Source of the DNA: Chloroflexota bacterium
GTDB lineage: Bacteria; Chloroflexota; Limnocylindria; QHBO01
Direction: 5' to 3'
Assembly (NCBI GenBank): GCA_003243965.1
Contig: QHBO01000016.1
Coordinates: 195,076 to 259,075 of the forward strand
DNA: 64,000 nucleotides
The position numbers were made by a program, and so were the translations under genes. A model generated the notes under the pieces. That model was not told the origin of the DNA, ran no database searches, and saw nothing but the letters and a program-made list of their open reading frames with translations. This document shows, piece after piece, positions 1 to 64,000 of this stretch. The stretch's first letter is position 1. The number at the start of each line of letters is the position of its first letter.

Positions 1-251
1 ATGCCGCCGTTGCCCATCGAGTCCGCGTGGCGGAAGGTGCCCTCAGCCACGTAGGTGATGCCCTCGATGTCCCGATGCGGATGCATCGGCCAGATCGCAC
101 CGGGGATCAGCCGGTCGTCGTTGAAGACCCGCAGGGCGCCGAACTCGGTATTCGCCGCGTCGAAGTATCGGTCGAAGCTGAAGTGCCAGTTCGCGCTGAA
201 CCAGCCACCGTCGGCGTGGAACAGCGACTCCGGCGGACGCAGCTCGATCAT
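1..251 (-). CDS. Pirin family protein, C-terminus off window (partial)
   Basis: Manual reverse-strand translation from ATG at 251: MIELRPPESLFHADGGWFSANWHFSFDRYFDAANTEFGALRVFNDDRLIPGAIWPMHPHRDIEGITYVAEGTFRHADSMGNGG, with pirin-like FSFDRY, FGALRVFNDD and HPHRDIEGITYV segments; runs off the window edge. Confidence 0.88.
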   Translation of the reverse strand, partial: MIELRPPESLFHADGGWFSANWHFSFDRYFDAANTEFGALRVFNDDRLIPGAIWPMHPHRDIEGITYVAEGTFRHADSMGNGG

Positions 252-284
252 CGGGCGTTCACCGGCTGCGCGGCCTTCCCTCGC

Positions 285-830
285 TCAGGCTGCACCAGAG
301 GCGGACTGCTCGACCTGCACCGCGGCGAGCTCGACTTCGACCTTGATCTCCTTGCTCACCAGCCAGCCGCCCTGCTCCAACGCGACGTTCCAGGTCAGGC
401 CAAAGTCGTCACGGTTGATGGTCGCCGTCGCGCTGAAGCCGGCGCGGCGTCCCCCCTGCGGGTTCGGCACCACGCCCTCGAGCCGAGTGTCGAGCGTCAC
501 CGGCCGCGTGACGTCGCGGATGGTGAGATCGCCGCGGAGCCGGAACCGGCCGCGCCCCGCCGGCTCGATGGCCGTGCTCCGGAAGGTGATCCGCGGATAG
601 CGGTCGGCCTCCAGGAAGTCGGCCGATCGGAGGTGGCTGTCACGCGCCGCGGAACCGGTGTCGACGGAGGCGGTGTCCAGCTGCACCTCGACGCGCGACC
701 GCGTCGGGTCCTGCTCGTCGAACTCGAGGCTGCCGTCGGCGAGGGCCAGCCAGCCGCGTACAGTGGTGATCATCATGTGCTTGGTCGCAAAGCCGATCCT
801 CGAGCGGGCCGGATCGATCTTCCAGGTCAT
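285..830 (-). CDS. YceI family protein
   Basis: Starts MTWKIDPARSRIGFATKHMMITTVRGW; contains SADFLEADRYPRITFRST and RDVTRPVTLDTRLEG, typical of YceI. Confidence 0.9.
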   Translation of the reverse strand: MTWKIDPARSRIGFATKHMMITTVRGWLALADGSLEFDEQDPTRSRVEVQLDTASVDTGSAARDSHLRSADFLEADRYPRITFRSTAIEPAGRGRFRLRGDLTIRDVTRPVTLDTRLEGVVPNPQGGRRAGFSATATINRDDFGLTWNVALEQGGWLVSKEIKVEVELAAVQVEQSASGAA

Positions 831-860
831 GGTCGTGAGTCTCCGGAAACGCCCAGTGGC

Positions 861-892
861 GTGGTGTATGATTGACTTCGCAACTATACCAC
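861..892. promoter_or_regulatory. Imperfect inverted repeat between divergent yceI and marR genes, candidate MarR operator
   Basis: GTGGTGTA (861-868) and TATACCAC (885-892) form 8-bp arms with one mismatch, in the AT-rich divergent intergenic region. Confidence 0.45.
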
Positions 893-1390
893 GAATATTT
901 GACGATGCAACCACCACCTCGTACCGATAGCCTGGCGGGCGCCCCACGACCACCCGATGCACGGATGGCCGCGTGGCGGGCGTTCCTGATGGCGCATGCG
1001 CGAATCGCGCGCGCGCTCGAGGCCGAGCTGCAGGCCGAGCAGGGGATGTCGCTGGCTGACTACGAGGTCCTCCTCCAGCTGGCGAGGGCGGATGAGCGAC
1101 GGATGCGGATGAGCGAGATCGCCGACCGCATGATCCTCTCGCGCAGCGGCGCCACCCGGGTCGTCGACCGACTGGAGCGCTCGGAGCTGGTGCGCCGGAT
1201 CAGCTGCGAGTCGGACCGCCGCGGCGCGTGGGCGCAGCTCACCGACGCCGGCTACCGGCGCCTTCGCGGCGCCTCCCCCACCCACCTGCGTGGGGTCGCC
1301 CGCCACTTCTGGGACAAGATCCCCGCCGATGAGCTCGACCGCCTGCGGGAAAGCTTGGAATCGGTCGCGGAGGAGTGCCCTAGGGACTGA
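872..1390 (+). CDS. MarR family transcriptional regulator
   Basis: LADYEVLLQLARADERRMRMSEIADRMILSRSGATRVVDRLERSELVRR winged-helix signature; the true start may be ATG at 905. Confidence 0.9.
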   Translation: MTSQLYHEYLTMQPPPRTDSLAGAPRPPDARMAAWRAFLMAHARIARALEAELQAEQGMSLADYEVLLQLARADERRMRMSEIADRMILSRSGATRVVDRLERSELVRRISCESDRRGAWAQLTDAGYRRLRGASPTHLRGVARHFWDKIPADELDRLRESLESVAEECPRD

Positions 1391-2330
1391 CCGATGGGCT
1401 CGGCGCGGCTGTCGCGAGCGCCTCGCTGCGCAGCGTGCGGATCATCGTCGCCCGCGGGTCGTCCGGCGCGACTTTGAGGAATGCGTCGAACTGGCGGATC
1501 GCCGCCTGCCGGTCTCCGGTGCCGCGCAGCGCGATCAGCCCGCGGAAGAACGGGACGTCCGTCGATCCCGGATCGATCTTCGCCAGCGAGTCGGTGGCGG
1601 CGCTCGCGTCGGTCCAGTCGCCATTGTTGGCGTAGGCGGTGATCAGCCGCCGGTACGCGGCCGCGTCGTTGGGATGGAGCCCGATCAGGGCGATCAGTGC
1701 CAGCGCCCCGCGTTGCTGGTCCGCCGGCGAGTTGCCGGCCAGGTAGGCATCGGCGAGCTGCGAGAGCGCGGCTGCGTTTCGCGGATCGGCGCTCAGCACC
1801 TTGAGCGCCCGCGTGATCGCCGCCTGGCGCTGCGCCTCGCGTGCCATCGCCTCGGCGAGGGCGCGGTTCTGGACGCTTGGGTTGGCCAGCGAGATCGGCG
1901 CCGGCAGCAGGTAGCCGACCAGCAGCAGCGCCGCCAGCGCGACCCCGATGCCGGCGCCGAGCTGCCCGACCGATGGACGGCGTCCTGCTGGTTGCGCGGC
2001 TTCAACCTGATGCTCATCGGAGTCAGCGCGGTCAACGGAGTCGCCGGCCTCAGCGGTGTGTCGCTGGCGGGCCGTCTCGACCTCCACGAGCGTGGCCGCC
2101 GCTCGCTCCTCTGCCGTCTCACGCTCGGCCACGTACGCCTGGCGGTCGAGCGACCCGGCACGATGATCGGCCTCCACGTCGCGCAGGGCGTCGAGCGCGA
2201 TCCGATGCCGGAGCGCTGCCGCCTCCGGCTCGCCGTCGGGGGCGGCGGGGAGCGCGGCTCCACGGAGCGGCGCGCCAACCACGAACGCGACGACGATGCC
2301 GATCCCGAGCAGCAGCAGCAGCTCAGGCAT
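1380..2330 (-). CDS. ccmI: Cytochrome c biogenesis TPR protein, CcmI/CycH-like
   Basis: MPELLLLLGIGIVVAFVVGAP membrane N-terminus, second TM and TPR-like C-terminal half; last gene of the ccm cluster. Confidence 0.75.
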   Translation of the reverse strand: MPELLLLLGIGIVVAFVVGAPLRGAALPAAPDGEPEAAALRHRIALDALRDVEADHRAGSLDRQAYVAERETAEERAAATLVEVETARQRHTAEAGDSVDRADSDEHQVEAAQPAGRRPSVGQLGAGIGVALAALLLVGYLLPAPISLANPSVQNRALAEAMAREAQRQAAITRALKVLSADPRNAAALSQLADAYLAGNSPADQQRGALALIALIGLHPNDAAAYRRLITAYANNGDWTDASAATDSLAKIDPGSTDVPFFRGLIALRGTGDRQAAIRQFDAFLKVAPDDPRATMIRTLRSEALATAAPSPSVSP

Positions 2331-2820
2331 CGAGCGCCTCCGCCTCGTCACGGACGCGGCGCTTGGCCGCCTCCGAGATCACCGATGCCGGTCCATCGGC
2401 CGCGGCTCGGGTGGCGGCGGGGGCTGCCGTGCGGGTCCGTCGCCTGGCCACCGACAGCCAGGTCGCAAGCAGGAGCGCGCCGGCGACGATGGCCACGAAG
2501 GGCACAATCCAGGCGAGTGGCGAGGTGGGGCTGAGGAGGATCCACTCCCCATAGCGATCGACGAAGTAGCGGCGCACCTCGCTGGGGCTGCGACCCGCGG
2601 CGAGCAGCTCGCCGATCTGGCGCCGGATGGCGGCGGACGCCTCGGTGGTCGATTGCGCGACCGAGAGCGACTGGCAGTCCGGGCACTTGAGGTCCGCGGC
2701 GATGGCGGCCGCCTGCTCGGCGCGGGTCGGCGCCGGCGCGGGGCGCATGAAGGCCAGCACCATCAGCGCGATCAGCGCCAGGAGGGCCCCGGCGGCGATC
2801 GGAACGGCGAGCCGCCTCAT
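2323..2820 (-). CDS. ccmH: Cytochrome c maturation protein CcmH
   Basis: LKCPDCQSLSVAQSTTEASAAIRRQIGELLAAGRSPSEVRRYFVDRYGEWILLSP is the CcmH/CcmL signature. Confidence 0.92.
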   Translation of the reverse strand: MRRLAVPIAAGALLALIALMVLAFMRPAPAPTRAEQAAAIAADLKCPDCQSLSVAQSTTEASAAIRRQIGELLAAGRSPSEVRRYFVDRYGEWILLSPTSPLAWIVPFVAIVAGALLLATWLSVARRRTRTAAPAATRAAADGPASVISEAAKRRVRDEAEALDA

Positions 2821-3347
2821 CGGTCCGTCACGCCGATGGTCGCCAGCTTGGCGCGCATCGCGTCGGCGGTCAGCGGCCCGAACTGCTTGGCACGCACCAC
2901 GCCGGTCGCATCGATGAAGTACGTCTCGGGCGGTCCGGTCACCCCAAAGTCGATCGCCAGCCGGCTCGCCTGGTCGATGAGATGCGGATATGGCGTCTCG
3001 CCGTAGCGCTGCAGGAAGCCGAGGGCGTCATCCACGCGGTCCTGGTAGAGCACGCCGACGAACTGCGCCCGGCCTCCCACCCGGCGAGCGGCGTCGATCA
3101 GCACCGGGTGCTCGTCGACGCAGGCGGGGATGCACCAGCTCGCCCAGAAGTTGAGGACCACCGGCCGGCCCCGCAGGCTCTCACTCGACACGGTCCGGCC
3201 GTCGATGGTTCGCAGCGTGAAGGACGGCATCTGCCTCCCGACGAGCTGGGAGCCGAGCGCCCGCGGATCCTGCCCGATCCCCTGCAGGAAGAGCCACGCC
3301 ACCGGCACCAGCACCAGCGGCACGATCAGCCAGCGCAGCCTACGCAT
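2817..3347 (-). CDS. ccmG: Thioredoxin-like cytochrome c biogenesis protein (CcmG/ResA/TlpA type)
   Basis: PSFTLRTIDGRTVSSESLRGRPVVLNFWASWCIPACVDEHPVL thioredoxin-like fold; ATGA overlap with ccmH. Confidence 0.85.
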   Translation of the reverse strand: MRRLRWLIVPLVLVPVAWLFLQGIGQDPRALGSQLVGRQMPSFTLRTIDGRTVSSESLRGRPVVLNFWASWCIPACVDEHPVLIDAARRVGGRAQFVGVLYQDRVDDALGFLQRYGETPYPHLIDQASRLAIDFGVTGPPETYFIDATGVVRAKQFGPLTADAMRAKLATIGVTDR

Positions 3348-5445
3348 CGACGCGTGCTCCGCCCGATGGTGGCGCCTCCCCGACCGCGGCGTCCAACGCG
3401 GGCTCCGGTCCAGCGGGCAGGGACGCCGGATGGGTGGCCGTCCCGGGGCGGGGTGCCGGACGTGGCCGGTCGGCGCCGGCCGGCGCCGCCATCGGTAGAA
3501 GGCGTCGATCCGGCCAGATGGCGAAGATCGCGCCGAGCGCCACCACCGCGCCGCCGATCCAGATCCAGACCACCAACGGGTTGACGAGCACGTGCAGCGT
3601 CACCGAGCCGCTCGCGGGGTCGGCGGCGAGCAGGGTCACGTACAGATCCTCCCCAAGTGAGGTGCGCACCGCGGGCGTGGCGATGGGGGTCACCGAGTTG
3701 GGGTACTGGCGCGAGGCCGTGGCAAGCGATCCCTGCTGCGTCCCGGTGTAGCGCAGCTCCGCGCGCGTCTCGAGCACCCGCGGATCGTCCCGCAGCGGCC
3801 CCACCGCCAGGCGGTCATAGGTGAGGCGATAGCCACGCAGGTCGACGCTCTGCCCGGGGCGCAGCGTGGTCGTCGTCTCGCTCGACAGCGTTGCACTGAC
3901 CGCGACCGCCACCGCCATGACCAGCACGCCGCAGTGGACCGCGTAGCCGCCGTATCGCCGTCGGTTCCTGGTCGCCAGCCGCCAGGCGGCCACGGGAGGC
4001 GCCTCCGAGCGGGCCCGCGCGCGAGCTCGAGCTCCGCTGACCAGCTCGTCGAGCAGGATGCCACCGACGAACACCGCCAGGCCGAGCGTCGCCAGCGGCG
4101 CCGGCATCCGCATCCCCAGGCCGAACGCCACCGCCAGCGCCGCCACCGCGACCAGCAGCGGGATCGCGAACCGCTCGCGCAGCGTGGCCCACGACGCGCG
4201 TCCCCACGGCAGGGCCGGCCCGACCCCCATCAGGAACAGGAGCGCGACGAAGATCGGGGCGTTGACCCGGTTGAACCAGGGCGCGCCGACGCTGATCTTG
4301 CCGCCTCCGAAGGCCTCGATCCCCAGCGGCAGCAGCGTCCCGAACAGGACCGCGAAGGTCAGCCCCAGGAAGAGGACGTTATTGAACAGAAAGGCAGAGT
4401 CACGGCTGACCAGTTCCGCCGGCCGGCCGCCGCCGGCCAGATCGGGAAGGCGCCACACGAGGAGGGCCAGCGAGACGCCGAGTGCGACCAGGATCGCGCC
4501 CAGGAACCACGGCCCGATCGCCGAGGCGGTGAACGAGTGGACGCTGGCGACGACGCCGGAGCGGGTCAGGAAGGTGCCGAGGATGGTCAGCACAAAGGTC
4601 GCGATCACCAGCACGCTGCTCCAGATGCGGAGCGATCCCCGGCGCTCGGCGACCATGCTGGAGTGGATGAACGCGGTGGCGGTCAGCCAGGGCAGCAGCG
4701 CGGCGTTCTCGACCGGGTCCCAGCCCCAGTAGCCGCCCCAGCCCAGCACCTCGTAACTCCACCAGCCGCCGGCGATGATGCCCAGCGTCAGGAAGATCCA
4801 CGGCACCATCGTCCAGCGCCGGACGATGCCCAGCCACGCCTCGTCGGTGCGCCGCGTGACGAGTGCCGCGATCCCGAACGCGAACGGGATGGCCAGCCCG
4901 GTGTAGCCGAGGTACAGCAGGGGCGGGTGGAGCCCCATGAACGGGTGGTTCTGGAGCAGTGCGTTCGGTCCGTTGCCCTCGGCAGGGATCGGCGTCATGC
5001 GCGCGAACGGGTTCCCGGGCCAGGTCATCACCGCGAACAGAAAGACGCCGATGGCCGCCAGCGTCGCGCCGACCCACGCCATCAGGACCGGATGGCGCGC
5101 CCGGTACCGCCACAGCACCAAGCTGGCGTACCCGGTGGCGAGCAGCGTCCAGAACAGGATCGAGCCCTCCAGGGCGGCCCACAGGGAGATGATCGAGTAG
5201 AACGGCGGAGTGGTGGTCGCGTTGTTGCGGGCCACGTAGCTGACCGAGAAGTCGTGGGTCAGCAGCGAGACGACCATCGCGGTCGAGGCGACCGCCGCCA
5301 GCGCGCAGGTGGCGTACACCGCCCGGCGGGCGCTCTCCACCAGGCGCGGGTCGGATCGACGGGCGCCGATGACGAACGCGACGAACGCGTACAGGCTGGC
5401 ACCCAGACCGATGACGACGGCTACGTGCCCGAGGGTCGGCAGCAT
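3340..5445 (-). CDS. ccmF: Heme lyase CcmF/NrfE family subunit
   Basis: 701 aa multi-TM protein with GWGGYWGWDPVENAALLPWLTATAFIHS (WWD-type motif). Confidence 0.96.
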   Translation of the reverse strand: MLPTLGHVAVVIGLGASLYAFVAFVIGARRSDPRLVESARRAVYATCALAAVASTAMVVSLLTHDFSVSYVARNNATTTPPFYSIISLWAALEGSILFWTLLATGYASLVLWRYRARHPVLMAWVGATLAAIGVFLFAVMTWPGNPFARMTPIPAEGNGPNALLQNHPFMGLHPPLLYLGYTGLAIPFAFGIAALVTRRTDEAWLGIVRRWTMVPWIFLTLGIIAGGWWSYEVLGWGGYWGWDPVENAALLPWLTATAFIHSSMVAERRGSLRIWSSVLVIATFVLTILGTFLTRSGVVASVHSFTASAIGPWFLGAILVALGVSLALLVWRLPDLAGGGRPAELVSRDSAFLFNNVLFLGLTFAVLFGTLLPLGIEAFGGGKISVGAPWFNRVNAPIFVALLFLMGVGPALPWGRASWATLRERFAIPLLVAVAALAVAFGLGMRMPAPLATLGLAVFVGGILLDELVSGARARARARSEAPPVAAWRLATRNRRRYGGYAVHCGVLVMAVAVAVSATLSSETTTTLRPGQSVDLRGYRLTYDRLAVGPLRDDPRVLETRAELRYTGTQQGSLATASRQYPNSVTPIATPAVRTSLGEDLYVTLLAADPASGSVTLHVLVNPLVVWIWIGGAVVALGAIFAIWPDRRLLPMAAPAGADRPRPAPRPGTATHPASLPAGPEPALDAAVGEAPPSGGARVDA

Positions 5446-5448
5446 CGC

Positions 5449-5898
5449 TCAGGATCCGACGATGTGGCTCGGGACAGCGCCGGGCGACGGCGCAACGTAG
5501 TTCTCATCGTGCTTGACGAGCACCTGGGTCGCCTCGAAGACGCCGTTGCGTCCCAGTCTGCCCTCGACCACCGCCCCCACTCCGGCACGGAAGGAGCTGG
5601 TCGGCGCCACGGTGCTGTGGACCGGGATCTCGTGGGTCTCATCGGTCAGGACGAAGCGCAGGTCGGTGGCCGGCCCGCTGACGCTGCCGGGCTTCACGAG
5701 TCCTCCGAGCCGGACCGTCTCGTCGAACGCCCGATCCCCGCGGGCCAGCAGCTCCGAGGGGGTGAGGTAGTAGACGAGGGCGTTGCCGACGCCGCTCAGC
5801 GCGAAGTAGGCGATCACCGCCACCACGGCCGCCACCGCCAGCATCAGGCCCCAGCGGCCCCGACCACGGGGCCGGGGCGCCGGGCGTGTAACGGTCAT
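5449..5898 (-). CDS. ccmE: Cytochrome c maturation protein CcmE
   Basis: OB-fold protein with heme-binding LVKHDENYVAP; N-terminal TM. Confidence 0.93.
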   Translation of the reverse strand: MTVTRPAPRPRGRGRWGLMLAVAAVVAVIAYFALSGVGNALVYYLTPSELLARGDRAFDETVRLGGLVKPGSVSGPATDLRFVLTDETHEIPVHSTVAPTSSFRAGVGAVVEGRLGRNGVFEATQVLVKHDENYVAPSPGAVPSHIVGS

Positions 5899-6080
5899 TC
5901 CGCTCCGCGGCTGGGAGAAGGGGCGGACGGTTGCTCGGCATCGCGCTCCGCAGGGACCTCGGCGACGGAGGAGGCTTCCCGTCGCGCGTTGCGCAGGCGC
6001 CGGCCGAGGATCAGGGCGTAGATCGCCAGGCCGCCGAGAATCACGCCGTAACCGGCGATCACGAACGCGACGTCCCTCAT
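5895..6080 (-). CDS. ccmD: CcmD-like small membrane protein (61 aa)
   Basis: MRDVAFVIAGYGVILGGLAIYALILGRRLRNARREASSVAEVPAERDAEQPSAPSPSRGAE; single TM, placed between ccmC and ccmE with 4-nt overlaps. Hidden in the track inside ORF 5895..6905. Confidence 0.8.
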   Translation of the reverse strand: MRDVAFVIAGYGVILGGLAIYALILGRRLRNARREASSVAEVPAERDAEQPSAPSPSRGAE

Positions 6081-6874
6081 CGCGCGGGCTCCTCGGCCGA
6101 GCTCGTCGAACGGGACGGCTGCGGCGCCGCGGCGTCGACCGCCGCGGTGATGTCGACCGGCGCGGTGCGGGCCACCGACGCGCGGGCGGAGCGCAACCGG
6201 CCGAGCCGCGCCGCTTCCTCGAGGAGGGTTTCCAGCCGTGCGAGCTGGTAGCGGCGGATCATCAGGTACAGCCAGGCCAGGGTGACGGCGAGCAGCATGA
6301 GCAGCAGCGCCGCCACGAACTGCATCGGTGCCGCGGGGTGCAGCAGCCGGTCCGGGGAGCCGAAGGTCGGCGCCTGGTGGAGGCCACGCCACCAGATGAC
6401 GCTGAAGTGCACGATCGGGATGTCGACCGCGGCCACCAGCCCGACCACCGCTGCGCGGGTCGCTCGCCGCCGGGGATCGTCCGACAAGCGCCGCAGCAGC
6501 AGGTAGCCGATGTACAGCGCGAGCAGCAGGGCGGTGGTCGTCAGGCGCGGGTCCTCCCACTGCCAGAAGGTGCCCCACACCGGGCGGGCCCACATCATTC
6601 CGCCCCAGATCGCCAGGGCAGTGAAGATCACGCCGATCTCCGCCCCCGCCAGGGCGACCGCGTCGAAGCGCAGATCGCGCCGGACGAGCCAGCCGATCCC
6701 GGCCAGGGCGGTCACGATGAACGACAGGTACGCGATCCAGGCCGACGCGACGTGGACGTACATGATCCGCTGGGCGTCGCCCTGGTTGAGGTCGGCCGGC
6801 ACCACGAACAGGCCGAACATGGCGGCCAGCGCCACCGTCGCGAGTGCACCGAAACCCAGGATTCGCGTTCGCAT
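6077..6874 (-). CDS. ccmC: Heme exporter protein CcmC
   Basis: MRTRILGFGALATVALAAMFGLFVVPADLNQGDAQRIMYVHVASAWIAYLSF and GTFWQWEDPRLTTTALLLALYIGYLLLR. Confidence 0.94.
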   Translation of the reverse strand: MRTRILGFGALATVALAAMFGLFVVPADLNQGDAQRIMYVHVASAWIAYLSFIVTALAGIGWLVRRDLRFDAVALAGAEIGVIFTALAIWGGMMWARPVWGTFWQWEDPRLTTTALLLALYIGYLLLRRLSDDPRRRATRAAVVGLVAAVDIPIVHFSVIWWRGLHQAPTFGSPDRLLHPAAPMQFVAALLLMLLAVTLAWLYLMIRRYQLARLETLLEEAARLGRLRSARASVARTAPVDITAAVDAAAPQPSRSTSSAEEPAR

Positions 6875-7563
6875 CACTCCTCCAGCAGGAACCCGTAGCT
6901 GGCACCGGCCACCAGGAGCATGACGAGGTCGAACCCGGCCAGAAGCTGGAGCCACGAGCCCAGCTCCCCGAATGGATCGCCAGACAGTGCGGCCGCGCTG
7001 GCCTTGACCGCGGCGAGCAGCAGAGGTGCCGTGACCGGGAGCAGCAGCAGCGGCAGCATCACCTCGCGAGCCCGAACCCGGACCGTCAGGCCGGCATAGA
7101 AGGTGCCGACGGCGGAAAAGCCAAGGGCGCCGAGCACCACGGTCACCGATAGCGCCGGCCAGGCCCTTGCCAGCTCGACCCCGTACATGATCCCGACCAC
7201 GGGCAGCATCACCGCGCCGAGCACCAGCATGGTGACGAATCCGGCGAGCGCCTTTCCCACGTAGATCGCGCGGCGGTCGATCGGGTAGAGGGCGAGCTGC
7301 TCGAGCGCACCGTCATCGGTCTCCAGCAGGTGCAGGCGACCAACCGCCAGCAGGCCCGCGAAAACGATCGCCAGCCACAGCAGACCCGGTGCTGCTTCGG
7401 CAAGCTTGCGAGTATCCGGGCCGAGCGCGAAGCCGAAGAGCAACAGCACCAGCGCGGCGAAGAACAGGGTCATGCTCGCCGCGCTTCGTCCGCGCAGCTC
7501 GGACACGGCGTCCTTGCGGGCGATGGCCCACGCGATCCTCGCCTCGGCGGCCAGCGCGGTCAT
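6874..7563 (-). CDS. ccmB: Heme exporter protein CcmB
   Basis: Multi-TM protein, ARKDAVSELRGRSAASMTLFFAALVLLLFGFALGPD and LYPIDRRAIYVGKALAGF; position between ccmA and ccmC. Confidence 0.92.
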   Translation of the reverse strand: MTALAAEARIAWAIARKDAVSELRGRSAASMTLFFAALVLLLFGFALGPDTRKLAEAAPGLLWLAIVFAGLLAVGRLHLLETDDGALEQLALYPIDRRAIYVGKALAGFVTMLVLGAVMLPVVGIMYGVELARAWPALSVTVVLGALGFSAVGTFYAGLTVRVRAREVMLPLLLLPVTAPLLLAAVKASAAALSGDPFGELGSWLQLLAGFDLVMLLVAGASYGFLLEE

Positions 7564-8336
7564 ACCGAGGCGCCCGTTCCGACCGGTAGACCGATGGCGC
7601 CGCGTGGCTCCGGGTTTGGCTCGACCCCGCTACCGGCAATCTCCGCCACCACGCCGCTCTCCAGGCGCACGCTGCCGTCGATGAACGGCTGGAGTCTGTC
7701 GAGCGCGTGCGATGCAACCAGGGTCGTGATTCCCGCCTCGCGCCACGCGGCGAGGAGCGCGTCGACGAGCTGCATCCCGGCCTCGTCGAGTGCGGCGTGC
7801 GGCTCGTCGAGCAGCACCAGCGTCGGGCTTGCGAGCAGCACACGCCCGAGAGCGAGCCGCTTGCGCATCCCCGCCGAGAAGTTGCGCACCCGTTCGGCGG
7901 CCATCCCGGTCAGACCGATGGTCGCCAGCGTCTCGGCGATCCGCTCCTCGCGCTCCGGCGCCGGCACTGCCAACAGCGTGGCGGCGAAGCGCAGATTCTC
8001 GGCACCGGTGAGGTCGTCGTACAGCCCGGTCGCGTGGGACAGGTACGCGACCCGGCCGCGCACCTGGTCGGGTCGCTCGGCGACGTCGATCCCGTCGACC
8101 CGCGCGGTGCCGAACGAGGGTCGGATGGCGGTGGCCAGGATGCGCAGCAGCGTCGTCTTGCCGGCACCGTTCGCGCCGAGCAGCGCCACCGTGCGTCCAG
8201 CCTGGACGCGCAGCGAGACGCCGGCCAGCGCCGCGCTCCTCCCGAACAGGCGGGCAAGCTCGACGGTGGCGACGGCGGGGGTCTGGGGTTCAACCGCCCC
8301 GGCAGCCCGAGGCGAGACGTAGATGGTTAGCGGCAT
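7560..8336 (-). CDS. ccmA: Heme exporter ATP-binding protein CcmA
   Basis: Walker A GANGAGKTTLL, signature NFSAGMRKRLALGR, Walker B LVLLDEP. Confidence 0.92.
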   Translation of the reverse strand: MPLTIYVSPRAAGAVEPQTPAVATVELARLFGRSAALAGVSLRVQAGRTVALLGANGAGKTTLLRILATAIRPSFGTARVDGIDVAERPDQVRGRVAYLSHATGLYDDLTGAENLRFAATLLAVPAPEREERIAETLATIGLTGMAAERVRNFSAGMRKRLALGRVLLASPTLVLLDEPHAALDEAGMQLVDALLAAWREAGITTLVASHALDRLQPFIDGSVRLESGVVAEIAGSGVEPNPEPRGAIGLPVGTGASV

Positions 8337-8431
8337 GCTCGACGGCTCGGAGCCGAAGTGGGTGGTGCGGCGACTATGCGACCTGGGGTGGGGTGCGTCA
8401 AATGCACCACGAGCCCCTATCCTCGGAGCCG

Positions 8432-8842
8432 ATGGATGCTCGCGACCCCGCGACGCTGCCCTGGCACGACCTCGCGTGGCTCGCGGCGGCCAGGCGCTGG
8501 ATCGAGGGCGTGGTGGCCCGCGAAGGCTGGGATCTCAGCGGCCCGATCGAGCAGCCGCACGCCGTGTGGTGGTCCACGGTGCTGCGCGTGCCGACCGCCG
8601 ATGGGCCTCTGTGGTTCAAGGCATGTCAGCCCGATGGCGCAGTCGAGATACGCCTGACATCGATGCTCGCCGCGATTCGACCCGAAGCGATCGCTCGGAT
8701 CGTCGCCTCCGACGCGGGTCGCGGCTGGATGCTGAGCCAAGACGCGGGCACGCGACTGCGTGAGATCGGTGGTGAGCGCTCCGCCGTGGACCGATGGGCG
8801 GACCTCCTCCCCTCCTGCGCCGAGCTGCAGAAGCTTGGTTGA
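8432..8842 (+). pseudogene. Aminoglycoside-phosphotransferase-like N-terminal fragment (3'-truncated)
   Basis: MDARDPATLPWHDLAWLAAARRWIEGVV...LWFKACQPDGAVEIRLTSMLA resembles the N-lobe of APH-like enzymes; stops after SCAELQKLG with no C-lobe (no HxDxxxxN / DxD) before the next gene. Confidence 0.55.
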
Positions 8843-8877
8843 CCCCCCTCGGGGCCGGTGCTACCGTTCGCCGCCTG

Positions 8878-9261
8878 ATGGACGCCGGCCTCAACCGAAC
8901 GGCCCCGCCGAGCTCCGTGAGCCGATCCCGCGCCGCTCGGCGGGAGGCCGCACAGCGCTCCGAATGCGCCGCCACGGCCGCGCTCACCATCCTCGGCCAG
9001 AAGTGGGTGCTGCGCATCGTGCGGGTGCTCGGAGAGCGCACCCAACGCTTCTGCGAGCTGCAGGACGCGCTGGGGGGCGCCAACTCGGCCACGCTCTCGC
9101 AGCGTCTCAAGCTCCTCGAGGACGAGGGGCTGCTCGTTCGCCACGAGATCTCCGCCGTGCCGCCGTGGGTCGAGTACTCGCTCAGCGAGAAGGGCGCGGA
9201 CCTGGGCCGGGCAATCGGCGGCATCGACGCCTGGGCCGATCGCTGGTCATCGGTGCAGTGA
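8878..9261 (+). CDS. HxlR family transcriptional regulator
   Basis: ALTILGQKWVLRIVRVLGERTQRFCELQDALGGANSATLSQRLKLLEDEGLLVRHEISAVPPWVEYSLSEKGADL is an HxlR signature. Confidence 0.88.
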   Translation: MDAGLNRTAPPSSVSRSRAARREAAQRSECAATAALTILGQKWVLRIVRVLGERTQRFCELQDALGGANSATLSQRLKLLEDEGLLVRHEISAVPPWVEYSLSEKGADLGRAIGGIDAWADRWSSVQ

Positions 9262-9314
9262 GCGACCCGACGTGAGCCGCCCGCGACGATCTGCCGAGTG
9301 AACCTGAGGCAACC

Positions 9315-9809
9315 GTGAGCCATCCCGTCGCCGAGGAGCGGCCCGTCGAGCACGGCGATGCGCTGAACCTCGTGCGCGCCGCCATCGCGGAGGCGCCCGG
9401 GCCGGATGCCGCCGCGCAGCGAGCGGTCGAGATCCTGCGCGATCGGTTCCACCATTACGACTGGGTCGGCATCTACTGGCTCGACCCCAGCGGCACCGAC
9501 CTGGTGCTCGGGCCGTGGATCGGTCCCGAGCCGACCGAGCACACGCGCATCCCGCTGGGCACCGGCATCTGCGGCGCCGCCGCGGCATCGGGCCAGACGG
9601 AGATTGTCAACGATGTGGACGCCGACCCTCGGTACCTGGCCTGCTTCAGCTCGACCCGCTCCGAGATCGTGGTCCCCATCTTCGCCGACGGCCAGGTGGT
9701 GGGCGAGATCGACATCGACGGCAGCGACCGCGACGCCTACGACCAGACCGATGCTCGCTTCCTGGAGGAAGTGGCCGCCCTCCTGGCTCCGTTCCGCCCC
9801 CGGCCGTAA
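9315..9809 (+). CDS. GAF domain protein, free methionine-(R)-sulfoxide reductase-like
   Basis: GTGICGAAAASGQTEIVNDVDADPRYLACFSSTRSEIVVPIF resembles the fRMsr cysteine-containing GAF motifs. Confidence 0.75.
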   Translation: MSHPVAEERPVEHGDALNLVRAAIAEAPGPDAAAQRAVEILRDRFHHYDWVGIYWLDPSGTDLVLGPWIGPEPTEHTRIPLGTGICGAAAASGQTEIVNDVDADPRYLACFSSTRSEIVVPIFADGQVVGEIDIDGSDRDAYDQTDARFLEEVAALLAPFRPRP

Positions 9810-9830
9810 CCGGCAGCGTAGATCGGTGCG

Positions 9831-10382
9831 ATGGCGGCCGCCGATCGCGAATCCCCCGCGCCGCGCGGACGGTTCGAGGAGATCTACGATGCGCACGTCG
9901 TCGGGATCTATCGGTACATCTACGCCCGCGTCGGAAACCGGCCGGATGCCGAGGACCTGACGGCGCAGGTCTTCATGCGCGCCGTCGAGCAGCTCGACAC
10001 GACGCGCGATGAGGGACAGATCGTGAGCTGGCTGTACCGCGTCGGGCAGAACGCGATCGCCGACTACTGGCGGGCCTTCTACCGACTCCCGCTGGTCGGC
10101 ACGGAGCAGGTCGCACCCGGCTGGGAGCCGCCGGAACCGGTGGAGCGAGCCGGGGGCGATCCCGAGCGAGCCAGCGACGAGCGTGCCACGGCGCGCGTCG
10201 AGCGCCTCCTCCGCACGCTCCCGGAGAACTACCGCCGCGTGCTCGAGCTCCGCTTCCTGCAGCGCCTCTCCGTGGCCGAGACCGCGGAGCGGATGGGCAT
10301 CAGCCGCGGCAACGCCAAGGTGCTCCAGTACCGCGCGCTCCGCAAGGCCGCGCTCGTGCCCGAGGTGACGACCGATGGCTGA
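9831..10382 (+). CDS. RNA polymerase sigma factor, sigma-70 ECF subfamily
   Basis: Region 2 IYRYIYARVGNRPDAEDLTAQVFMRAVEQL and region 4 ENYRRVLELRFLQRLSVAETAERMGISRGNAKVLQYRALRK. Confidence 0.95.
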   Translation: MAAADRESPAPRGRFEEIYDAHVVGIYRYIYARVGNRPDAEDLTAQVFMRAVEQLDTTRDEGQIVSWLYRVGQNAIADYWRAFYRLPLVGTEQVAPGWEPPEPVERAGGDPERASDERATARVERLLRTLPENYRRVLELRFLQRLSVAETAERMGISRGNAKVLQYRALRKAALVPEVTTDG

Positions 10383-11190
10383 CGATCCCCGCGACCGCTC
10401 CGCGGCCGACCGCTTCGACCGATACCTCGAGGCGCTCCTCTCCGACGGTCGGCCCTCGCCGGAGGATGTCACCGATGGCGACGAGGCGGAGATGGCCCGG
10501 CTCGCCGCCGAGCTCTCGGTGGCGACTCAACCCGGGGAGCAGGTCGGGCCGGACCCTGCGTTCGTGGAGCAGTTGCGCCTGCGCATGCGTCAGGCCGACG
10601 CCGGGATCGACGCCGTCCGGGTGCCGCTGCCGCTGCGGCCCGAGGCCACGGCCCCGACTCCTGTCGGGGTCCTGGGTCGGGTGCGCATCACTCGCCGCCA
10701 GCTGCTGCGCTCCAGCCTGACCGCAGGCGCAGGACTCGCCGCCGGGCTGCTGGGTGCCAGCGTGCTGACCCGCTCCGACCTGCGGCGCCCGATCTGGGAC
10801 GATGGGAACGGCCTCGTCAGCGGCACGGGCTACTGGACGCCGGTCGCACGGCTCGCCGACGTCCCGCCGGGGTCCGCCGTGCGCTTCACCACCGCGGCGT
10901 TCGATGGCTACGTCGTCAACGACGCGGGCCAGGTGCGCGCCCTCAGCTCGGTGTGCACCCACATGGGCTGCACGCTTCATTTCCGCCCGGACTGGCATGA
11001 CCTGCGCTGCCCGTGTCACGGCGCCTCGTTCGACCTCAAGGGTCAACTTGCGAACGGCACGGACCGATGGAAGATCACCGGCGGCTACCTAGGTGACGCG
11101 CGCGCCTACCCGATCTCGCTGCCGCCGCTGGTGCGGCCCAAGATCAAGGTCGAGAACGATCAGGTCTTCGTCTGGACCGCCCAGGTCTGA
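10375..11190 (+). CDS. Membrane-anchored Rieske [2Fe-2S] protein with anti-sigma-like N-terminal segment
   Basis: Hydrophilic N-terminus, ITRRQLLRSSLTAGAGLAAGLLGASVL (Tat-like/TM), Rieske motifs CTHMGC and CPCHGASF; 8-nt overlap with the sigma factor. Confidence 0.85.
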   Translation: MADDPRDRSAADRFDRYLEALLSDGRPSPEDVTDGDEAEMARLAAELSVATQPGEQVGPDPAFVEQLRLRMRQADAGIDAVRVPLPLRPEATAPTPVGVLGRVRITRRQLLRSSLTAGAGLAAGLLGASVLTRSDLRRPIWDDGNGLVSGTGYWTPVARLADVPPGSAVRFTTAAFDGYVVNDAGQVRALSSVCTHMGCTLHFRPDWHDLRCPCHGASFDLKGQLANGTDRWKITGGYLGDARAYPISLPPLVRPKIKVENDQVFVWTAQV

Positions 11191-11212
11191 GCCGGCCCCA
11201 CCTGCGGCCCCA

Positions 11213-12400
11213 TCAGTCCCCGGAGAGACGGATGACCGCGGCTGCCACGGGCGGCCCGGTGAAGACAAGCGCGAAACGCTCGTCGGGCGACCAGCCCAGC
11301 GACGGTACCGATTGGCTGCGGACGGCCACCGCGAACCCGCTGCCGCTGGCCCCGGGTTCAGCGAACGTCAGTCGAGAGCTGCCCGCGTCGAAGGCCGCCA
11401 ACCAACGGCCCTGCGGTGAGACGCCGACGATGTCCTTCGGCGACATGCCGCTCGGCGCGACGATCGGGGTCGCCGCCCCGGTGAAGAGGTCCAGCCGCTC
11501 CAGCCCGGTTGCGCTGGCGACGAAGAGTGCCTCCTTGCCCGCGCTCCAGGTGCGGACCGCGTGCCGAACGACGCGCGCCGGCTTCCCGGGCGCGCCAAAC
11601 CACACGTCCGACGTGCTCCCGAGAACGGTGGTGAGCGCCACGGACCCGGACCTACCGACCCAGACCCGGTCGATCGCGCCATCCAGCGTCTGGAGCTGGG
11701 GACTCACGCCGCCGGCACGCACGATCGCAGCGGCCACACACGCGGAGCCCGGCGGAGCCGCGCTGCATGCGCTCGTGCTGTACGACGTCAGCCATGTGCC
11801 GTCCGGGCTGGCCGTCATGTTCGTCGGCACGAACGCCGCAACGGACATGAAGCCAAGCTCCCGGGGTTCCCGCCCCGGAGACCAGGCCCGCAGCCGAGTC
11901 GTCCCGGTCTGGATCCCGGTCTGGATCCACACCTCGGCCGAATCGGGTGACCAGCCGTAGACCGTCCGACCGGACGTCGGCCCGGGCGAGACGGTGACGG
12001 TTTCGCCGCCGGGACCAACCAGGGCCGCCCGTTCTCCATCCTGCACCAGCGCGTAGTCCGTGCCGTTGATCCGGCCCCAGCCCGTGAAGAGACCCGCGAG
12101 CGCAGGCCCCGGGCGTAACTCGGGGAACGACAGGATTCGATCACCGCAGGTGACCGCCCGACTGGACGGGCTGACGAGGACCGACGATTCTCCGCAGTCC
12201 AGGCGAACCAGCGTGTGGCTCGGGATCCGCGCCGACGGGCTCGCGTGCGCCGGAGAGCTGCGCTGGGTGCCGAATGGCGAGGAGGAACTCGTGACATCGG
12301 CACCGGTCACCTGCGTGCCACAGCCGGTCACCAGAATGGCGACCACCGAAACGACCCACGCCGGACGGGCGCTGCGGCGGCTCGACTCATCCATGTCCAC
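11213..12400 (-). CDS. Putative lipoprotein with beta-propeller-like (WD40/TolB-type) repeats
   Basis: VVSVVAILVTGCG lipobox-like; repeated GWSPD, SPDGTW, SPQGRWLAAFD, GWSPDERFA segments. Confidence 0.6.
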   Translation of the reverse strand: MDMDESSRRSARPAWVVSVVAILVTGCGTQVTGADVTSSSSPFGTQRSSPAHASPSARIPSHTLVRLDCGESSVLVSPSSRAVTCGDRILSFPELRPGPALAGLFTGWGRINGTDYALVQDGERAALVGPGGETVTVSPGPTSGRTVYGWSPDSAEVWIQTGIQTGTTRLRAWSPGREPRELGFMSVAAFVPTNMTASPDGTWLTSYSTSACSAAPPGSACVAAAIVRAGGVSPQLQTLDGAIDRVWVGRSGSVALTTVLGSTSDVWFGAPGKPARVVRHAVRTWSAGKEALFVASATGLERLDLFTGAATPIVAPSGMSPKDIVGVSPQGRWLAAFDAGSSRLTFAEPGASGSGFAVAVRSQSVPSLGWSPDERFALVFTGPPVAAAVIRLSGD

Positions 12401-12409
12401 GTCTCCCCT

Positions 12410-12511
12410 CTATCGGTGGAGCGCCTGCATCAGGTAGCTGAACAGGTACGGAGTCGCGAGCAGGGCCACGATGGCGGCCAGCACGATCCCGGCGTAGATC
12501 ATCAGGCTCAT
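12410..12511 (-). CDS. Small single-TM protein (33 aa), hypothetical
   Basis: MSLMIYAGIVLAAIVALLATPYLFSYLMQALHR, C-terminal part of ORF 12410..12637; start chosen after the Pro/Arg-rich leader that derives from a DNA repeat. Confidence 0.4.
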   Translation of the reverse strand: MSLMIYAGIVLAAIVALLATPYLFSYLMQALHR

Positions 12512-12564
12512 GTCCGGTGGGCCCGGCCGATCGGGTGGAGGCGCGGTCCGGCGGGCGAGATGCA

Positions 12565-12591
12565 GCGGACGGAGCGGACGGAGCGGACGGT
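12565..12591. repeat. 9-bp tandem repeat, gcggacgga x3
   Basis: gcggacgga gcggacgga gcggacggt read directly. Confidence 0.8.
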
Positions 12592-12642
12592 CCGGACGCC
12601 GCGGACGCCGATGCTCTGCCGGCCGTCGCGAATCCACGCCGG

Positions 12643-15012
12643 TCAGCCGCGCCGCTCGATGGCGGAGACCAGCTCGCGCAGCCGGCCGAGGCGCTGCTCG
12701 CGGTCGCGCACGTAGCGCTCGATGGCGGCCAGGATGTGGCTCGTCCCGAGGTGTGCCTCATCCATCACCTCGTCCACCGTTCCACCGGTCCGCCATCGGT
12801 TGTCCCAGTCCGACGAGAGAGAGTACTCGGCGGCGAGCGGCCCATCGACCCAGTCGCGCATCAGCTTGAACGCGCGGTTGGTGATCGCCATGCCGTCCCA
12901 TCGGTCCGCCTCCGAGCGGATGCGCTCCTGGTACGCGGAGTCCTGGAGCGCGAAGAGCTGCGGGCTGATGGCGGCCACGATCCGGACGTTGAGTCCCTCG
13001 CGATCCAGGTCGGGGAGCACCTTCACCAGGTTGGCGGTGGTGACCGTGCCCTGCACGTAGACCGTCCCGGCGCAGGGGATGTCGGGGCGGGGCTGGCGAA
13101 GCACGTAGGCGCCCCGCGCGGCATCGAAATGCGACGCCATGCCGAGCGCCTCGCGGTCCGGGATCTCGATCGCCGGTCGGGTGAGATGCAGCGCGACAAT
13201 CGGCGCGGACTGGGCGAGCGCCGCCCCGAGCAGGACCGGCACCTCGTTGTACTCCCACGGATGCAGGTCGATGACGTGGCCCATCGGGAAGAGCTGGGTC
13301 ACTCCGGTCTCGAAGATGCCGAAGTGGGTGCGCGAGTCCTCCGCGGTCTCCGGCCCGCTGTGCCCCGCCACCCAGATCACCTTCCCGACCTTGAGCTCGC
13401 AATCCTGCGCCAGCTGGCTGAAGAGGCGCATCGGTCCGTACTTGAGGTACGAGAAGGAGCCGTAGGTCGAGCAGGCGCCCCAGAAGCCGTTGAACTCGGC
13501 CATCGGATCGTCGGCCAGGTTGACGCTGGCCAGCCCGACCGTCAGCCCCGCGTTGGTGAACTCGGTGATCTCCTGCGGCAGCACGGCGCCGCGGAGATTC
13601 GTGTCGCGGTTGTACCAGCCCCAGCCCGGCGCCCCGTCATGGTCCTTGGCGAAGCCGGCGATATTCGTCGAATCGGCGAGATCCGCCGAGCAGGCGATGA
13701 ACAGCGGCCGGTCGTACTCGGCCCGCGCGTAGGCGTTCACCCAGCTTCCCCACGCCGCAAGGCCGGCGCGATTCGGCTGCTTGTCGCCCGGCTGCTTCCA
13801 GACCGATGCGGGATAGCTGCGGAAGTCGGTGATCCGCGGGTCGGAGAAGATGCGCGCACCGCGGCCGCCGAGGTTGAAGCCATCGACCCGGTCCGGGACG
13901 GAGGCCGCAACCTCGATCAGCCGGTCGGTGATGGCGTCCACCAGCTCGGTATCGCGGTGCAGGACGCTCATCGCCACCTGAAAGTTGGCGCGCGCCTGAG
14001 CCTCCCGCGCGGCGGCATCGGCCGGGGCCGGCTCGTCGACGCCTTCGTAGGTCACGCCGTAGCGCTCCATGAATCCGTGCCGCACCGTCCAGAACTCCGG
14101 GCTGTTCATCGGGTGCGGCGTGCCGTGGCTCTTGTTGTCGTACTTTCCGTAGCCCCGGCCCTTGCGAGTCCGGAACCAAGCGACCGATGGCACCCGCTCC
14201 GGGTTGTCACCCCGTGCCGCCTCCAGCACCGCGCGCGTCACCGGGCCCCACTCCGAGCCGTGCAACGTGCCCGTCACGCGCCACTGGTACACGCCGAACC
14301 ACGATTCCGGCGTGCCCGGCACCACGCTGGACGCGGCGAAGTCGTCGATCCCATAGTCGTTCCAGTCGACCAGGAAGACGAGGTTCGAGAGACCCAGCCC
14401 CCACGCCGTGTTGCGCGTCTCGTGGCTGGCCCCAGGGGTGAGGCCGCCCTCGCCCTCCACGACGAAGACCTTGACCTCCTCGCAGCCGGCGAGCTTGAGC
14501 GCGGTTGCTTCCCCGGCGGACGGCGGCATCCCGTGGCCCGACGGGCCGGTGTTGAACTTCAGGAAGAGGGTCTTGCCCTCCATCTCGGCGTGGCCGGCCA
14601 GGCCGCCGCGGCGGCGGAGCTTGAGCAGGTCCTCCCAGGTCAGCGCCCAGCGGCCGTCGTCGGGGAAAGCGAACTCGGGCCCTGGGTCGCGCGCCTGCCG
14701 GGCGCGAAGCGTCTCGTTGAGGACCGCCAGCGTGGCGTAGATGAGCGGCACCGTGTGGCCGGCGGACAACACGAACCGATCGGCGAAGGGACGCCACGGC
14801 CGCCGGATGTCCCAGCGCATGGCCCCAGAGAGCATCGCGGCGAGCAGCAGGTGCACCTTGGAGCGCGAGCCGCCGGGGTGGCCGCTCTGCCGGTAGTTGA
14901 GGGCCAGGTCGATCGTCTCGTCGATGACGTCCTTGAGCACCTCCCAGCGGTCGAAGGCGGCCGCCGCGTCCTCGTACAGGCGGTCGACCGGCGCCGGGCT
15001 GGTGGTCGTCAT
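12643..15012 (-). CDS. Transketolase family protein (single chain)
   Basis: RQSGHPGGSRSK, DRFVLSAGHTVPLIYA, GPSGHGMPPSAGEATALKLAG, VEGEGGLTPGASHETRNTAWGLGLSNLVFLVDWNDYGID (ThDP-binding); start M at 15012 overlaps the next gene by 4 nt. Confidence 0.88.
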   Translation of the reverse strand: MTTTSPAPVDRLYEDAAAAFDRWEVLKDVIDETIDLALNYRQSGHPGGSRSKVHLLLAAMLSGAMRWDIRRPWRPFADRFVLSAGHTVPLIYATLAVLNETLRARQARDPGPEFAFPDDGRWALTWEDLLKLRRRGGLAGHAEMEGKTLFLKFNTGPSGHGMPPSAGEATALKLAGCEEVKVFVVEGEGGLTPGASHETRNTAWGLGLSNLVFLVDWNDYGIDDFAASSVVPGTPESWFGVYQWRVTGTLHGSEWGPVTRAVLEAARGDNPERVPSVAWFRTRKGRGYGKYDNKSHGTPHPMNSPEFWTVRHGFMERYGVTYEGVDEPAPADAAAREAQARANFQVAMSVLHRDTELVDAITDRLIEVAASVPDRVDGFNLGGRGARIFSDPRITDFRSYPASVWKQPGDKQPNRAGLAAWGSWVNAYARAEYDRPLFIACSADLADSTNIAGFAKDHDGAPGWGWYNRDTNLRGAVLPQEITEFTNAGLTVGLASVNLADDPMAEFNGFWGACSTYGSFSYLKYGPMRLFSQLAQDCELKVGKVIWVAGHSGPETAEDSRTHFGIFETGVTQLFPMGHVIDLHPWEYNEVPVLLGAALAQSAPIVALHLTRPAIEIPDREALGMASHFDAARGAYVLRQPRPDIPCAGTVYVQGTVTTANLVKVLPDLDREGLNVRIVAAISPQLFALQDSAYQERIRSEADRWDGMAITNRAFKLMRDWVDGPLAAEYSLSSDWDNRWRTGGTVDEVMDEAHLGTSHILAAIERYVRDREQRLGRLRELVSAIERRG

Positions 15013-16220
15013 CGGGGAGCGCCGGACCCCGCCGTGGCAAGCTCGCCGGTGCGCTCCAGGCGGCCGAGGGACTCGGCGATGCGCTCGAGCGCTCGTTCCA
15101 GGTTCTCGCGCGAATTCGCGTAGCTGAAGCGCAGATAGCCCTCGCCGAAGCGGCCAAATGACGTCCCCGCCAACCCGCACACGCCCGCGTCGTACAGGAG
15201 GTGGTCCGCGATCTCCACGCTGCTGCGCCCGAACGCCTTGACGTTGGGGAACGCGTAGAAGGCGCCGTGCGGCGTCACCACGCTGACTCCCTCGATCGCG
15301 TTCAGGCCATCGACGATCAGCCGCCGCCGGGCGATGAACTCCTCGCGCATCGCGTCCGCGGCGTCCTGTGGACCGGTCAGCGCCTCGACCGCGCCCGCCT
15401 GCGCAAACGCGTTGGTGCAGCTCACCGAGTTGATGATCAGCCGGCTGAAGGCCGGCACCAGCCACTCCGGCACGAGCCCGTAGCCGAGCCGCCAGCCGGT
15501 CATCGCGTACGTCTTGGAGAAGCCGTCCAGGGTGATGGTTCGATCGGCCATCCCGGGCAGGGTCGCCAGGCTGAGCGGCTCTCCGTCGTACTGCAGCCGC
15601 CCGTAGATCTCATCGGTCAGGACGACCAGGTCCTGCTCGACCGCGAGCGCGGCGATCGCCTCCAGGTCGGCGGGAGTGAGCACCGACCCGGTGGGATTCT
15701 GTGGGGAGTTGATGACGATCATCCGGGTGCGCGGCGTGACCAGGGACGCGACCTCCTCGACGTCCATCCGGAAGTCGCGCTCCTCGCGCAGCGGCGCGGG
15801 CACCGCGCGCGCCCCGACGAACTCGATCATCGACTCGTAGATCGGGAACCCGGGGTTGGGGTAGATCGCCTCGTCGCCCTCCTCGAGCAGGGCGAGCAGG
15901 GCGTAGAACATGATCGGCTTGGCGCCCGGGGTGACGATCACCTGCTCGGGCGAGACGCCGATCCCCTTCCAGCGGCGCGCGTCGGCGGCGATCGCCTCGC
16001 GAAGTGGCGCGATCCCAGTTGCCGAGGTGTAGTGCGTCATCCCCTGGTCGACGAGCCCCGCCACCGCCGCATCGCTGATCGTGCGTGGGGTGTCGAAGTC
16101 CGGCTCACCGATCTCCAGGTGGATCACGTCGCGTCCGGTGGCCTCCAGTGCGCGCGCACGCGCCGCGGCCTCGAAGGCGGTCTCGGTCCCGATCCGGTCC
16201 ATCCGGGTGGCTAATCTCAC
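15009..16220 (-). CDS. PLP-dependent class I/II aminotransferase
   Basis: VINSPQNPTGSVLT, LDGFSKTYAMTGWRLGYG, EPDFDTPRTI are typical AspAT-family motifs. Confidence 0.93.
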   Translation of the reverse strand: MRLATRMDRIGTETAFEAAARARALEATGRDVIHLEIGEPDFDTPRTISDAAVAGLVDQGMTHYTSATGIAPLREAIAADARRWKGIGVSPEQVIVTPGAKPIMFYALLALLEEGDEAIYPNPGFPIYESMIEFVGARAVPAPLREERDFRMDVEEVASLVTPRTRMIVINSPQNPTGSVLTPADLEAIAALAVEQDLVVLTDEIYGRLQYDGEPLSLATLPGMADRTITLDGFSKTYAMTGWRLGYGLVPEWLVPAFSRLIINSVSCTNAFAQAGAVEALTGPQDAADAMREEFIARRRLIVDGLNAIEGVSVVTPHGAFYAFPNVKAFGRSSVEIADHLLYDAGVCGLAGTSFGRFGEGYLRFSYANSRENLERALERIAESLGRLERTGELATAGSGAPR

Positions 16221-16439
16221 GTGCCTACCCTCATGCGGGGTGGTGCTGCATCATCGGTTCGGAGCGCCAGTGTACCGATGTGCGCCGCGCGCCGTCCTTC
16301 GGCCGTCCCTGGCGCTTCGCGCAGGACCTTGAGGGTATTGTCTGCAGGACGCGAGCGGTTGGTATACTTTCGCGAGCAACGACCACAGCGACAATCCAAT
16401 CCCGTCCCCGCCTCCGCGGCAGAGGAGTACCACGATCCC

Positions 16440-16865
16440 ATGACGATGCCCGACACGACGCGCGAGCCGATCTCGCTGACCGCACCGGTGCCGGTGTCGA
16501 CCGAGACCCTGGTCACGGTGACCGACGCGGCAGCCGCCAAGGTGCGTGAGCTTCGCAGCCGCGAAGGGAAGGACAGCGCCTCGCTCCGCCTGTTCGTCAA
16601 GAGCGGCGGCTGCTCCGGGTTCAGCTATGGCCTCGCCTTCGACGAGAAGCTCGCCGATGATGACCGCGTCGAGGATCACGCCGGCGTGCCGGTGGTGATC
16701 GACGCGTTCAGCGCCCAGTACGTGGGTGGCGCGGAGATCGACTACGTCGATTCCCTGATGGGTTCCGGCTTCGCAATCAACAACCCAAACGCGGTCAGCA
16801 GCTGCGCCTGCGGCTCCTCGTTCAACACCGATGGCTCCCCCACCCGCGCCGGGGGCTGCCACTAG
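16440..16865 (+). CDS. A-type iron-sulfur cluster carrier/assembly protein (IscA/ErpA/HesB family)
   Basis: LRLFVKSGGCSGFSYGLAFDE...GSGFAINNPNAVSSCACGSSF has the three conserved cysteines. Confidence 0.93.
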   Translation: MTMPDTTREPISLTAPVPVSTETLVTVTDAAAAKVRELRSREGKDSASLRLFVKSGGCSGFSYGLAFDEKLADDDRVEDHAGVPVVIDAFSAQYVGGAEIDYVDSLMGSGFAINNPNAVSSCACGSSFNTDGSPTRAGGCH

Positions 16866-16884
16866 CCGACCGACGTTCAGACAC

Positions 16885-16914
16885 GGCCCCGGCCATAACG
16901 GCCGGGGCCATTTT
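16885..16914 (+). terminator. Rho-independent terminator after the A-type carrier gene
   Basis: GGCCCCGGCC-ATAAC-GGCCGGGGCC perfect 10-bp stem followed by ATTTT. Confidence 0.85.
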
Positions 16915-17007
16915 CGTGCCCGGAAGACGGTGACCGTGCCGCCTTCCTGCTATGCTGGGTTAGCACGTATTGCGAGCAGGCCGATGCACCTCACACGCAG
17001 CTGACCG

Positions 17008-17793
17008 ATGCCCGGATCCCGCTCGCGGCACGACACCGATCTCTCCACCGCGGAGGCGATCCGCCGCGACTTCTCTGCGGCATGGGGCGAACTCGGAGCG
17101 GCATGGGGTGTGGCCCCCTCGACCGCTGCGGTCCAGGGCTACCTGCTCGCGCACGGCGGCCCGCTCACCGAGCCGGAGATCCGTCGCGCGCTGGGGCTGA
17201 GCCACCGGGCAGCCTCGCTTGCCCTCCTGCAATGCGAGGAGTGGGGGCTGATCCGGCGCGCAGCCGCGCCCCGACGGAGCGGACAGCGCGGCCCGGTGGC
17301 GACCGCCTACGAGATGGTCGGCAGCAACTGGGAGTGGTTCCGCCGCGTCGCGCGGGCGCGCAAGGAGCGCGAAACCGACCCGGTCGTGCCGGTCCTCGAC
17401 CGCTGCGTCCAGGCCGCGGCACGGGAAGCGCGCGCCAGCCACGATCCGGAGCTGGCCGAGCTGGCGGAACGCCTCGAAGGCCTCGGGACCTTCGTCCGTC
17501 TCTTCGACCGCGGCGTCGGTGTCATCGTCGATGGGTCGCCGGAAGCCACCGAGACCCTGTTCGCGCTCATCGGCGAGGTGGAACCCGCGGCCCTGGCGCG
17601 GCTCCTCGAGCTGGTGGGCACGCTGCCGCCGCGAGAGCTGGCCCGCGCCCTGACGACGCTCTCCCGGCTCTCGCCGCGCGCAGCCCGGCGCCTGTTGTCG
17701 CTTGCCGCGCAGCCCGCGCTGGCTCGCCTGGTGCGGACAAGCCACGTGGCGGCGGAAGCGCGGCCGCCGGTCGCGGAGCGGGATCGCCGCTAG
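17008..17793 (+). CDS. GbsR/MarR-like transcriptional regulator
   Basis: VQGYLLAHGGPLTEPEIRRALGLSHRAASLALLQCEEWGLIRR wHTH and YEMVGSNWEWFRRVARARKERE. Confidence 0.75.
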   Translation: MPGSRSRHDTDLSTAEAIRRDFSAAWGELGAAWGVAPSTAAVQGYLLAHGGPLTEPEIRRALGLSHRAASLALLQCEEWGLIRRAAAPRRSGQRGPVATAYEMVGSNWEWFRRVARARKERETDPVVPVLDRCVQAAAREARASHDPELAELAERLEGLGTFVRLFDRGVGVIVDGSPEATETLFALIGEVEPAALARLLELVGTLPPRELARALTTLSRLSPRAARRLLSLAAQPALARLVRTSHVAAEARPPVAERDRR

Positions 17794-17808
17794 GCCGCTG
17801 CCGGCGGG

Positions 17809-19269
17809 CTACTCCCCGGAGGGATCCGGCTCGAAGACCGATGCCGCCGCCGAAACCGCCTGCCGTGCCTCGCCACCGAGCGCGCTGGGCAGCGGCTGGT
17901 CGAGCCGCGGCGGCGACACGAACCGCTCTACCAGCGCCCGCGTGTCCCGGATCCCGAGCTCATCGAAGAGCTGGCCGAACTTCGCGCGCAGATTGTCGGC
18001 AATCTGGGACGCGGCTGCATCGGGCAGGGTCCACAGCTCGCGCTTGAAGGCGCCGATCGCCTTCTTGCGGCTCTTGTACACGAACTGCTCCTGCGTCTGG
18101 TCGGGCGCCCGCTCATCGGCGCAGTTGGTCTCGACCCAGGCCATCATCTCGCGGTGCAGCTCGGGCGGGAGGCCAGCCTGGTCGAACATGATGTTCTGGA
18201 AGCCAGTCGCGAGGTGGATCTCCGCGGCACCCGCGGACGGAAAATGGTGGAACGCCTCATCGGGCAGCGTCGATGCGCCGTGCTGGACGCAGCCGGCCAG
18301 CCCGTACTCGTCGCGCGCGACCGTCGAGAGCCGCTGGAGCGTGTCGAAGTCGATCTTGACCGAGGCGATGGTGCCGTCCGGAAGCGGCACGCCGCCGTGA
18401 GACGTCCCGGTCTGGATGCTGACCTTGGCGATGCCGGCCAGCCCCCCCGCATCGGTACCGAGGGCGTATCGGTACGCGTCGAGGTAGGCGCGGAGCTCCT
18501 CCTCGGTCGAGTTCTCCTTGCCGACCTCCCCGATCTCCCCGCCGATGCTGATCGTCACGCCGTCCGGCTCGAGCTGCCGGATCAGGCGGGTCAGCTCGGC
18601 GGTGTTCTCCGCGTTGACATGTTGCTGGTCGGGAGCCGTCGGCCGCGAGAGATCGACCAGGGTGCTGGAGTCGATGTCGATGTTCAGGAAGCCGCCGGAC
18701 ACCGCCTCGCGGGTCAGCGAGCGGAGCGCCTCGAGCTCGGCCTCGTGGTTCGCGTTCCACTTGGCGAGGTTGAACTGGAAGTGGTCTCCCTGGAGGAAGA
18801 CCGGACCCGGCCAGCCGGTCTTGATGGCGGCCGCCAGGACCGCCGCCGTGTACTCGGCGGGACGCTGATCGGTGTACGCCATCTCCGATTTGGCGATCTC
18901 GAAGATCACCGTCCCCGCGTCGCGCTGCATGGCGGCGGTGAACGCCTGCTGGGCCGAGAGGTAGGCGGTGGCGCGCAGGTTGAGCGCCGGCACGGTGAAC
19001 TGCCTGGCCGGGAACTCGCCGCGGCCGCGCGCCCGGTACAGCTCGTAGATCGACGCGGACCCGCAGCCCAGCTCCTGGCTGGCGGCCCAGATCGCCCAGC
19101 GACAGGCGTCACGCAGCTCCTCGTCGGCCTCGAAGACCGCCCCGAAGATCAGATCATCGATCAGATCTCCGCGGAGCTTGGCCGCATCCTCCAGCACCAG
19201 ACGGTGGCCCTCGATGCGCCCCACCTCCGCCAGGCGGGAACGGAGTTGGTCGGCGGAGTCGAAGGTCAT
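17809..19269 (-). CDS. Class II fructose-bisphosphate aldolase family protein
   Basis: FTVPALNLRA, FLQGDHFQFN, VNAENTAELTRLIRQLEPDGVTISIGGEIGEVG, VSIQTGTSHGG, VQHGASTLPDEAF. Confidence 0.85.
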   Translation of the reverse strand: MTFDSADQLRSRLAEVGRIEGHRLVLEDAAKLRGDLIDDLIFGAVFEADEELRDACRWAIWAASQELGCGSASIYELYRARGRGEFPARQFTVPALNLRATAYLSAQQAFTAAMQRDAGTVIFEIAKSEMAYTDQRPAEYTAAVLAAAIKTGWPGPVFLQGDHFQFNLAKWNANHEAELEALRSLTREAVSGGFLNIDIDSSTLVDLSRPTAPDQQHVNAENTAELTRLIRQLEPDGVTISIGGEIGEVGKENSTEEELRAYLDAYRYALGTDAGGLAGIAKVSIQTGTSHGGVPLPDGTIASVKIDFDTLQRLSTVARDEYGLAGCVQHGASTLPDEAFHHFPSAGAAEIHLATGFQNIMFDQAGLPPELHREMMAWVETNCADERAPDQTQEQFVYKSRKKAIGAFKRELWTLPDAAASQIADNLRAKFGQLFDELGIRDTRALVERFVSPPRLDQPLPSALGGEARQAVSAAASVFEPDPSGE

Positions 19270-19299
19270 CGGGCGAGCTCCTGGTGTGGGGACGCCATG

Positions 19300-19653
19300 C
19301 TAGCGGAGGGCCGAAAGCAGGGTGAATGCCAGCAGCGGCGCGGCGGGGAGCCCCAGCACCGCGGCGAGGAGGTACCAGTCGCGCTGCGCGCGGGGATCGG
19401 CCGCGCCACGTCGGGCCAGTCCAGCGGTCCACCAGCGCACGCCGCTCAGCAGGGCGACGTACAGCGCGGCGGCCAGCGCGAGCACCCCCCATGCGAATCC
19501 GCGGACCGCCGGCGCGCACGAACCGAGGCTGAGTGGACAGCCCCGCAGCTGTCCGCCCGCATCGAGGAGGATGGCGGCCGTCACCACGGCGAGTACGGTG
19601 GCCGACCAGAGAACGTGGCCGGCACGCCCGGGCCGGGGGTGACCCTCCGTCAG
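19300..19653 (-). CDS. Small integral membrane protein, hypothetical (non-ATG start)
   Basis: C-terminal half of ORF 19300..19905 (VLWSATVLAVVTAAILLDAGG...GFAWGVLALAAALYVALLSGVRW...) is membrane-like; the N-terminal half overlaps the next gene out of frame. Confidence 0.5.
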   Translation of the reverse strand: MTEGHPRPGRAGHVLWSATVLAVVTAAILLDAGGQLRGCPLSLGSCAPAVRGFAWGVLALAAALYVALLSGVRWWTAGLARRGAADPRAQRDWYLLAAVLGLPAAPLLAFTLLSALR

Positions 19654-20234
19654 CCCGCGGAGTAGGCGGCGCTGGCCGCGGCGGCTGCCTGTGCCTCCCG
19701 GCGCGTGATGCGTCGGAACTCCAGGTACAGGTAGACGAGGGTGGCGGCTCCCATGCCGCCGGCGATCAGCGCCAGCACCACGCCCTCGAGCGGGAAGAGC
19801 GGCGGGATGAACGAGCCGCCGCCCAGGTTGAAGGCGAGCAGCGGGATCATCAGCAGCAGCACGAAGAGCAGCTGCATGAAGTCGAGCGCGCGGATCAGCG
19901 ACCACCCGAATCCGCGGCGCCCGCGGGCCGCCTGGGTCCAGAGCGCGAGGATGATCAGGACGATGAAGTTGCCGCCGCCGATCATGGCCGCCAGCAGGAA
20001 GCCGACCGCCTCACTGAACTTCAGGAACGGGATGTACTGGGTCGACAGGTAGTACACGTAGTTCGGAATGTAGGTGAGCAGGAAGTACACGTACAGGAAC
20101 AGCGGAATCGCCTTGAGCAGCGCCACCAGCCATGTCTCGTGGCCGTACAGCAGCCAGTTCATGAAGTCGTCGACAAAGGCGAGGCCCCGGACCATCACGC
20201 CGCGGCGCGGCGGAACTCGATAGGCGTTGGTCAT
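19650..20234 (-). CDS. Integral membrane protein in cytochrome bc operon, hypothetical
   Basis: MTNAYRVPPRRGVMVRGLAFVDDFMNWLLYGHETWLVALLKAIPLFLYVYFLLTYIPNYVYYLSTQYIPFLKFSEAVGF...; several TM helices. Confidence 0.8.
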   Translation of the reverse strand: MTNAYRVPPRRGVMVRGLAFVDDFMNWLLYGHETWLVALLKAIPLFLYVYFLLTYIPNYVYYLSTQYIPFLKFSEAVGFLLAAMIGGGNFIVLIILALWTQAARGRRGFGWSLIRALDFMQLLFVLLLMIPLLAFNLGGGSFIPPLFPLEGVVLALIAGGMGAATLVYLYLEFRRITRREAQAAAAASAAYSAG

Positions 20235-20242
20235 CGGGGGCC

Positions 20243-21043
20243 CTACTTCTTCTGCGCCAGGAGGAAGGTGATCAGCGCGTCCAGCTGGGACTTGGAGAGC
20301 GTCCCCTCCGGATGGGGTGGCATGCCGGTCGCCTGCCCCTTGTTGTAGTTGGTGGCCGAGTCGCGGATCCATTTCTCCAGGAAGGTCCGCTTGTTGGCCT
20401 TGTAGTCGGACTGCATGGCGGCCAGCCCCGAGGGCGGGTTCGGCAGGGCGGTGACCAGCGCGGCGCCGATGTTCTGGATATTCGGACCGGAAACGCCGGA
20501 GAGGTCAGCGCCGTGACAGCCGGCGCAGCCGCTCTGGCTGTACACCGCCTGGCCGGCCTGGACCGTGTTCGGAACGGTCTCGGCCGGCTGGCCGGCCGAT
20601 GCCTGCGCCCAGCTGGTGACGAGTGCGGTCAGAGCGTCGACCTGCTGCACGGTCAACGGTCCGCCGACCTCCGTGCTCCAGGCCGGCATCGGCGAGTTCA
20701 CATCTCCGGAGACGACCACGCCGCCGTAGCTGATCACCAGGTGCACGTAGTCCGGGTTGGCCTTCAGCTTGGTCGCGATGCTCGACGAGTGAAGGTTCGG
20801 GGCCAGCCGCTTCGTGCCGGGCACCGGGCCTCCCTTCCCCTCCGGGCCGTGGCAGCGGGCGCAGTTCGCGGTCGCCGGGTTCGCATTGGTGGCGGGGCCG
20901 AACATCTCCTTGCCGTACGCCAGCTGCTCCTCCTCCTGGGTCTTGGACCTCGCCTCCAGGCGCCCGCTGTCGGTCAGCCAGTAGAAGAGGGTGAAGATCG
21001 CCAGGCCGCTGATCAGGATCACGCCGAGCGTCTTGAGGCGCAT
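20243..21043 (-). CDS. Membrane-anchored diheme c-type cytochrome
   Basis: Two CXXCH motifs (NCARCHGPEGKGG, GCAGCHGADLSG) after an N-terminal TM. Confidence 0.95.
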   Translation of the reverse strand: MRLKTLGVILISGLAIFTLFYWLTDSGRLEARSKTQEEEQLAYGKEMFGPATNANPATANCARCHGPEGKGGPVPGTKRLAPNLHSSSIATKLKANPDYVHLVISYGGVVVSGDVNSPMPAWSTEVGGPLTVQQVDALTALVTSWAQASAGQPAETVPNTVQAGQAVYSQSGCAGCHGADLSGVSGPNIQNIGAALVTALPNPPSGLAAMQSDYKANKRTFLEKWIRDSATNYNKGQATGMPPHPEGTLSKSQLDALITFLLAQKK

Positions 21044-21046
21044 CGG

Positions 21047-21661
21047 TCAGCCCGTGCAGTGCGGGATGCTGGCGCTGTCGCGCGGATCGAAGGTCACCGT
21101 CCCAACCGGAGGTCCGGTGATCTTCTCGCCGGTGTTGACCTGGTAGACGCCGTTGCTGATGGTGACCGGGAAGCGATCCATGCCGCGCGGCGCCGGACCG
21201 GCGCGTTTCTCGCCCAGGATCGTGTACTTGCTGCCGTGGCACAGGCACTCGAACCATTTGCTCTTGTCGCACAGCTGGGGGATCTGGCAGCCGAGGTGTG
21301 GACACTTGCGGTACAGGGCCAGCACCGCGCCCTTTGGATCGGCCACCGTCTTGCCGCTGCCGTCGACAAGACCCTCGCCGGCCGGCACGTTGACGAAGAA
21401 GAGGCGCGCCTTGTTGTAGATGTACGGCTCGCCCTTGGGCCAGGCGGGCTGCTGCTGGGCGATGTCTGCGGCGGTGCCCAGGTCGACGATGCCGCCCAGC
21501 CCGCCCTTCAGGTTCGGCCACAGGAAGGCGATCGTCCCGCCCAGGAACTCGAGCGACAGGAGCCCGACGCCGATGCCGAGCATGCGGCGCATGAACCCGC
21601 GCCGGGTGATCTCGCCGATCGGCTTGGTGTGCACTTCGCCGTAGGAGGAATGGTTGGTCAT
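21047..21661 (-). CDS. Rieske iron-sulfur subunit of quinol:cytochrome c reductase
   Basis: RRGFMRRMLGIGVGLLSLEFLGG (Tat-like), KCPHLGCQIPQ and CLCHGSKY; start M at 21661. Confidence 0.94.
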   Translation of the reverse strand: MTNHSSYGEVHTKPIGEITRRGFMRRMLGIGVGLLSLEFLGGTIAFLWPNLKGGLGGIVDLGTAADIAQQQPAWPKGEPYIYNKARLFFVNVPAGEGLVDGSGKTVADPKGAVLALYRKCPHLGCQIPQLCDKSKWFECLCHGSKYTILGEKRAGPAPRGMDRFPVTISNGVYQVNTGEKITGPPVGTVTFDPRDSASIPHCTG

Positions 21662-22278
21662 AGGTTGAAGTAGATCCCCTGCCATGGCCAGACCCAGTTC
21701 CAGCCGGGTCCGCGGAAGAATGAACCGATGAAGGTGACCAGCAGTCCGCCGATCATGAGGCACAGGAAGAAGATCCAGATCATCTTCCGATCGCGGGCGG
21801 CCTTGTATGGCGAGCTGTCGACGAACGGGATGATCGCCAGACCGACGAGATAGAGGGTCGGGACCAGGACCCCGGCCACGGTCGGGTTGAAGTAGCTCAG
21901 GATCTCCTGGAGGCCCAGGAAGTACCACGGCGCCTTGGCGACGTGCGGGGTGTTGCCGGCGTTCGCCATCTGCTCGAGCGGCGCCTGGATGAAGAACGAG
22001 GTCAGGACCAGCACCCCGCTGATCAGCATCGCCATCAGGAACTCGGCGCGGAGCAGATGCGGCCAGGTGAGGACCGTCTCGTCGGGGCGCTTGTCGACCC
22101 GAACCATCGACTCCTGCTTGACGTAGGCAAGCAGGCGGAAGCGCTCTGTTCCCGGCACGCCGGGTGGGCCCGGGAGCTTGGGACCGCCGCCCGGCTGCTC
22201 GACGAGCGGCGCGCGGGCCGGAGCTTGGCTCGGGGCCGTCTTGTCGGCGCTGCGGTTCGGCCGCTTCTCGATGGTCAT
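21658..22278 (-). CDS. Cytochrome b C-terminal domain / subunit IV-like protein
   Basis: TWPHLLRAEFLMAMLISGVLVLTSFFIQAPLEQMANAGNTPHVAKAPWYFLGLQEILSYFNPTVAGVLVPTLYLVGLAIIPFVD. Confidence 0.93.
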   Translation of the reverse strand: MTIEKRPNRSADKTAPSQAPARAPLVEQPGGGPKLPGPPGVPGTERFRLLAYVKQESMVRVDKRPDETVLTWPHLLRAEFLMAMLISGVLVLTSFFIQAPLEQMANAGNTPHVAKAPWYFLGLQEILSYFNPTVAGVLVPTLYLVGLAIIPFVDSSPYKAARDRKMIWIFFLCLMIGGLLVTFIGSFFRGPGWNWVWPWQGIYFNL

Positions 22279-22282
22279 CGGT

Positions 22283-23017
22283 CTACACCGGCCCCGAGAT
22301 GCCGCCGTCCTTCCGGATCCGCCAGAAGTGGACGACCATGAAGATGGCGGCCAGCAGCGGGAAGGCGATCACGTGAAGGACGTAGAAGCGGATCAGTGTC
22401 CCCTGCCCGACCTCGATGCCGCCGAGCAGGAAGAAGCTCGATTCCGAGCCGAGCAGCGGGGCGTACTGCGCCATCTGGGTGCCGACCGTGATGGCCCAGA
22501 ACGCGATCTGATCCCACGGCAACAGGTAGCCGGTGAAGCTCAGCATCAGGGTCAGGAACAGGAGCACCACGCCGACGACCCAGTTGAACTGGCGTGGCGG
22601 CTTGTAGGCGCCGTGGTAGAAGACCCGCATCATGTGCAGGAAGACGGTCAGCACCATCAGGTGCGCCGCCCAGCGGTGCATGTTCCGCACGAGCGAGCCG
22701 AAGGCGACCGAGGTGCCGATCGACTGGATGTCCTGGTAGGCGCGCGTCACCGACGGCACGTAGAAGAACATCAGGTACACGCCGGTGACCGTCAGCGCCA
22801 GGAACAGGAAGAAGCTGATCCCGCCCAGGCAGAAGGTGTAGGTGTAGCGCACCGCGTGGCGCTTGACGCGCACCGGGTGCAGGTGGAGGAAGACATTGTT
22901 CATGACCGCCAGCGCCCGCGTGCGGCTGGTGGTGGGGTACGGCTGACGGAAGAGGCTGCGCCAGACCTGCGACTCCTTGACGTAGCGCATCAGGGCGCCC
23001 GGCCCCGGGAAGCTCAT
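22283..23017 (-). CDS. Cytochrome b N-terminal domain
   Basis: [31 protein letters not shown]...[62 protein letters not shown]. Confidence 0.96.
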
Positions 23018-24987
23018 CGGCGAACCGCCGGGCCGGCCTGCTGGCCGATCTGACCGAGCACATTGTCCTTGTAGCTCTCCAAGAGGACCTTCCCGTCAGG
23101 CGTGAACCGCTCGAGCTCGAGGCGGTCCATGGTGATGCAGTTGGTCGGGCACCGTTCGACACAGAGGTTGCACCGAATGCAGCGCTCCTCGTCGATCACC
23201 ATTGCGATTCCACGGGGCCACGATTGGAAGAGGTCGATCTCGGGGTCGTCGCCGCCGACCTGCGCCTTGTCGATCATGTAGATCACGCCCTCGGGGCACA
23301 CGTCGGCGCAGAGCCCGCACAGGATACAGCGCGGGCCGTCGATGTTGATGTTGTGGTTGCACTGCAGGCAGCGGCTGCCCTCGTCGATCGCCTGCCGTGT
23401 CGAGTAGCCGACCTCCACCAGGCTGGTGAAGTCGCGCCGCAGCTCCGGCGGAGCCATGGGGATGTGCTGTCGCTCGATGGCCTCGTAGTTGGGCGGCATG
23501 TCGTGCTCGAGCGTCTGGGTCAGCGTTGCGCGGTTGATGACCGGCAGCTCCACCAGCTCCTCACCCCGGATGCCGGTCAGCCAGCGGTCGACAGCCCGCG
23601 CGGTCCGCCGCCCGAGCCCGGCCGCCTCGATGATCGTGGCCGGACCGGTGACGTAGTCGCCGCAGGCGAAGACTCCGTCAACGTTCGTGCTGAACGTATC
23701 GGCGTTGATCGTCACTCGCCCGCGGTCCAGCGCGAACTCGAGGTTGTTCAGCCGGTTGCCCGCCGCATCGGTGGGAGTGGTGCCGTTCAGCGGCTGCGTG
23801 CGCCACGAGGAGATCGATCCGCCCGGCACGACGCTGCGGGTATCGGTCACGCCCAGGTGCCGGTTGAGCGCCGAGCCGTACTCGCCCAGCACGTTGTTGT
23901 CCGGCGACTGGCTGGTGCAGGGGATGACCATGTCGCACGGAATGGTGAACTCGCTGCCGGGGATCGGCTCCGCCGATCGGCGGCCGGTGGCGTCCGGCGG
24001 TCCGAGCCGCGTGCGCTGGAAGACGATGCCCTTCACCTTGCCCCGCTCGTCGGCGAGGACCTCGACAGGGGACGAGAAGAACTCGAAGCGCACACCCTCG
24101 AAGCGGGTCTCGTGCTGCTCCTCCTCGTCGACCACCATCTCGTCGGGGCCGCGGCGGTAGACGATGATGCTGGTCTTGGCGCCGAGACGCAGCGCGGTCC
24201 GCGATGAGTCCATGGCGGTGTAGCCGCCACCCACCACCACCACGTTGTCGCCGACCCATTGCTCCTGCCCCAGGTTGGCACGCTTCAGGAAGTCGACGCC
24301 GTAGATCACCCCGTCGAGCTCCTCACCGGGCACGTTCATGGCCACCGGGTACATGCAGCCGGTGGCCACCACCACGGCGTCGTGCCGCTCCTTGAGCTGG
24401 TCGAGGGTCAGGTCGCGGCCGATCTCGACGTTGTAGTGGAACTCCACGCCGTGCTTGGCGACCCAGTTCGCATCGAGCTCGATGACGTCACGCGGCAGGC
24501 GGAAGGCGGGCACACCGATGAGGGTCGTGCCGCCCGCCGACGGCAGCGCGTCGTAGAGGTGCACCTCGTGGCCGTACGCGGCGAGCTCCTTGGCGACGCT
24601 CAGCCCCGCCGGTCCCGCTCCCACCACCCCGACGCTCTTGCCGCTGGCAGGGCCAACCACCACGTTGTCGGGCATGTTGTTGCCGTAATGCCAGTCCACC
24701 AGGAAGCGCTTCATGGCGCGGATCGAGAGCGGCTTGTCGATATCGGCGCGCCGGCACGCCTTCTCGCAGGGAGCGCTGCACACGTAGCCGCAGATGGCGG
24801 CCACCGGGTTCGGATCGCGGGCGAGGATGTACCCCTCCTCGAAGCGGCCCTCGGCGGCCAGCATCAGGTAGCCCCGGCAGTTGGTGTTGACCGGGCAGCC
24901 TTCCTGGCACTCGATGTTGCACTGCAGCCAATCGACCCCGACTTCGGCAGTCTGAAACCGGAGCGGGATGGCGTTCTCGGAGATCAC
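23014..24987 (-). CDS. GltD-like FAD-dependent oxidoreductase with C-terminal 4Fe-4S ferredoxin domain
   Basis: N-terminal [15 protein letters not shown]...[71 protein letters not shown] and [12 protein letters not shown]. Confidence 0.93.
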
Positions 24988-25081
24988 TGCGCAGACGGCC
25001 CCTCAGGCGCGTGGCAACGGACCGATGAGCATGGGTTCGGACAGGCCGATGCTATCCGCCGGACGCTCACAGTGTCAAAGC

Positions 25082-25145
25082 GAGGCGACGCCGTCGCGGG
25101 CCCGAGGCGACGCCGCCGCGGGCCTGAGGCGACGCCGCGGTCCGG
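25082..25145. repeat. 22-bp direct repeat, about 3 copies
   Basis: gaggcgacgccgtcgcgggccc / gaggcgacgccgccgcgggcct / gaggcgacgccgcggtccgg, in the gap between the penicillin-binding protein and the oxidoreductase genes. Confidence 0.85.
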
Positions 25146-25150
25146 GGCGG

Positions 25151-27193
25151 TCATCCGCCACCGAAGAAGTGGGTGGTCATCACCCGCCGGACGAGCGGTG
25201 CCGCATCGGTTCCGCCGGTTCCGAGGTGGATGCGGACGAGGATGGTGCTGACCGCGATGGTCGGATCGATCATCGGCGCGATGGCCGGAAAGAGCGCATC
25301 GGGGTCGGGTCCGCCCGTTTCCGCGGTGCCGCTCTTGCCCGCAACGGCGATCGGGAAGCCCAGGAAGGCCCCGTACGCGGTCCCGTACGGGATGGTCACC
25401 ACCGCACGGATGGCGGTCACGATGTACTGCAGGTCCTGCGGGCGCAGAGGAATCTTGCGCTGCACGGTGGGCGCGACCTTCTCGACCACCGTCCCGTCCG
25501 GCCGCTTGGCCTGGGTCACGATCCGCGGCACCCAGAGCGTTCCGCCGTTGCCAAAGGCCGCGTACGCGCGCGCCAGCTGCAGCTGCGTTCCGGTGAAATC
25601 GCCCTGGCCGATCGCCAGCTGGGCCTGGTCGAAGGGTCCGTACGGCCGGAAGGCGCCATCCCAGCGCGGCTTGGTCTCGAAGTAGGCCGCATCGGGCAGC
25701 ACGCCGGTCTCCTCGGGGATGTGCCTGATGCCGGTCGCCGCGCCAAAGCCGAAGGCCGCGACCATTCCGGTCAGGCCGGTGGGGTTCCTCTCGTAGACGC
25801 GCAGCGCGAGCGGCATGTACGTCGTGTTGCAGCTGAACGCCATGGCCTCGGGGAGCGAGACGAGGCCGGGCAGGTGATGGTCCTGGTAGTTGTGGAAGGT
25901 GAAGCCGAGCAGGTCCCACGTTCCGGGACAGGGCACATACGTCGATGGGCCGGCAAGGCCGGCCTTGAGCGCGGCGGCCAGGGTGAAGGGCTTGAACGAC
26001 GAGCCGGCGGGGTACGCTGCGGTCAGCGCGTGATTGGTGATCTGGTTCACGTCCGCGGCCGGCAGCGACACGCCGCCGAGCGTTGCGCCGATGGTCATCG
26101 CGTTCGGATTGAAGGCCGGAGCGCTGGCGAGCGCCCACACGTCGCCGCTCTTGGGATCCACCACCGCGGTCCCGGCCTCTTGGTAGGGCAGCAGCGCATC
26201 CTGCGCGGTCCGCTGCACGTTCGGGCGGATGGTGCTGGTCACGTCTGCGCCGGGGATCATCCGCCGCTGCAGGACCGGCACCGCCGCGCCGCCGGTCGGC
26301 ACCGCGAGCAGCGTCAGGCCCGCGGTCCCGCGCAGCAGGTCATCCGCCCCGTACTCGATCCCGGTCCGACCGATCACCTCGCCGGCGGTGTAGTCCTTGG
26401 CCGGGTTGCGCGCGATGTCCTCCGCGCTGACCGGACTCACGTAGCCGATGGTCTGTCCCGCCAGCCACTCCTGCGGATAGATCCGCTTGCCATCGGGACG
26501 ATTCTGGGCAAAGACGGCCCCGTTGACGGCCAGGATCCGGCCCCGCGGCGCGGGGGTGCGCTGCAGTCGAAGCGTGCCACCCGAGGCCAGCTGCGGGAAG
26601 AGGACAGAGGGCGTCCAGCGGACCTGCCAGCCGCTGCGTCCCTGCGTCACGTCCAAACGACGGGCGAGGTCGACCGTGCCGAACCGGCCCGTCTTGAAGT
26701 GCAGACCGATGGGCACCGCCAGGCCGGGCACCGGCCCGGGGAGCACCTGCCGGCTGCCGCTCGCCGATGCGCTCGCCGCGGGCGATGGCGTGGGGGCAAG
26801 CGACTGACTGGCGCTGCCGGAGGGCAGAGGTGTCGGAGTGGGCGGCGGGAAATCGAGCGGGCGCGGCTCGGGCGGCAGCGCGGTCGGCGCCGGGCTGCCC
26901 GCCTCCGCGACGAGCTGAGTGGAGCCGATCAGGCTGCCCAACTGCTGAAGCAGGGCGGTGAAGCTCTGCTGCGGGTATGCGGCGCGGTCCTCGGGCGCCA
27001 GCAGCTCGTACATGCGCTGGTAGTTGCTCGCCCGCCAGGCGGCGAGGAACTTGAGTACCACCAGGTGGGCATCCTCGCGCGAGGCGGCTGGAAAGGTGGT
27101 CGGGTAGGGCGTCGGGGAGGGTCCGACCACGCAGGCGCCGAGCAGCAACACGACGGCGAGCCCTGCCGCGCCGACGACGCGAGGGGACCTCAT
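25151..27193 (-). CDS. Class B penicillin-binding protein, lipoprotein-like, with MecA-type N-terminal domain
   Basis: MRSPRVVGAAGLAVVLLLGAC lipobox; NTF2-like FLAAWRASNYQRMYELLAPED; SxxK in AGSSFKPF, SxN in SCNTTY, KSG in GKSGTAE. Confidence 0.92.
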   Translation of the reverse strand: MRSPRVVGAAGLAVVLLLGACVVGPSPTPYPTTFPAASREDAHLVVLKFLAAWRASNYQRMYELLAPEDRAAYPQQSFTALLQQLGSLIGSTQLVAEAGSPAPTALPPEPRPLDFPPPTPTPLPSGSASQSLAPTPSPAASASASGSRQVLPGPVPGLAVPIGLHFKTGRFGTVDLARRLDVTQGRSGWQVRWTPSVLFPQLASGGTLRLQRTPAPRGRILAVNGAVFAQNRPDGKRIYPQEWLAGQTIGYVSPVSAEDIARNPAKDYTAGEVIGRTGIEYGADDLLRGTAGLTLLAVPTGGAAVPVLQRRMIPGADVTSTIRPNVQRTAQDALLPYQEAGTAVVDPKSGDVWALASAPAFNPNAMTIGATLGGVSLPAADVNQITNHALTAAYPAGSSFKPFTLAAALKAGLAGPSTYVPCPGTWDLLGFTFHNYQDHHLPGLVSLPEAMAFSCNTTYMPLALRVYERNPTGLTGMVAAFGFGAATGIRHIPEETGVLPDAAYFETKPRWDGAFRPYGPFDQAQLAIGQGDFTGTQLQLARAYAAFGNGGTLWVPRIVTQAKRPDGTVVEKVAPTVQRKIPLRPQDLQYIVTAIRAVVTIPYGTAYGAFLGFPIAVAGKSGTAETGGPDPDALFPAIAPMIDPTIAVSTILVRIHLGTGGTDAAPLVRRVMTTHFFGGG

Positions 27194-27918
27194 CGGGCCA
27201 GCATCACCCGCCGGAATCCCTCGGCCGCCGGGTAGCCGGCGCGCTCGCCCAGCTCCTCTGCGCGCCGCCGCACCCAGCGGGCGGTCTCCGGGAAGTCCTC
27301 GAACTGGCTCTCGTGACAGCCCAGCGCAGCGATCTTGCGGTCGAGGGTCCGGGCGATGTCGACGATCTGGTTCGCCTCGTTGGTGCTCCACAGGTAGAGC
27401 TCGGCCACCTTCCAGGCCGCCAGTCCTGCCGCCAGGTGCTCAGGGAAGTTCAGCGGGTCGCGCGCGGTCGGGAACACCGCGTCGACTGTCACCTGGCCGA
27501 CCGCGCGGTGATCGGGGTGGTTGATCCACTCGTTGTTCACGAACAGGACCGTCGGGTCGTGGCCCATCACCACCTCGGGCCGGAACTGGCGGATGGCGTA
27601 CGTGATCCGCTCGCGGAGGCGGAGCGATGCCTCGACCTGGCCATCCGGCTCACCGAGGAAGTCCACGCCGGAGACGCCCAGCTCGGCCGCGGCGGCTCGC
27701 TGCTCCCGCTCGCGGCGCGAGGCCAGCTCCCCGGGATCGGCGGAGGGATCGTTGCTTCCCTTGTCGCCGCGGGTGATGACCACGTAGCGCACCTCGGCTC
27801 CCTCTGCGACCCAGCGGGCGACGGTGCCGGCGGCGCCAAACTCGATGTCGTCAGGGTGCGCGGCCACGACCAGGACACGTTCGGGGGTGGGGAGCTTGTC
27901 GTTCGGCATCGGTCTCAT
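27190..27918 (-). CDS. PIG-L/LmbE family deacetylase
   Basis: VLVVAAHPDDIEFGAAGTVARWVAEGAEVRYVVITRGDKG and INHPDHRAVGQVTVDAV. Confidence 0.94.
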   Translation of the reverse strand: MRPMPNDKLPTPERVLVVAAHPDDIEFGAAGTVARWVAEGAEVRYVVITRGDKGSNDPSADPGELASRREREQRAAAAELGVSGVDFLGEPDGQVEASLRLRERITYAIRQFRPEVVMGHDPTVLFVNNEWINHPDHRAVGQVTVDAVFPTARDPLNFPEHLAAGLAAWKVAELYLWSTNEANQIVDIARTLDRKIAALGCHESQFEDFPETARWVRRRAEELGERAGYPAAEGFRRVMLAR

Positions 27919-27978
27919 CGAGGCGGGTGGCGAGCCGCGGGCGGGCGCACGCTCGGTCGGCGGCTGCGGCGGCCAATC

Positions 27979-30969
27979 CTAGCCCAGCGCAACGGTCCGC
28001 GAGCGATCGGGGTCGAGCAGCTCCGCGGTCCACGCGTGACAGGTGAAGTACAGGACCTGGTGTCGGGCGGCGAGATCGCGGATGGCGGAGGCTGCACGTG
28101 CCGCCCGATCGGCGTCGAAGTTCACCAGGATGTCGTCCATGACCACCGGCAGACCCTCTGCGCCGCGAGCGAACTGCTCGATCAGGCCGAAGCGCAGCGC
28201 CAGGTAGAGCTGCTCCTGGGTTCCACGCGACAGCTCGTCGAGCTCCTTGGCGGCGCCCTCCGCCGGCTCGACGCGCACGCTCTCTTCGCCGGGTGCCGCG
28301 ACGATCCGCGGATAGCGTCCGTCGGTGATCTCCGCGAAGTAGCGCTCCGCGTCTTGGACGACCTGCGGCTGTCGATCGCGCTCGTAGCGCTTCCGCGTCT
28401 CCGCCAGCAGTGCCAAGGCGACCGCACGGATGGACCACTGTCGCGACGCCTCGGCCAGGCGTGCTTCGGCGACGGCGAGCTGCTGGCGCACCACCCCGAG
28501 CTCCTCCGTCGACTCCAGCTGTGTGAGACGGGCACCCAGCTCGCCGATCCGGGCGACGACCGATGACTCCTCCGCCTCGAGCCGATCGACCTCCGCGGCC
28601 GCTTCCTGGGCCCGCACCTCGAGGGCAGCCGGATCCTCGGCGCCGGCCTCCGCGATGAGGCTGACGACGGCCGCCTCCGAGCCCGCGATACCGGCGAGCC
28701 GGTTGCGCAGCTCGCGAACCTGCTGCTGAAGGTTGCGGAGGAGCTGCGCCTGTCCGGCTCGCGCACGCAGGTCGTCGGGGTCGGCCGCGCCGCTGCTCTC
28801 CAACCAGCCCGCCAGCGCAGCCTCCGCCGTGCTCATCGCCGCCCGAGCCTCCTCGGCCCGGACTGTGAGCTCCGCCAGCGCCCGCCGCAGCTCTTCCTCT
28901 CTGCGCCGGGCGTCGGTCGCGCGCTCGAGCTCCTGGAGGAGCTGGGCGAGCACCGCCGGGCGCAATCGCGAATCGGGAGCTGGATTGCGGCCGAGCCGCT
29001 CGAGACGCGCATCCAGGCGTTGCTCGTAGGCGTCCGACGCCGCCTCGATCTCGGCCGCGCGATGCCGCTGTTCGTCTCGTGCGGCGGCAGCCCTGCGCGC
29101 CAGGCCTGCCGCGGCGAGCAGCTGGCGAGCCGTCTCGGGGCTGCTCGAGGGTTCGAGGCCGGTGCGCTTCAGCCAATCGCCCCAAACGTCCAGCTCCGCC
29201 GCATGCGCCCGCTGAGCCTCCGCCAGCTCCGCCTCCAGACGGGCCTGCGTCCGTCCCCTCTCAACGAACCGGGCCTGGCGCTGGCGCTCGGCGCCGACGG
29301 CGGCGAGCTCACGCGCGGTCTCCTCCAGCCGTGCCGCGATCTGCGACGGCCCGACGCTCTCCGGCAGACCGGCGCGCGCGAGCAGCTGCTGCCGGTCCGA
29401 GTCCGCGGTCTGTATGAGCTGGGCATCAGGGCTGAGTGCCGGGGCGGATGGAATCAGCCGACTGATGGCCAGGATCGCCAGCATCGCCAGCAGGCCCAAC
29501 ACCACGCCCATGGCCAGGTTGCCGAACACGGCGGCGGCCACGGCGAGGACCGTCGCTCCCGTCAGGAGCGCCACGCCACCCACGACCATTCCGTTCGCCG
29601 CGGAGCTGCGCCGGCTCGCGCCAGGGACGCCGGATCGGGCGCCCAGCCCGAGCTCGGCCAGACGGGTGAGCGCGTCCCGGCGCGCATGCAGCTCCGCCTC
29701 GTCGCCGTCGGCGGCACCGGCCTCTTGCTCGAGCAGCGTCAGCTCACCGCGGGCAGCTGCGGCAGCGGCGGCCGCACGTTCGACCTGACCCACGGTGACC
29801 GCCAGGCGGCGTTCCGCCTCCCGGGTCTCCTCGAGCGCGGCGATGCTGTCGTCGACCGCCAGCAGGCGGGGCTCCGGCCAGCCGCCGACCCGGTGCAGCT
29901 GGTCCTCCACCTCGGCAGCGTGGCGCGCCGCGGACGCTTCCGCGTGACGGCGATCCTCCCCGCGCTGCTCCTGGATGAGGCGCTCGTCCCGCAGGGCAGT
30001 GAGCTCGGCACCAGCCGCAAGCAGCGCCTCGTCGACCTGGAGCTGGTCCAGCTCGCGGTCGGCTGCCGCTGTTCGCGACGCAATGTCGGCAATCGCTTGG
30101 CGGGCGACCTCGACCTGGTCGAGGCGCCGCTCGAGGATCGCCTCGGCATCGGCGGGGAGCCGCTCCAGGGTGGGGTCCATGGCCGCCAGCTCGGTGCGCA
30201 GGATCTGGAGCGCGGCGGCGACCGGTTGCGCCTCACGAAGGCGACGCAGGTGCTCTCGCAGCTCGGTTGCCGCGCGTCTCCTCGCCTGCAGCTCTCCGCG
30301 GCGCTGGTCGAGCGCGCTCCGCTCCGCGCGCAGCGCCTCGTGCTCGGCGGGAATCCGCTCCAGGTCGGCGATGCGTCCGCGCAGCTCCTCGACCTCGCCC
30401 AACAGCCGGTTGATCTGCTGCTGGCGCCCGCCGGGAAGAAAGGACCTCTCCTGCTCGGCGCGCAGGCGGCGCTCGACATCGATGGCGCTCATCCCGCCGA
30501 GTCCGCTTCCGGCACCGTAGATCCGACTCCGCACACCCGCCGAGGAGAGGCTGGTGAAGTGCTGCAGCTCGCCGAGCCCAAAGGCGAAGATGTTAGCGAA
30601 GAGGTCCCGATCTGCGCCGTGCAGGAGACGATCGAGCGTCTCCTGGCCGCCCTGGTTGCCGTTCGGCGCGGTGACCACCAGCGCGCCCGCCCCGCCTCGC
30701 TCGCCGTGACGCTCGACCCGCCAGCGCTCGCCCGACGCCGTCAGGAGCTGCAGGCGACCGCCCCGCCGCCCTCCGGCCAGCGCCGGATACCACGTTCGGC
30801 CTTCCCGCGTCGACTCGAATCCGAAGAGGATCGCGCGGATCGCGTTCAGCAGCGTCGTCTTGCCCGCCTCGTTCCGGCCGTGCATCACGGTCAGGCCGGC
30901 GGGCAGCTCCCAGGCGGCGGCGCTGAACCGCCCGAACCCGTCGATTTCGACGCGATCGATGCGCATCAC
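27979..30969 (-). CDS. SbcC/YhaN-like AAA ATPase with coiled coil
   Basis: MRIDRVEIDGFGRFSAAAWELPAGLTVMHGRNEAGKTTLLNAIRAILFGF Walker A; C-terminal ELSRGTQEQLYLALRFGLIEQF and LPVVMDDILVNFD. Confidence 0.92.
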   Translation of the reverse strand: MMRIDRVEIDGFGRFSAAAWELPAGLTVMHGRNEAGKTTLLNAIRAILFGFESTREGRTWYPALAGGRRGGRLQLLTASGERWRVERHGERGGAGALVVTAPNGNQGGQETLDRLLHGADRDLFANIFAFGLGELQHFTSLSSAGVRSRIYGAGSGLGGMSAIDVERRLRAEQERSFLPGGRQQQINRLLGEVEELRGRIADLERIPAEHEALRAERSALDQRRGELQARRRAATELREHLRRLREAQPVAAALQILRTELAAMDPTLERLPADAEAILERRLDQVEVARQAIADIASRTAAADRELDQLQVDEALLAAGAELTALRDERLIQEQRGEDRRHAEASAARHAAEVEDQLHRVGGWPEPRLLAVDDSIAALEETREAERRLAVTVGQVERAAAAAAAARGELTLLEQEAGAADGDEAELHARRDALTRLAELGLGARSGVPGASRRSSAANGMVVGGVALLTGATVLAVAAAVFGNLAMGVVLGLLAMLAILAISRLIPSAPALSPDAQLIQTADSDRQQLLARAGLPESVGPSQIAARLEETARELAAVGAERQRQARFVERGRTQARLEAELAEAQRAHAAELDVWGDWLKRTGLEPSSSPETARQLLAAAGLARRAAAARDEQRHRAAEIEAASDAYEQRLDARLERLGRNPAPDSRLRPAVLAQLLQELERATDARRREEELRRALAELTVRAEEARAAMSTAEAALAGWLESSGAADPDDLRARAGQAQLLRNLQQQVRELRNRLAGIAGSEAAVVSLIAEAGAEDPAALEVRAQEAAAEVDRLEAEESSVVARIGELGARLTQLESTEELGVVRQQLAVAEARLAEASRQWSIRAVALALLAETRKRYERDRQPQVVQDAERYFAEITDGRYPRIVAAPGEESVRVEPAEGAAKELDELSRGTQEQLYLALRFGLIEQFARGAEGLPVVMDDILVNFDADRAARAASAIRDLAARHQVLYFTCHAWTAELLDPDRSRTVALG

Positions 30970-32288
30970 CGCTCCTCCTCTGCACCGAGGAGCGAGTCGA
31001 GCGCGAGCGCTTGCGCGGCGTCGAGCAGCGCACCGCTGAGTGCGCTGTCGGAGGGCCGCGCATCGTGCAGGAAGCGTCGCCCCCGGGGCGAGCCGTCGAA
31101 CAGCGGCGCCACGGCGCCGCGCAGCACTTCCGCCCAGCGTGCGTGCTCGTCCGGGTCGGTGCTCCGCTCTGCCCTGCGGGCAGCGTCCGCGGTGCCGAGG
31201 AAGTCTCCGATGAAGTCGGGCGCTCCGCGGCGCGCCGCAAGGTCGACCGCCGGTCGCGTCTCGTTCCGAATCGACTCGACCCAGGCCAGCGGCGCCGCCG
31301 GGAGCTGCTCATTGAGCAGCGCGCGGAGGTCGTCGGTGTACCCCGGACGACGGAGCGACGCATGCAGGCCGCCGCGCCCGATGAGGTGGACGCGCGCCAC
31401 CAACGCTCGCCCGTCGGCCGCCTCCGTAGCCTCGGCCAGGGCGGCGAGGGAGCGACGCTGGAGCTGATCGTCATCGGTCAGCTGATCGATGACGATCTCG
31501 AGGTGCTGCCAGCGGACCACGTCGCAGGCCACGAATCTCGCGGCCGGACGGCCATCCGCCGCGACATCCACCAGGTAGCAGCCGCGGGGACCCGTTTCGC
31601 CGGGGTCCCTGCCCTGCGGGATGCCGCAGTAGATGGCGAGCGGGTCAACCGAGATCACCCCTGGCCGATGGATGTGCCCCAGCGCCCAGTAGTCCATCCC
31701 CGCCGCCCCAAGGTCCTCGATCGAGCACGGGGCATAGTTCCCGTGGCCAGGGCGATCGCCGACGTTGGCGTGCAGCAGGCCCACCGCGAACGGCACGTCC
31801 GGGTCCCTGTGGAAGCCGGCCACCAAGTTCTCGGTGACCGCCGGGCGGTCGTAGCTGCGCCCGTAAACGCGGGCGATCTCCCTGCCTCCCCGCACGATCG
31901 CTTGCGACTCGACGCCCCGCGCTCCGAGGCGCCGACAGGCGTCGGGAAAGACCAGCGAGGGGGCCCATGAACGTCCGTCCAGCGGATCATGATTGCCGTG
32001 GACCACCACGCTCGGGATGCCCGCCGCCGCCAGCTCCGCCAAGCCGTCCCGGAACCGGGTCTGGCCCAGAAGCGTGGGGCTGCGACCCTCGAACACGTCG
32101 CCGGCGACGACCGCGAAGTCGACCCGCTCCTCGATCGCCAGGCGGACCACGTTTCGCCACGCGTCGGTCGTCGCGGCGCGCAGCACGTCCAGCAGCGACG
32201 CGGGCGCTTCCGCGCTCACCCCCTGAAACGGGCTGTCGAGGTGCAGGTCTCCGGTATGCAGAAAGCGGAACGGCTCGATCGACGGCAC
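30966..32288 (-). CDS. SbcD/YhaO-like metallophosphoesterase (DNA repair exonuclease)
   Basis: FRFLHTGDLHLDSPFQG, VVAGDVFEG, VVHGNHDPLDG, YWALGHIHRPG; 4-nt overlap with the YhaN-like gene. Start appears to be GTG. Confidence 0.93.
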   Translation of the reverse strand: MPSIEPFRFLHTGDLHLDSPFQGVSAEAPASLLDVLRAATTDAWRNVVRLAIEERVDFAVVAGDVFEGRSPTLLGQTRFRDGLAELAAAGIPSVVVHGNHDPLDGRSWAPSLVFPDACRRLGARGVESQAIVRGGREIARVYGRSYDRPAVTENLVAGFHRDPDVPFAVGLLHANVGDRPGHGNYAPCSIEDLGAAGMDYWALGHIHRPGVISVDPLAIYCGIPQGRDPGETGPRGCYLVDVAADGRPAARFVACDVVRWQHLEIVIDQLTDDDQLQRRSLAALAEATEAADGRALVARVHLIGRGGLHASLRRPGYTDDLRALLNEQLPAAPLAWVESIRNETRPAVDLAARRGAPDFIGDFLGTADAARRAERSTDPDEHARWAEVLRGAVAPLFDGSPRGRRFLHDARPSDSALSGALLDAAQALALDSLLGAEEER

Positions 32289-32518
32289 CGGTCCAAAGGG
32301 TAGCCGATGCTTGCGACAGCTCGGCTGTCCGAGGCCCCACCCCCTCTCGGCGGCCTGGCGACGACCAGAACGGCAGACGAACGAAGCCGACCCTCACCGT
32401 ATCGGCGGGGCCGGCTCCGGATGTCTGCACCTCGAGGCCGACCCTCGGCCTCGGGATGCTCGATCTACTCCCGGCGGCGCGGCCTTGGAGGCAGCGACGC
32501 CATCGGTACGTCGCGTGG

Positions 32519-32668
32519 CTAGACGGCGCGCCGTCCGGACAGCAGCTGGACGACCAGCACGATCACCGCGATGACGAGCAGAACATGGATCAGTCCACCG
32601 CCAATGGGAAAGACGAGCCAGCCGAGCAGCCACAGGACGAGAAGGATGAGGAGAATCGTCCACAGCAT
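32519..32668 (-). CDS. Small membrane protein, lmo0937/DUF5670-like (49 aa)
   Basis: MLWTILLILLVLWLLGWLVFPIGGGLIHVLLVIAVIVLVVQLLSGRRAV, C-terminal part of ORF 32519..32842. Confidence 0.8.
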   Translation of the reverse strand: MLWTILLILLVLWLLGWLVFPIGGGLIHVLLVIAVIVLVVQLLSGRRAV

Positions 32669-32736
32669 TGTCGGTACCTCCTGAAGGCCCTCCGAGTCTC
32701 GCACGTCGCGTGCCAACCCGGCGGCCAAGCGCCTGC

Positions 32737-32877
32737 TCAGGCTTTTTCTTCGTTCAGGACCTCGATCACCAACAGCACGGCGGCGGCCACCAGCAGCAGG
32801 TTGACGAGCGGGCCGAGCGCGAGGAGCAGCCCCACCAGCCACAAGACGAGCAGGATGGCCAGGGCCGGCCAGAGCAT
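32737..32877 (-). CDS. Second small membrane protein, paralogous to the lmo0937-like protein (46 aa)
   Basis: Manual translation: MLWPALAILLVLWLVGLLLALGPLVNLLLVAAAVLLVIEVLNEEKA*. Below the track's ORF size cutoff. Confidence 0.7.
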   Translation of the reverse strand: MLWPALAILLVLWLVGLLLALGPLVNLLLVAAAVLLVIEVLNEEKA

Positions 32878-32878
32878 C

Positions 32879-32989
32879 CTAGGGAACCGGCCTGCTGACC
32901 ACGGCCAAAGCCAGGACTGCGAGGACCACCAGGAGGCAGGCGGCGGTCACCACCAGGCTCGCCACCACGTTCCGGCGATCGACCCTCAC
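32879..32989 (-). CDS. Third small membrane peptide (36 aa, GTG start), hypothetical
   Basis: Manual translation: VRVDRRNVVASLVVTAACLLVVLAVLALAVVSRPVP*; a few bases of overlap with the peroxiredoxin stop region. Confidence 0.45.
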   Translation of the reverse strand: MRVDRRNVVASLVVTAACLLVVLAVLALAVVSRPVP

Positions 32990-33450
32990 GCAGCCAGCGC
33001 CTCAAGCAGCAGGTCGACGTGCTCATCCGGCTTCACTCGCGGGAGCACACGCTCGATCGTTGCATCGGCCCCGATGACGAAGGTCGTTCGCTCGTTGCCG
33101 AGGTAGGTCCGGCCGCCCGCCGTCTTCTCCACCCAGACGCCGTAGGCATCGGCGATCCGGTGTCCCTCATCGGCGAGGAGCCGGAACGGGAGCTGATACT
33201 TCGCGCGGAACCTGGCATGGCTCTCCACGCCGTCCGGGCTGACGCCGAAGACCAGCGCGCCGGTGGCGGTCACCCGCTCGAAGGAGTCCCGCAGCCCACA
33301 GGCCTGCCTGGTGCAGCCGGACGTGTCGTCCTCGGGGTAGAAGTAGAGGACATACCGATGGCCTGCGAGCTCCGCGCTGGAGACGCAGCCGCCGTCGTCG
33401 GCGCGCATCTCGAAGCTCGGAGCCGAGTCACCCCGTTCCAGTCGGCTCAT
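32986..33450 (-). CDS. Peroxiredoxin, BCP/PrxQ type
   Basis: MSRLERGDSAPSFEMRADDGG...VLYFYPEDDTSGCTRQACGLRD...FGVSPDGVESHARFRAKYQLPFRLLADE. Confidence 0.94.
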   Translation of the reverse strand: MSRLERGDSAPSFEMRADDGGCVSSAELAGHRYVLYFYPEDDTSGCTRQACGLRDSFERVTATGALVFGVSPDGVESHARFRAKYQLPFRLLADEGHRIADAYGVWVEKTAGGRTYLGNERTTFVIGADATIERVLPRVKPDEHVDLLLEALAA

Positions 33451-33475
33451 CGGTTTCGAGTCTACCGCAGCCGTC

Positions 33476-34471
33476 TCATCCCATCTCCGAGATGGCGAGC
33501 AGCACCGGTGGCAGCGATCTCGGGACGAGACGCGAGGCGATCTCGGCCGCGAAGTCGTCGATCGTGCTCCGGTCCGCCTCCGCCAGGTCATGGCCGGCAG
33601 ACGGCAAGCGAACCGGCAGCGGCTCCCGATCGGCCAGCACGGCTGCCAGCAGAGCCGATTCGTCCGGATGCGAGATGTCGTCGTACCGGCCGTGGACCAG
33701 CGTCACCGGCCGATTCAGCATCGTCGCCAGCGCACGGGGCGGGGTGTGGAACGCCTGCTCCCAGCCGGCGAGCGCGAGGCGCAGCGGCGGCGCGCCCGGG
33801 AGCCGCAGGTCCATCGCCGGCTCGCGACGGTCGGCACGCTCCACGATCTCCTCGCTCCATGCGTCGATGGCGGCCACCAGCGGGTCGGCGATCCTCGGTC
33901 GCGCCAACGCGGCGGGGCGACGTGCTGCGGCCGAGCGCTCGGCGACCCCCCGGCGGAAGACGTCGCGGTAGCTTCTCGCGGAGGCACCGATCAGGCCGAG
34001 CGGTCCGACCACCGGGTCGCCGATGGCGACGCTCATTGCGATTCCGGCACCCTCTCCGTGCCCCACGATGCCGGTCCGAGCCGGGTCCAGGTCGCGGCGG
34101 CCGCGCAACGCGGCGAGGGCGTCCCTGGCATCGTCGATGAGCGTGAAGAGGTCGCTCTCTTGCCAGCTTCCCCCCGAGCTGCCGCAGCCCCGCTTGTCGA
34201 ACCGCAGGCTGGCGACCCCCAGCTCGGCGAGCGCCGCCGCGACGCGGGCCAGGAGTGGCACACCGTCTTGGCCGCGAGCGCGGGGTGCGAACCAGGCAGG
34301 ATGGCGGTCAGCATCCAGGCGACCGTCACGATCGCGTGCCAGCCAGCTGCCGAGGAGGAGCACATTTGGGTAACGGCCCGCCGGACCGGGCGGCGCTGCG
34401 TCGGGCAGCAGCAGCTCGCCGGCAAGGGTCACCTCGCCGGCGCGAAAGCGCAGCTCCTCCGGGCGTGGCAC
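33476..34471 (-). CDS. Alpha/beta hydrolase
   Basis: LRFDKRGCGSSGG, IVGHGEGAGIAMSVA, LVHGRYDDISHPDES, LPSAGHDLAEADR; probable GTG start (VPRPEELRFRAGEV) inside ORF 33476..35038. Confidence 0.82.
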   Translation of the reverse strand: MPRPEELRFRAGEVTLAGELLLPDAAPPGPAGRYPNVLLLGSWLARDRDGRLDADRHPAWFAPRARGQDGVPLLARVAAALAELGVASLRFDKRGCGSSGGSWQESDLFTLIDDARDALAALRGRRDLDPARTGIVGHGEGAGIAMSVAIGDPVVGPLGLIGASARSYRDVFRRGVAERSAAARRPAALARPRIADPLVAAIDAWSEEIVERADRREPAMDLRLPGAPPLRLALAGWEQAFHTPPRALATMLNRPVTLVHGRYDDISHPDESALLAAVLADREPLPVRLPSAGHDLAEADRSTIDDFAAEIASRLVPRSLPPVLLAISEMG

Positions 34472-34497
34472 CGCACGAGGGTACACTCGGCGTCCCC

Positions 34498-35808
34498 ATG
34501 ACCAACGCCACTGGATCGCTCGGACCCTTCCATCCGCTCCCCGAGCCGGTCCCCTTCGATCCAGATCCGCATGCCGAGCTGCCACGCGGTGCCGACGTCG
34601 TGGTCGTGGGCGCCGGCATGGTCGGCGCATCGGTAGCGTACCGATTGGCGATGGCGGGCATGCGCCCGTTGGTGATCGAGGCCAATGGGCCTGCCTCGGG
34701 GGCGAGCGGGCGGAACGCGGGCATGGCGCTCGCCGGGCTGGGAGGTCACTTTCCCCGGGTGACGCGCCTGGTGCAAGAGGCAGGGGCGCGGTCGATCGTC
34801 GACTACACGACCGCGTCGCTGCGGATCCTCGAAGAGCTCGATGAGCGCCTCCCGGGCGGCATCGGTTGGCGTCGCGCCGGCTCCCTCGACCTGCTGCGCA
34901 CCGAGGCCGAGCTGCACCACGGACACGAGCTGGCCAGCATGCAGCGCGACGAAGGGCTTGAGGTTCGGATGCTCGCCGGCCGGGAACTCCAGGAGCTCGC
35001 CCCGGCGCTGGCCGTCGAGGAGATCCTCGGCGCCGCATGGACGCCGGGCGACGGCACCCTGAACCCGTTTCGCCTGGTGTACGGGCTGCTGGATGCGGCG
35101 GTCGACCAGGGAGCGACGGTGGTCACCGGAGTGCGCGTCGAGCAGCTCCAGGTCCGCGGCGGACGGACCGCCGGGGTGCGCACCTCACACGGCGAAGTGG
35201 CCGCCGGATCGGTCCTGTTGGCGACCAACGCCTGGACCCCGGCGCTCGTCCCGGAGATCGGTGACAACCTGACCCCGATCCGCGAGCACGTGTGCGTCAC
35301 CGAGCCGCTGCCGCCGCTTCTGGGCCCTGGATTCGAGACGAACCAGTGCAACGAATACTGGCGGCAGATGGCGACCGGCGAGATCGTGATCGGTGGCTAC
35401 GCGGTTGCCGACGAGGGGATGGGGATCGGGAGCTACTCGATGGAGGTCCGGCCACACGTTCCACCCCTGCTGGCCTCGCTGCTGGCACGCATGCATCCGG
35501 CCGTCGCCGACGCCCGCATCGTGCGCTGCTGGACCGGGCTGCTCGACTTCGCAAGCCTCGAGGTGCCCATCGCCGGGGCCCTGAGGACACCCGGCGGCGA
35601 GGCGATCCCCGGCGCGTACGTCTGCTGCGGGCTGACCGGTCACGGCATGCCCTACGCGCCAATCCTCGGCCTCCTGCTCGCCGAGCTCATCGAACGCCAG
35701 GCGCGGACGCTCTCGCTCGGCCCGTTCGACATGCGGCGCTACCAGGGCGCCGCGCACCAGCCCGCCTGGCTGGAGCCATTCCAGGGATTCACCCCACTCG
35801 ACCGATGA
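34498..35808 (+). CDS. FAD-dependent oxidoreductase (DadA/glycine oxidase-like)
   Basis: ADVVVVGAGMVGASVAYRLAMAGMRPLVIEANGPASGASGRNAGMA and C-terminal GAYVCCGLTGHGMPYAPILGLLLAELI. Confidence 0.93.
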   Translation: MTNATGSLGPFHPLPEPVPFDPDPHAELPRGADVVVVGAGMVGASVAYRLAMAGMRPLVIEANGPASGASGRNAGMALAGLGGHFPRVTRLVQEAGARSIVDYTTASLRILEELDERLPGGIGWRRAGSLDLLRTEAELHHGHELASMQRDEGLEVRMLAGRELQELAPALAVEEILGAAWTPGDGTLNPFRLVYGLLDAAVDQGATVVTGVRVEQLQVRGGRTAGVRTSHGEVAAGSVLLATNAWTPALVPEIGDNLTPIREHVCVTEPLPPLLGPGFETNQCNEYWRQMATGEIVIGGYAVADEGMGIGSYSMEVRPHVPPLLASLLARMHPAVADARIVRCWTGLLDFASLEVPIAGALRTPGGEAIPGAYVCCGLTGHGMPYAPILGLLLAELIERQARTLSLGPFDMRRYQGAAHQPAWLEPFQGFTPLDR

Positions 35809-35818
35809 CTCCGCCTCG

Positions 35819-36616
35819 CTAGGCGAGGAAGAAGCGCCAGCTGCCGGAGGCCACGCTGACGGCGATGGCCAGCACGCCGGCCAACACCGCCGCGCCGAGC
35901 AGCACCCAGTCGGCCGCCCGGACGCGCTGCGGGCGAGCGGCGGTCCGGCACGGCCGGCTTCCGAAGCCGCGCGACTCGATGGCGAGCGCCATGCGGACCG
36001 CCCGGCGGATGGCGGCCACCAGCAGCGACAGCATGCGGCCACCCAGGAGCGCTACGGCGGCCCGCGGAGAGCGTGCCTCCAGCCCTCGCGCGCGCCGCGC
36101 GAGGCCGATCGTCTGCCATTCCTCGGCCAGGATCGGCAGCAGCCGCATGGCGGCCAGGGTCCCGATCGCGAATCGCGGCGAGACTTTGACCTGCTGGACC
36201 AGCGCATCGGCCAGATCGGTCGGATCGGTGGTCACGAAGGCGAGCACCCCGGCCAGCACGATGGCGAGGAGGCGGAGCGCGGCCGCCAACCCCGCCGACA
36301 ACCCCGCGGCGGTGACCCGCAACGGACCGACCTCCAGCACGCTGGGCCCGGTGCTCGAGCCGAAAACGCCGTTGACCAGCCCGATGGCGATCGCCACGGC
36401 GAGCATCGGCGCCGTCCGGCGCAGCACGACGTCGGGGCGCAGGCCGGTGAACGCCAGTGCACCGAGCTCGACGGTCAGCAGCACGGCGGGGACCACCACG
36501 TCGGCCGAGACGAGCAGCACGCCCATCAGCACGCCCGCGCCGGCGAGCTTCACGATCGGATTCGCGGCCGCCAGAGGGGCCCGTCGGTCCGGTACCAGGG
36601 GATGGAAGAGCGTCAC
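35819..36616 (-). CDS. ecfT: ECF transporter transmembrane (T) component
   Basis: FHPLVPDRRAPLAAANPIVKLAGAGVLMGVLLV and coupling-helix-like GLARRARGLEARSPRAAVALLGGRMLSLLVAAIRRAVRMALAIESRGFG. Confidence 0.9.
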   Translation of the reverse strand: MTLFHPLVPDRRAPLAAANPIVKLAGAGVLMGVLLVSADVVVPAVLLTVELGALAFTGLRPDVVLRRTAPMLAVAIAIGLVNGVFGSSTGPSVLEVGPLRVTAAGLSAGLAAALRLLAIVLAGVLAFVTTDPTDLADALVQQVKVSPRFAIGTLAAMRLLPILAEEWQTIGLARRARGLEARSPRAAVALLGGRMLSLLVAAIRRAVRMALAIESRGFGSRPCRTAARPQRVRAADWVLLGAAVLAGVLAIAVSVASGSWRFFLA

Positions 36617-38115
36617 CGGGCTGCCAATGACCCAGGTTCGGCTGACCCCGCGTCCAGGGCCAGGGACCGGTCGGCGAGCGCCGCCACGAAGTCGGCGTCA
36701 TGGCTGGCGAAGCCGATGGCGCGGCCCTCGGCGCGGAGGTCGGATAGGAGAGCGACCAGCTCGAGCCACGTGGTGCGGTCCTGCCCGAACGTCGGCTCGT
36801 CGAGCAGCAGGACCGGCGGAGCGGCGGCCAGCGCCGTGCCGACCGACAGGCGGCGTTGCTCTCCGCCGGAGAGGGTGAACGGATTGGCGCCCGCGAGGTG
36901 GGAGAGGCGCAGCCTGGCCATCAGCCCGTCCGCGCGGGCACCTGCCCGCGACGGATCGAGGCCCGACCGGATGGGACCCAGCCGCAGCTCATCACGCACG
37001 GTCGCGGTCACGAACTGGTGCTCCGGATCCTGGAATACGGTACCGATGCGGCGCACCAGCTCCGAGGCCCGCCAGCGCCAGAGCGGAGCACTCGCGCGTG
37101 CGTTCGGCGTGAGCGCGCGACCACCGATGACGCGACCGAAGCTCGGTCGCAGCAGGCCGGCGAGCAGCATCACAAGGGTCGACTTTCCCGATCCGTTGGC
37201 ACCGACGATGGCGAGCACGTGACCGCCCTCGAGCGTGACGTCGGTCGGTGCCAGTGCCGCGCCCTCGCTCCCCGGATAGGTGAACCCGGCCCGCTCGGCG
37301 ATGACCAGCGCTGGTCGCTGTCCGGGGCCCTGAGCCTGCGCCTCGGCTGCCGGGTGGGTGCGGATAACCGGCGGCCGCGGCAGCCAGACGCCGCGCGCCG
37401 CAAGCTCCTCGGCGCGCGCGCCGAACAGGTCGTGGGGGTCGCCATCGAGGGCGACGCCTCCTCCCGCCTCGAGGACCACTACCCTCGTCACCAGGTCCAG
37501 GAGCAGGGACACCCGGTGCTCAACCACGACGAGCGTGGTAGCGGCGCCGCTCACCACCTGGCGCAGCGTGTCACCGAACGCCGCGGCGCCGGCGGGGTCA
37601 AGGTTCGCGGTCGGCTCATCGAGCAGCAGCAGTCTCGGACGGAGCGCCAGCGTCCCCGCCAGCGCCAGGCGCTGCTTCTCTCCACCCGAGAGCGCCGCGG
37701 TGGAGCGATCCGACCCGTACCGCCAGCCGACGTTCTGGAGCGCGGCGTCGACGCGTGGCCAGATGCGATCCGCCGAGACGCATCGGTTCTCGAGGCCAAA
37801 TGCGACGTCGTCGCCGGCGCGGGCCATCACCAGTTGCGCCTCCGGGTCCTGGAAGAGGATCCCGGTCTCGTCGCGGGCGGCGCGCGGCTGGATGCTGCGG
37901 ACCAGCAGCCGCCCCTCCGACTCTCCGCCGCCCGATGGATCGAGCAGGCCGGCCAACCCCAGGAGCAGCGTCGACTTGCCAGCGCCCGATGGTCCGAGCA
38001 GGAGGACCCGCTCTCCGCGTTCGACTCGCAGATCGAGCCCGCGGATCGCCCACGCGCGCCTTCCCGCGTGGCGCCAGCCCCAGCCGCGTGCCTCGATGGC
38101 GATGTCCGGCGTCAC
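36613..38115 (-). CDS. ECF transporter ATPase, fused double ABC domain
   Basis: Two Walker A motifs (GPSGAGKSTLL, GANGSGKSTLV) and two signatures (LSGGEKQRLALAG, LSGGEQRRLSVG). Confidence 0.94.
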   Translation of the reverse strand: MTPDIAIEARGWGWRHAGRRAWAIRGLDLRVERGERVLLLGPSGAGKSTLLLGLAGLLDPSGGGESEGRLLVRSIQPRAARDETGILFQDPEAQLVMARAGDDVAFGLENRCVSADRIWPRVDAALQNVGWRYGSDRSTAALSGGEKQRLALAGTLALRPRLLLLDEPTANLDPAGAAAFGDTLRQVVSGAATTLVVVEHRVSLLLDLVTRVVVLEAGGGVALDGDPHDLFGARAEELAARGVWLPRPPVIRTHPAAEAQAQGPGQRPALVIAERAGFTYPGSEGAALAPTDVTLEGGHVLAIVGANGSGKSTLVMLLAGLLRPSFGRVIGGRALTPNARASAPLWRWRASELVRRIGTVFQDPEHQFVTATVRDELRLGPIRSGLDPSRAGARADGLMARLRLSHLAGANPFTLSGGEQRRLSVGTALAAAPPVLLLDEPTFGQDRTTWLELVALLSDLRAEGRAIGFASHDADFVAALADRSLALDAGSAEPGSLAAR

Positions 38116-38149
38116 GCGCCCGGCCCTGCAGCGGCGAGCGGCACGGCGC

Positions 38150-38725
38150 TCAGAGCGGGCGCTGCGAACGACCGGCGGGGAAGGGGGCCAGCACCCCGGT
38201 CGCCGACAGCAGGCGCATCAGCAGCCATGACCCCAGACCGGCAACCACCGCGGCGCTGGTGGCGACGAACGCGACGTAGGCGACCGTGAAAGTCAGGTCC
38301 CAGGTCGGGTAGTAGAAGACGCGGTCGGCGATTGCGGCCGCCCCGCCGGCGGCTGCGGCGGCAGCCACGGCCATCGCCGGCCCCCATCGTCGATAGCCGC
38401 CGGTCGCGAACGCCGCCTCCGCGGCGCCGCCCTGGACGATCCCGTAGACCAGCAGCAGCGCCCCCCAGGGGGCCCCGAACAGCACCTCCGCCAGGGCAGC
38501 GACGACCTCGGCAAAGAGCGCCGCCCCGGGCCGCTGAATGATCAGTGGCACGAGAACAGCGGGCAGCATCCAGACGCCGTACATCAGCCCCTGCGCCGGC
38601 GGGAACGCGACGAAGAGCGGACCGGCCGCGGCCCAGACGAGATTCCACGCCTGAAAGACGGCCCCGAAAGCCACCGCGAGCACGGCCGCCACCACGATAT
38701 CCACGATCCGCCATCGGTTGGTCAT
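38150..38725 (-). CDS. ECF transporter S component, YkoE-like (thiamine/HMP)
   Basis: MTNRWRIVDIVVAAVLAVAFGAVFQAWNLVWAAAGPLFVAFPPAQGLMYGVWMLPAVLVPLIIQRPGAALFAEVVAALAEVLFG; in an operon with thiamine diphosphokinase downstream of a TPP riboswitch. Confidence 0.88.
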   Translation of the reverse strand: MTNRWRIVDIVVAAVLAVAFGAVFQAWNLVWAAAGPLFVAFPPAQGLMYGVWMLPAVLVPLIIQRPGAALFAEVVAALAEVLFGAPWGALLLVYGIVQGGAAEAAFATGGYRRWGPAMAVAAAAAAGGAAAIADRVFYYPTWDLTFTVAYVAFVATSAAVVAGLGSWLLMRLLSATGVLAPFPAGRSQRPL

Positions 38726-39402
38726 CGCTGACCTCCTCGTCCTGCTGAACTCTTGGGTGTCTCGACCTTGGGTGTCTCGACCACGAGGAGCGTTCCCCGC
38801 TCGAGCGCGACCCAGGCATCGGTGTCCTGCACGACGTTCGACAGCCCTCGAGAGGCACCGACGATCAGCGGCTCGCCCCGCAGCGGGTAGCGGAGTCCGG
38901 CGGTGCGCACGCCCGTCGCGTCACCGGCCACGGGGATGAGGGTCACCAGGTCGCCGGGCCGCCCCTCGAGGACGATCCGCTCGCTGTCGCGGAGCGCGCG
39001 CACCGTGGTACCGCCGCGGATCAGGCGCACGTCGGTGCCGGCCAGTCGGGCATCCGCCAAGAGCAGCAGATTCGCCAGCTCGTGGTCCAGGCGTTCTCCC
39101 CCGAGGGCTCCGAGCACATCGATCCGGTCGGCGCCGGAGTCCAGTGCGCGACCGACCGCCAGCTCGGTATCGGACTCGTCCTTGCTTGACGGATGTCGGT
39201 CGATCCGGGTGCCCCGCGCGGTGAGCCGCTCGACGAGCGCCGGATGTGCCGAGTCCAGGTCGCCTACGATCCAGTCAGGCCGAACACCACATTCGTCGAG
39301 CCAGTGCACGCCTCCGTCGGCGGCCACGATCAGCTCGGCGTCGCCGAGCCGCCGTCGATCGCCCGCCACCGGTACGCCATCCGCAACCACCACTGCCCTC
39401 AT
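38722..39402 (-). CDS. Thiamine diphosphokinase
   Basis: LIVAADGGVHWLDECGVRPDWIVGDLDSAHP, HPSSKDESDTELAV, DVLGALGGERLDHELANLLLL. Confidence 0.94.
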   Translation of the reverse strand: MRAVVVADGVPVAGDRRRLGDAELIVAADGGVHWLDECGVRPDWIVGDLDSAHPALVERLTARGTRIDRHPSSKDESDTELAVGRALDSGADRIDVLGALGGERLDHELANLLLLADARLAGTDVRLIRGGTTVRALRDSERIVLEGRPGDLVTLIPVAGDATGVRTAGLRYPLRGEPLIVGASRGLSNVVQDTDAWVALERGTLLVVETPKVETPKSSAGRGGQR

Positions 39403-39460
39403 CGAAACGCTCCCTTTCCGCGCCGGAGCGCCGCTGCCCCGGGCGCACGCGAAACGACGA

Positions 39461-39488
39461 GCGGCGCACCCGGTTGGGGATGCGCCGC
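39461..39488 (-). promoter_or_regulatory. Hairpin between the TPP aptamer and the thiamine diphosphokinase gene, candidate expression platform
   Basis: GCGGCGCA and TGCGCCGC form a perfect 8-bp stem; only a weak U-tract follows on the minus strand. Confidence 0.5.
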
Positions 39489-39502
39489 GGCACGGTTCAA
39501 AC

Positions 39503-39587
39503 CGACTTCCTGCGCTGGCATTACCCAGATCAGGTTCGAGGGTCTGCGGCTCTCCGCACTCTCAGCGCTCTTCGCGCTCCCCTGTCG
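39503..39587 (-). ncRNA. TPP riboswitch (THI element)
   Basis: Minus strand reads AGGGGAGCGCGAAGAGCGCTGAGAGTGCGG...GACCCTCGAACCTGATCTGGGTAATGCCAGCGCAGGAAGT, with the conserved CTGAGA, ACCCT-GAACCTGATCTGGGTAATGCCAGCG-AGGAA. Confidence 0.97.
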
Positions 39588-39634
39588 TCAATTGGTTGCG
39601 CGCTGAGCCTAGCACGGCATGCCATCATCGGGTC

Positions 39635-40120
39635 GTGGAGTCGCACCCCAACCTGACCCGCGTTACCCAAGCCGCCGGCGAGCTGGGCGTCAGCATCCGT
39701 GTCGAGCGCTTTCCGGAGGGCACGCGCACCGCGCAGGAGGCCGCGCGCGCGGTGGGATGCGACGTCGGACAGATCGTCAAGTCACTGGTCTTCGTGGCCG
39801 ACGGCACCCCGGTGGTCGCCCTCGTCTCCGGGGCCGACCGGCTCGACACGGCCCGTCTGGCCTCCGTGCTGGGTGCGCGCGACGTGCGCCGAGCGACGGG
39901 CGACGAGGTCCGCGCGGCAACCGGCTTCGCAATTGGCGGTGTGCCGCCACTCGGACATGACTGGCCGCTTCGGGTGGTGATCGATCGGCGCCTCCTTCAG
40001 CATGCGCAGGTGTGGGCCGCTGCCGGGCTGCCGGACGCGGTCTTCAAGGTGGACCCGCGGGCCCTGACGCGAGCGATCGGGGCCACGGAAGCGGAAATCG
40101 CGCTGGTCGGCGGCAGCTAG
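39635..40120 (+). CDS. YbaK/EbsC family aminoacyl-tRNA deacylase
   Basis: QIVKSLVFVADGTPVVALVSGADRLDTARLASVLGARDVRRATGDEVRAATGFAIGGVPPLGH; GTG start. Confidence 0.92.
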   Translation: MESHPNLTRVTQAAGELGVSIRVERFPEGTRTAQEAARAVGCDVGQIVKSLVFVADGTPVVALVSGADRLDTARLASVLGARDVRRATGDEVRAATGFAIGGVPPLGHDWPLRVVIDRRLLQHAQVWAAAGLPDAVFKVDPRALTRAIGATEAEIALVGGS

Positions 40121-40123
40121 GCG

Positions 40124-40627
40124 TCACGGCGGACCGAGCCAGATGTCGGTATGCCGGGTGTCACCGGATAGGGACAGCTGCCAGGCTCGGCCTCCGGGCG
40201 CCGCGAATCGGATCGCGGCAGCCGCCCCGCCGGGGTAGAGCGCCAGGATCCGAAAGCCGCGCTTCGGCAGCGCCGACTGGTAGAAGCGGTACACCGCTGG
40301 CCCGGCAGCGTCGGTGGTCCAGATCGCCACCGCAGGCGGGCGGTTGGGCAACCTCGCCGCAGCGGGGTACACCGGGAAGCCGGATGGCAGGCCGGGCACC
40401 GCAGAGGCCACCGGAGTTTCGATCCCTCCGCCGGCCCGGCTGGCGACCGGGGACGGCGCGGACCAGGTGGCAGCCGGTGGGCTCGGCGTGCGCACGGCTG
40501 GCGGGGCCGAGCACGCGACTGCCACCGCGGCGAGCAGCGCGAGCGGCGGTGGCACGGTCGTGCGGACCAGCATCGCAGGCAGTCGGTCGGGTCGGGGCAG
40601 ACGGCCCCGTCCCGTGCGGCGGCTCAT
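40124..40627 (-). CDS. Putative lipoprotein, hypothetical
   Basis: Signal and lipobox-like LALLAAVAVACSAPP, then a P/S-rich linker; overlaps the downstream peptidase start by 4 nt. Confidence 0.65.
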   Translation of the reverse strand: MSRRTGRGRLPRPDRLPAMLVRTTVPPPLALLAAVAVACSAPPAVRTPSPPAATWSAPSPVASRAGGGIETPVASAVPGLPSGFPVYPAAARLPNRPPAVAIWTTDAAGPAVYRFYQSALPKRGFRILALYPGGAAAAIRFAAPGGRAWQLSLSGDTRHTDIWLGPP

Positions 40628-41601
40628 GGCGAGAAGTTCGAGATCACGATCGGAACGTAGTAGTTGCCGATCCGCCCGTGATCGAACCACGCCACCGAGT
40701 TGGCGAGCAGGTTGAAGCTCTCTCGGTAGGTCCCCGGCGGCGGACCTCCCCGCAGGCCGAACGTGTAGCGGCCGATCCCGTTCGGCCCGATCGGTCCGGC
40801 ATCGACCGGCGTCGCCACGGTGGACGAGGGCCAGTCGGCGGCCGCGAAGGCGCTCGCATGCAGTGGTGGGTCGTACGTGACCAGCAGCAGGCGGCCGAGG
40901 CTGATGTCCGGTCGCCAGGCACGGCCACCCAGATTCCTGAACTCGACCCAGTGCGTGACGGTCTGATAGCGCCTGATGACCTCCGTGCCACTGTTGCTTT
41001 CACGCACCACGGAGGCGAGGTACGGCACTCGGCCGGGCCAGGTGGTCCAGCGTCGCTCGGCCATCGGGTCGCTGGGCTGCCAGACGCTGCCGACCAGCCG
41101 GTCGAGCTCGAAGTGCAGATGCGCGCCGTAGCAGATGCCGCTGCATCCTGACCGTGCGATCTGCTGGCCGGCGTACACCTTCTGGTTGATCCCGACCAGG
41201 ACACCACCCTGCGCCAGGTGGTAGTAGAGCGAGTCCCGGCCATCGGCGTGGCGAACGCGGACGTAGTTGCCCGCGGATCCGAACTCCTCGGTCCCATAGC
41301 CCTCGAAGAGCCCGACCACGGTGCCGTCGCGGGCCGCGACCACGGCCGATTGCAGTCCCATCGGATAGTCGATGCCCGTGTGGTTGTCGTACGCGCGACC
41401 CGGATGGCTGGCGCAGTCGTTCCAGACTTGTCCCGTCCAATCCAGCTGGCGACAGCGCGTCGGATCGCGGTCGATGCCGTAGCTCAGCTGAACGTCCGGG
41501 TTCGAGAACGGCAGCGTGTAGTCGTCGGCGGCGAGCGCCGAACCGGCGCCCAGCAGCAACAGCAGGCCTGCGCCTGCGAGGGCGCGGACAGCGGACCGCA
41601 T
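40624..41601 (-). CDS. M23 family metallopeptidase (LytM-like), secreted
   Basis: Signal peptide; NHTGIDYPMG, VVAARDGTVVGLFEGYG, LYYHLAQGGVLVGINQKVYAGQQIARSGCSGICYGAHLHFEL. Confidence 0.85.
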   Translation of the reverse strand: MRSAVRALAGAGLLLLLGAGSALAADDYTLPFSNPDVQLSYGIDRDPTRCRQLDWTGQVWNDCASHPGRAYDNHTGIDYPMGLQSAVVAARDGTVVGLFEGYGTEEFGSAGNYVRVRHADGRDSLYYHLAQGGVLVGINQKVYAGQQIARSGCSGICYGAHLHFELDRLVGSVWQPSDPMAERRWTTWPGRVPYLASVVRESNSGTEVIRRYQTVTHWVEFRNLGGRAWRPDISLGRLLLVTYDPPLHASAFAAADWPSSTVATPVDAGPIGPNGIGRYTFGLRGGPPPGTYRESFNLLANSVAWFDHGRIGNYYVPIVISNFSP

Positions 41602-42617
41602 CATCGGTCGCACCCCGCCCCGCAACCCGCCCAAGCCACGGCCGGACTAGCCATGTGCGCGATGCGTCTGCCCCGCAGGTCGAGGATGTCGGTGCCGCCG
41701 CCGGCGAGCACCATGACCCGTGAGCCGTCGGGCGAAACGCGAGGGATGGCACCCCCGCTGATCCGACGCGCAGCGCCGGCGCCACGCTCCTGGATGAAGA
41801 CGCCCTGGCCGGCGCGCTCGAAGGCGATCTGCCGTCCGTTTGCGCTGGTCGAGACATGAATCGCGGCCGCACCGAGATCCGCGAGCGGTTCCCCGCCGGC
41901 TCCGAGCCCGAGACTGCGGACCGAGGTCGACCCGTCGGGATTGCTCACGAAGTACGCGACGCCTCCGGCGTCGAGCAGCGAGAAGCCGGAAAGCAGCTCT
42001 CCTGCCGTGAGCCGCACGACCCTGCCCGTCGCCGGCTCAACGCGAGCCAGATCCGCCGAAGCCGGTGCCTCCACGGAGCTGACCGCGATAGTCAGCAGCG
42101 AGCCGTCAGGGTCAAACGCGATCGGTGCGGTGAACGGGCCGTCCGCGAGCCGAGTCGCACTACCGCCTTCCGTCTCCACGCGCCACATCCGACCGGCGCC
42201 GTCGATGGTCGCCGCCCAGGACCCGTCCGCGGCGACCGCTGAAGCCAGGACTCCTTCCAGCTCACTGCGCACCAGCGACCCGTCAGCCGTGGCGATCGAG
42301 AGGGCGCCGGGACGGCCCCCGTAGCTGTCGGTGGTCGCCACGATCCCACCGTCGCGGGAGGTCGCCAGCAGGCGCCGCGCCTCCGAGACGGGATCGATCG
42401 GCGTCGATCCGAAGCGCGGCAGGCTGGCATCGATGAGCGTCTGCTCGCCGATTCGGCGTCGGGTGACCGCGACGGCAACCCCCGCGCTCCGAGCGGCCGC
42501 TGGGTCGTATCGGGCGGCAGAGGGCGGCGGTTCGGCCTGCACGGCTCCGGCCAAGACGAGGGACATGATCAGGACGGCTGCCGCGAGCAGCGGCAGCGTA
42601 CGACGCGCGTGAGACAC
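41601..42617 (-). CDS. Secreted beta-propeller-like protein, hypothetical
   Basis: Signal peptide SHARRTLPLLAAAVLIMSLVLAGAVQA; repeats such as TSRDGGIVAT, FDPDGSLLTIA, TSANGRQIAFERA, VSPDGSRVMVLA; GTG start. Confidence 0.65.
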   Translation of the reverse strand: MSHARRTLPLLAAAVLIMSLVLAGAVQAEPPPSAARYDPAAARSAGVAVAVTRRRIGEQTLIDASLPRFGSTPIDPVSEARRLLATSRDGGIVATTDSYGGRPGALSIATADGSLVRSELEGVLASAVAADGSWAATIDGAGRMWRVETEGGSATRLADGPFTAPIAFDPDGSLLTIAVSSVEAPASADLARVEPATGRVVRLTAGELLSGFSLLDAGGVAYFVSNPDGSTSVRSLGLGAGGEPLADLGAAAIHVSTSANGRQIAFERAGQGVFIQERGAGAARRISGGAIPRVSPDGSRVMVLAGGGTDILDLRGRRIAHMASPAVAWAGCGAGCDR

Positions 42618-42780
42618 CGAGGAACCTCCGAGGGCACGACAGAAAGGGGGCTGGGCGTTCGGACGTTCCGGGCGGCGGCGGACTCCTCTGCTGCTCAACG
42701 GTCGGCGACCGACTGATTTCGCGGCGACGCTACGCCGCCGCGCTTATCAGCCGCTTAGCGGCGCATATACTTCGCCGCCG

Positions 42781-43527
42781 ATGTCCCTGCTCGTCGCGGC
42801 CCTGGCTGCAGGCGTCGGCACCCTGCTCCTTCTGGGCGGCACCCTCACCATCCGGGCCACCGGAGCTCAGCTTGGCCTGGGTCGCCGATTCGCCGGCGCT
42901 CGCGAGCTGTCCGTCGGCGAACTGCTGGACCTGGGCGAGATTCCGTCTCGCCCGGTGCGAGTGGTCGGGCGCATCCGCGCGGGGGATCCGCTCCAGCTGC
43001 CCGAAGGTGAGCGGCTGGTCGTGTTTCACCGCGACGTCGAGATCCACGCGGGGCGTGGCCGATGGCGCACGGTGGAGCGGCTCCGCGAGACCCGTTCGTT
43101 CGACCTGTGGGATCACGACGGGTCGCTGCCCCTCGACCCCGCCCGCGCCGCCGAGCCGCTGGTCGTGATTCCCGAGATCTGGCGCGGGACGGTGAACGAG
43201 CTCGACGTTACGCACCGACGGGCGGCCGAACGCCTCGTTTCCGCGGCCGCCGATGGCATCGCTGCGCGCGCCATCACCCGAACCGTCAACATCGTCGATC
43301 GGCTGCGGGTACTCGCCATCGTGCGGCGGTCTGCCGCCGGAGCGCTTGAGCTGGCCCCTCCGCCGGGAGGCTATGTGATCTCCAACCTGGAGGTCGACGA
43401 GGCGATTCGGCTGCTCGGCGGGCCGCGGCGCGACCTGATCGGTCCGGCGCTGGTCGCATCGTTCCTCGGCGCGGGCCTGCTGGTGGCCGCGCTCGGGGCG
43501 GCGATCGGCGGCCTGCTGGCACACTGA
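42781..43527 (+). CDS. Membrane protein, possibly GIDE-like domain
   Basis: N- and C-terminal TM; RPVRVVGRIRAGDPLQLPEGERLVVFHRDVEI...DLWDHDGSLPLDPARA...NIVDRLRVLAIVRR. Confidence 0.55.
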   Translation: MSLLVAALAAGVGTLLLLGGTLTIRATGAQLGLGRRFAGARELSVGELLDLGEIPSRPVRVVGRIRAGDPLQLPEGERLVVFHRDVEIHAGRGRWRTVERLRETRSFDLWDHDGSLPLDPARAAEPLVVIPEIWRGTVNELDVTHRRAAERLVSAAADGIAARAITRTVNIVDRLRVLAIVRRSAAGALELAPPPGGYVISNLEVDEAIRLLGGPRRDLIGPALVASFLGAGLLVAALGAAIGGLLAH

Positions 43528-43664
43528 CCACCGCCCACGCTGAACGAGGACCCGGCGGTCTGGGCAGCGGCCGCGGATCCGGCCGTCCCCCGCCAAGCGG
43601 GCGCGCCGCGCGGCGGTGGCCGGGCGACCCGGCCCGAGGAGAGGTACGGAGCGGCTCGGTACGA

Positions 43665-46600
43665 ATGGGGGATCGAGTCCGCGCGGTTGCCACTTCTACC
43701 ATCGGCTGCACGGCACCTACCAAAGGTTCCATCCATCGTCGGAGCGGCTTCCTGTCGGGCGCCGTGCTGCGGGGAGCGCATCTGGTGGCCAACGGGCATC
43801 GCGATCGTGGGGGCGGACGTGAAGAGCTGATCAGCGTCGCCCAGGCCGCCGCCCTGCTCGGCGTCCATCCCAACACCGTCCGCGCCTGGACCGAGGCGGG
43901 GAGGCTGACCGCCTACCGCATCAACGCGCGCGGCGATCGGCGGTTTCGCCAAGGTGATGTCAAGCGCCTTCTCGGGGAGGGCGCGGATGCGCCGGAGCTC
44001 GCGGCCGCGCCGGTCCACCGCCGGGACGCGGAGATCGCGGTGCTCACCCGGCTGACACAGGGATCCGCCGCCGCCCTGAATGTCGCAGCGGTGTGCCGGA
44101 CCGCCATCGAGGCCCTCCGGGCGCATTTCGCGTACCCGCAGGTTGCCATCTATCTGGCGCGGCAGGCAGAGCTCGAGCTGGAGACGCACGCCGGCTACCG
44201 AGTCGCTCCGGCCGCGCGACTGCCGCTCGGAGAGAGCCACCTGACGTCCGATGAAGGTGCTCCGGCCCTGAGTGAGAACGCGTCCGGACTCGAGCTGCGC
44301 CTGCCGCTCCGGGCCTCGGGCGAGGTGCTGGGGCTGATGCTGATCGAAGATGGCGTGGACGGCGTGCTGGCCATCTCGCAGGTGCCGTTCCTGGGCACCG
44401 TCGCCAACGCGGCGGCTACCGCGATCTTCAACGCGCGGCTCCTGGCGCGCGCTCGTCGCGAGGTGACGCGCGCCCGGGCACTGCGCAGCGTGACCCAGGA
44501 GCTGACCGGAAAGCTCGATCTGGCGAGCGTGCTGGACGACATCGTCGACCGTACACGCAGCCTGTTCGATGCCGACAAGGCGGGGCTCTGGTTCCTCGGC
44601 GACGGCCCAGAGCCCTTCCAGCTCGGAGCAGCACGCGGCATCGGGGAGGTATTCCACGCCCGCGTCCGTGCGCTCCGGCTGGAGTCAGACGCCGCCGGCA
44701 TCAAGGCGATCCGGGAGCGCCGCACATACGTTCTGCACGACGCAGACGCCGATGACCGCGTCGGCCCGATGCGGGATATCTACGCGGCCGAGGGGATCAA
44801 GACCGCGTGCCTCGTCCCGCTCGTGTCGCACGACCAGGCGGTCGGAGTGCTGGGCCTCTATCACCTGCGCCCCCAGGAGTGGCCCGCGGAGGAGCTGGCT
44901 CTCGCCCAGTCGTTCGCCAACCAGGCCGCGGTGGCAATCAGCAATGCGCGGCTGTATCGGTCGCTTGCCGCGCAGGCGGCCCGCATGAAGTCGATCCAGG
45001 ACCTGTCGGCTCGCCTCAACCGCCTGACCGAGGTCCAGATGATCGCGGAGGCGATCGTGGCCGAGGCGAGCACCCTCGCCGAGTTCCACGATATCCGCGT
45101 CTATTCGGTGGACTGGGCCACAGGCGTCTGCGAGCCGGTGGCGTACACGCGGCGCCTGTTGGGAGAGGGCGATTTCCGCGAGCGCCTGCGCGTGGAGATC
45201 GGCCCGGGCTCGTTCACCGGGACGGTGGCCCAGACGGGCGAGGCTATGCTGATCAACGACGCCCTGACCGATACCCGCGGGCACACCATCGACGGCACCG
45301 ACGACATCGAGGAATCGATGCTCGTGGTACCGATGCTCTATGAAGAGCGCGCCGTCGGGATCCTGGCGCTGTCGAAGCTGGGCACCAACCAGTTCAGCGA
45401 CGACGACCTGCAGACGATGAGCATCTTCGCCGGCTACGCGGCACAGGCGTTCGCCAACGCGCACAGCTACGAGCAGCTCGCCCGCCAATCCGCCGAGCTG
45501 GCGCGCCAGCTGGACTCGCAGCGGCGACTTCTCGAGATCAACGAGCGACTCCTCAGCACCCTCGACCCCGGCGACGTGCTGGAGACGATCGCCGACGGCC
45601 TGCGCGCGGTCGTCTCGTACGACAACCTGTCGATCTACCGCGCCGACCACGAGCAGCAGGCCTTGGTTCCGGTGCTAACGCGCGAGCATCACGCCGACCT
45701 GATCTCGCGCTACGTCATCCCGTTCGGTAGCGGACTGATGGGTTGGGTCGTCGATCACCACGAGCCGGCGCTAGTCAACGATGCGCTGAGTGACCCACGC
45801 GCGCTCCAGATTCCGGGGACCCCAACCGAGCCGGAGGCGATGGTCGTGGTGCCGCTGGTCAGCAACGGCGAGGTGACTGGCGCCCTCAACGTGTCGCGCG
45901 GCGGAGGGCCCGAGGCCTACTTCAGTGATCAGGACTTCGAGCTCGTCAAGCTCTTCGCCGGCCAGGCGTCCATCGCCCTGCGGAACGCCGATACCCATCA
46001 CGCGGTCAGCCTGCGGGCCGAAACCGATGCGCTCACCGGGCTCGGCAACCACGGCGCGTTCCAGAAGGATCTCGCACGGCTTCTCGATCGAGCACGGGAC
46101 CTGCCGGCCGACGCCAACGCGGGCGTGGCGCTGCTGATGATGGACCTCGACCGCTTCAAGGCCTACAACGATCGGCTGGGTCATCCCGCCGGCGACGCAC
46201 TGCTGCATGCGGTAGGCACCGCGATCTACGGCGCAGCGCGCTCTGAGGACCTGGCGTACCGCTACGGGGGCGACGAGTTCGCGTTGATCCTCTCCTCGGT
46301 CGACGCCTCGCAGGCTGAGGTGGTCGCCGAGCGCGCGCGGCGAGCCGTGGCGCGTCTAACGAGCAAGGACTCGACGCCGGTGACGATCACCATCGGCGTG
46401 GCGGCATTCCCCAGCGACGCGACGGACAAGAACGCCCTGATCGGGGCGGCCGATACCGCGCTCTACTACGGCAAGCAGGCCGGCGAGGACCGGGTCACTT
46501 TGGCCGGCGAGGTGCCCCGTGAGATTCGCGACCTGCGCGGCACGCTGGACGAACTCGCGCGCGCCGCGCTGCTGCATCCGGAAGACGCCGGCTCAGTTGA

Positions 46601-47210
46601 GCATCTGGTCGAGCATGCGGCGCGCCTCTCGGTGGCGGCCGCCGATCCGAGTGAGCAGCCGGTCCGTGATGCGCTGCTTGCCGTCGCCAGGGGCCTCGAG
46701 CGCAAGGACGGCAGCACGCGCGGGCACGCGGACCGCGTCGGGCGTCTCGCGGGCAGGATCGGCGGCCAGCTCGGCTGCACGGACGACGAGGTGCGGACCA
46801 TCGAGCTCGCGGCACGGCTCCACGACCTGGAACCGGTCGGAGCGGCGGGCCTGGAAACGGTGGCGGCGCTGCGGGGTGTGGCGGACATCGTCCGAAGCGT
46901 GCGCGAGCCATCGCCGGCGGCGGAGCGATCGCTGGCGGCCCAGATCGTGTGCGCGGCCGACGTGTACGACAGCACGGTGACCGGAGCCGGCGCACCGCGG
47001 CGCGGCCGGGCTGCGGCGCTGTCCGGGCTGCGCGAGCAGGTCGGCACGGCCTATCTCGCGGAGGTCGTGGAGGCGCTGTCGACGATCGTGGTGACCAGGG
47101 AGCGCCGACCGGCGCGGACGACCGGCGGAGGCCAACGTGGCGAGGCGAGCGCCGATCGACGCCGGTCGGGCGCGCGTCGACCGCGCCGCGCATCGGTGCG
47201 GGCCGCCTAG
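43665..47210 (+). CDS. Multidomain regulator: N-terminal HTH (MerR/excisionase type), multiple GAF domains, GGDEF diguanylate cyclase, C-terminal HD-like domain
   Basis: LISVAQAAALLGVHPNTVRAWTEAGRLTAYRINARGDRRFRQGDVKRLL (HTH); several GAF repeats; ARSEDLAYRYGGDEFALIL (GGDEF with RxxD I-site); GHADRVGRLAGRIG...ELAARLHDL (HD-like). Start could be GTG at 43785. Confidence 0.92.
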   Translation: MGDRVRAVATSTIGCTAPTKGSIHRRSGFLSGAVLRGAHLVANGHRDRGGGREELISVAQAAALLGVHPNTVRAWTEAGRLTAYRINARGDRRFRQGDVKRLLGEGADAPELAAAPVHRRDAEIAVLTRLTQGSAAALNVAAVCRTAIEALRAHFAYPQVAIYLARQAELELETHAGYRVAPAARLPLGESHLTSDEGAPALSENASGLELRLPLRASGEVLGLMLIEDGVDGVLAISQVPFLGTVANAAATAIFNARLLARARREVTRARALRSVTQELTGKLDLASVLDDIVDRTRSLFDADKAGLWFLGDGPEPFQLGAARGIGEVFHARVRALRLESDAAGIKAIRERRTYVLHDADADDRVGPMRDIYAAEGIKTACLVPLVSHDQAVGVLGLYHLRPQEWPAEELALAQSFANQAAVAISNARLYRSLAAQAARMKSIQDLSARLNRLTEVQMIAEAIVAEASTLAEFHDIRVYSVDWATGVCEPVAYTRRLLGEGDFRERLRVEIGPGSFTGTVAQTGEAMLINDALTDTRGHTIDGTDDIEESMLVVPMLYEERAVGILALSKLGTNQFSDDDLQTMSIFAGYAAQAFANAHSYEQLARQSAELARQLDSQRRLLEINERLLSTLDPGDVLETIADGLRAVVSYDNLSIYRADHEQQALVPVLTREHHADLISRYVIPFGSGLMGWVVDHHEPALVNDALSDPRALQIPGTPTEPEAMVVVPLVSNGEVTGALNVSRGGGPEAYFSDQDFELVKLFAGQASIALRNADTHHAVSLRAETDALTGLGNHGAFQKDLARLLDRARDLPADANAGVALLMMDLDRFKAYNDRLGHPAGDALLHAVGTAIYGAARSEDLAYRYGGDEFALILSSVDASQAEVVAERARRAVARLTSKDSTPVTITIGVAAFPSDATDKNALIGAADTALYYGKQAGEDRVTLAGEVPREIRDLRGTLDELARAALLHPEDAGSVEHLVEHAARLSVAAADPSEQPVRDALLAVARGLERKDGSTRGHADRVGRLAGRIGGQLGCTDDEVRTIELAARLHDLEPVGAAGLETVAALRGVADIVRSVREPSPAAERSLAAQIVCAADVYDSTVTGAGAPRRGRAAALSGLREQVGTAYLAEVVEALSTIVVTRERRPARTTGGGQRGEASADRRRSGARRPRRASVRAA

Positions 47211-47248
47211 ATCCTGGGTGGAGGCCGCGGTGTATCATCGCGCCTCCC

Positions 47249-48007
47249 ATGCCGATCCCCCTCGCGTCGCCGCGTGCCCGGACCGCCACCAGCCTGCTCA
47301 GCGTGGCGGGCAGCGTGGCCCTCGCCGCCTGCTCGACGAGCGCGCCTCCGCCATCGGCTTCCGGACGCTTGTCAACGTCCCCGTTGTTCACGCTCGCGCC
47401 GACCATGACCCCTTCGCCGACGCCGCTGCCGACCCCGTCGTTCACCAACCCGCCCGACCCCTCGCTGCTGGCGCTCGTGCCCCCCACGCTCGGAGCCGTG
47501 GTGGTCGACAAGCCTCCGATCACCGAGTACGGGGTGACCCCCGGCGACATCGGTCAGGCCGCCTACGGGCGCATCGGTGTCCGATTCCGGAGCCTGGTGA
47601 TCGCCTACGTCGAGCGTCCGCGAACGATGAGCCTGTATGCCATGCGGGTCGATCCGCCGGCGGTCCATACCGCCGATCTCGAGCCCTACCTGGCCCCGAT
47701 CGGGGAGTACGTCGGCATCCAGGGCCTGCACCCCGAAGCGTGGCATCTGGCGGTCGTCGCCGGCCGCTCGGTGTGGACCCGGGGCGAGGACCCCGCGACT
47801 GCCGCCGGCACCACGATCTACACCTGGGCGGCGAGTCACTACGTCTTCCTGCTGATCGGCGTGGTCGACGCGGTCAACCGCCAGATGGTTGCGGCCCTTC
47901 CGGGCGAGCCGCCGCCTGCGCCGCCGCCGACATCGGTGCCGAGCCGATCTGCGTCACCAGCCCCGCCGGTGGCCAGCCCAAGCCCATCGGCCGCGTCCGG
48001 CGGTTGA
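47249..48007 (+). CDS. Putative lipoprotein, hypothetical
   Basis: MPIPLASPRARTATSLLSVAGSVALAACS lipobox; P/T-rich linker and C-terminal P/S-rich tail. Confidence 0.65.
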   Translation: MPIPLASPRARTATSLLSVAGSVALAACSTSAPPPSASGRLSTSPLFTLAPTMTPSPTPLPTPSFTNPPDPSLLALVPPTLGAVVVDKPPITEYGVTPGDIGQAAYGRIGVRFRSLVIAYVERPRTMSLYAMRVDPPAVHTADLEPYLAPIGEYVGIQGLHPEAWHLAVVAGRSVWTRGEDPATAAGTTIYTWAASHYVFLLIGVVDAVNRQMVAALPGEPPPAPPPTSVPSRSASPAPPVASPSPSAASGG

Positions 48008-48107
48008 CCTGCAGACAGCCCGCCCGCCGCGTCGGACAGCCGTAGAGGCTCAGGACGCTGGAGGCGCGTCTTTCTGGGTACCCCGTCCTCGCGGCTATCA
48101 TCGCGCC

Positions 48108-49193
48108 ATGCCTACCTTCGACGGAACGGCGAGCGCCCTCGAGTCGGACGACCTGACGGATCGTTTCCTGCCGGTCGCGGAGCCCGACGACGACGGACGA
48201 GGGCGCAAGCGCGACCGCCTCGCGCGACTGCTCCAGGTGACCGCGATCCTCTACCAGCTGGGGCGCGGCGAGAAGGGCGTCGCCGTCGGTGAGATCGCCA
48301 AGCTGACCGGCATGACCACGCGCACCGTGTATCGGGACATCAAGGCGCTCGACGAGGAGCTCGGCGTCCCGATCTTCCAGGCGGGGCGCGGGCGCTACGG
48401 AGTCGAGAAGCAGTACTTCCTGCCGCCGCTGCACCTCAGCGTGCCGGAGGCGATCGTGCTCTTCCTGGCTGCCCGGCTGATCACCCGCTGGTCGGATGAG
48501 TACGACCGAGCCGTGGTCAGCGCCTTCACCAAGATCGCGCAGGCGCTGCCGCCGCAGATCGCCCGCCACGTCGCGGCCTCGATGTTGGCCATCGGGGAGC
48601 AGCAGGCGAACGAGCCCTTCACCCGGATCTTCGCGACCGTCGCCCGCGGCTGGGCGGAGGGCCGCGTGGTCGAGATCAGCTACGAATCCAGCAAGGGAGA
48701 GTCTCGCACGACGCGCGTGCGGCCCTACTTTCTGGAGCCCTGGGCGGCCGGACGGAGCGTCTATCTGATCGCGCATGACGAGCCGGCGGCCGCGATGCGC
48801 ACCTACAAGATCGAGCGCATCGGTGCGGCGGTCCTCACCCCCGAGCGCTACCAGATCCCCGACGACTTCGATCCCGATCGATGGCTTGCGAACTCATGGG
48901 GGATCTGGTCAGCCGACAGCACCCCGATGCAGACCGTTCGGCTGCGTTTCTCCGCGGCCGTCGCCCGACGGGTGCACGAGTCGACCTGGCACCGATCCCA
49001 GGAGCTGCGTGACCTGCCGAACGGGTCCGTGGAGCTGACCGTCAGAGTGGCCGGCATCGTCGAGATTCGGCCGTGGATTCTCTCGTGGGGCGACGCGGTC
49101 GAGGTCATCGAGCCGGCCGAGCTGCGCGAGTCGGTGGCCGAGCTGCTGAAGACCGCTGCCTCGCGCTACCAGGCCTCGGCGGCGCGCTCGTGA
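48108..49193 (+). CDS. WYL domain transcriptional regulator
   Basis: HTH VGEIAKLTGMTTRTVYRDIKALDEELGVPIFQ and WYL-like RPYFLEPWAAGRSVYLIAHDEPAAAMRTYKIERI. Confidence 0.93.
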   Translation: MPTFDGTASALESDDLTDRFLPVAEPDDDGRGRKRDRLARLLQVTAILYQLGRGEKGVAVGEIAKLTGMTTRTVYRDIKALDEELGVPIFQAGRGRYGVEKQYFLPPLHLSVPEAIVLFLAARLITRWSDEYDRAVVSAFTKIAQALPPQIARHVAASMLAIGEQQANEPFTRIFATVARGWAEGRVVEISYESSKGESRTTRVRPYFLEPWAAGRSVYLIAHDEPAAAMRTYKIERIGAAVLTPERYQIPDDFDPDRWLANSWGIWSADSTPMQTVRLRFSAAVARRVHESTWHRSQELRDLPNGSVELTVRVAGIVEIRPWILSWGDAVEVIEPAELRESVAELLKTAASRYQASAARS

Positions 49194-49834
49194 CCGACGA
49201 GGTCGAGCTGAAGTTCCGCGCCGCGACCGATGCGCCGCTCGTCGAGCTGGCCCGCCGCGACCGGCTGGCGGCCACCTCGCTCGGTCCGCCGATCAGCCAT
49301 CGTGAGGAGGATATCTACCTCGACACGCCGGACCGTCGGCTTGGTCGCTCACGCTGGGCCTGCCGGATTCGCACCCGCGAGGGGCGGACGATCGTGTCAC
49401 TGAAGGGTTCGGCCCGATCGGATGGTCCCTCCGGGCTTCACCGCCGTCCCGAGGTCGAGGGCGCGGCGACGTGGCCCGGCGGCCCAGCGACGTGGCCCGC
49501 CTCGGAGGCGCGCTCGCTCCTCGAGAAGCTCGCGGACGGCGCGCCGCTGGAGGAGCGACTGACCCTGCGTCAGGAGCGCACGGAGCGGATCGTCACCTCG
49601 TCGGCCGGGCGGCACATCGGCGTGCTCTCGCTTGACACATCCGACGTGGTCGTCAGGGGGACGCTCCGTGAGCGTCTGTACACCGTCGAGCTCGAGCTCG
49701 GCGCGGTTGCCGACGAGGCTGAGCTGGCCGCCCTGCGCGGCGCGCTCCTCGAGGTCGAGGGGATCGCGCCGGACCCGGTCACCAAGCTGGAGCGTGCGCT
49801 CGCCGCCGCAGGGCTCCCGGCCGAGCCTCGCTAG
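49190..49834 (+). CDS. CYTH domain protein
   Basis: GTG start: VTDEVELKFRAATDAPLVEL, EEDIYLDTPDRRLGRSRWACRIRTREGRTIVSLKG, YTVELELGAVADEAEL; ATGA-type overlap with the WYL gene. Confidence 0.85.
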   Translation: MTDEVELKFRAATDAPLVELARRDRLAATSLGPPISHREEDIYLDTPDRRLGRSRWACRIRTREGRTIVSLKGSARSDGPSGLHRRPEVEGAATWPGGPATWPASEARSLLEKLADGAPLEERLTLRQERTERIVTSSAGRHIGVLSLDTSDVVVRGTLRERLYTVELELGAVADEAELAALRGALLEVEGIAPDPVTKLERALAAAGLPAEPR

Positions 49835-52024
49835 GTGCGCCGCATCGGCCTGGGCGAGGCGTGCGCCCTGGCCGCCGGTCTGGCGGTCTTCGCGTACCTG
49901 GGTTGGGACGGCGCGCTGTGGGACGCTCGCCTGCAGCTTGTCCTTCATCTGCTGGCGGTGGCAGCACTCGGTGGCCTGGTCGCCCTCCACCGACGCGGCG
50001 TGGCGCTGCCGCGCACGCGGCTCGACCCATTCATCCTCGCGCTGCTGGCGGCATTCGGCCTTTCGACGCTGACCGCTCAGAACCGCGGCCTCGCGCTGCC
50101 GGCGCTGGCCGGCATCCTCGTCACCGCCGGGATGCTCCCCGTCGCGCTGCTCGCCCTCCGGCGCCGGCCCACCGCCACCGCGCTCGCGGTGCTGACGCCG
50201 ATCCTTGCCTTGGCCGCCTGGACCCTGCTGTCAATGCTGGCCCGTCGGGTGGGCTGGTACCAGGCAGGAGCGGTGACCCTGTTCCCCCCGGTGCGCCTAG
50301 GGAACGAGAACACGGTCTTCGGATCGGTGGCGGTGGCGCCGTTCGTGCTGCTGGCCGCCTTGCCGCTCTCCGGCTTCCTCGAGCCGGCGCGACTCCGGCG
50401 GGCGGTGGTCATGGTCATCGGGGCGATCGGCCTGCCGCTGGCCCTGCTCTCCGGTTCGCGTTCGGCCTGGCTGGCGATCGGGATCGCGGCGATCGTTCTC
50501 GCCATGCCGCTCGCGCGACGCCTGCGGCCGCGGCGTCGCTGGGGTCCTCGCGAGCTCGGGGCGGCCGGGGCGGTGCTGGTGGCCGCGATGTTGGGCGTCG
50601 CGTTCGCCTGGCCGCGGATCACGGCGGTCACGTCCCTTGTCTATCGCACCGAGCTGTGGCGGGACACGCTGCTGGCCTGGATCGCCAACCCGATGCTCGG
50701 GATCGGCCCGGGCACCATGCCCTACGCGCGCCAGGCCGCCGCGCCGCCGTTGACCTTTCCCGTCCACCAGCCGCACTCCCACGACCTGCTGCTCGGCGTG
50801 CTCGGCGACGCGGGGATTGTGGGACTGCTGGCCGCCATGGCGCTGGTCGCTGCCTTCGTCATCACCGCGGGGCCCTGGCGCACAAGGACGGCGCGCGGCC
50901 GAGCCGCCTTCGCCGTGCTGGCCGGCTTCGCGGTGGCCGGCCTCTTCGAGGACCTCACCTTCCTGCCGAACATGAACCTGCTGCTGATCGGCTTGGCCGC
51001 GGTCGCGCTGGCCGACGCGGGCGCGGTCACCTGGCATCGGGCTCGGATGCCTCGTCCGCTGGCCGCCGGGGGCGCCCTCGCCACGGGCGGGCTGCTGTTG
51101 GCAATGATCTTCTCGGACGCCGCGGCGATCGCGTACCGATCGGGTGCCGACGCTGCCGGCGCGTACGACTGGCCAGAGGCCCAGGCAGGGTTGGCACGGG
51201 CGGTCGCGCTCGACCCGTGGCATCCGATCGGCCCCAAGGCCCTCGCGATCGCCGCAGACGGCAACCGCGATCGGGTCGCCGAGCGCAACGCCCTCGATGC
51301 CGCGGTGAGGCGCAACCCCGGCGACGGCGCCAGCTGGACCAACCTGGGGATCGTCTGTCTTCAGCTGCGTGACACCACCTGCGCGCGGGACGCCGCCCAG
51401 CGTGCCGTCGAGACGGCATCGGTTTCCGGGCACGAGCTGATCAACGCCGCATTGCTCTTCTCGCGCCTCGGAGATCAGGCGCGCGCCGACGCGGCCTACC
51501 GGCTCTCGCTGCTCACCAACCTGAACACCAGCCTGGCCACAAGCTGGCCGCGGCGGATCGCGCTCGACGAGGGGACGCAACCGATCACCGAGCAGGTGAC
51601 CGCGCAGACCACCGAGCTCGACATTCTCGTTTCACGCGCGGCGGCTCACGCGCCCATCGAACCGTCCCGCTACGCCGACCCGGCGGTCCACGCCCTGGCA
51701 CTCGCGGTCGCGGGACGCCAAGCCGAGTCGTCGGCGGCGCTCGACCGGGCCCTCTCCTCGCGTCCCGACGACCTTCTCGGCTGGGACCTCGCCGTCCTGC
51801 TCCGCACGCACTGGGGCGAGGACGCCACCTCGGCCCGCGCGGTGGGCGCCGTCCTGCGGGGATCACCGCTCGCCACGGAGCCGCCAAAGGGCCCCTCACT
51901 CAGCTACGACATCGGCTCCTTCCGGGCCATTCCGAGGGACGGCCTGGTCGCCGATGCGGAGCGCCTGCAGCCCCCGCTCCCCTGGCCGTGGTCTCTGGAT
52001 CGGCTCCTGCCACCGGCGCGCTGA
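49835..52024 (+). CDS. O-antigen ligase-like (Wzy/WaaL) membrane protein with C-terminal TPR-like region
   Basis: Multi-TM N-terminus; LGNENTVFGSVAVAPFVLLAALPLSGF, NPMLGIGPGTMPYA, HQPHSHDLLLGVLGDAGIVGLLAAMALVAAF; TPR-like tail. Confidence 0.82.
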   Translation: MRRIGLGEACALAAGLAVFAYLGWDGALWDARLQLVLHLLAVAALGGLVALHRRGVALPRTRLDPFILALLAAFGLSTLTAQNRGLALPALAGILVTAGMLPVALLALRRRPTATALAVLTPILALAAWTLLSMLARRVGWYQAGAVTLFPPVRLGNENTVFGSVAVAPFVLLAALPLSGFLEPARLRRAVVMVIGAIGLPLALLSGSRSAWLAIGIAAIVLAMPLARRLRPRRRWGPRELGAAGAVLVAAMLGVAFAWPRITAVTSLVYRTELWRDTLLAWIANPMLGIGPGTMPYARQAAAPPLTFPVHQPHSHDLLLGVLGDAGIVGLLAAMALVAAFVITAGPWRTRTARGRAAFAVLAGFAVAGLFEDLTFLPNMNLLLIGLAAVALADAGAVTWHRARMPRPLAAGGALATGGLLLAMIFSDAAAIAYRSGADAAGAYDWPEAQAGLARAVALDPWHPIGPKALAIAADGNRDRVAERNALDAAVRRNPGDGASWTNLGIVCLQLRDTTCARDAAQRAVETASVSGHELINAALLFSRLGDQARADAAYRLSLLTNLNTSLATSWPRRIALDEGTQPITEQVTAQTTELDILVSRAAAHAPIEPSRYADPAVHALALAVAGRQAESSAALDRALSSRPDDLLGWDLAVLLRTHWGEDATSARAVGAVLRGSPLATEPPKGPSLSYDIGSFRAIPRDGLVADAERLQPPLPWPWSLDRLLPPAR

Positions 52025-52058
52025 AACCGGCGGCCGCTCGCGCGCCGCTCCGGGGGCC

Positions 52059-52745
52059 TTACTCGGGGTGGAGGGGAAGCCTCAGGATCAGCGCCAGCGC
52101 CGGCCGCTCGCGAACGCGCGGCGTGATCGGCGCGCGAAGCCAGGACTCCCCCGCTTCGCCGGCCCGGTAACGGGCATCGAGCCGCCGGGCGCTCAGCCCA
52201 TCGATGCCGAGGGCGGCCAGCGCGTCGGCCACCAGGTGTCCCTCGCCGGGATAACCGCGGCCCACGATCGCGCGGCCCGCACCCGGCAGGACCTCCCCGA
52301 GCTCACGGCGCCGCGCCGCGAACGAGCGGCGCGTCCAGGATCGTCCCGCCGACCACAGCAGGTCGCTGGCGACGTAGGCCGGCGCTCCGCCGCGCCGGGC
52401 GCCGGAGAGGCGCGCCCGAAGAAGCTCCGGATCCGGACGGCCGGAGGCATCGAGGACCACCAGCCAGCCGTCGAGCACCACGCCGTCCTCCCGCAGCTCG
52501 GCGGTGATCGCCGCCAGCTCGGGGAACGCGGCGAGCGCATCGGCCAGCCCGCTGACCTGCATCCGGAGACGGCCGTGCTCCGCGAACACGATCGCCCGGA
52601 TTCCGGGCCACCACGGCTCGAACAGATAGCCGGCATCGTCGAACGGCTCGTCGACCGCCACCGGCTGCATCGGTGAGATGCGTGACGGCAGTCGCCGGGG
52701 CGAGCCGCCACCGGGGATCGTGAGCGGGAGCTGCTCCGGCTCCAC
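52059..52745 (-). CDS. ATP-dependent DNA ligase-like protein lacking the catalytic lysine (predicted inactive)
   Basis: Resembles the LigD-type adenylation domain (FEPWWPGIRAIVFAEHGRLRMQVSGLADALAAFPELAAI...VVLDGWLVVLDASGRPDPELLRARL), but the expected EPKxDG reads EPWWPG and LDGE reads LDGW; adjacent to Ku. Confidence 0.7.
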   Translation of the reverse strand: MEPEQLPLTIPGGGSPRRLPSRISPMQPVAVDEPFDDAGYLFEPWWPGIRAIVFAEHGRLRMQVSGLADALAAFPELAAITAELREDGVVLDGWLVVLDASGRPDPELLRARLSGARRGGAPAYVASDLLWSAGRSWTRRSFAARRRELGEVLPGAGRAIVGRGYPGEGHLVADALAALGIDGLSARRLDARYRAGEAGESWLRAPITPRVRERPALALILRLPLHPE

Positions 52746-52754
52746 GCCCCGCAG

Positions 52755-53648
52755 CTAGGCGGTCTTGCGGCGGCGCTGGGGGCGCGGAGCCTCGGCCACC
52801 TCGGCCACCTCGGCCACCTCGGCCACCTGTGGCTCGGTCGCGACCTCCTCGGCGCCCGCTTCGCGACGCGCCTCGCGCGCGGCTGCCACCGAGGCCTCCA
52901 GGGCCGCCATCAGGTCGCCGATCTGGGTCGGCTCGACGCGGTGGATCGGCTCGGGCGCTTCCCCCGCGACCTTGGCCTCGATGACCGCCATCAACGCCTG
53001 GCGGTAGTCGTCGCGATAGGCATCGGCGCTGAAGTCGCCGGTCATGCTCGCCACAAGCTGCTCTGCCATTGCCACTTCGCCCGGCTTGAACTGGATCTCC
53101 TCCTCGGGAAGCGCCAGCTCCTCGATCGACCGCACCTCATCGGGCCAGTGAAGGGTGGTGAGCAGCATGGTGCTGCTGAACGGGTTGAGCGCGGCGAGCT
53201 GTTCCCGGTCCTTCAGCACGATCTTGCAGATCGCGGTCTTTCCCTCATCGGCAAGGACGCGCTTGAGCAGGTAGAACGCCTTGCGACCGATGCTCTCCGG
53301 CTCCAGGTAGTACGCCTGCTTGACGAACTGCGCGCCGTGCGCTTCCCGGCGCGCATCGACGAAGAGCTCGATCTCGATCGCGCGCAGCGTGGCCAGCGGA
53401 ATCTGGTCGACGTCCTCCTCGGTGACCACCACGTAGCGACCCTTGGCGTACTCGTAGCCGCGCACCGTCTCCGAGCGCGGCACGACCTCGTCGTGGTACG
53501 GGCAGTAGATCTTCATCTGGATCCGGTTCAGACAGGTCGCGTGGAGCATGTTGAAGCCGATCCCGCCCTGCTCGGTCGCGAGGTAGAGCTTGACCGGGAT
53601 CGTCACCAGACCGAACTGGATCGCCCCTCGCCACATCGATCGCGCCAT
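52755..53648 (-). CDS. ku: Non-homologous end joining protein Ku
   Basis: MARSMWRGAIQFGLVTIPVKLYLATEQGGIGFNMLH...VPRSETVRGYEYAKGRYVVVTEEDVDQ...GRKAFYLLKRVLADEGKTAICKIVLKDREQL. Confidence 0.97.
   Translation of the reverse strand: MARSMWRGAIQFGLVTIPVKLYLATEQGGIGFNMLHATCLNRIQMKIYCPYHDEVVPRSETVRGYEYAKGRYVVVTEEDVDQIPLATLRAIEIELFVDARREAHGAQFVKQAYYLEPESIGRKAFYLLKRVLADEGKTAICKIVLKDREQLAALNPFSSTMLLTTLHWPDEVRSIEELALPEEEIQFKPGEVAMAEQLVASMTGDFSADAYRDDYRQALMAVIEAKVAGEAPEPIHRVEPTQIGDLMAALEASVAAAREARREAGAEEVATEPQVAEVAEVAEVAEAPRPQRRRKTA
52791..52826. repeat. 9-bp tandem repeat (ctcggccac x4) in the Ku C-terminal coding region
   Basis: Four exact copies; encodes the (VAE)n stretch VAEVAEVAEVAEA before the basic tail RPQRRRKTA. 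Confidence 0.9.
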
Positions 53649-53817
53649 GGTCCTTTGCCTTCCTCGAGCTGTCGGGCGGTGACTATACATCGGCCCCGCA
53701 AGCGGGCCCGATGGCCACCGATGGGCGCCAACGGCCGCCGATGTGCGCTACAGGTACCAGCCTCGACAGGCCATGCGGCCATTGTTCGGCTCGTGGCGGT
53801 ACGAGAGACTCCGCCGC

Positions 53818-54261
53818 ATGAACCCGCGTGCCGCTGCCGCCACGCTCGACGAGGAGAGCCCCGATGCGCTGCTGCGCGCCTACATCCTCGAGGACGACCC
53901 GGATGTTGCCGCGCTGGAGGCGGATCTCCTTCGCGACCTGGGCTACACGGTGGTGAGCTGCCGGCGGATCGTGGAGCTGGGCGACCTGATTCAGCTCGGC
54001 CTGCCGCACCTGCTGGTGATCGACGCGACACTCCCCGATGGCGACGGCGCGGACATCACCGCGCTTCTGCTCGATGCCTGGCCGGGGATCCCGGTGGTGA
54101 TCGTCTCCGCGGCTCCCGTGGAGCGGCTGAACGCGCTGCGGGCCATCGGTCCGGTGGTTGCCAAGCCATTCGCAATCGACGATTTCCGCCGCGCGGTCCT
54201 GGGCGCGGTGGAGATGCCGCGCGGTCAGGCGCCGGGCGCTATCGCTCCGGGAAGCCGGTGA
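53818..54261 (+). CDS. Stand-alone response regulator receiver domain protein
   Basis: AYILEDDPDVAALEADLLRDLGYTVV, LLVIDATLPDGDG, PVVIVSAAP, VVAKPFAIDDF. Confidence 0.85.
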   Translation: MNPRAAAATLDEESPDALLRAYILEDDPDVAALEADLLRDLGYTVVSCRRIVELGDLIQLGLPHLLVIDATLPDGDGADITALLLDAWPGIPVVIVSAAPVERLNALRAIGPVVAKPFAIDDFRRAVLGAVEMPRGQAPGAIAPGSR

Positions 54262-54743
54262 CCCGGTCCGGTGGTGACCACCAGCCCGGATTGCTGTCTG
54301 CCGCCCTCGCCGCGGAGCAGATAGCGATGTTCGATCACCACGGCGGCCGAGAGCATTGCGTTCACCGGGCAGTAGCGCGTGGCCGACAGCTCGATCGACC
54401 GACGCAGCGCTTCCACTTCCACGGCACCCTCGACCCGGTGCTCGACCACGATGCGGGTGAAGACGTCGGGATGCGCACCGGCACGGGTGCCGTCGAGCAC
54501 AATCTCGTACCGCGACGGCCGCTGCCGCTTCTTGCGCAGGATGCTCGCCACGTCCATCGACGTGCAGCCCGCGAGCGCGGCGAGCAGCGTCTCCATCGGC
54601 GCCGGAGCGGCACCCGCACCGCCCTCAGCCGAGGAGTCGAGGATGACGGTCAAGCCTTCGGCGGTCCGCGCCTCCACGCGCATCCGCGTCGGATCGACAA
54701 AGGTGGCGTGCACGCTGGTCACCGCCGGGCTGCTCACCACCAC
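54225..54743 (-). CDS. OsmC family protein
   Basis: APAPMETLLAALAGCTSMDVASILRKKRQ...VEVEALRRSIELSATRYCPVNAMLSAAVVIEHRYLL. Confidence 0.93.
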   Translation of the reverse strand: MVVSSPAVTSVHATFVDPTRMRVEARTAEGLTVILDSSAEGGAGAAPAPMETLLAALAGCTSMDVASILRKKRQRPSRYEIVLDGTRAGAHPDVFTRIVVEHRVEGAVEVEALRRSIELSATRYCPVNAMLSAAVVIEHRYLLRGEGGRQQSGLVVTTGPGHRLPGAIAPGA

Positions 54744-54766
54744 ACACTAGCCGGAGCGCGCCGAAG

Positions 54767-55522
54767 ATGCGCGTGATCCGGGTCGCGGCCGCCCGCGCCA
54801 CTCCCGCCGCTCGGGTACGCCGCGGCAGCGTGTGGCTTGCGATCCTCGTTCTGCCGTCCGCCACGCTCGCATTGGTCGTCGCCACCCCGCCTGCCTGGCG
54901 ACCGCTGGGCGGAGTGGCGCTGGCGGTGGGGCTCACCGTTGCGGTCGCGCTGCTGGTCAACGAGCTGCGGGAGCGTGGACGCCCCAACCGGGACGTCGAG
55001 CGCCTTCTGGCACCGATATTCGGCGAAGAGTACGTGCTCATCGTCGGCCTCCACGTACCGGCGACGCGCGGCGAGCTGGCGGCGCTCCTGGTCGGGCCGG
55101 CCGGTGTCCGCGCGCTGCTGGCTCGGCGCTGGGAACATCGGTTCCGGGTCCGGGGCCGCGCCTGGGAGGTCGGAGCCGAGCAGGGATGGGTGCCGTTCGC
55201 GGAGAATCCGTCGTTCGATGCGCTCGCCCTCCGCGAGGCGGTCGAGCAGTGGATCGCCGTGACCTCAGGCGAACCGGGCATTCCGATCGCCGCCACCATC
55301 GTCTTCCCGCGCGCCGGAAGCCGGGTCATCCTCCAGGAGCCGGACGTCGAGATCGTGACCCGCGACAACGCCCCGTGGTGGGCGCAGCGCATCGGCCGTG
55401 TGCAACGGCTCGACGCCTTCCGCGCGACACGCCTGGTCGACGCGCTGCTGACCGCCGCTCGGCCCGACGCCCGCGCTCGGTTGCCACGCCAGGGCGAGGC
55501 GGTCGCCCCGCCCCGAGGCTAG
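54767..55522 (+). CDS. Membrane protein with possible degenerate nuclease-related (NERD-like) domain
   Basis: Two N-terminal TM segments, then EEYVLIVGLHVPATRGELAALLVGPAGVRALLARRWEHRFRVRGRAWEV; NERD assignment is tentative. Confidence 0.5.
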   Translation: MRVIRVAAARATPAARVRRGSVWLAILVLPSATLALVVATPPAWRPLGGVALAVGLTVAVALLVNELRERGRPNRDVERLLAPIFGEEYVLIVGLHVPATRGELAALLVGPAGVRALLARRWEHRFRVRGRAWEVGAEQGWVPFAENPSFDALALREAVEQWIAVTSGEPGIPIAATIVFPRAGSRVILQEPDVEIVTRDNAPWWAQRIGRVQRLDAFRATRLVDALLTAARPDARARLPRQGEAVAPPRG

Positions 55523-57261
55523 CCCTCCTCGGCGACGCCGGTCGCCGCGATCCGCTCGGTGGTGCCGCCGGCGCCGGTGGCAAGCAGGATCCGGCCGCTC
55601 GCCTGGGCCACGTACAGCGACTCGGCGCTCGCCAGGGTGTCGATCTCGGCCGGCGTCTTGTCGGTGCGGATGCGCATGATCCTCGGAAAGCGCAGCGCAA
55701 AGCCGGACCGATGCCGACCGCTGCGATGAATGCGGTCGAACGCGATCTCTACGACCACCTCTGGCACCACGGTCCGGTAGCGACCGAAGTCACGGAGCGT
55801 GATCGAGGTGAATCGAGCGGTCATCTCGGCGATCTCGGCATCGGTCAGCCCGGTGTAGGCCTTGCCGATGGTCAGCAGCCGGTCGTCGTCTTCGCCGGCC
55901 CGAACGGCGAACGTGTAATCGGAGAGCACACCACGCCGCTTCCCGTGCCCCCACTCGACGCCGACCACCACACAGTCGAGGGTCGCCAGCGCTCGCTTCA
56001 GCTTCAACCATCCAAGCCCGCGACGTCCGGGCTGGTATGCGGAGCCCGGGTCCTTGACCATCAGCCCCTCGTTACGCCGTTGTCGCGCGTCGTCGAACGC
56101 CACGTCGATCTGGTCCGCACCGCGGGCCGTGGCCAGGTGCGAGTAGAGCACCCGCTCACCGGTACGCTCCGGTAGCCGCAGCGCCTCGAGCGCAGCCCGC
56201 CGCTCTCGCAGCGGGAGGTCGAGCAGATCGCTGCCGTCCAGGTGGAGCAGGTCGAACGCCACCAGCGCCACCGGCACGCGCTCCAGCAGCTCCGGATCCG
56301 GCCGCACCCGCCCGAGGCGCGTCTGCAGGCTCGCGAAGTCGAGCATCGCACCTTCACGGAAGGGGACCAGCTCGCCGTCGAGGACCATCTGCCCGGGGAG
56401 CGTCGCAAAGGCGGAGGCAACCTCCGGGAATGAGACGGTGACGTCCTTGAGGTCGCGGCTGAAGAGGCATGGCGCCAGGTCGGGGCCAACATGCAGCTGG
56501 GCGCGAATTCCGTCGTACTTGTCCTCGATCCAGGCCTCCTCGCCGACACGGCGCACCACGTCGTCCGCATCCGCGACCGGCGTCGCCAACATGCAGCGCA
56601 GCGGCCGCCCGAGGCGCAACGCGGCCTCGCCGAGCCGATCGTCCGCGGCCAGCAGGGCGACCTCGCCCGGCTCACCGATCAGCGTCAGCGCCCGCCCCAC
56701 CGCGGCCGGGTCGTGGCCAAACGCCGCCGCGATCGCCTCTTCCAGGATCCCCTCGCGCAGCCCGATACGCAGCTCGCGCGCCGCGATGCGGCCGATGTAG
56801 CGCGCTTCGGCGGGGCCGACGCGCTCGAACAGGCAGCGCAGCAGACCCACTCGCCCCTCCCCGGACGAGGCCTCCGCGATCCGGCGGAACACCGCCTCGA
56901 CACCGGCCAGCGTCGCCACATCATCGGCGACCGTCCGCTCGTCGCCGATGTGCAACCGGGTCGCGAGCAACTCCGCTGCGACATCGCCGAAGTCGGAGTG
57001 GCGCAGGTACGCCTCGTGCATCGCCTCCTCGCTCGCCCCGGAAGCGGCGCCGAGCGCGGCAGACTGCTGGACCCAGCCGAGCCCCAGCCGGTCGGCGGCA
57101 CCAGGGAGCGGACGTCCCGCAAAGAAGGTCGCGGCGCGCGGGACATCGGGCGTCTCGAGCTCGCGGAGGTAGGCCGCCAGCAGGTCACGTTTGCGGAGCC
57201 TGGATCTGGTGGCGGCGACGGCGTCGGCCGTCCGCGCGAACGCTGCAAAGGGCGACGACAT
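55519..57261 (-). CDS. lig: ATP-dependent DNA ligase
   Basis: Catalytic KxDG in EAWIEDKYDGIRAQLH, MVLDGELVPF, FDLLHLDGSDLLD, EGLMVKDPGSAYQPGRRGLGWLKLKR. Confidence 0.96.
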   Translation of the reverse strand: MSSPFAAFARTADAVAATRSRLRKRDLLAAYLRELETPDVPRAATFFAGRPLPGAADRLGLGWVQQSAALGAASGASEEAMHEAYLRHSDFGDVAAELLATRLHIGDERTVADDVATLAGVEAVFRRIAEASSGEGRVGLLRCLFERVGPAEARYIGRIAARELRIGLREGILEEAIAAAFGHDPAAVGRALTLIGEPGEVALLAADDRLGEAALRLGRPLRCMLATPVADADDVVRRVGEEAWIEDKYDGIRAQLHVGPDLAPCLFSRDLKDVTVSFPEVASAFATLPGQMVLDGELVPFREGAMLDFASLQTRLGRVRPDPELLERVPVALVAFDLLHLDGSDLLDLPLRERRAALEALRLPERTGERVLYSHLATARGADQIDVAFDDARQRRNEGLMVKDPGSAYQPGRRGLGWLKLKRALATLDCVVVGVEWGHGKRRGVLSDYTFAVRAGEDDDRLLTIGKAYTGLTDAEIAEMTARFTSITLRDFGRYRTVVPEVVVEIAFDRIHRSGRHRSGFALRFPRIMRIRTDKTPAEIDTLASAESLYVAQASGRILLATGAGGTTERIAATGVAEEG

Positions 57262-57405
57262 CGGTCGAGCAGTCTAGAGCCCGGCGCCGTCTCACGGCCC
57301 GCTCACCCGCGCTTGCAGGCGAGCCGCTGGGCTTCTAAGGAGCGGAACGGCTACAGCAACAGCGCCCATCCCTGGCGCGAGGAGCGCTACGCGAAGTTCT
57401 GACCG

Positions 57406-57630
57406 CTACGCGTCGTCGAGCCGCTTGGCCCGATCGATCAGCTCGGCAACCTTGCGGCCGCCCTTGCGACCGATGTCCTGGAAGTGCTCGTGCGGGTAGC
57501 GCTCGCTGACCGCTTTCCCGCCCTTTTGGCCGATCTCCTGATAGAACTCCGCGCCGTAGCGGGCGCGGGTCGTCTTGCCGCCTTTGCGTCCAGCCTCGCG
57601 GACGCTCATGTTTCCGTTGTTGTCAACCAT
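57406..57630 (-). CDS. KGG-repeat stress protein (GsiB/Em-like), 74 aa
   Basis: MVDNNGNMSVREAGRKGGKTTRARYGAEFYQEIGQKGGKAVSERYPHEHFQDIGRKGGRKVAELIDRAKRLDDA with three KGG repeats. Confidence 0.9.
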   Translation of the reverse strand: MVDNNGNMSVREAGRKGGKTTRARYGAEFYQEIGQKGGKAVSERYPHEHFQDIGRKGGRKVAELIDRAKRLDDA

Positions 57631-57762
57631 GCGGGCCTCACCGATGTCGTGTGGTCGGTGGCTGCCCGGCACGTTGCAAGTTGCATACCGTCGGCCGGGA
57701 GGGGAACTGTTCGCCCGGCCAGGCGCGGGCCCGGTCGACGCGGCCCGTAGAATGGCCGGCCA

Positions 57763-58074
57763 ATGCACCCGTTTGTGCGCAGCCTGGTCATCGGAATCGT
57801 CGGCCTGATCGTCGCCGGCGGGCTGATCACGGTCAGCGTCCTGAGCGGCCGCTCCGGCCTCTCCCTGCCGGCACTGGTGGCGGCCGGCGGGATCACCGCG
57901 CTGGTTGGCATCTTCGTTTTCGTGCGGGCATGTGTCTGGTCGCTGCGGACCTACCGGGCGGGTGCCACGGGCAGCTCGATGGGAATCGCGGTCGCCGGCG
58001 GGATCATGGTGCTGGTGGCCGCACTGGCGCTGGGAGGGCTCGCACTGCTGGCGCTCACCTTCATCTTCGACTGA
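57763..58074 (+). CDS. Small integral membrane protein (103 aa), hypothetical
   Basis: MHPFVRSLVIGIVGLIVAGGLITVSVLSG...ALVAAGGITALVGIFVFVRACVWSLRTY...; 3 predicted TM segments. Confidence 0.65.
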   Translation: MHPFVRSLVIGIVGLIVAGGLITVSVLSGRSGLSLPALVAAGGITALVGIFVFVRACVWSLRTYRAGATGSSMGIAVAGGIMVLVAALALGGLALLALTFIFD

Positions 58075-58126
58075 CCGGCATGCGGTCCGCGGCCGGCACG
58101 GCTTGCTACGATGCGGCGAACCCGGC

Positions 58127-58200
58127 GCCCCCATCGTCTAGAGGCCTAGGACGCCACCCTTTCAAGGTGGAGATCACCGGTTCGAATCCGGTTGGGGGCA
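58127..58200 (+). tRNA. tRNA-Glu (anticodon TTC)
   Basis: GCCCCCATCGTCTAGAGGCCTAGGACGCCACCCTTTCAAGGTGGAGATCACCGGTTCGAATCCGGTTGGGGGCA; acceptor GCCCCCA/TGGGGGC, anticodon arm CCACC-CTTTCAA-GGTGG, T arm CCGGTTCGAATCCGG. Confidence 0.97.
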
Positions 58201-58206
58201 CACCCG

Positions 58207-58386
58207 TCAGACGTGGTTGATCTCGACCCGCTCTCCGCAGTTGGGGCAATACAGGAGCAGCAGCTTGGGATCCTCCGGGATCGGGCGCCAGCTGTAGACA
58301 TCCTGTTCGCCGATCTGCTCGCCGCAGTGCGGGCACTCATAGCCGAGCTCCAGCCACTGGTCACGGGGGACGTTCTGGCGTCCCAT
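58207..58386 (-). CDS. Small zinc-ribbon protein (59 aa)
   Basis: MGRQNVPRDQWLELGYECPHCGEQIGEQDVYSWRPIPEDPKLLLLYCPNCGERVEINHV with two CxxC. Confidence 0.75.
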   Translation of the reverse strand: MGRQNVPRDQWLELGYECPHCGEQIGEQDVYSWRPIPEDPKLLLLYCPNCGERVEINHV

Positions 58387-58868
58387 CAGGCCCTCGGGCC
58401 GTCGCCAGGCTCGCGCTCGGCCACAGGCCGCGGGGGCGGCGGTGGTTCCCAGCCAAGCTTGCGCGGCGAGCCGGGCGGGGTGGAGCCACCACTCAGGTCG
58501 GCGGCGGCGATCGCGGCGCGTGTCTCGCGGGCCCTCGCCGACTCGGCGAGCAGCGGGTAGGACATTGCGGCATACCCCGGCCATTGCCCGACCCCGCCGT
58601 CGCGGATCATGACCATCGACCTGCTGAACGAGCCGGTCACGTCGCGCGCCGAGCGGTCGAGCACCTCGTAGTCGTGGCTCGTCAGCTCTCGGAGCGCCGC
58701 CGGCAGCGTTTCGGGCAGGTATGTCGGATTCGGATTCACCGCCAGGGCACGATCGATGGCGGCGAGCACCACCTCATCGGTCAGGCCTCGTGGAAGGGGG
58801 CGACTGATGTGGTCCATCCGGGGATCCCGGGTGGGGCCGCTGAGGGTCCGCACGATCTTCTTGAACAT
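58386..58868 (-). CDS. Hypothetical protein (160 aa)
   Basis: MFKKIVRTLSGPTRDPRMDHISRPLPRGLTDEVVLAAIDRALAVNPNPTYLPETLPAALRELTSHDYEVLDRSARDVTGSFSRSM...; overlaps the zinc-ribbon start. Confidence 0.6.
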   Translation of the reverse strand: MFKKIVRTLSGPTRDPRMDHISRPLPRGLTDEVVLAAIDRALAVNPNPTYLPETLPAALRELTSHDYEVLDRSARDVTGSFSRSMVMIRDGGVGQWPGYAAMSYPLLAESARARETRAAIAAADLSGGSTPPGSPRKLGWEPPPPPRPVAEREPGDGPRA

Positions 58869-59024
58869 GGGCCCGGCGATTGTAGCGTCAGGCTCGTCAG
58901 GTCGGGCCTCGGCACACCGGTTGATATACTGACCGCCCCGTGGGGAACCCCTCGCCTTCGGCGCGGCCTCGGCAGACGCCTTCAGCGCTGTCACGTTCTC
59001 ACGACCTAGGGAGAGGCTGATCTG

Positions 59025-59897
59025 GTGCGCGTGCGTAAGGCCGTCCTTCCGGCCGCCGGCTTCGGGACCCGCTTCCTGCCGGCGACCAAGGCGATCCCCA
59101 AGGAACTGCTGCCGCTCGTCGATCGGCCGATCATCCAGTACGCGGTGGAGGAGGCGCTCGCCTCCGGGATCGAGCAGATCATCATCGTCATCTCCACCGG
59201 GCGCAGTGCGATCGAGGACCACTTCGACTCGAACCCGACGCTTGAGCGCTGGCTGGAGGAGCGCGGCGACATCGAAATGCTCCGCCACATCCGGCGGATC
59301 AGCGAAATCGGTCCGATCGCCTTCGTGCACCAGAAGGAGCAGCTCGGCCTGGGGCACGCGGTGCTGATGGCCAAGGAGCTCGTCGGCGACGAACCCTTCG
59401 CCGTGCTCCTCTCCGACGACGTGATGCTCAACCCCGGTGGACCGCCGGTCACCCGGCAGCTGATCGACATCCATAAGGCGCACCGGGGCTCGGTGGTGGC
59501 CGTCCAGCGCGTGCCGCACGCCGAGGTGCCGCGCTACGGGATCGTGGCGCCCGTGCGCGAGGAGGGGCGGCTGGTCGAGATCGGCGACCTCGTCGAGAAA
59601 CCGGACGTCGACGATGCGCCATCCGAGCTTGCGGTGCTCGGCCGGTACGTCCTGACGCCCAAGATCTTCGACCTGCTGGAGCAGACCCAGAGCGGGGCGG
59701 GGGGCGAGATCCAGCTGACCGATGCGATCAAGGCCCTGATGCAGGAGCAGCCGGTCTTCGGCTACCAGTTCGACGGGACCCGGCACGACGCCGGCACCCG
59801 GCTCGGGTGGCTGATGGCGAACGTGTCGCTGGCCCTCGAGTCCGAGGTTGCCGAGGAGGTCCGCGGCTACATCCGCGGACTCGACCTGCGAGACTGA
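59025..59897 (+). CDS. galU: UTP-glucose-1-phosphate uridylyltransferase
   Basis: VRKAVLPAAGFGTRFLPATKAIPKELLPLVDRPIIQYAVEEAL, FVHQKEQLGLGHAVL, VAVQRVPHAEVPRYGIV; GTG start. Confidence 0.97.
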   Translation: MRVRKAVLPAAGFGTRFLPATKAIPKELLPLVDRPIIQYAVEEALASGIEQIIIVISTGRSAIEDHFDSNPTLERWLEERGDIEMLRHIRRISEIGPIAFVHQKEQLGLGHAVLMAKELVGDEPFAVLLSDDVMLNPGGPPVTRQLIDIHKAHRGSVVAVQRVPHAEVPRYGIVAPVREEGRLVEIGDLVEKPDVDDAPSELAVLGRYVLTPKIFDLLEQTQSGAGGEIQLTDAIKALMQEQPVFGYQFDGTRHDAGTRLGWLMANVSLALESEVAEEVRGYIRGLDLRD

Positions 59898-59961
59898 CCG
59901 GCGCAGTGGCGTCGCGAGCCGCAGACGTCGCGCCGCACAGAGGGCGGGCCGCAGGGTGGAG

Positions 59962-61620
59962 ATGATCGGCAGGCTGGTCGGCGGGCGGTATCGGATCATC
60001 GCACCGCTCGGCGAGGGCGGGATGGCCACCATCTGGCGGGCACTCGACGAGCAGCTCGATCGGGAAGTGGCGGTCAAGCTGCTCCGGCCGCAGTACGGAT
60101 CGGACGCCGGCTTCGCGGCGCGCTTCCGCCAGGAGGCTCGCTCGGCCGGCTCTCTCTCGCACCCCAACATCGTCAGCGTGTTCGACTACGGGACGGACCC
60201 GACCGACGACAACCAGTACATCGTCATGGAGCTGGTCGAGGGCGACAACCTGTCCACCGTCCTCCACGAGCGGGGCAGCCTGTCGACCGAGGATTCGGTG
60301 CGGGTCGCGATCGCGATCGCGTCGGCGCTGGAGGCCGCGCACCGGCGGGGCATCGTCCACCGCGACGTCAAGCCGGGCAACATCCTGATCACCGACGAGG
60401 GCGACGTGAAGGTCACCGACTTTGGGATCGCGAGGGCGGTCAGCGAGGCGAGCATGACGGTCACCGGCACCACCCTCGGCTCGGTCCACTACTTCTCTCC
60501 GGAGCAGGCGCGAGGCGATGAGGTGACGGGCGCCAGCGACGTGTACTCGCTGGGCATCGTGCTGTACGAGATGCTCACCGGACGGCGCCCGTTCGAGGGC
60601 GACTCGGCCGCGGGCGTCGCTCTGCGGCGGCTCAACGAGGACCCGCTGCCGCCCTCCACCTACAAGCCGGTGCCAGCCGGCCTGTCGGCGATCATAATGC
60701 GCGCCCTTGAGCGGGATCCGGCACGCCGCTTCCCCGACGCCGGCTCGCTTGCAGAGGCACTCCGGGTCTGGCGCCGAAACCCCGACGAGCCGGCCCCCCT
60801 GGGCGCAGCCGGTTCGGCGGGAGTGGCGGGCGCCCGGGGAGTGGCGGGCGCCGCGGCGCTGGCGGCGACTGAGGCCGCCGCAACCGTCCCCACGTCCGGC
60901 GATCCGACCGTCTACGTCCCGCCTCGCGTGGCGCGCCCGTCCGACCGCGCGGTGGCAGGACGGCCGCCGTACCGCGCCGCTCCACAGCGGCGCCGCGGCC
61001 AGCCGTGGTGGATCTGGCTGTTGGTGCTGCTCGCGTTGATCCTGCTCGGGACGATCGGCTTCCTGGCATCCCAGATCCTTGGCGGGCTGGGCAGCGGCGC
61101 CACGACGACCCCCGCGGTGGCGGCCGTCGACCTGCCCAATTGGGTCGGCAAGCCGATCGCCGAGGTGCGGCGCTCCGCCGACAGCCTGGGGATCACCTTG
61201 AACCCCAGCCAGGTGGCGAGCGAAAAGCCCGTCGGCACGGTTATCGGCATGGCGCCGCCGGCGGGGACGCAGGTCCACAAGGGGAGCAGCGTCGCGGTGC
61301 AGGTCAGCAGCGGTCCACAGATGGTGTCCGTACCGCCGCTGATCGGGCAGACGACCGATCAGGCGAACCAGACCCTACAGTCAGCGGGGCTGACGCTCGG
61401 CACCGTGACGCCAGAGGCGAGCGGGGCCGACAAGGGGACGGTCATCCGCAGCGTACCGCCGGCAGGTGATGTCGTCGCCAAAGGCAGCCCGGTGAGTGTC
61501 GTGGTCTCGTCCGGCCCCACACCGACGCCCAGCCCGACCCCGACCCCGTCGCCAACACCCAGCCCAACGCTTCGGCCGACACCCAGCCCCTCACCCTCGA
61601 CCGCGCCACCCACGCCCTGA
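59962..61620 (+). CDS. PknB-type serine/threonine protein kinase with two PASTA domains
   Basis: GEGGMATIWRALDEQLDREVAVKLL, IVHRDVKPGNILI, KVTDFGIARA; TM; two PASTA repeats; P/T/S-rich tail. Confidence 0.96.
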   Translation: MIGRLVGGRYRIIAPLGEGGMATIWRALDEQLDREVAVKLLRPQYGSDAGFAARFRQEARSAGSLSHPNIVSVFDYGTDPTDDNQYIVMELVEGDNLSTVLHERGSLSTEDSVRVAIAIASALEAAHRRGIVHRDVKPGNILITDEGDVKVTDFGIARAVSEASMTVTGTTLGSVHYFSPEQARGDEVTGASDVYSLGIVLYEMLTGRRPFEGDSAAGVALRRLNEDPLPPSTYKPVPAGLSAIIMRALERDPARRFPDAGSLAEALRVWRRNPDEPAPLGAAGSAGVAGARGVAGAAALAATEAAATVPTSGDPTVYVPPRVARPSDRAVAGRPPYRAAPQRRRGQPWWIWLLVLLALILLGTIGFLASQILGGLGSGATTTPAVAAVDLPNWVGKPIAEVRRSADSLGITLNPSQVASEKPVGTVIGMAPPAGTQVHKGSSVAVQVSSGPQMVSVPPLIGQTTDQANQTLQSAGLTLGTVTPEASGADKGTVIRSVPPAGDVVAKGSPVSVVVSSGPTPTPSPTPTPSPTPSPTLRPTPSPSPSTAPPTP

Positions 61621-61710
61621 AGGCAGCGCTGCTGCCGGCTGCCGTCACCCGCCTCCGGTGCTAGGATGCGACCCGCCCATCATCGGGCAGAAGATCCCAA
61701 GGAGGAGTGA

Positions 61711-62034
61711 ATGGCTGCCCCGAGGACCGTCGACGAGTCGACGTTCGAGGCGGAGGTGCTCAACGCGGAACAGCCGGTGCTCGTCGATTTCTGGGCGCCG
61801 TGGTGCGGGCCATGCCGACTCGTCTCCCCGGTGGTCGAGAGCTTCGGTGAGTCGCACGCCGACAAGATCGCGACCGCCAAGGTCAACACCGATGAGAACC
61901 AGCAGCTGGCGATGCGGTACAGCATCTTCAGCATCCCGACCCTGATCGTGTTCAAGGATGGCCGCGAGGCCGCCCGACTGGTCGGCTACATGCCCCAGGA
62001 GGCGATGGAGGCGCGGCTCGCGCAGTTCCTGTAG
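61711..62034 (+). CDS. trxA: Thioredoxin
   Basis: VLVDFWAPWCGPCRLVSPVVESF...FSIPTLIVFKDGREAARLVGYMP. Confidence 0.97.
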   Translation: MAAPRTVDESTFEAEVLNAEQPVLVDFWAPWCGPCRLVSPVVESFGESHADKIATAKVNTDENQQLAMRYSIFSIPTLIVFKDGREAARLVGYMPQEAMEARLAQFL

Positions 62035-62057
62035 CCCACGCCACGCCTGAGCCCGAT

Positions 62058-62081
62058 GGCCGGCCCGGGGGCCGGCCGTTT
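62058..62081 (+). terminator. Candidate terminator hairpin after thioredoxin
   Basis: GGCCGGCCC-GG-GGGCCGGCC perfect 9-bp stem followed by GTTT; short U-tract. Confidence 0.5.
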
Positions 62082-62130
62082 GGCGACGCGGCGCTACACT
62101 CGTCCCCGCACCGGGAGGCATGACCCAGAG

Positions 62131-62688
62131 TTGATCATCAAGACCGAGCGCCGTGCCGGCGCGGATCGTCGCCGCTCCAACGATCCGTTCGCCCCCGACC
62201 GACGGGAGGCCGACCGCCGCACAATGTGCTGGGAGGTCGAGAACTGCGACCTGACGATTCGCTATCGGTGTCCTGCCTTCATCCTGCGCCGGCCGTGCTG
62301 GGAGCTGTGGGCTGTCGAGGGGGTGGGGCCGGCGCGGGCCTGCTGCTACAACGACAAGGAATGCGCGCCCGGCCGTTGCGTGATCGCGGAGAAGCGATTC
62401 GCCGCCGAGCCTCAGCCATTGACCGTGCACATCGGCCGGCGCGGCATGCCGCTCGGCTACACACGCCCCCGACGCCACAGCTGCCCCCACTTCTACCTGA
62501 CCCATGGCGGCTCGGGCCGGGTCCCGGTCGAGGCACCGCAACTGCTGCGCACGCTCATGAAGCAGGAGGGAGCGGTCGCGCGCTGCCAGTTGCGCGGCGG
62601 GGTGCACCTCGACTCCGGATACGTCACCGACCTGTGCCTGACGGGGCAGTTCCAGGACTGCGTCTTCTTCGAGGACGAGGGGGCCTGA
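62131..62688 (+). CDS. Cysteine-rich protein (two-CW-like), hypothetical; TTG start proposed
   Basis: MCWEVENCDLTIRYRCPAFILRRPCWELWAVEGVGPARACCYNDKECAPGRC with paired CWE motifs; ORF reported as 62056..62688. Confidence 0.6.
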   Translation: MIIKTERRAGADRRRSNDPFAPDRREADRRTMCWEVENCDLTIRYRCPAFILRRPCWELWAVEGVGPARACCYNDKECAPGRCVIAEKRFAAEPQPLTVHIGRRGMPLGYTRPRRHSCPHFYLTHGGSGRVPVEAPQLLRTLMKQEGAVARCQLRGGVHLDSGYVTDLCLTGQFQDCVFFEDEGA

Positions 62689-62699
62689 GCCACCCAGCG

Positions 62700-64000
62700 A
62701 TGGATTACGCGGCCGCTGTCGCCGCGCTGCAGGCTCGGGGGCGCTTTGGCATCAGTCTCGGGCTGGAGCGCATCGAGCGGCTCCTCGCCGAGCTGGGCGA
62801 CCCCGGGACCGGCCTCGCCGGCTCGCTGGTGGGCGGCACGAATGGCAAGGGCAGCGTGGTGGCGTTGACCCGCTCGGTGCTCAACGCGGCCGGGCTCCAT
62901 GTCGGGACGATGCCCAAGCCGCACCTGGTCAGCTACCGCGAACGGATCGCGGTCGATGGCGTGCCGCTCCGGCCGCAGCAGTTCGCCGACGCGGTCGCTG
63001 AGGTGCTTCCGGTCGCCGACCGGATTTCGGCCCGCCTTGGCCCCCCGACCGAGTTCGAGACGCTCACCGCGGCAGCCGTGCTGGCCCTCTCGCGGATGCG
63101 CCTCGACCTGATGCTGGTCGAGGTCGGGATGGGGGGACGCCTGGACGCCACGAATGCGCTGGACCTCGGGGTGGCGACCATCGTCAACGTCCAACATGAC
63201 CACGAGCGGTACCTGGGCCGGAGCCTGCGGGCGATCGGCACCGAGAAGGCGGCGATCATCAAGCGGGGCGACCTGGCAGTCACCGGCGCCACGGGCGGCG
63301 GTCTGCAGCCCATCCTCGCGCGCGCCGCGGAGGTCGGTGCACCCCTGCGCCGCGCCGGGAAGGGAGGCGAGTACGGCGCCACGGTCACGCAGCTCGATTG
63401 GGACGGGATCGTGGTCTCGGCGCGCCGGCCGGGGGGCGACTTGGCCGACCTGCGGATCGGCCTGCCGGGCAGTTACCAGGCGGCCAACGTGGGCGTCGCG
63501 CTGGCGCTGCTCGACACGCTGGCCGAGGACGCGCAACGGCGGGGCCGGCGGGCCGATATCGACGAGGCGGCGCTTCGGGCCGGGCTGGCGGGCGCACGCT
63601 GGCCGGGGCGCATGGAGCTCCTCCCCGGGCCGCCCGGCGGCCCTGCTCGCGTCCTCCTCGACGGCGCCCACAACCCGACGGGCGCCGCCGCGCTGGCCAG
63701 GAGCCTCGCGGAGCTCGGGGTGCGTGCGCCGGTTCTCGTCTTCGGCGCGATGCACGGGAAGCATGTCACCGCCGTCCTGCGCCACCTGGCGACCCTGCAC
63801 CCGCGACCGATCTTCACCCGTGTTGCCGACGCGCACGCCCACGACCCCGGTTCGCTGCGCGCGCGGTGGCGGGCCATCGTGGGCACGCCCGCAGAGGTGG
63901 CCCCGGATCCGGCGCGTGCGCTGGAGGCCGCCGCACTCATGGCGGCCGATGACCAGCCCGTGGTGGTTGCCGGCTCCCTGTACCTTGTCGGCGCGGTGCG
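62700..64000 (+). CDS. folC: Folylpolyglutamate synthase/dihydrofolate synthase (partial at window end)
   Basis: ATG at 62700; SLVGGTNGKGSVVALTRSVLNAAGLHVGTMPKPHLVSYRERI, VEVGMGGRLDATNAL, VLLDGAHNPTGAAAL; open to the window end. Confidence 0.95.
   Translation, partial: MDYAAAVAALQARGRFGISLGLERIERLLAELGDPGTGLAGSLVGGTNGKGSVVALTRSVLNAAGLHVGTMPKPHLVSYRERIAVDGVPLRPQQFADAVAEVLPVADRISARLGPPTEFETLTAAAVLALSRMRLDLMLVEVGMGGRLDATNALDLGVATIVNVQHDHERYLGRSLRAIGTEKAAIIKRGDLAVTGATGGGLQPILARAAEVGAPLRRAGKGGEYGATVTQLDWDGIVVSARRPGGDLADLRIGLPGSYQAANVGVALALLDTLAEDAQRRGRRADIDEAALRAGLAGARWPGRMELLPGPPGGPARVLLDGAHNPTGAAALARSLAELGVRAPVLVFGAMHGKHVTAVLRHLATLHPRPIFTRVADAHAHDPGSLRARWRAIVGTPAEVAPDPARALEAAALMAADDQPVVVAGSLYLVGAV

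Follow-up and report, generated by a model that had tools for sequence, protein, structure and literature searches.

NHEJ in bacteria has been described as the work of two proteins, Ku and LigD. Its ligases are well known, and pseudoenzymes are common. The Ku core, together with a minimal C-terminus, contacts the ligase domain of LigD (PMC13201618), and a catalytically inactive Lig4 is still able to promote end joining as well as the activity of Lig3 (PMC9638927). A search of literature that took in a minor part of the subscription papers retrieved no natural pseudo-ligase linked to Ku or NHEJ in bacteria.

The gene described here lies in a stretch of 64,000 nucleotides of a Chloroflexota genome (contig QHBO01000016.1; hereafter, the window). 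Its product, named PL1, starts 9 nt past the Ku stop codon and its frame is open throughout, as held by an initial annotation that had placed an intact gene directly downstream of Ku. The same annotation had seen in the 228 residues a likeness to the nucleotidyltransferase (NTase) domain of LigD and ATP-dependent ligases. Judged on the sequence, this likeness is far beyond chance, both in profile searches (TIGR02779, E 1.5e-21; PRK09632, 5e-27) and in a sequence search against Mycobacterium tuberculosis LigD (1vs0, E 2.4e-18), whereas the Pfam profile that the annotation had named, DNA_ligase_A_M (PF01068), scores 24.2 bits and stays slightly under its 26.2-bit cut-off.

Alignment to M. tuberculosis LigD sets W45 of PL1 against the catalytic lysine, P47 against the aspartate of motif I and W94 against the glutamate of motif III. 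These are the losses that had been proposed from the codons GAG CCG TGG TGG CCC GGA and CTC GAC GGC TGG CTG, which are as read. The degeneration extends further than had been recognised: the lysines of motifs IV and V are gone and the OB fold is missing, only about 24 residues following motif V, with no match to PF04679 in Pfam and no such domain in the predicted model. Furthermore, PL1 of the window is entirely devoid of lysine, which makes the formation of a lysyl-AMP impossible, and classical catalysis by PL1, as far as its sequence indicates, is not possible. PE and POL domains are absent as well, PL1 being a single NTase domain, unlike LigD. The absence of lysine was considered as a special signal of PL1 and rejected, since the genome is lysine-poor overall (1.2%); of the window's genes as crudely called, 8 of 50 are lysine-free. 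The features of the locus are collected in the table.

Table. Features of the Ku-PL1 locus, in window coordinates.
Feature	Position	Strand	Remarks
PL1, pseudo-ligase of 228 aa, NTase domain only, no OB fold	52059..52745	minus	GTG start
Degenerate motif I, W45-W-P-G48, replacing K-W-D-G	52602..52613	minus	Catalytic K->W, D->P; alignment to M. tuberculosis LigD
Degenerate motif III, L91-D-G-W94, replacing LDGE	52464..52475	minus	Alignment
Degenerate motif IV, S185-A-R187	52185..52193	minus	Catalytic K->R; alignment
Degenerate motif V, W202-L-R204	52134..52142	minus	K->R; alignment
N-terminal tail motif, Q5-L-P-L-T-I10	52716..52733	minus	Unstructured in model; resembles clamp-binding peptide (hypothesis)
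C-terminal tail, R214-PALALILRLP-L225	52071..52106	minus	Homologous to post-OB tail of the sister-family Ku-operon ligase
Ku	52755..53690 (ORF as listed)	minus	TIGR02772, 260 bits; likely start ATG at 53648, ORF residue 15
ATP-dependent DNA ligase, 580 aa, intact	55519..57261	minus	Neighbour of Ku-PL1 in many family members as well; PL1 is not derived from it

The 580-aa ligase, taken as apparently intact in the initial annotation, carries the Pfam ligase N, M and C domains together with EDKYDG and LDGE. A 251-aa ORF without Pfam match adjoins it (window 54767-55522, plus strand). The window genome also has a LigD, encoded on contig C17 by a gene of its own (894 aa) with intact PE, LIG, OB and POL domains, and sealing thus has no need of PL1. 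A second Ku gene (L167; G000:C12:15424-16176) has ABC-transporter-like genes beside it, with no ligase seen adjoining.

An AlphaFold2 model built from 74 diverse relatives (pLDDT 92.3, pTM 0.85) presents a nucleotidyltransferase fold in residues 20-208, flanked by extended tails (residues 1-17 and 208-228). It superseded a poor model from 20 close sequences (pLDDT 66.6), for which Foldseek already gave DNA ligases. With the final model, the best Foldseek matches are again DNA ligases (E 3e-14), LigD, Lig1, Lig3 and Lig4 among them, and every one of the best 50 PDB entries listed is a DNA ligase or a complex containing one. The idea that the N-terminal motif could be a strand of the fold was discarded, as no such strand appears in the model.

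PL1 is the name coined here for proteins defined by a WWPG motif I, a C-terminal RPxLALIxRLPL tail, a Ku gene directly upstream and monophyly, all of which are found in the window protein. Orthologues exist in 19 of the 22 genomes of its family, and scanning a single genome for each GTDB species yielded 35 loci, nearly all from Chloroflexi/Chloroflexota metagenome-assembled genomes. Among the matches listed, from 399 genomes of the phylum, none of the type of PL1 or of the related PL2 described below fell outside the class. The loss of the active site affects every homologue: the motif I lysine is W and the aspartate P in 37/37 sequences, the motif III glutamate is replaced in 37/37 by T, W, V or I, and across the same 37 the lysine of motif IV gives way to R or H and that of motif V to R. 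No KxDG occurs elsewhere in any member of the clade. Lysine is absent from 27 of 33 proteins, including that of the window, and each remaining one has a single, unconserved lysine; a migrated catalytic lysine was rejected on these grounds, no lysine being conserved.

In 33 of 36 loci, the gene immediately upstream of PL1, on the same strand, is Ku, at a median distance of 10 nt. Of the three exceptions, two are cut by contig ends (L081, L090), and the third (L094) is genuine, Ku being absent within 6 kb. Another family (g19) includes two genomes where Ku, PL1 and LigD follow one another in a single gene run, LigD there retaining KWDG. Conservation of gene order and tails spans several genera and no fewer than two families, and the frames are open in nearly all loci. 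Pairwise dN/dS is 0.07-0.35 for PL1, compared with 0.12-0.20 for Ku (pairs in which both were measurable). PL1 is therefore under purifying selection and is not decaying, which argues for a retained function. One relative (L100/L112) has its PL1 copy spread over two reading frames, the frameshift being either real or an assembly error. PADLOC gave no match for PL1, which speaks against a role in anti-phage defence, and a tblastn search for a phage or plasmid origin gave none either. Altogether, these data show a clade of conserved Ku-operon pseudo-ligases that spans several families within a single class of Chloroflexota.

Where such a protein comes from is suggested by the sister families f4 and f5 of the class. 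There, an intact ligase of about 360 aa, named LigK here, stands directly behind Ku in 20/20 loci (in 3 of the 20, it was visible just in part or as a longer open frame). In loci with a complete frame, LigK has KWDG, LDGE, EGIVAKR and DWLK as well as an OB domain. It ends in the tail [ER]RPRLxVLxSLPF, which aligns with the C-terminus of PL1 and comes after the OB domain, absent from PL1. This tail motif occurs in 33/35 PL1, 25/29 PL2 and 18/18 LigK sequences, compared with 71 of 41,500 shuffled tails. In the tree, PL1 (100/100), PL2 (100/98) and LigK (100/99, a mislabelled row, L182, counted with it) are each recovered as clades, and the three together stand apart from LigD and LigC with a support of 95/93; the grouping of PL1 with PL2 is weak (77/48), so that catalysis may have been lost once or twice. 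A derivation of PL1 from the 580-aa ligase of the window was ruled out by the trees. The comparison strongly supports an origin of PL1 at this very position, from a standalone and still intact ligase of the LigK kind directly behind Ku, and the simplest history is best read as that of a Ku-operon ligase which would have shed catalysis and OB domain, keeping fold, tails and position. The motif VI region of LigK (L169-L188) reads RFDG or RLDG compared with the usual RxDK, so that the step-1 activity of LigK itself may be atypical.

Two further clades of pseudo-ligases deserve mention. PL2, a sister clade (30 sequences), is found in other genera than PL1 and away from Ku, and two of its genomes (G025, G026) are ones in which no Ku was found. 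It has lost the motif I lysine in 30/30 and has G for the aspartate in 29/30; the motif III glutamate is retained in 28/30 and the motif IV lysine is R in 30/30. It mostly lies next to genes that we take, from reading their sequences, to be S9-peptidase-like and ABC-transporter genes. PL3, of about 230 aa (L149-L166), lacks the motif I lysine in 17/17 and keeps that of motif IV in 17/17. It is present in most genomes of the window's family, with no known link to Ku; the copy of the window genome lies on the same contig, outside the window (G000:C16:279135-279707).

Taken as a whole, PL1 is probably an accessory of NHEJ without catalysis of its own, docked on Ku, with ligation left to the intact LigD of the genome. 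Its NTase body would bind Ku in the manner of the LigD ligase domain, its tails would hold a further partner, and LigD would seal the ends. From the analogy with LigD, we infer that PL1 binds Ku. The accessory or regulatory role without catalysis that the initial annotation had considered plausible is supported by these comparisons as a probable one; of the findings that it had named as refuting, neither an intact KxDG elsewhere in homologues nor a lack of structural match to nucleotidyltransferases was obtained. The locus without Ku and the position of PL2 away from Ku indicate that the partnership is not obligatory for the fold. The operon position of PL1 may be partly inherited from LigK. 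Gene linkage in bacteria is no proof of function.

The direction in which such an accessory would act is a separate question. A ligase-domain mimic sitting on the LigD docking surface of Ku could restrain end joining until another factor removes it. PL1 has the fold of the LigD ligase domain, which is the very part touched by the Ku core and minimal C-terminus (PMC13201618), and its gene stands directly behind that of Ku, so that the amounts of both proteins could match. Nevertheless, a positive scaffold fits these facts equally, and a single gene run containing both PL1 and LigD, as in the g19 genomes, would be odd for a pure inhibitor, and we consider antagonism unlikely. An accessory of Ku is thus the favoured reading, sequence evidence being unable to tell promotion of joining from its restraint.

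The N-terminal tail raises the matter of a further partner. Residues 5-10 of PL1 read QLPLTI, and a motif QLxLx[LIVF] occurs in 29/29 PL2, 23/35 PL1 and 0/18 LigK sequences, compared with 1.4-2.8% of shuffled tails; it thus appears together with the loss of catalysis. Most PL2 proteins (L107-L111, L113-L123, L127-L141) begin M-x-D-Q-L-S-L-x-L. The published clamp-binding consensus is QL[S/D]LF, and the QLSLPL of Hda is a tight binder (PMC12309361); DinB of the window genome has QLTLF. PL1 resembles these in having a short Q-L-x-L-x-hydrophobic peptide in a flexible tail and differs from them in that the glutamine is not present in all its members. It is possible, with some doubt, that this tail tethers the PL1 complex to the DNA sliding clamp; since a third of the PL1 sequences are without the full motif (they have PLPLxF, MLPLEF or none), the tether is put forward as a hypothesis. 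That PL1 would be mainly an adaptor of the sliding clamp, attaching to DnaN through its N-terminal peptide and recruiting Ku, or some other partner, to ends associated with replication, the linkage to Ku being a historical leftover, could draw on the same distribution, on the published consensus, on the DinB peptide and on the unstructured state of the tail. However, this is quite improbable: the motif is incompletely represented in PL1, and LigK has a hydrophobic PTLIxV at the same place, which may represent an older docking segment for something else.

A neofunctionalised enzyme, in which the pocket was rebuilt around WWPG for another reaction, must also be considered. Indeed, WWPG, E43, D128 and the R145-R146 pair are invariant, and invariant substituted residues can signal new chemistry. 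Nevertheless, the lysines and acidic residues of nucleotide transfer are gone with no conserved lysine replacing them, and E43, D128 and the arginine pair are shared by intact LigK and are probably structural; this path is accordingly very improbable. Finally, a functionless, decaying ligase remnant, which the loss of the catalytic residues and OB domain and the frameshifted relative could evoke, is rejected as scarcely credible, being contradicted by the selection test (dN/dS 0.07-0.35), the open frames, the invariant new residues and the conserved tails and gene order.

Returning to the accessory of Ku, a pseudo-ligase that is selectively kept and linked to Ku throughout a clade suggests an accessory subunit in bacterial NHEJ. 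More tentatively, although as a serious possibility, PL1 might be a third core NHEJ component in this class, that is, a natural pseudo-ligase that would serve as a scaffold on Ku, perhaps as its link to the sliding clamp, with LigD ligating. If this were true, it would parallel in bacteria the part that Lig4 and its cofactors play without catalysis. The case is strong as evolution and anatomy and moderate as mechanism. Furthermore, the path from an enzyme to a non-catalytic partner can be traced here, the ancestor-type gene still being found in the same slot in sister families, and PL1 offers a direct test of whether an inactive ligase body helps or restrains end joining in bacteria.

Among known systems, the ligase domain of LigD and the standalone LigC (TIGR02779) share with PL1 the NTase fold, the order of segments and the linkage to Ku, whereas PL1, with its 228 aa, is without the catalytic lysine, the motif III glutamate, the lysines of motifs IV and V and the OB fold. 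LigK has in common with it the operon slot, the C-terminal tail (RPRLxVLxSLPF in LigK) and the tree grouping, but keeps KWDG, LDGE, EGIVAKR, DWLK and the OB fold, none of which PL1 keeps. The non-catalytic factors XRCC4, XLF and PAXX have a fold other than that of PL1. With these three, and with inactive human Lig4, PL1 would share the principle of an inactive ligase body or scaffold that promotes end joining (PMC9638927); inactive Lig4, however, is an engineered mutant, whereas PL1 is a natural, clade-wide pseudoenzyme.
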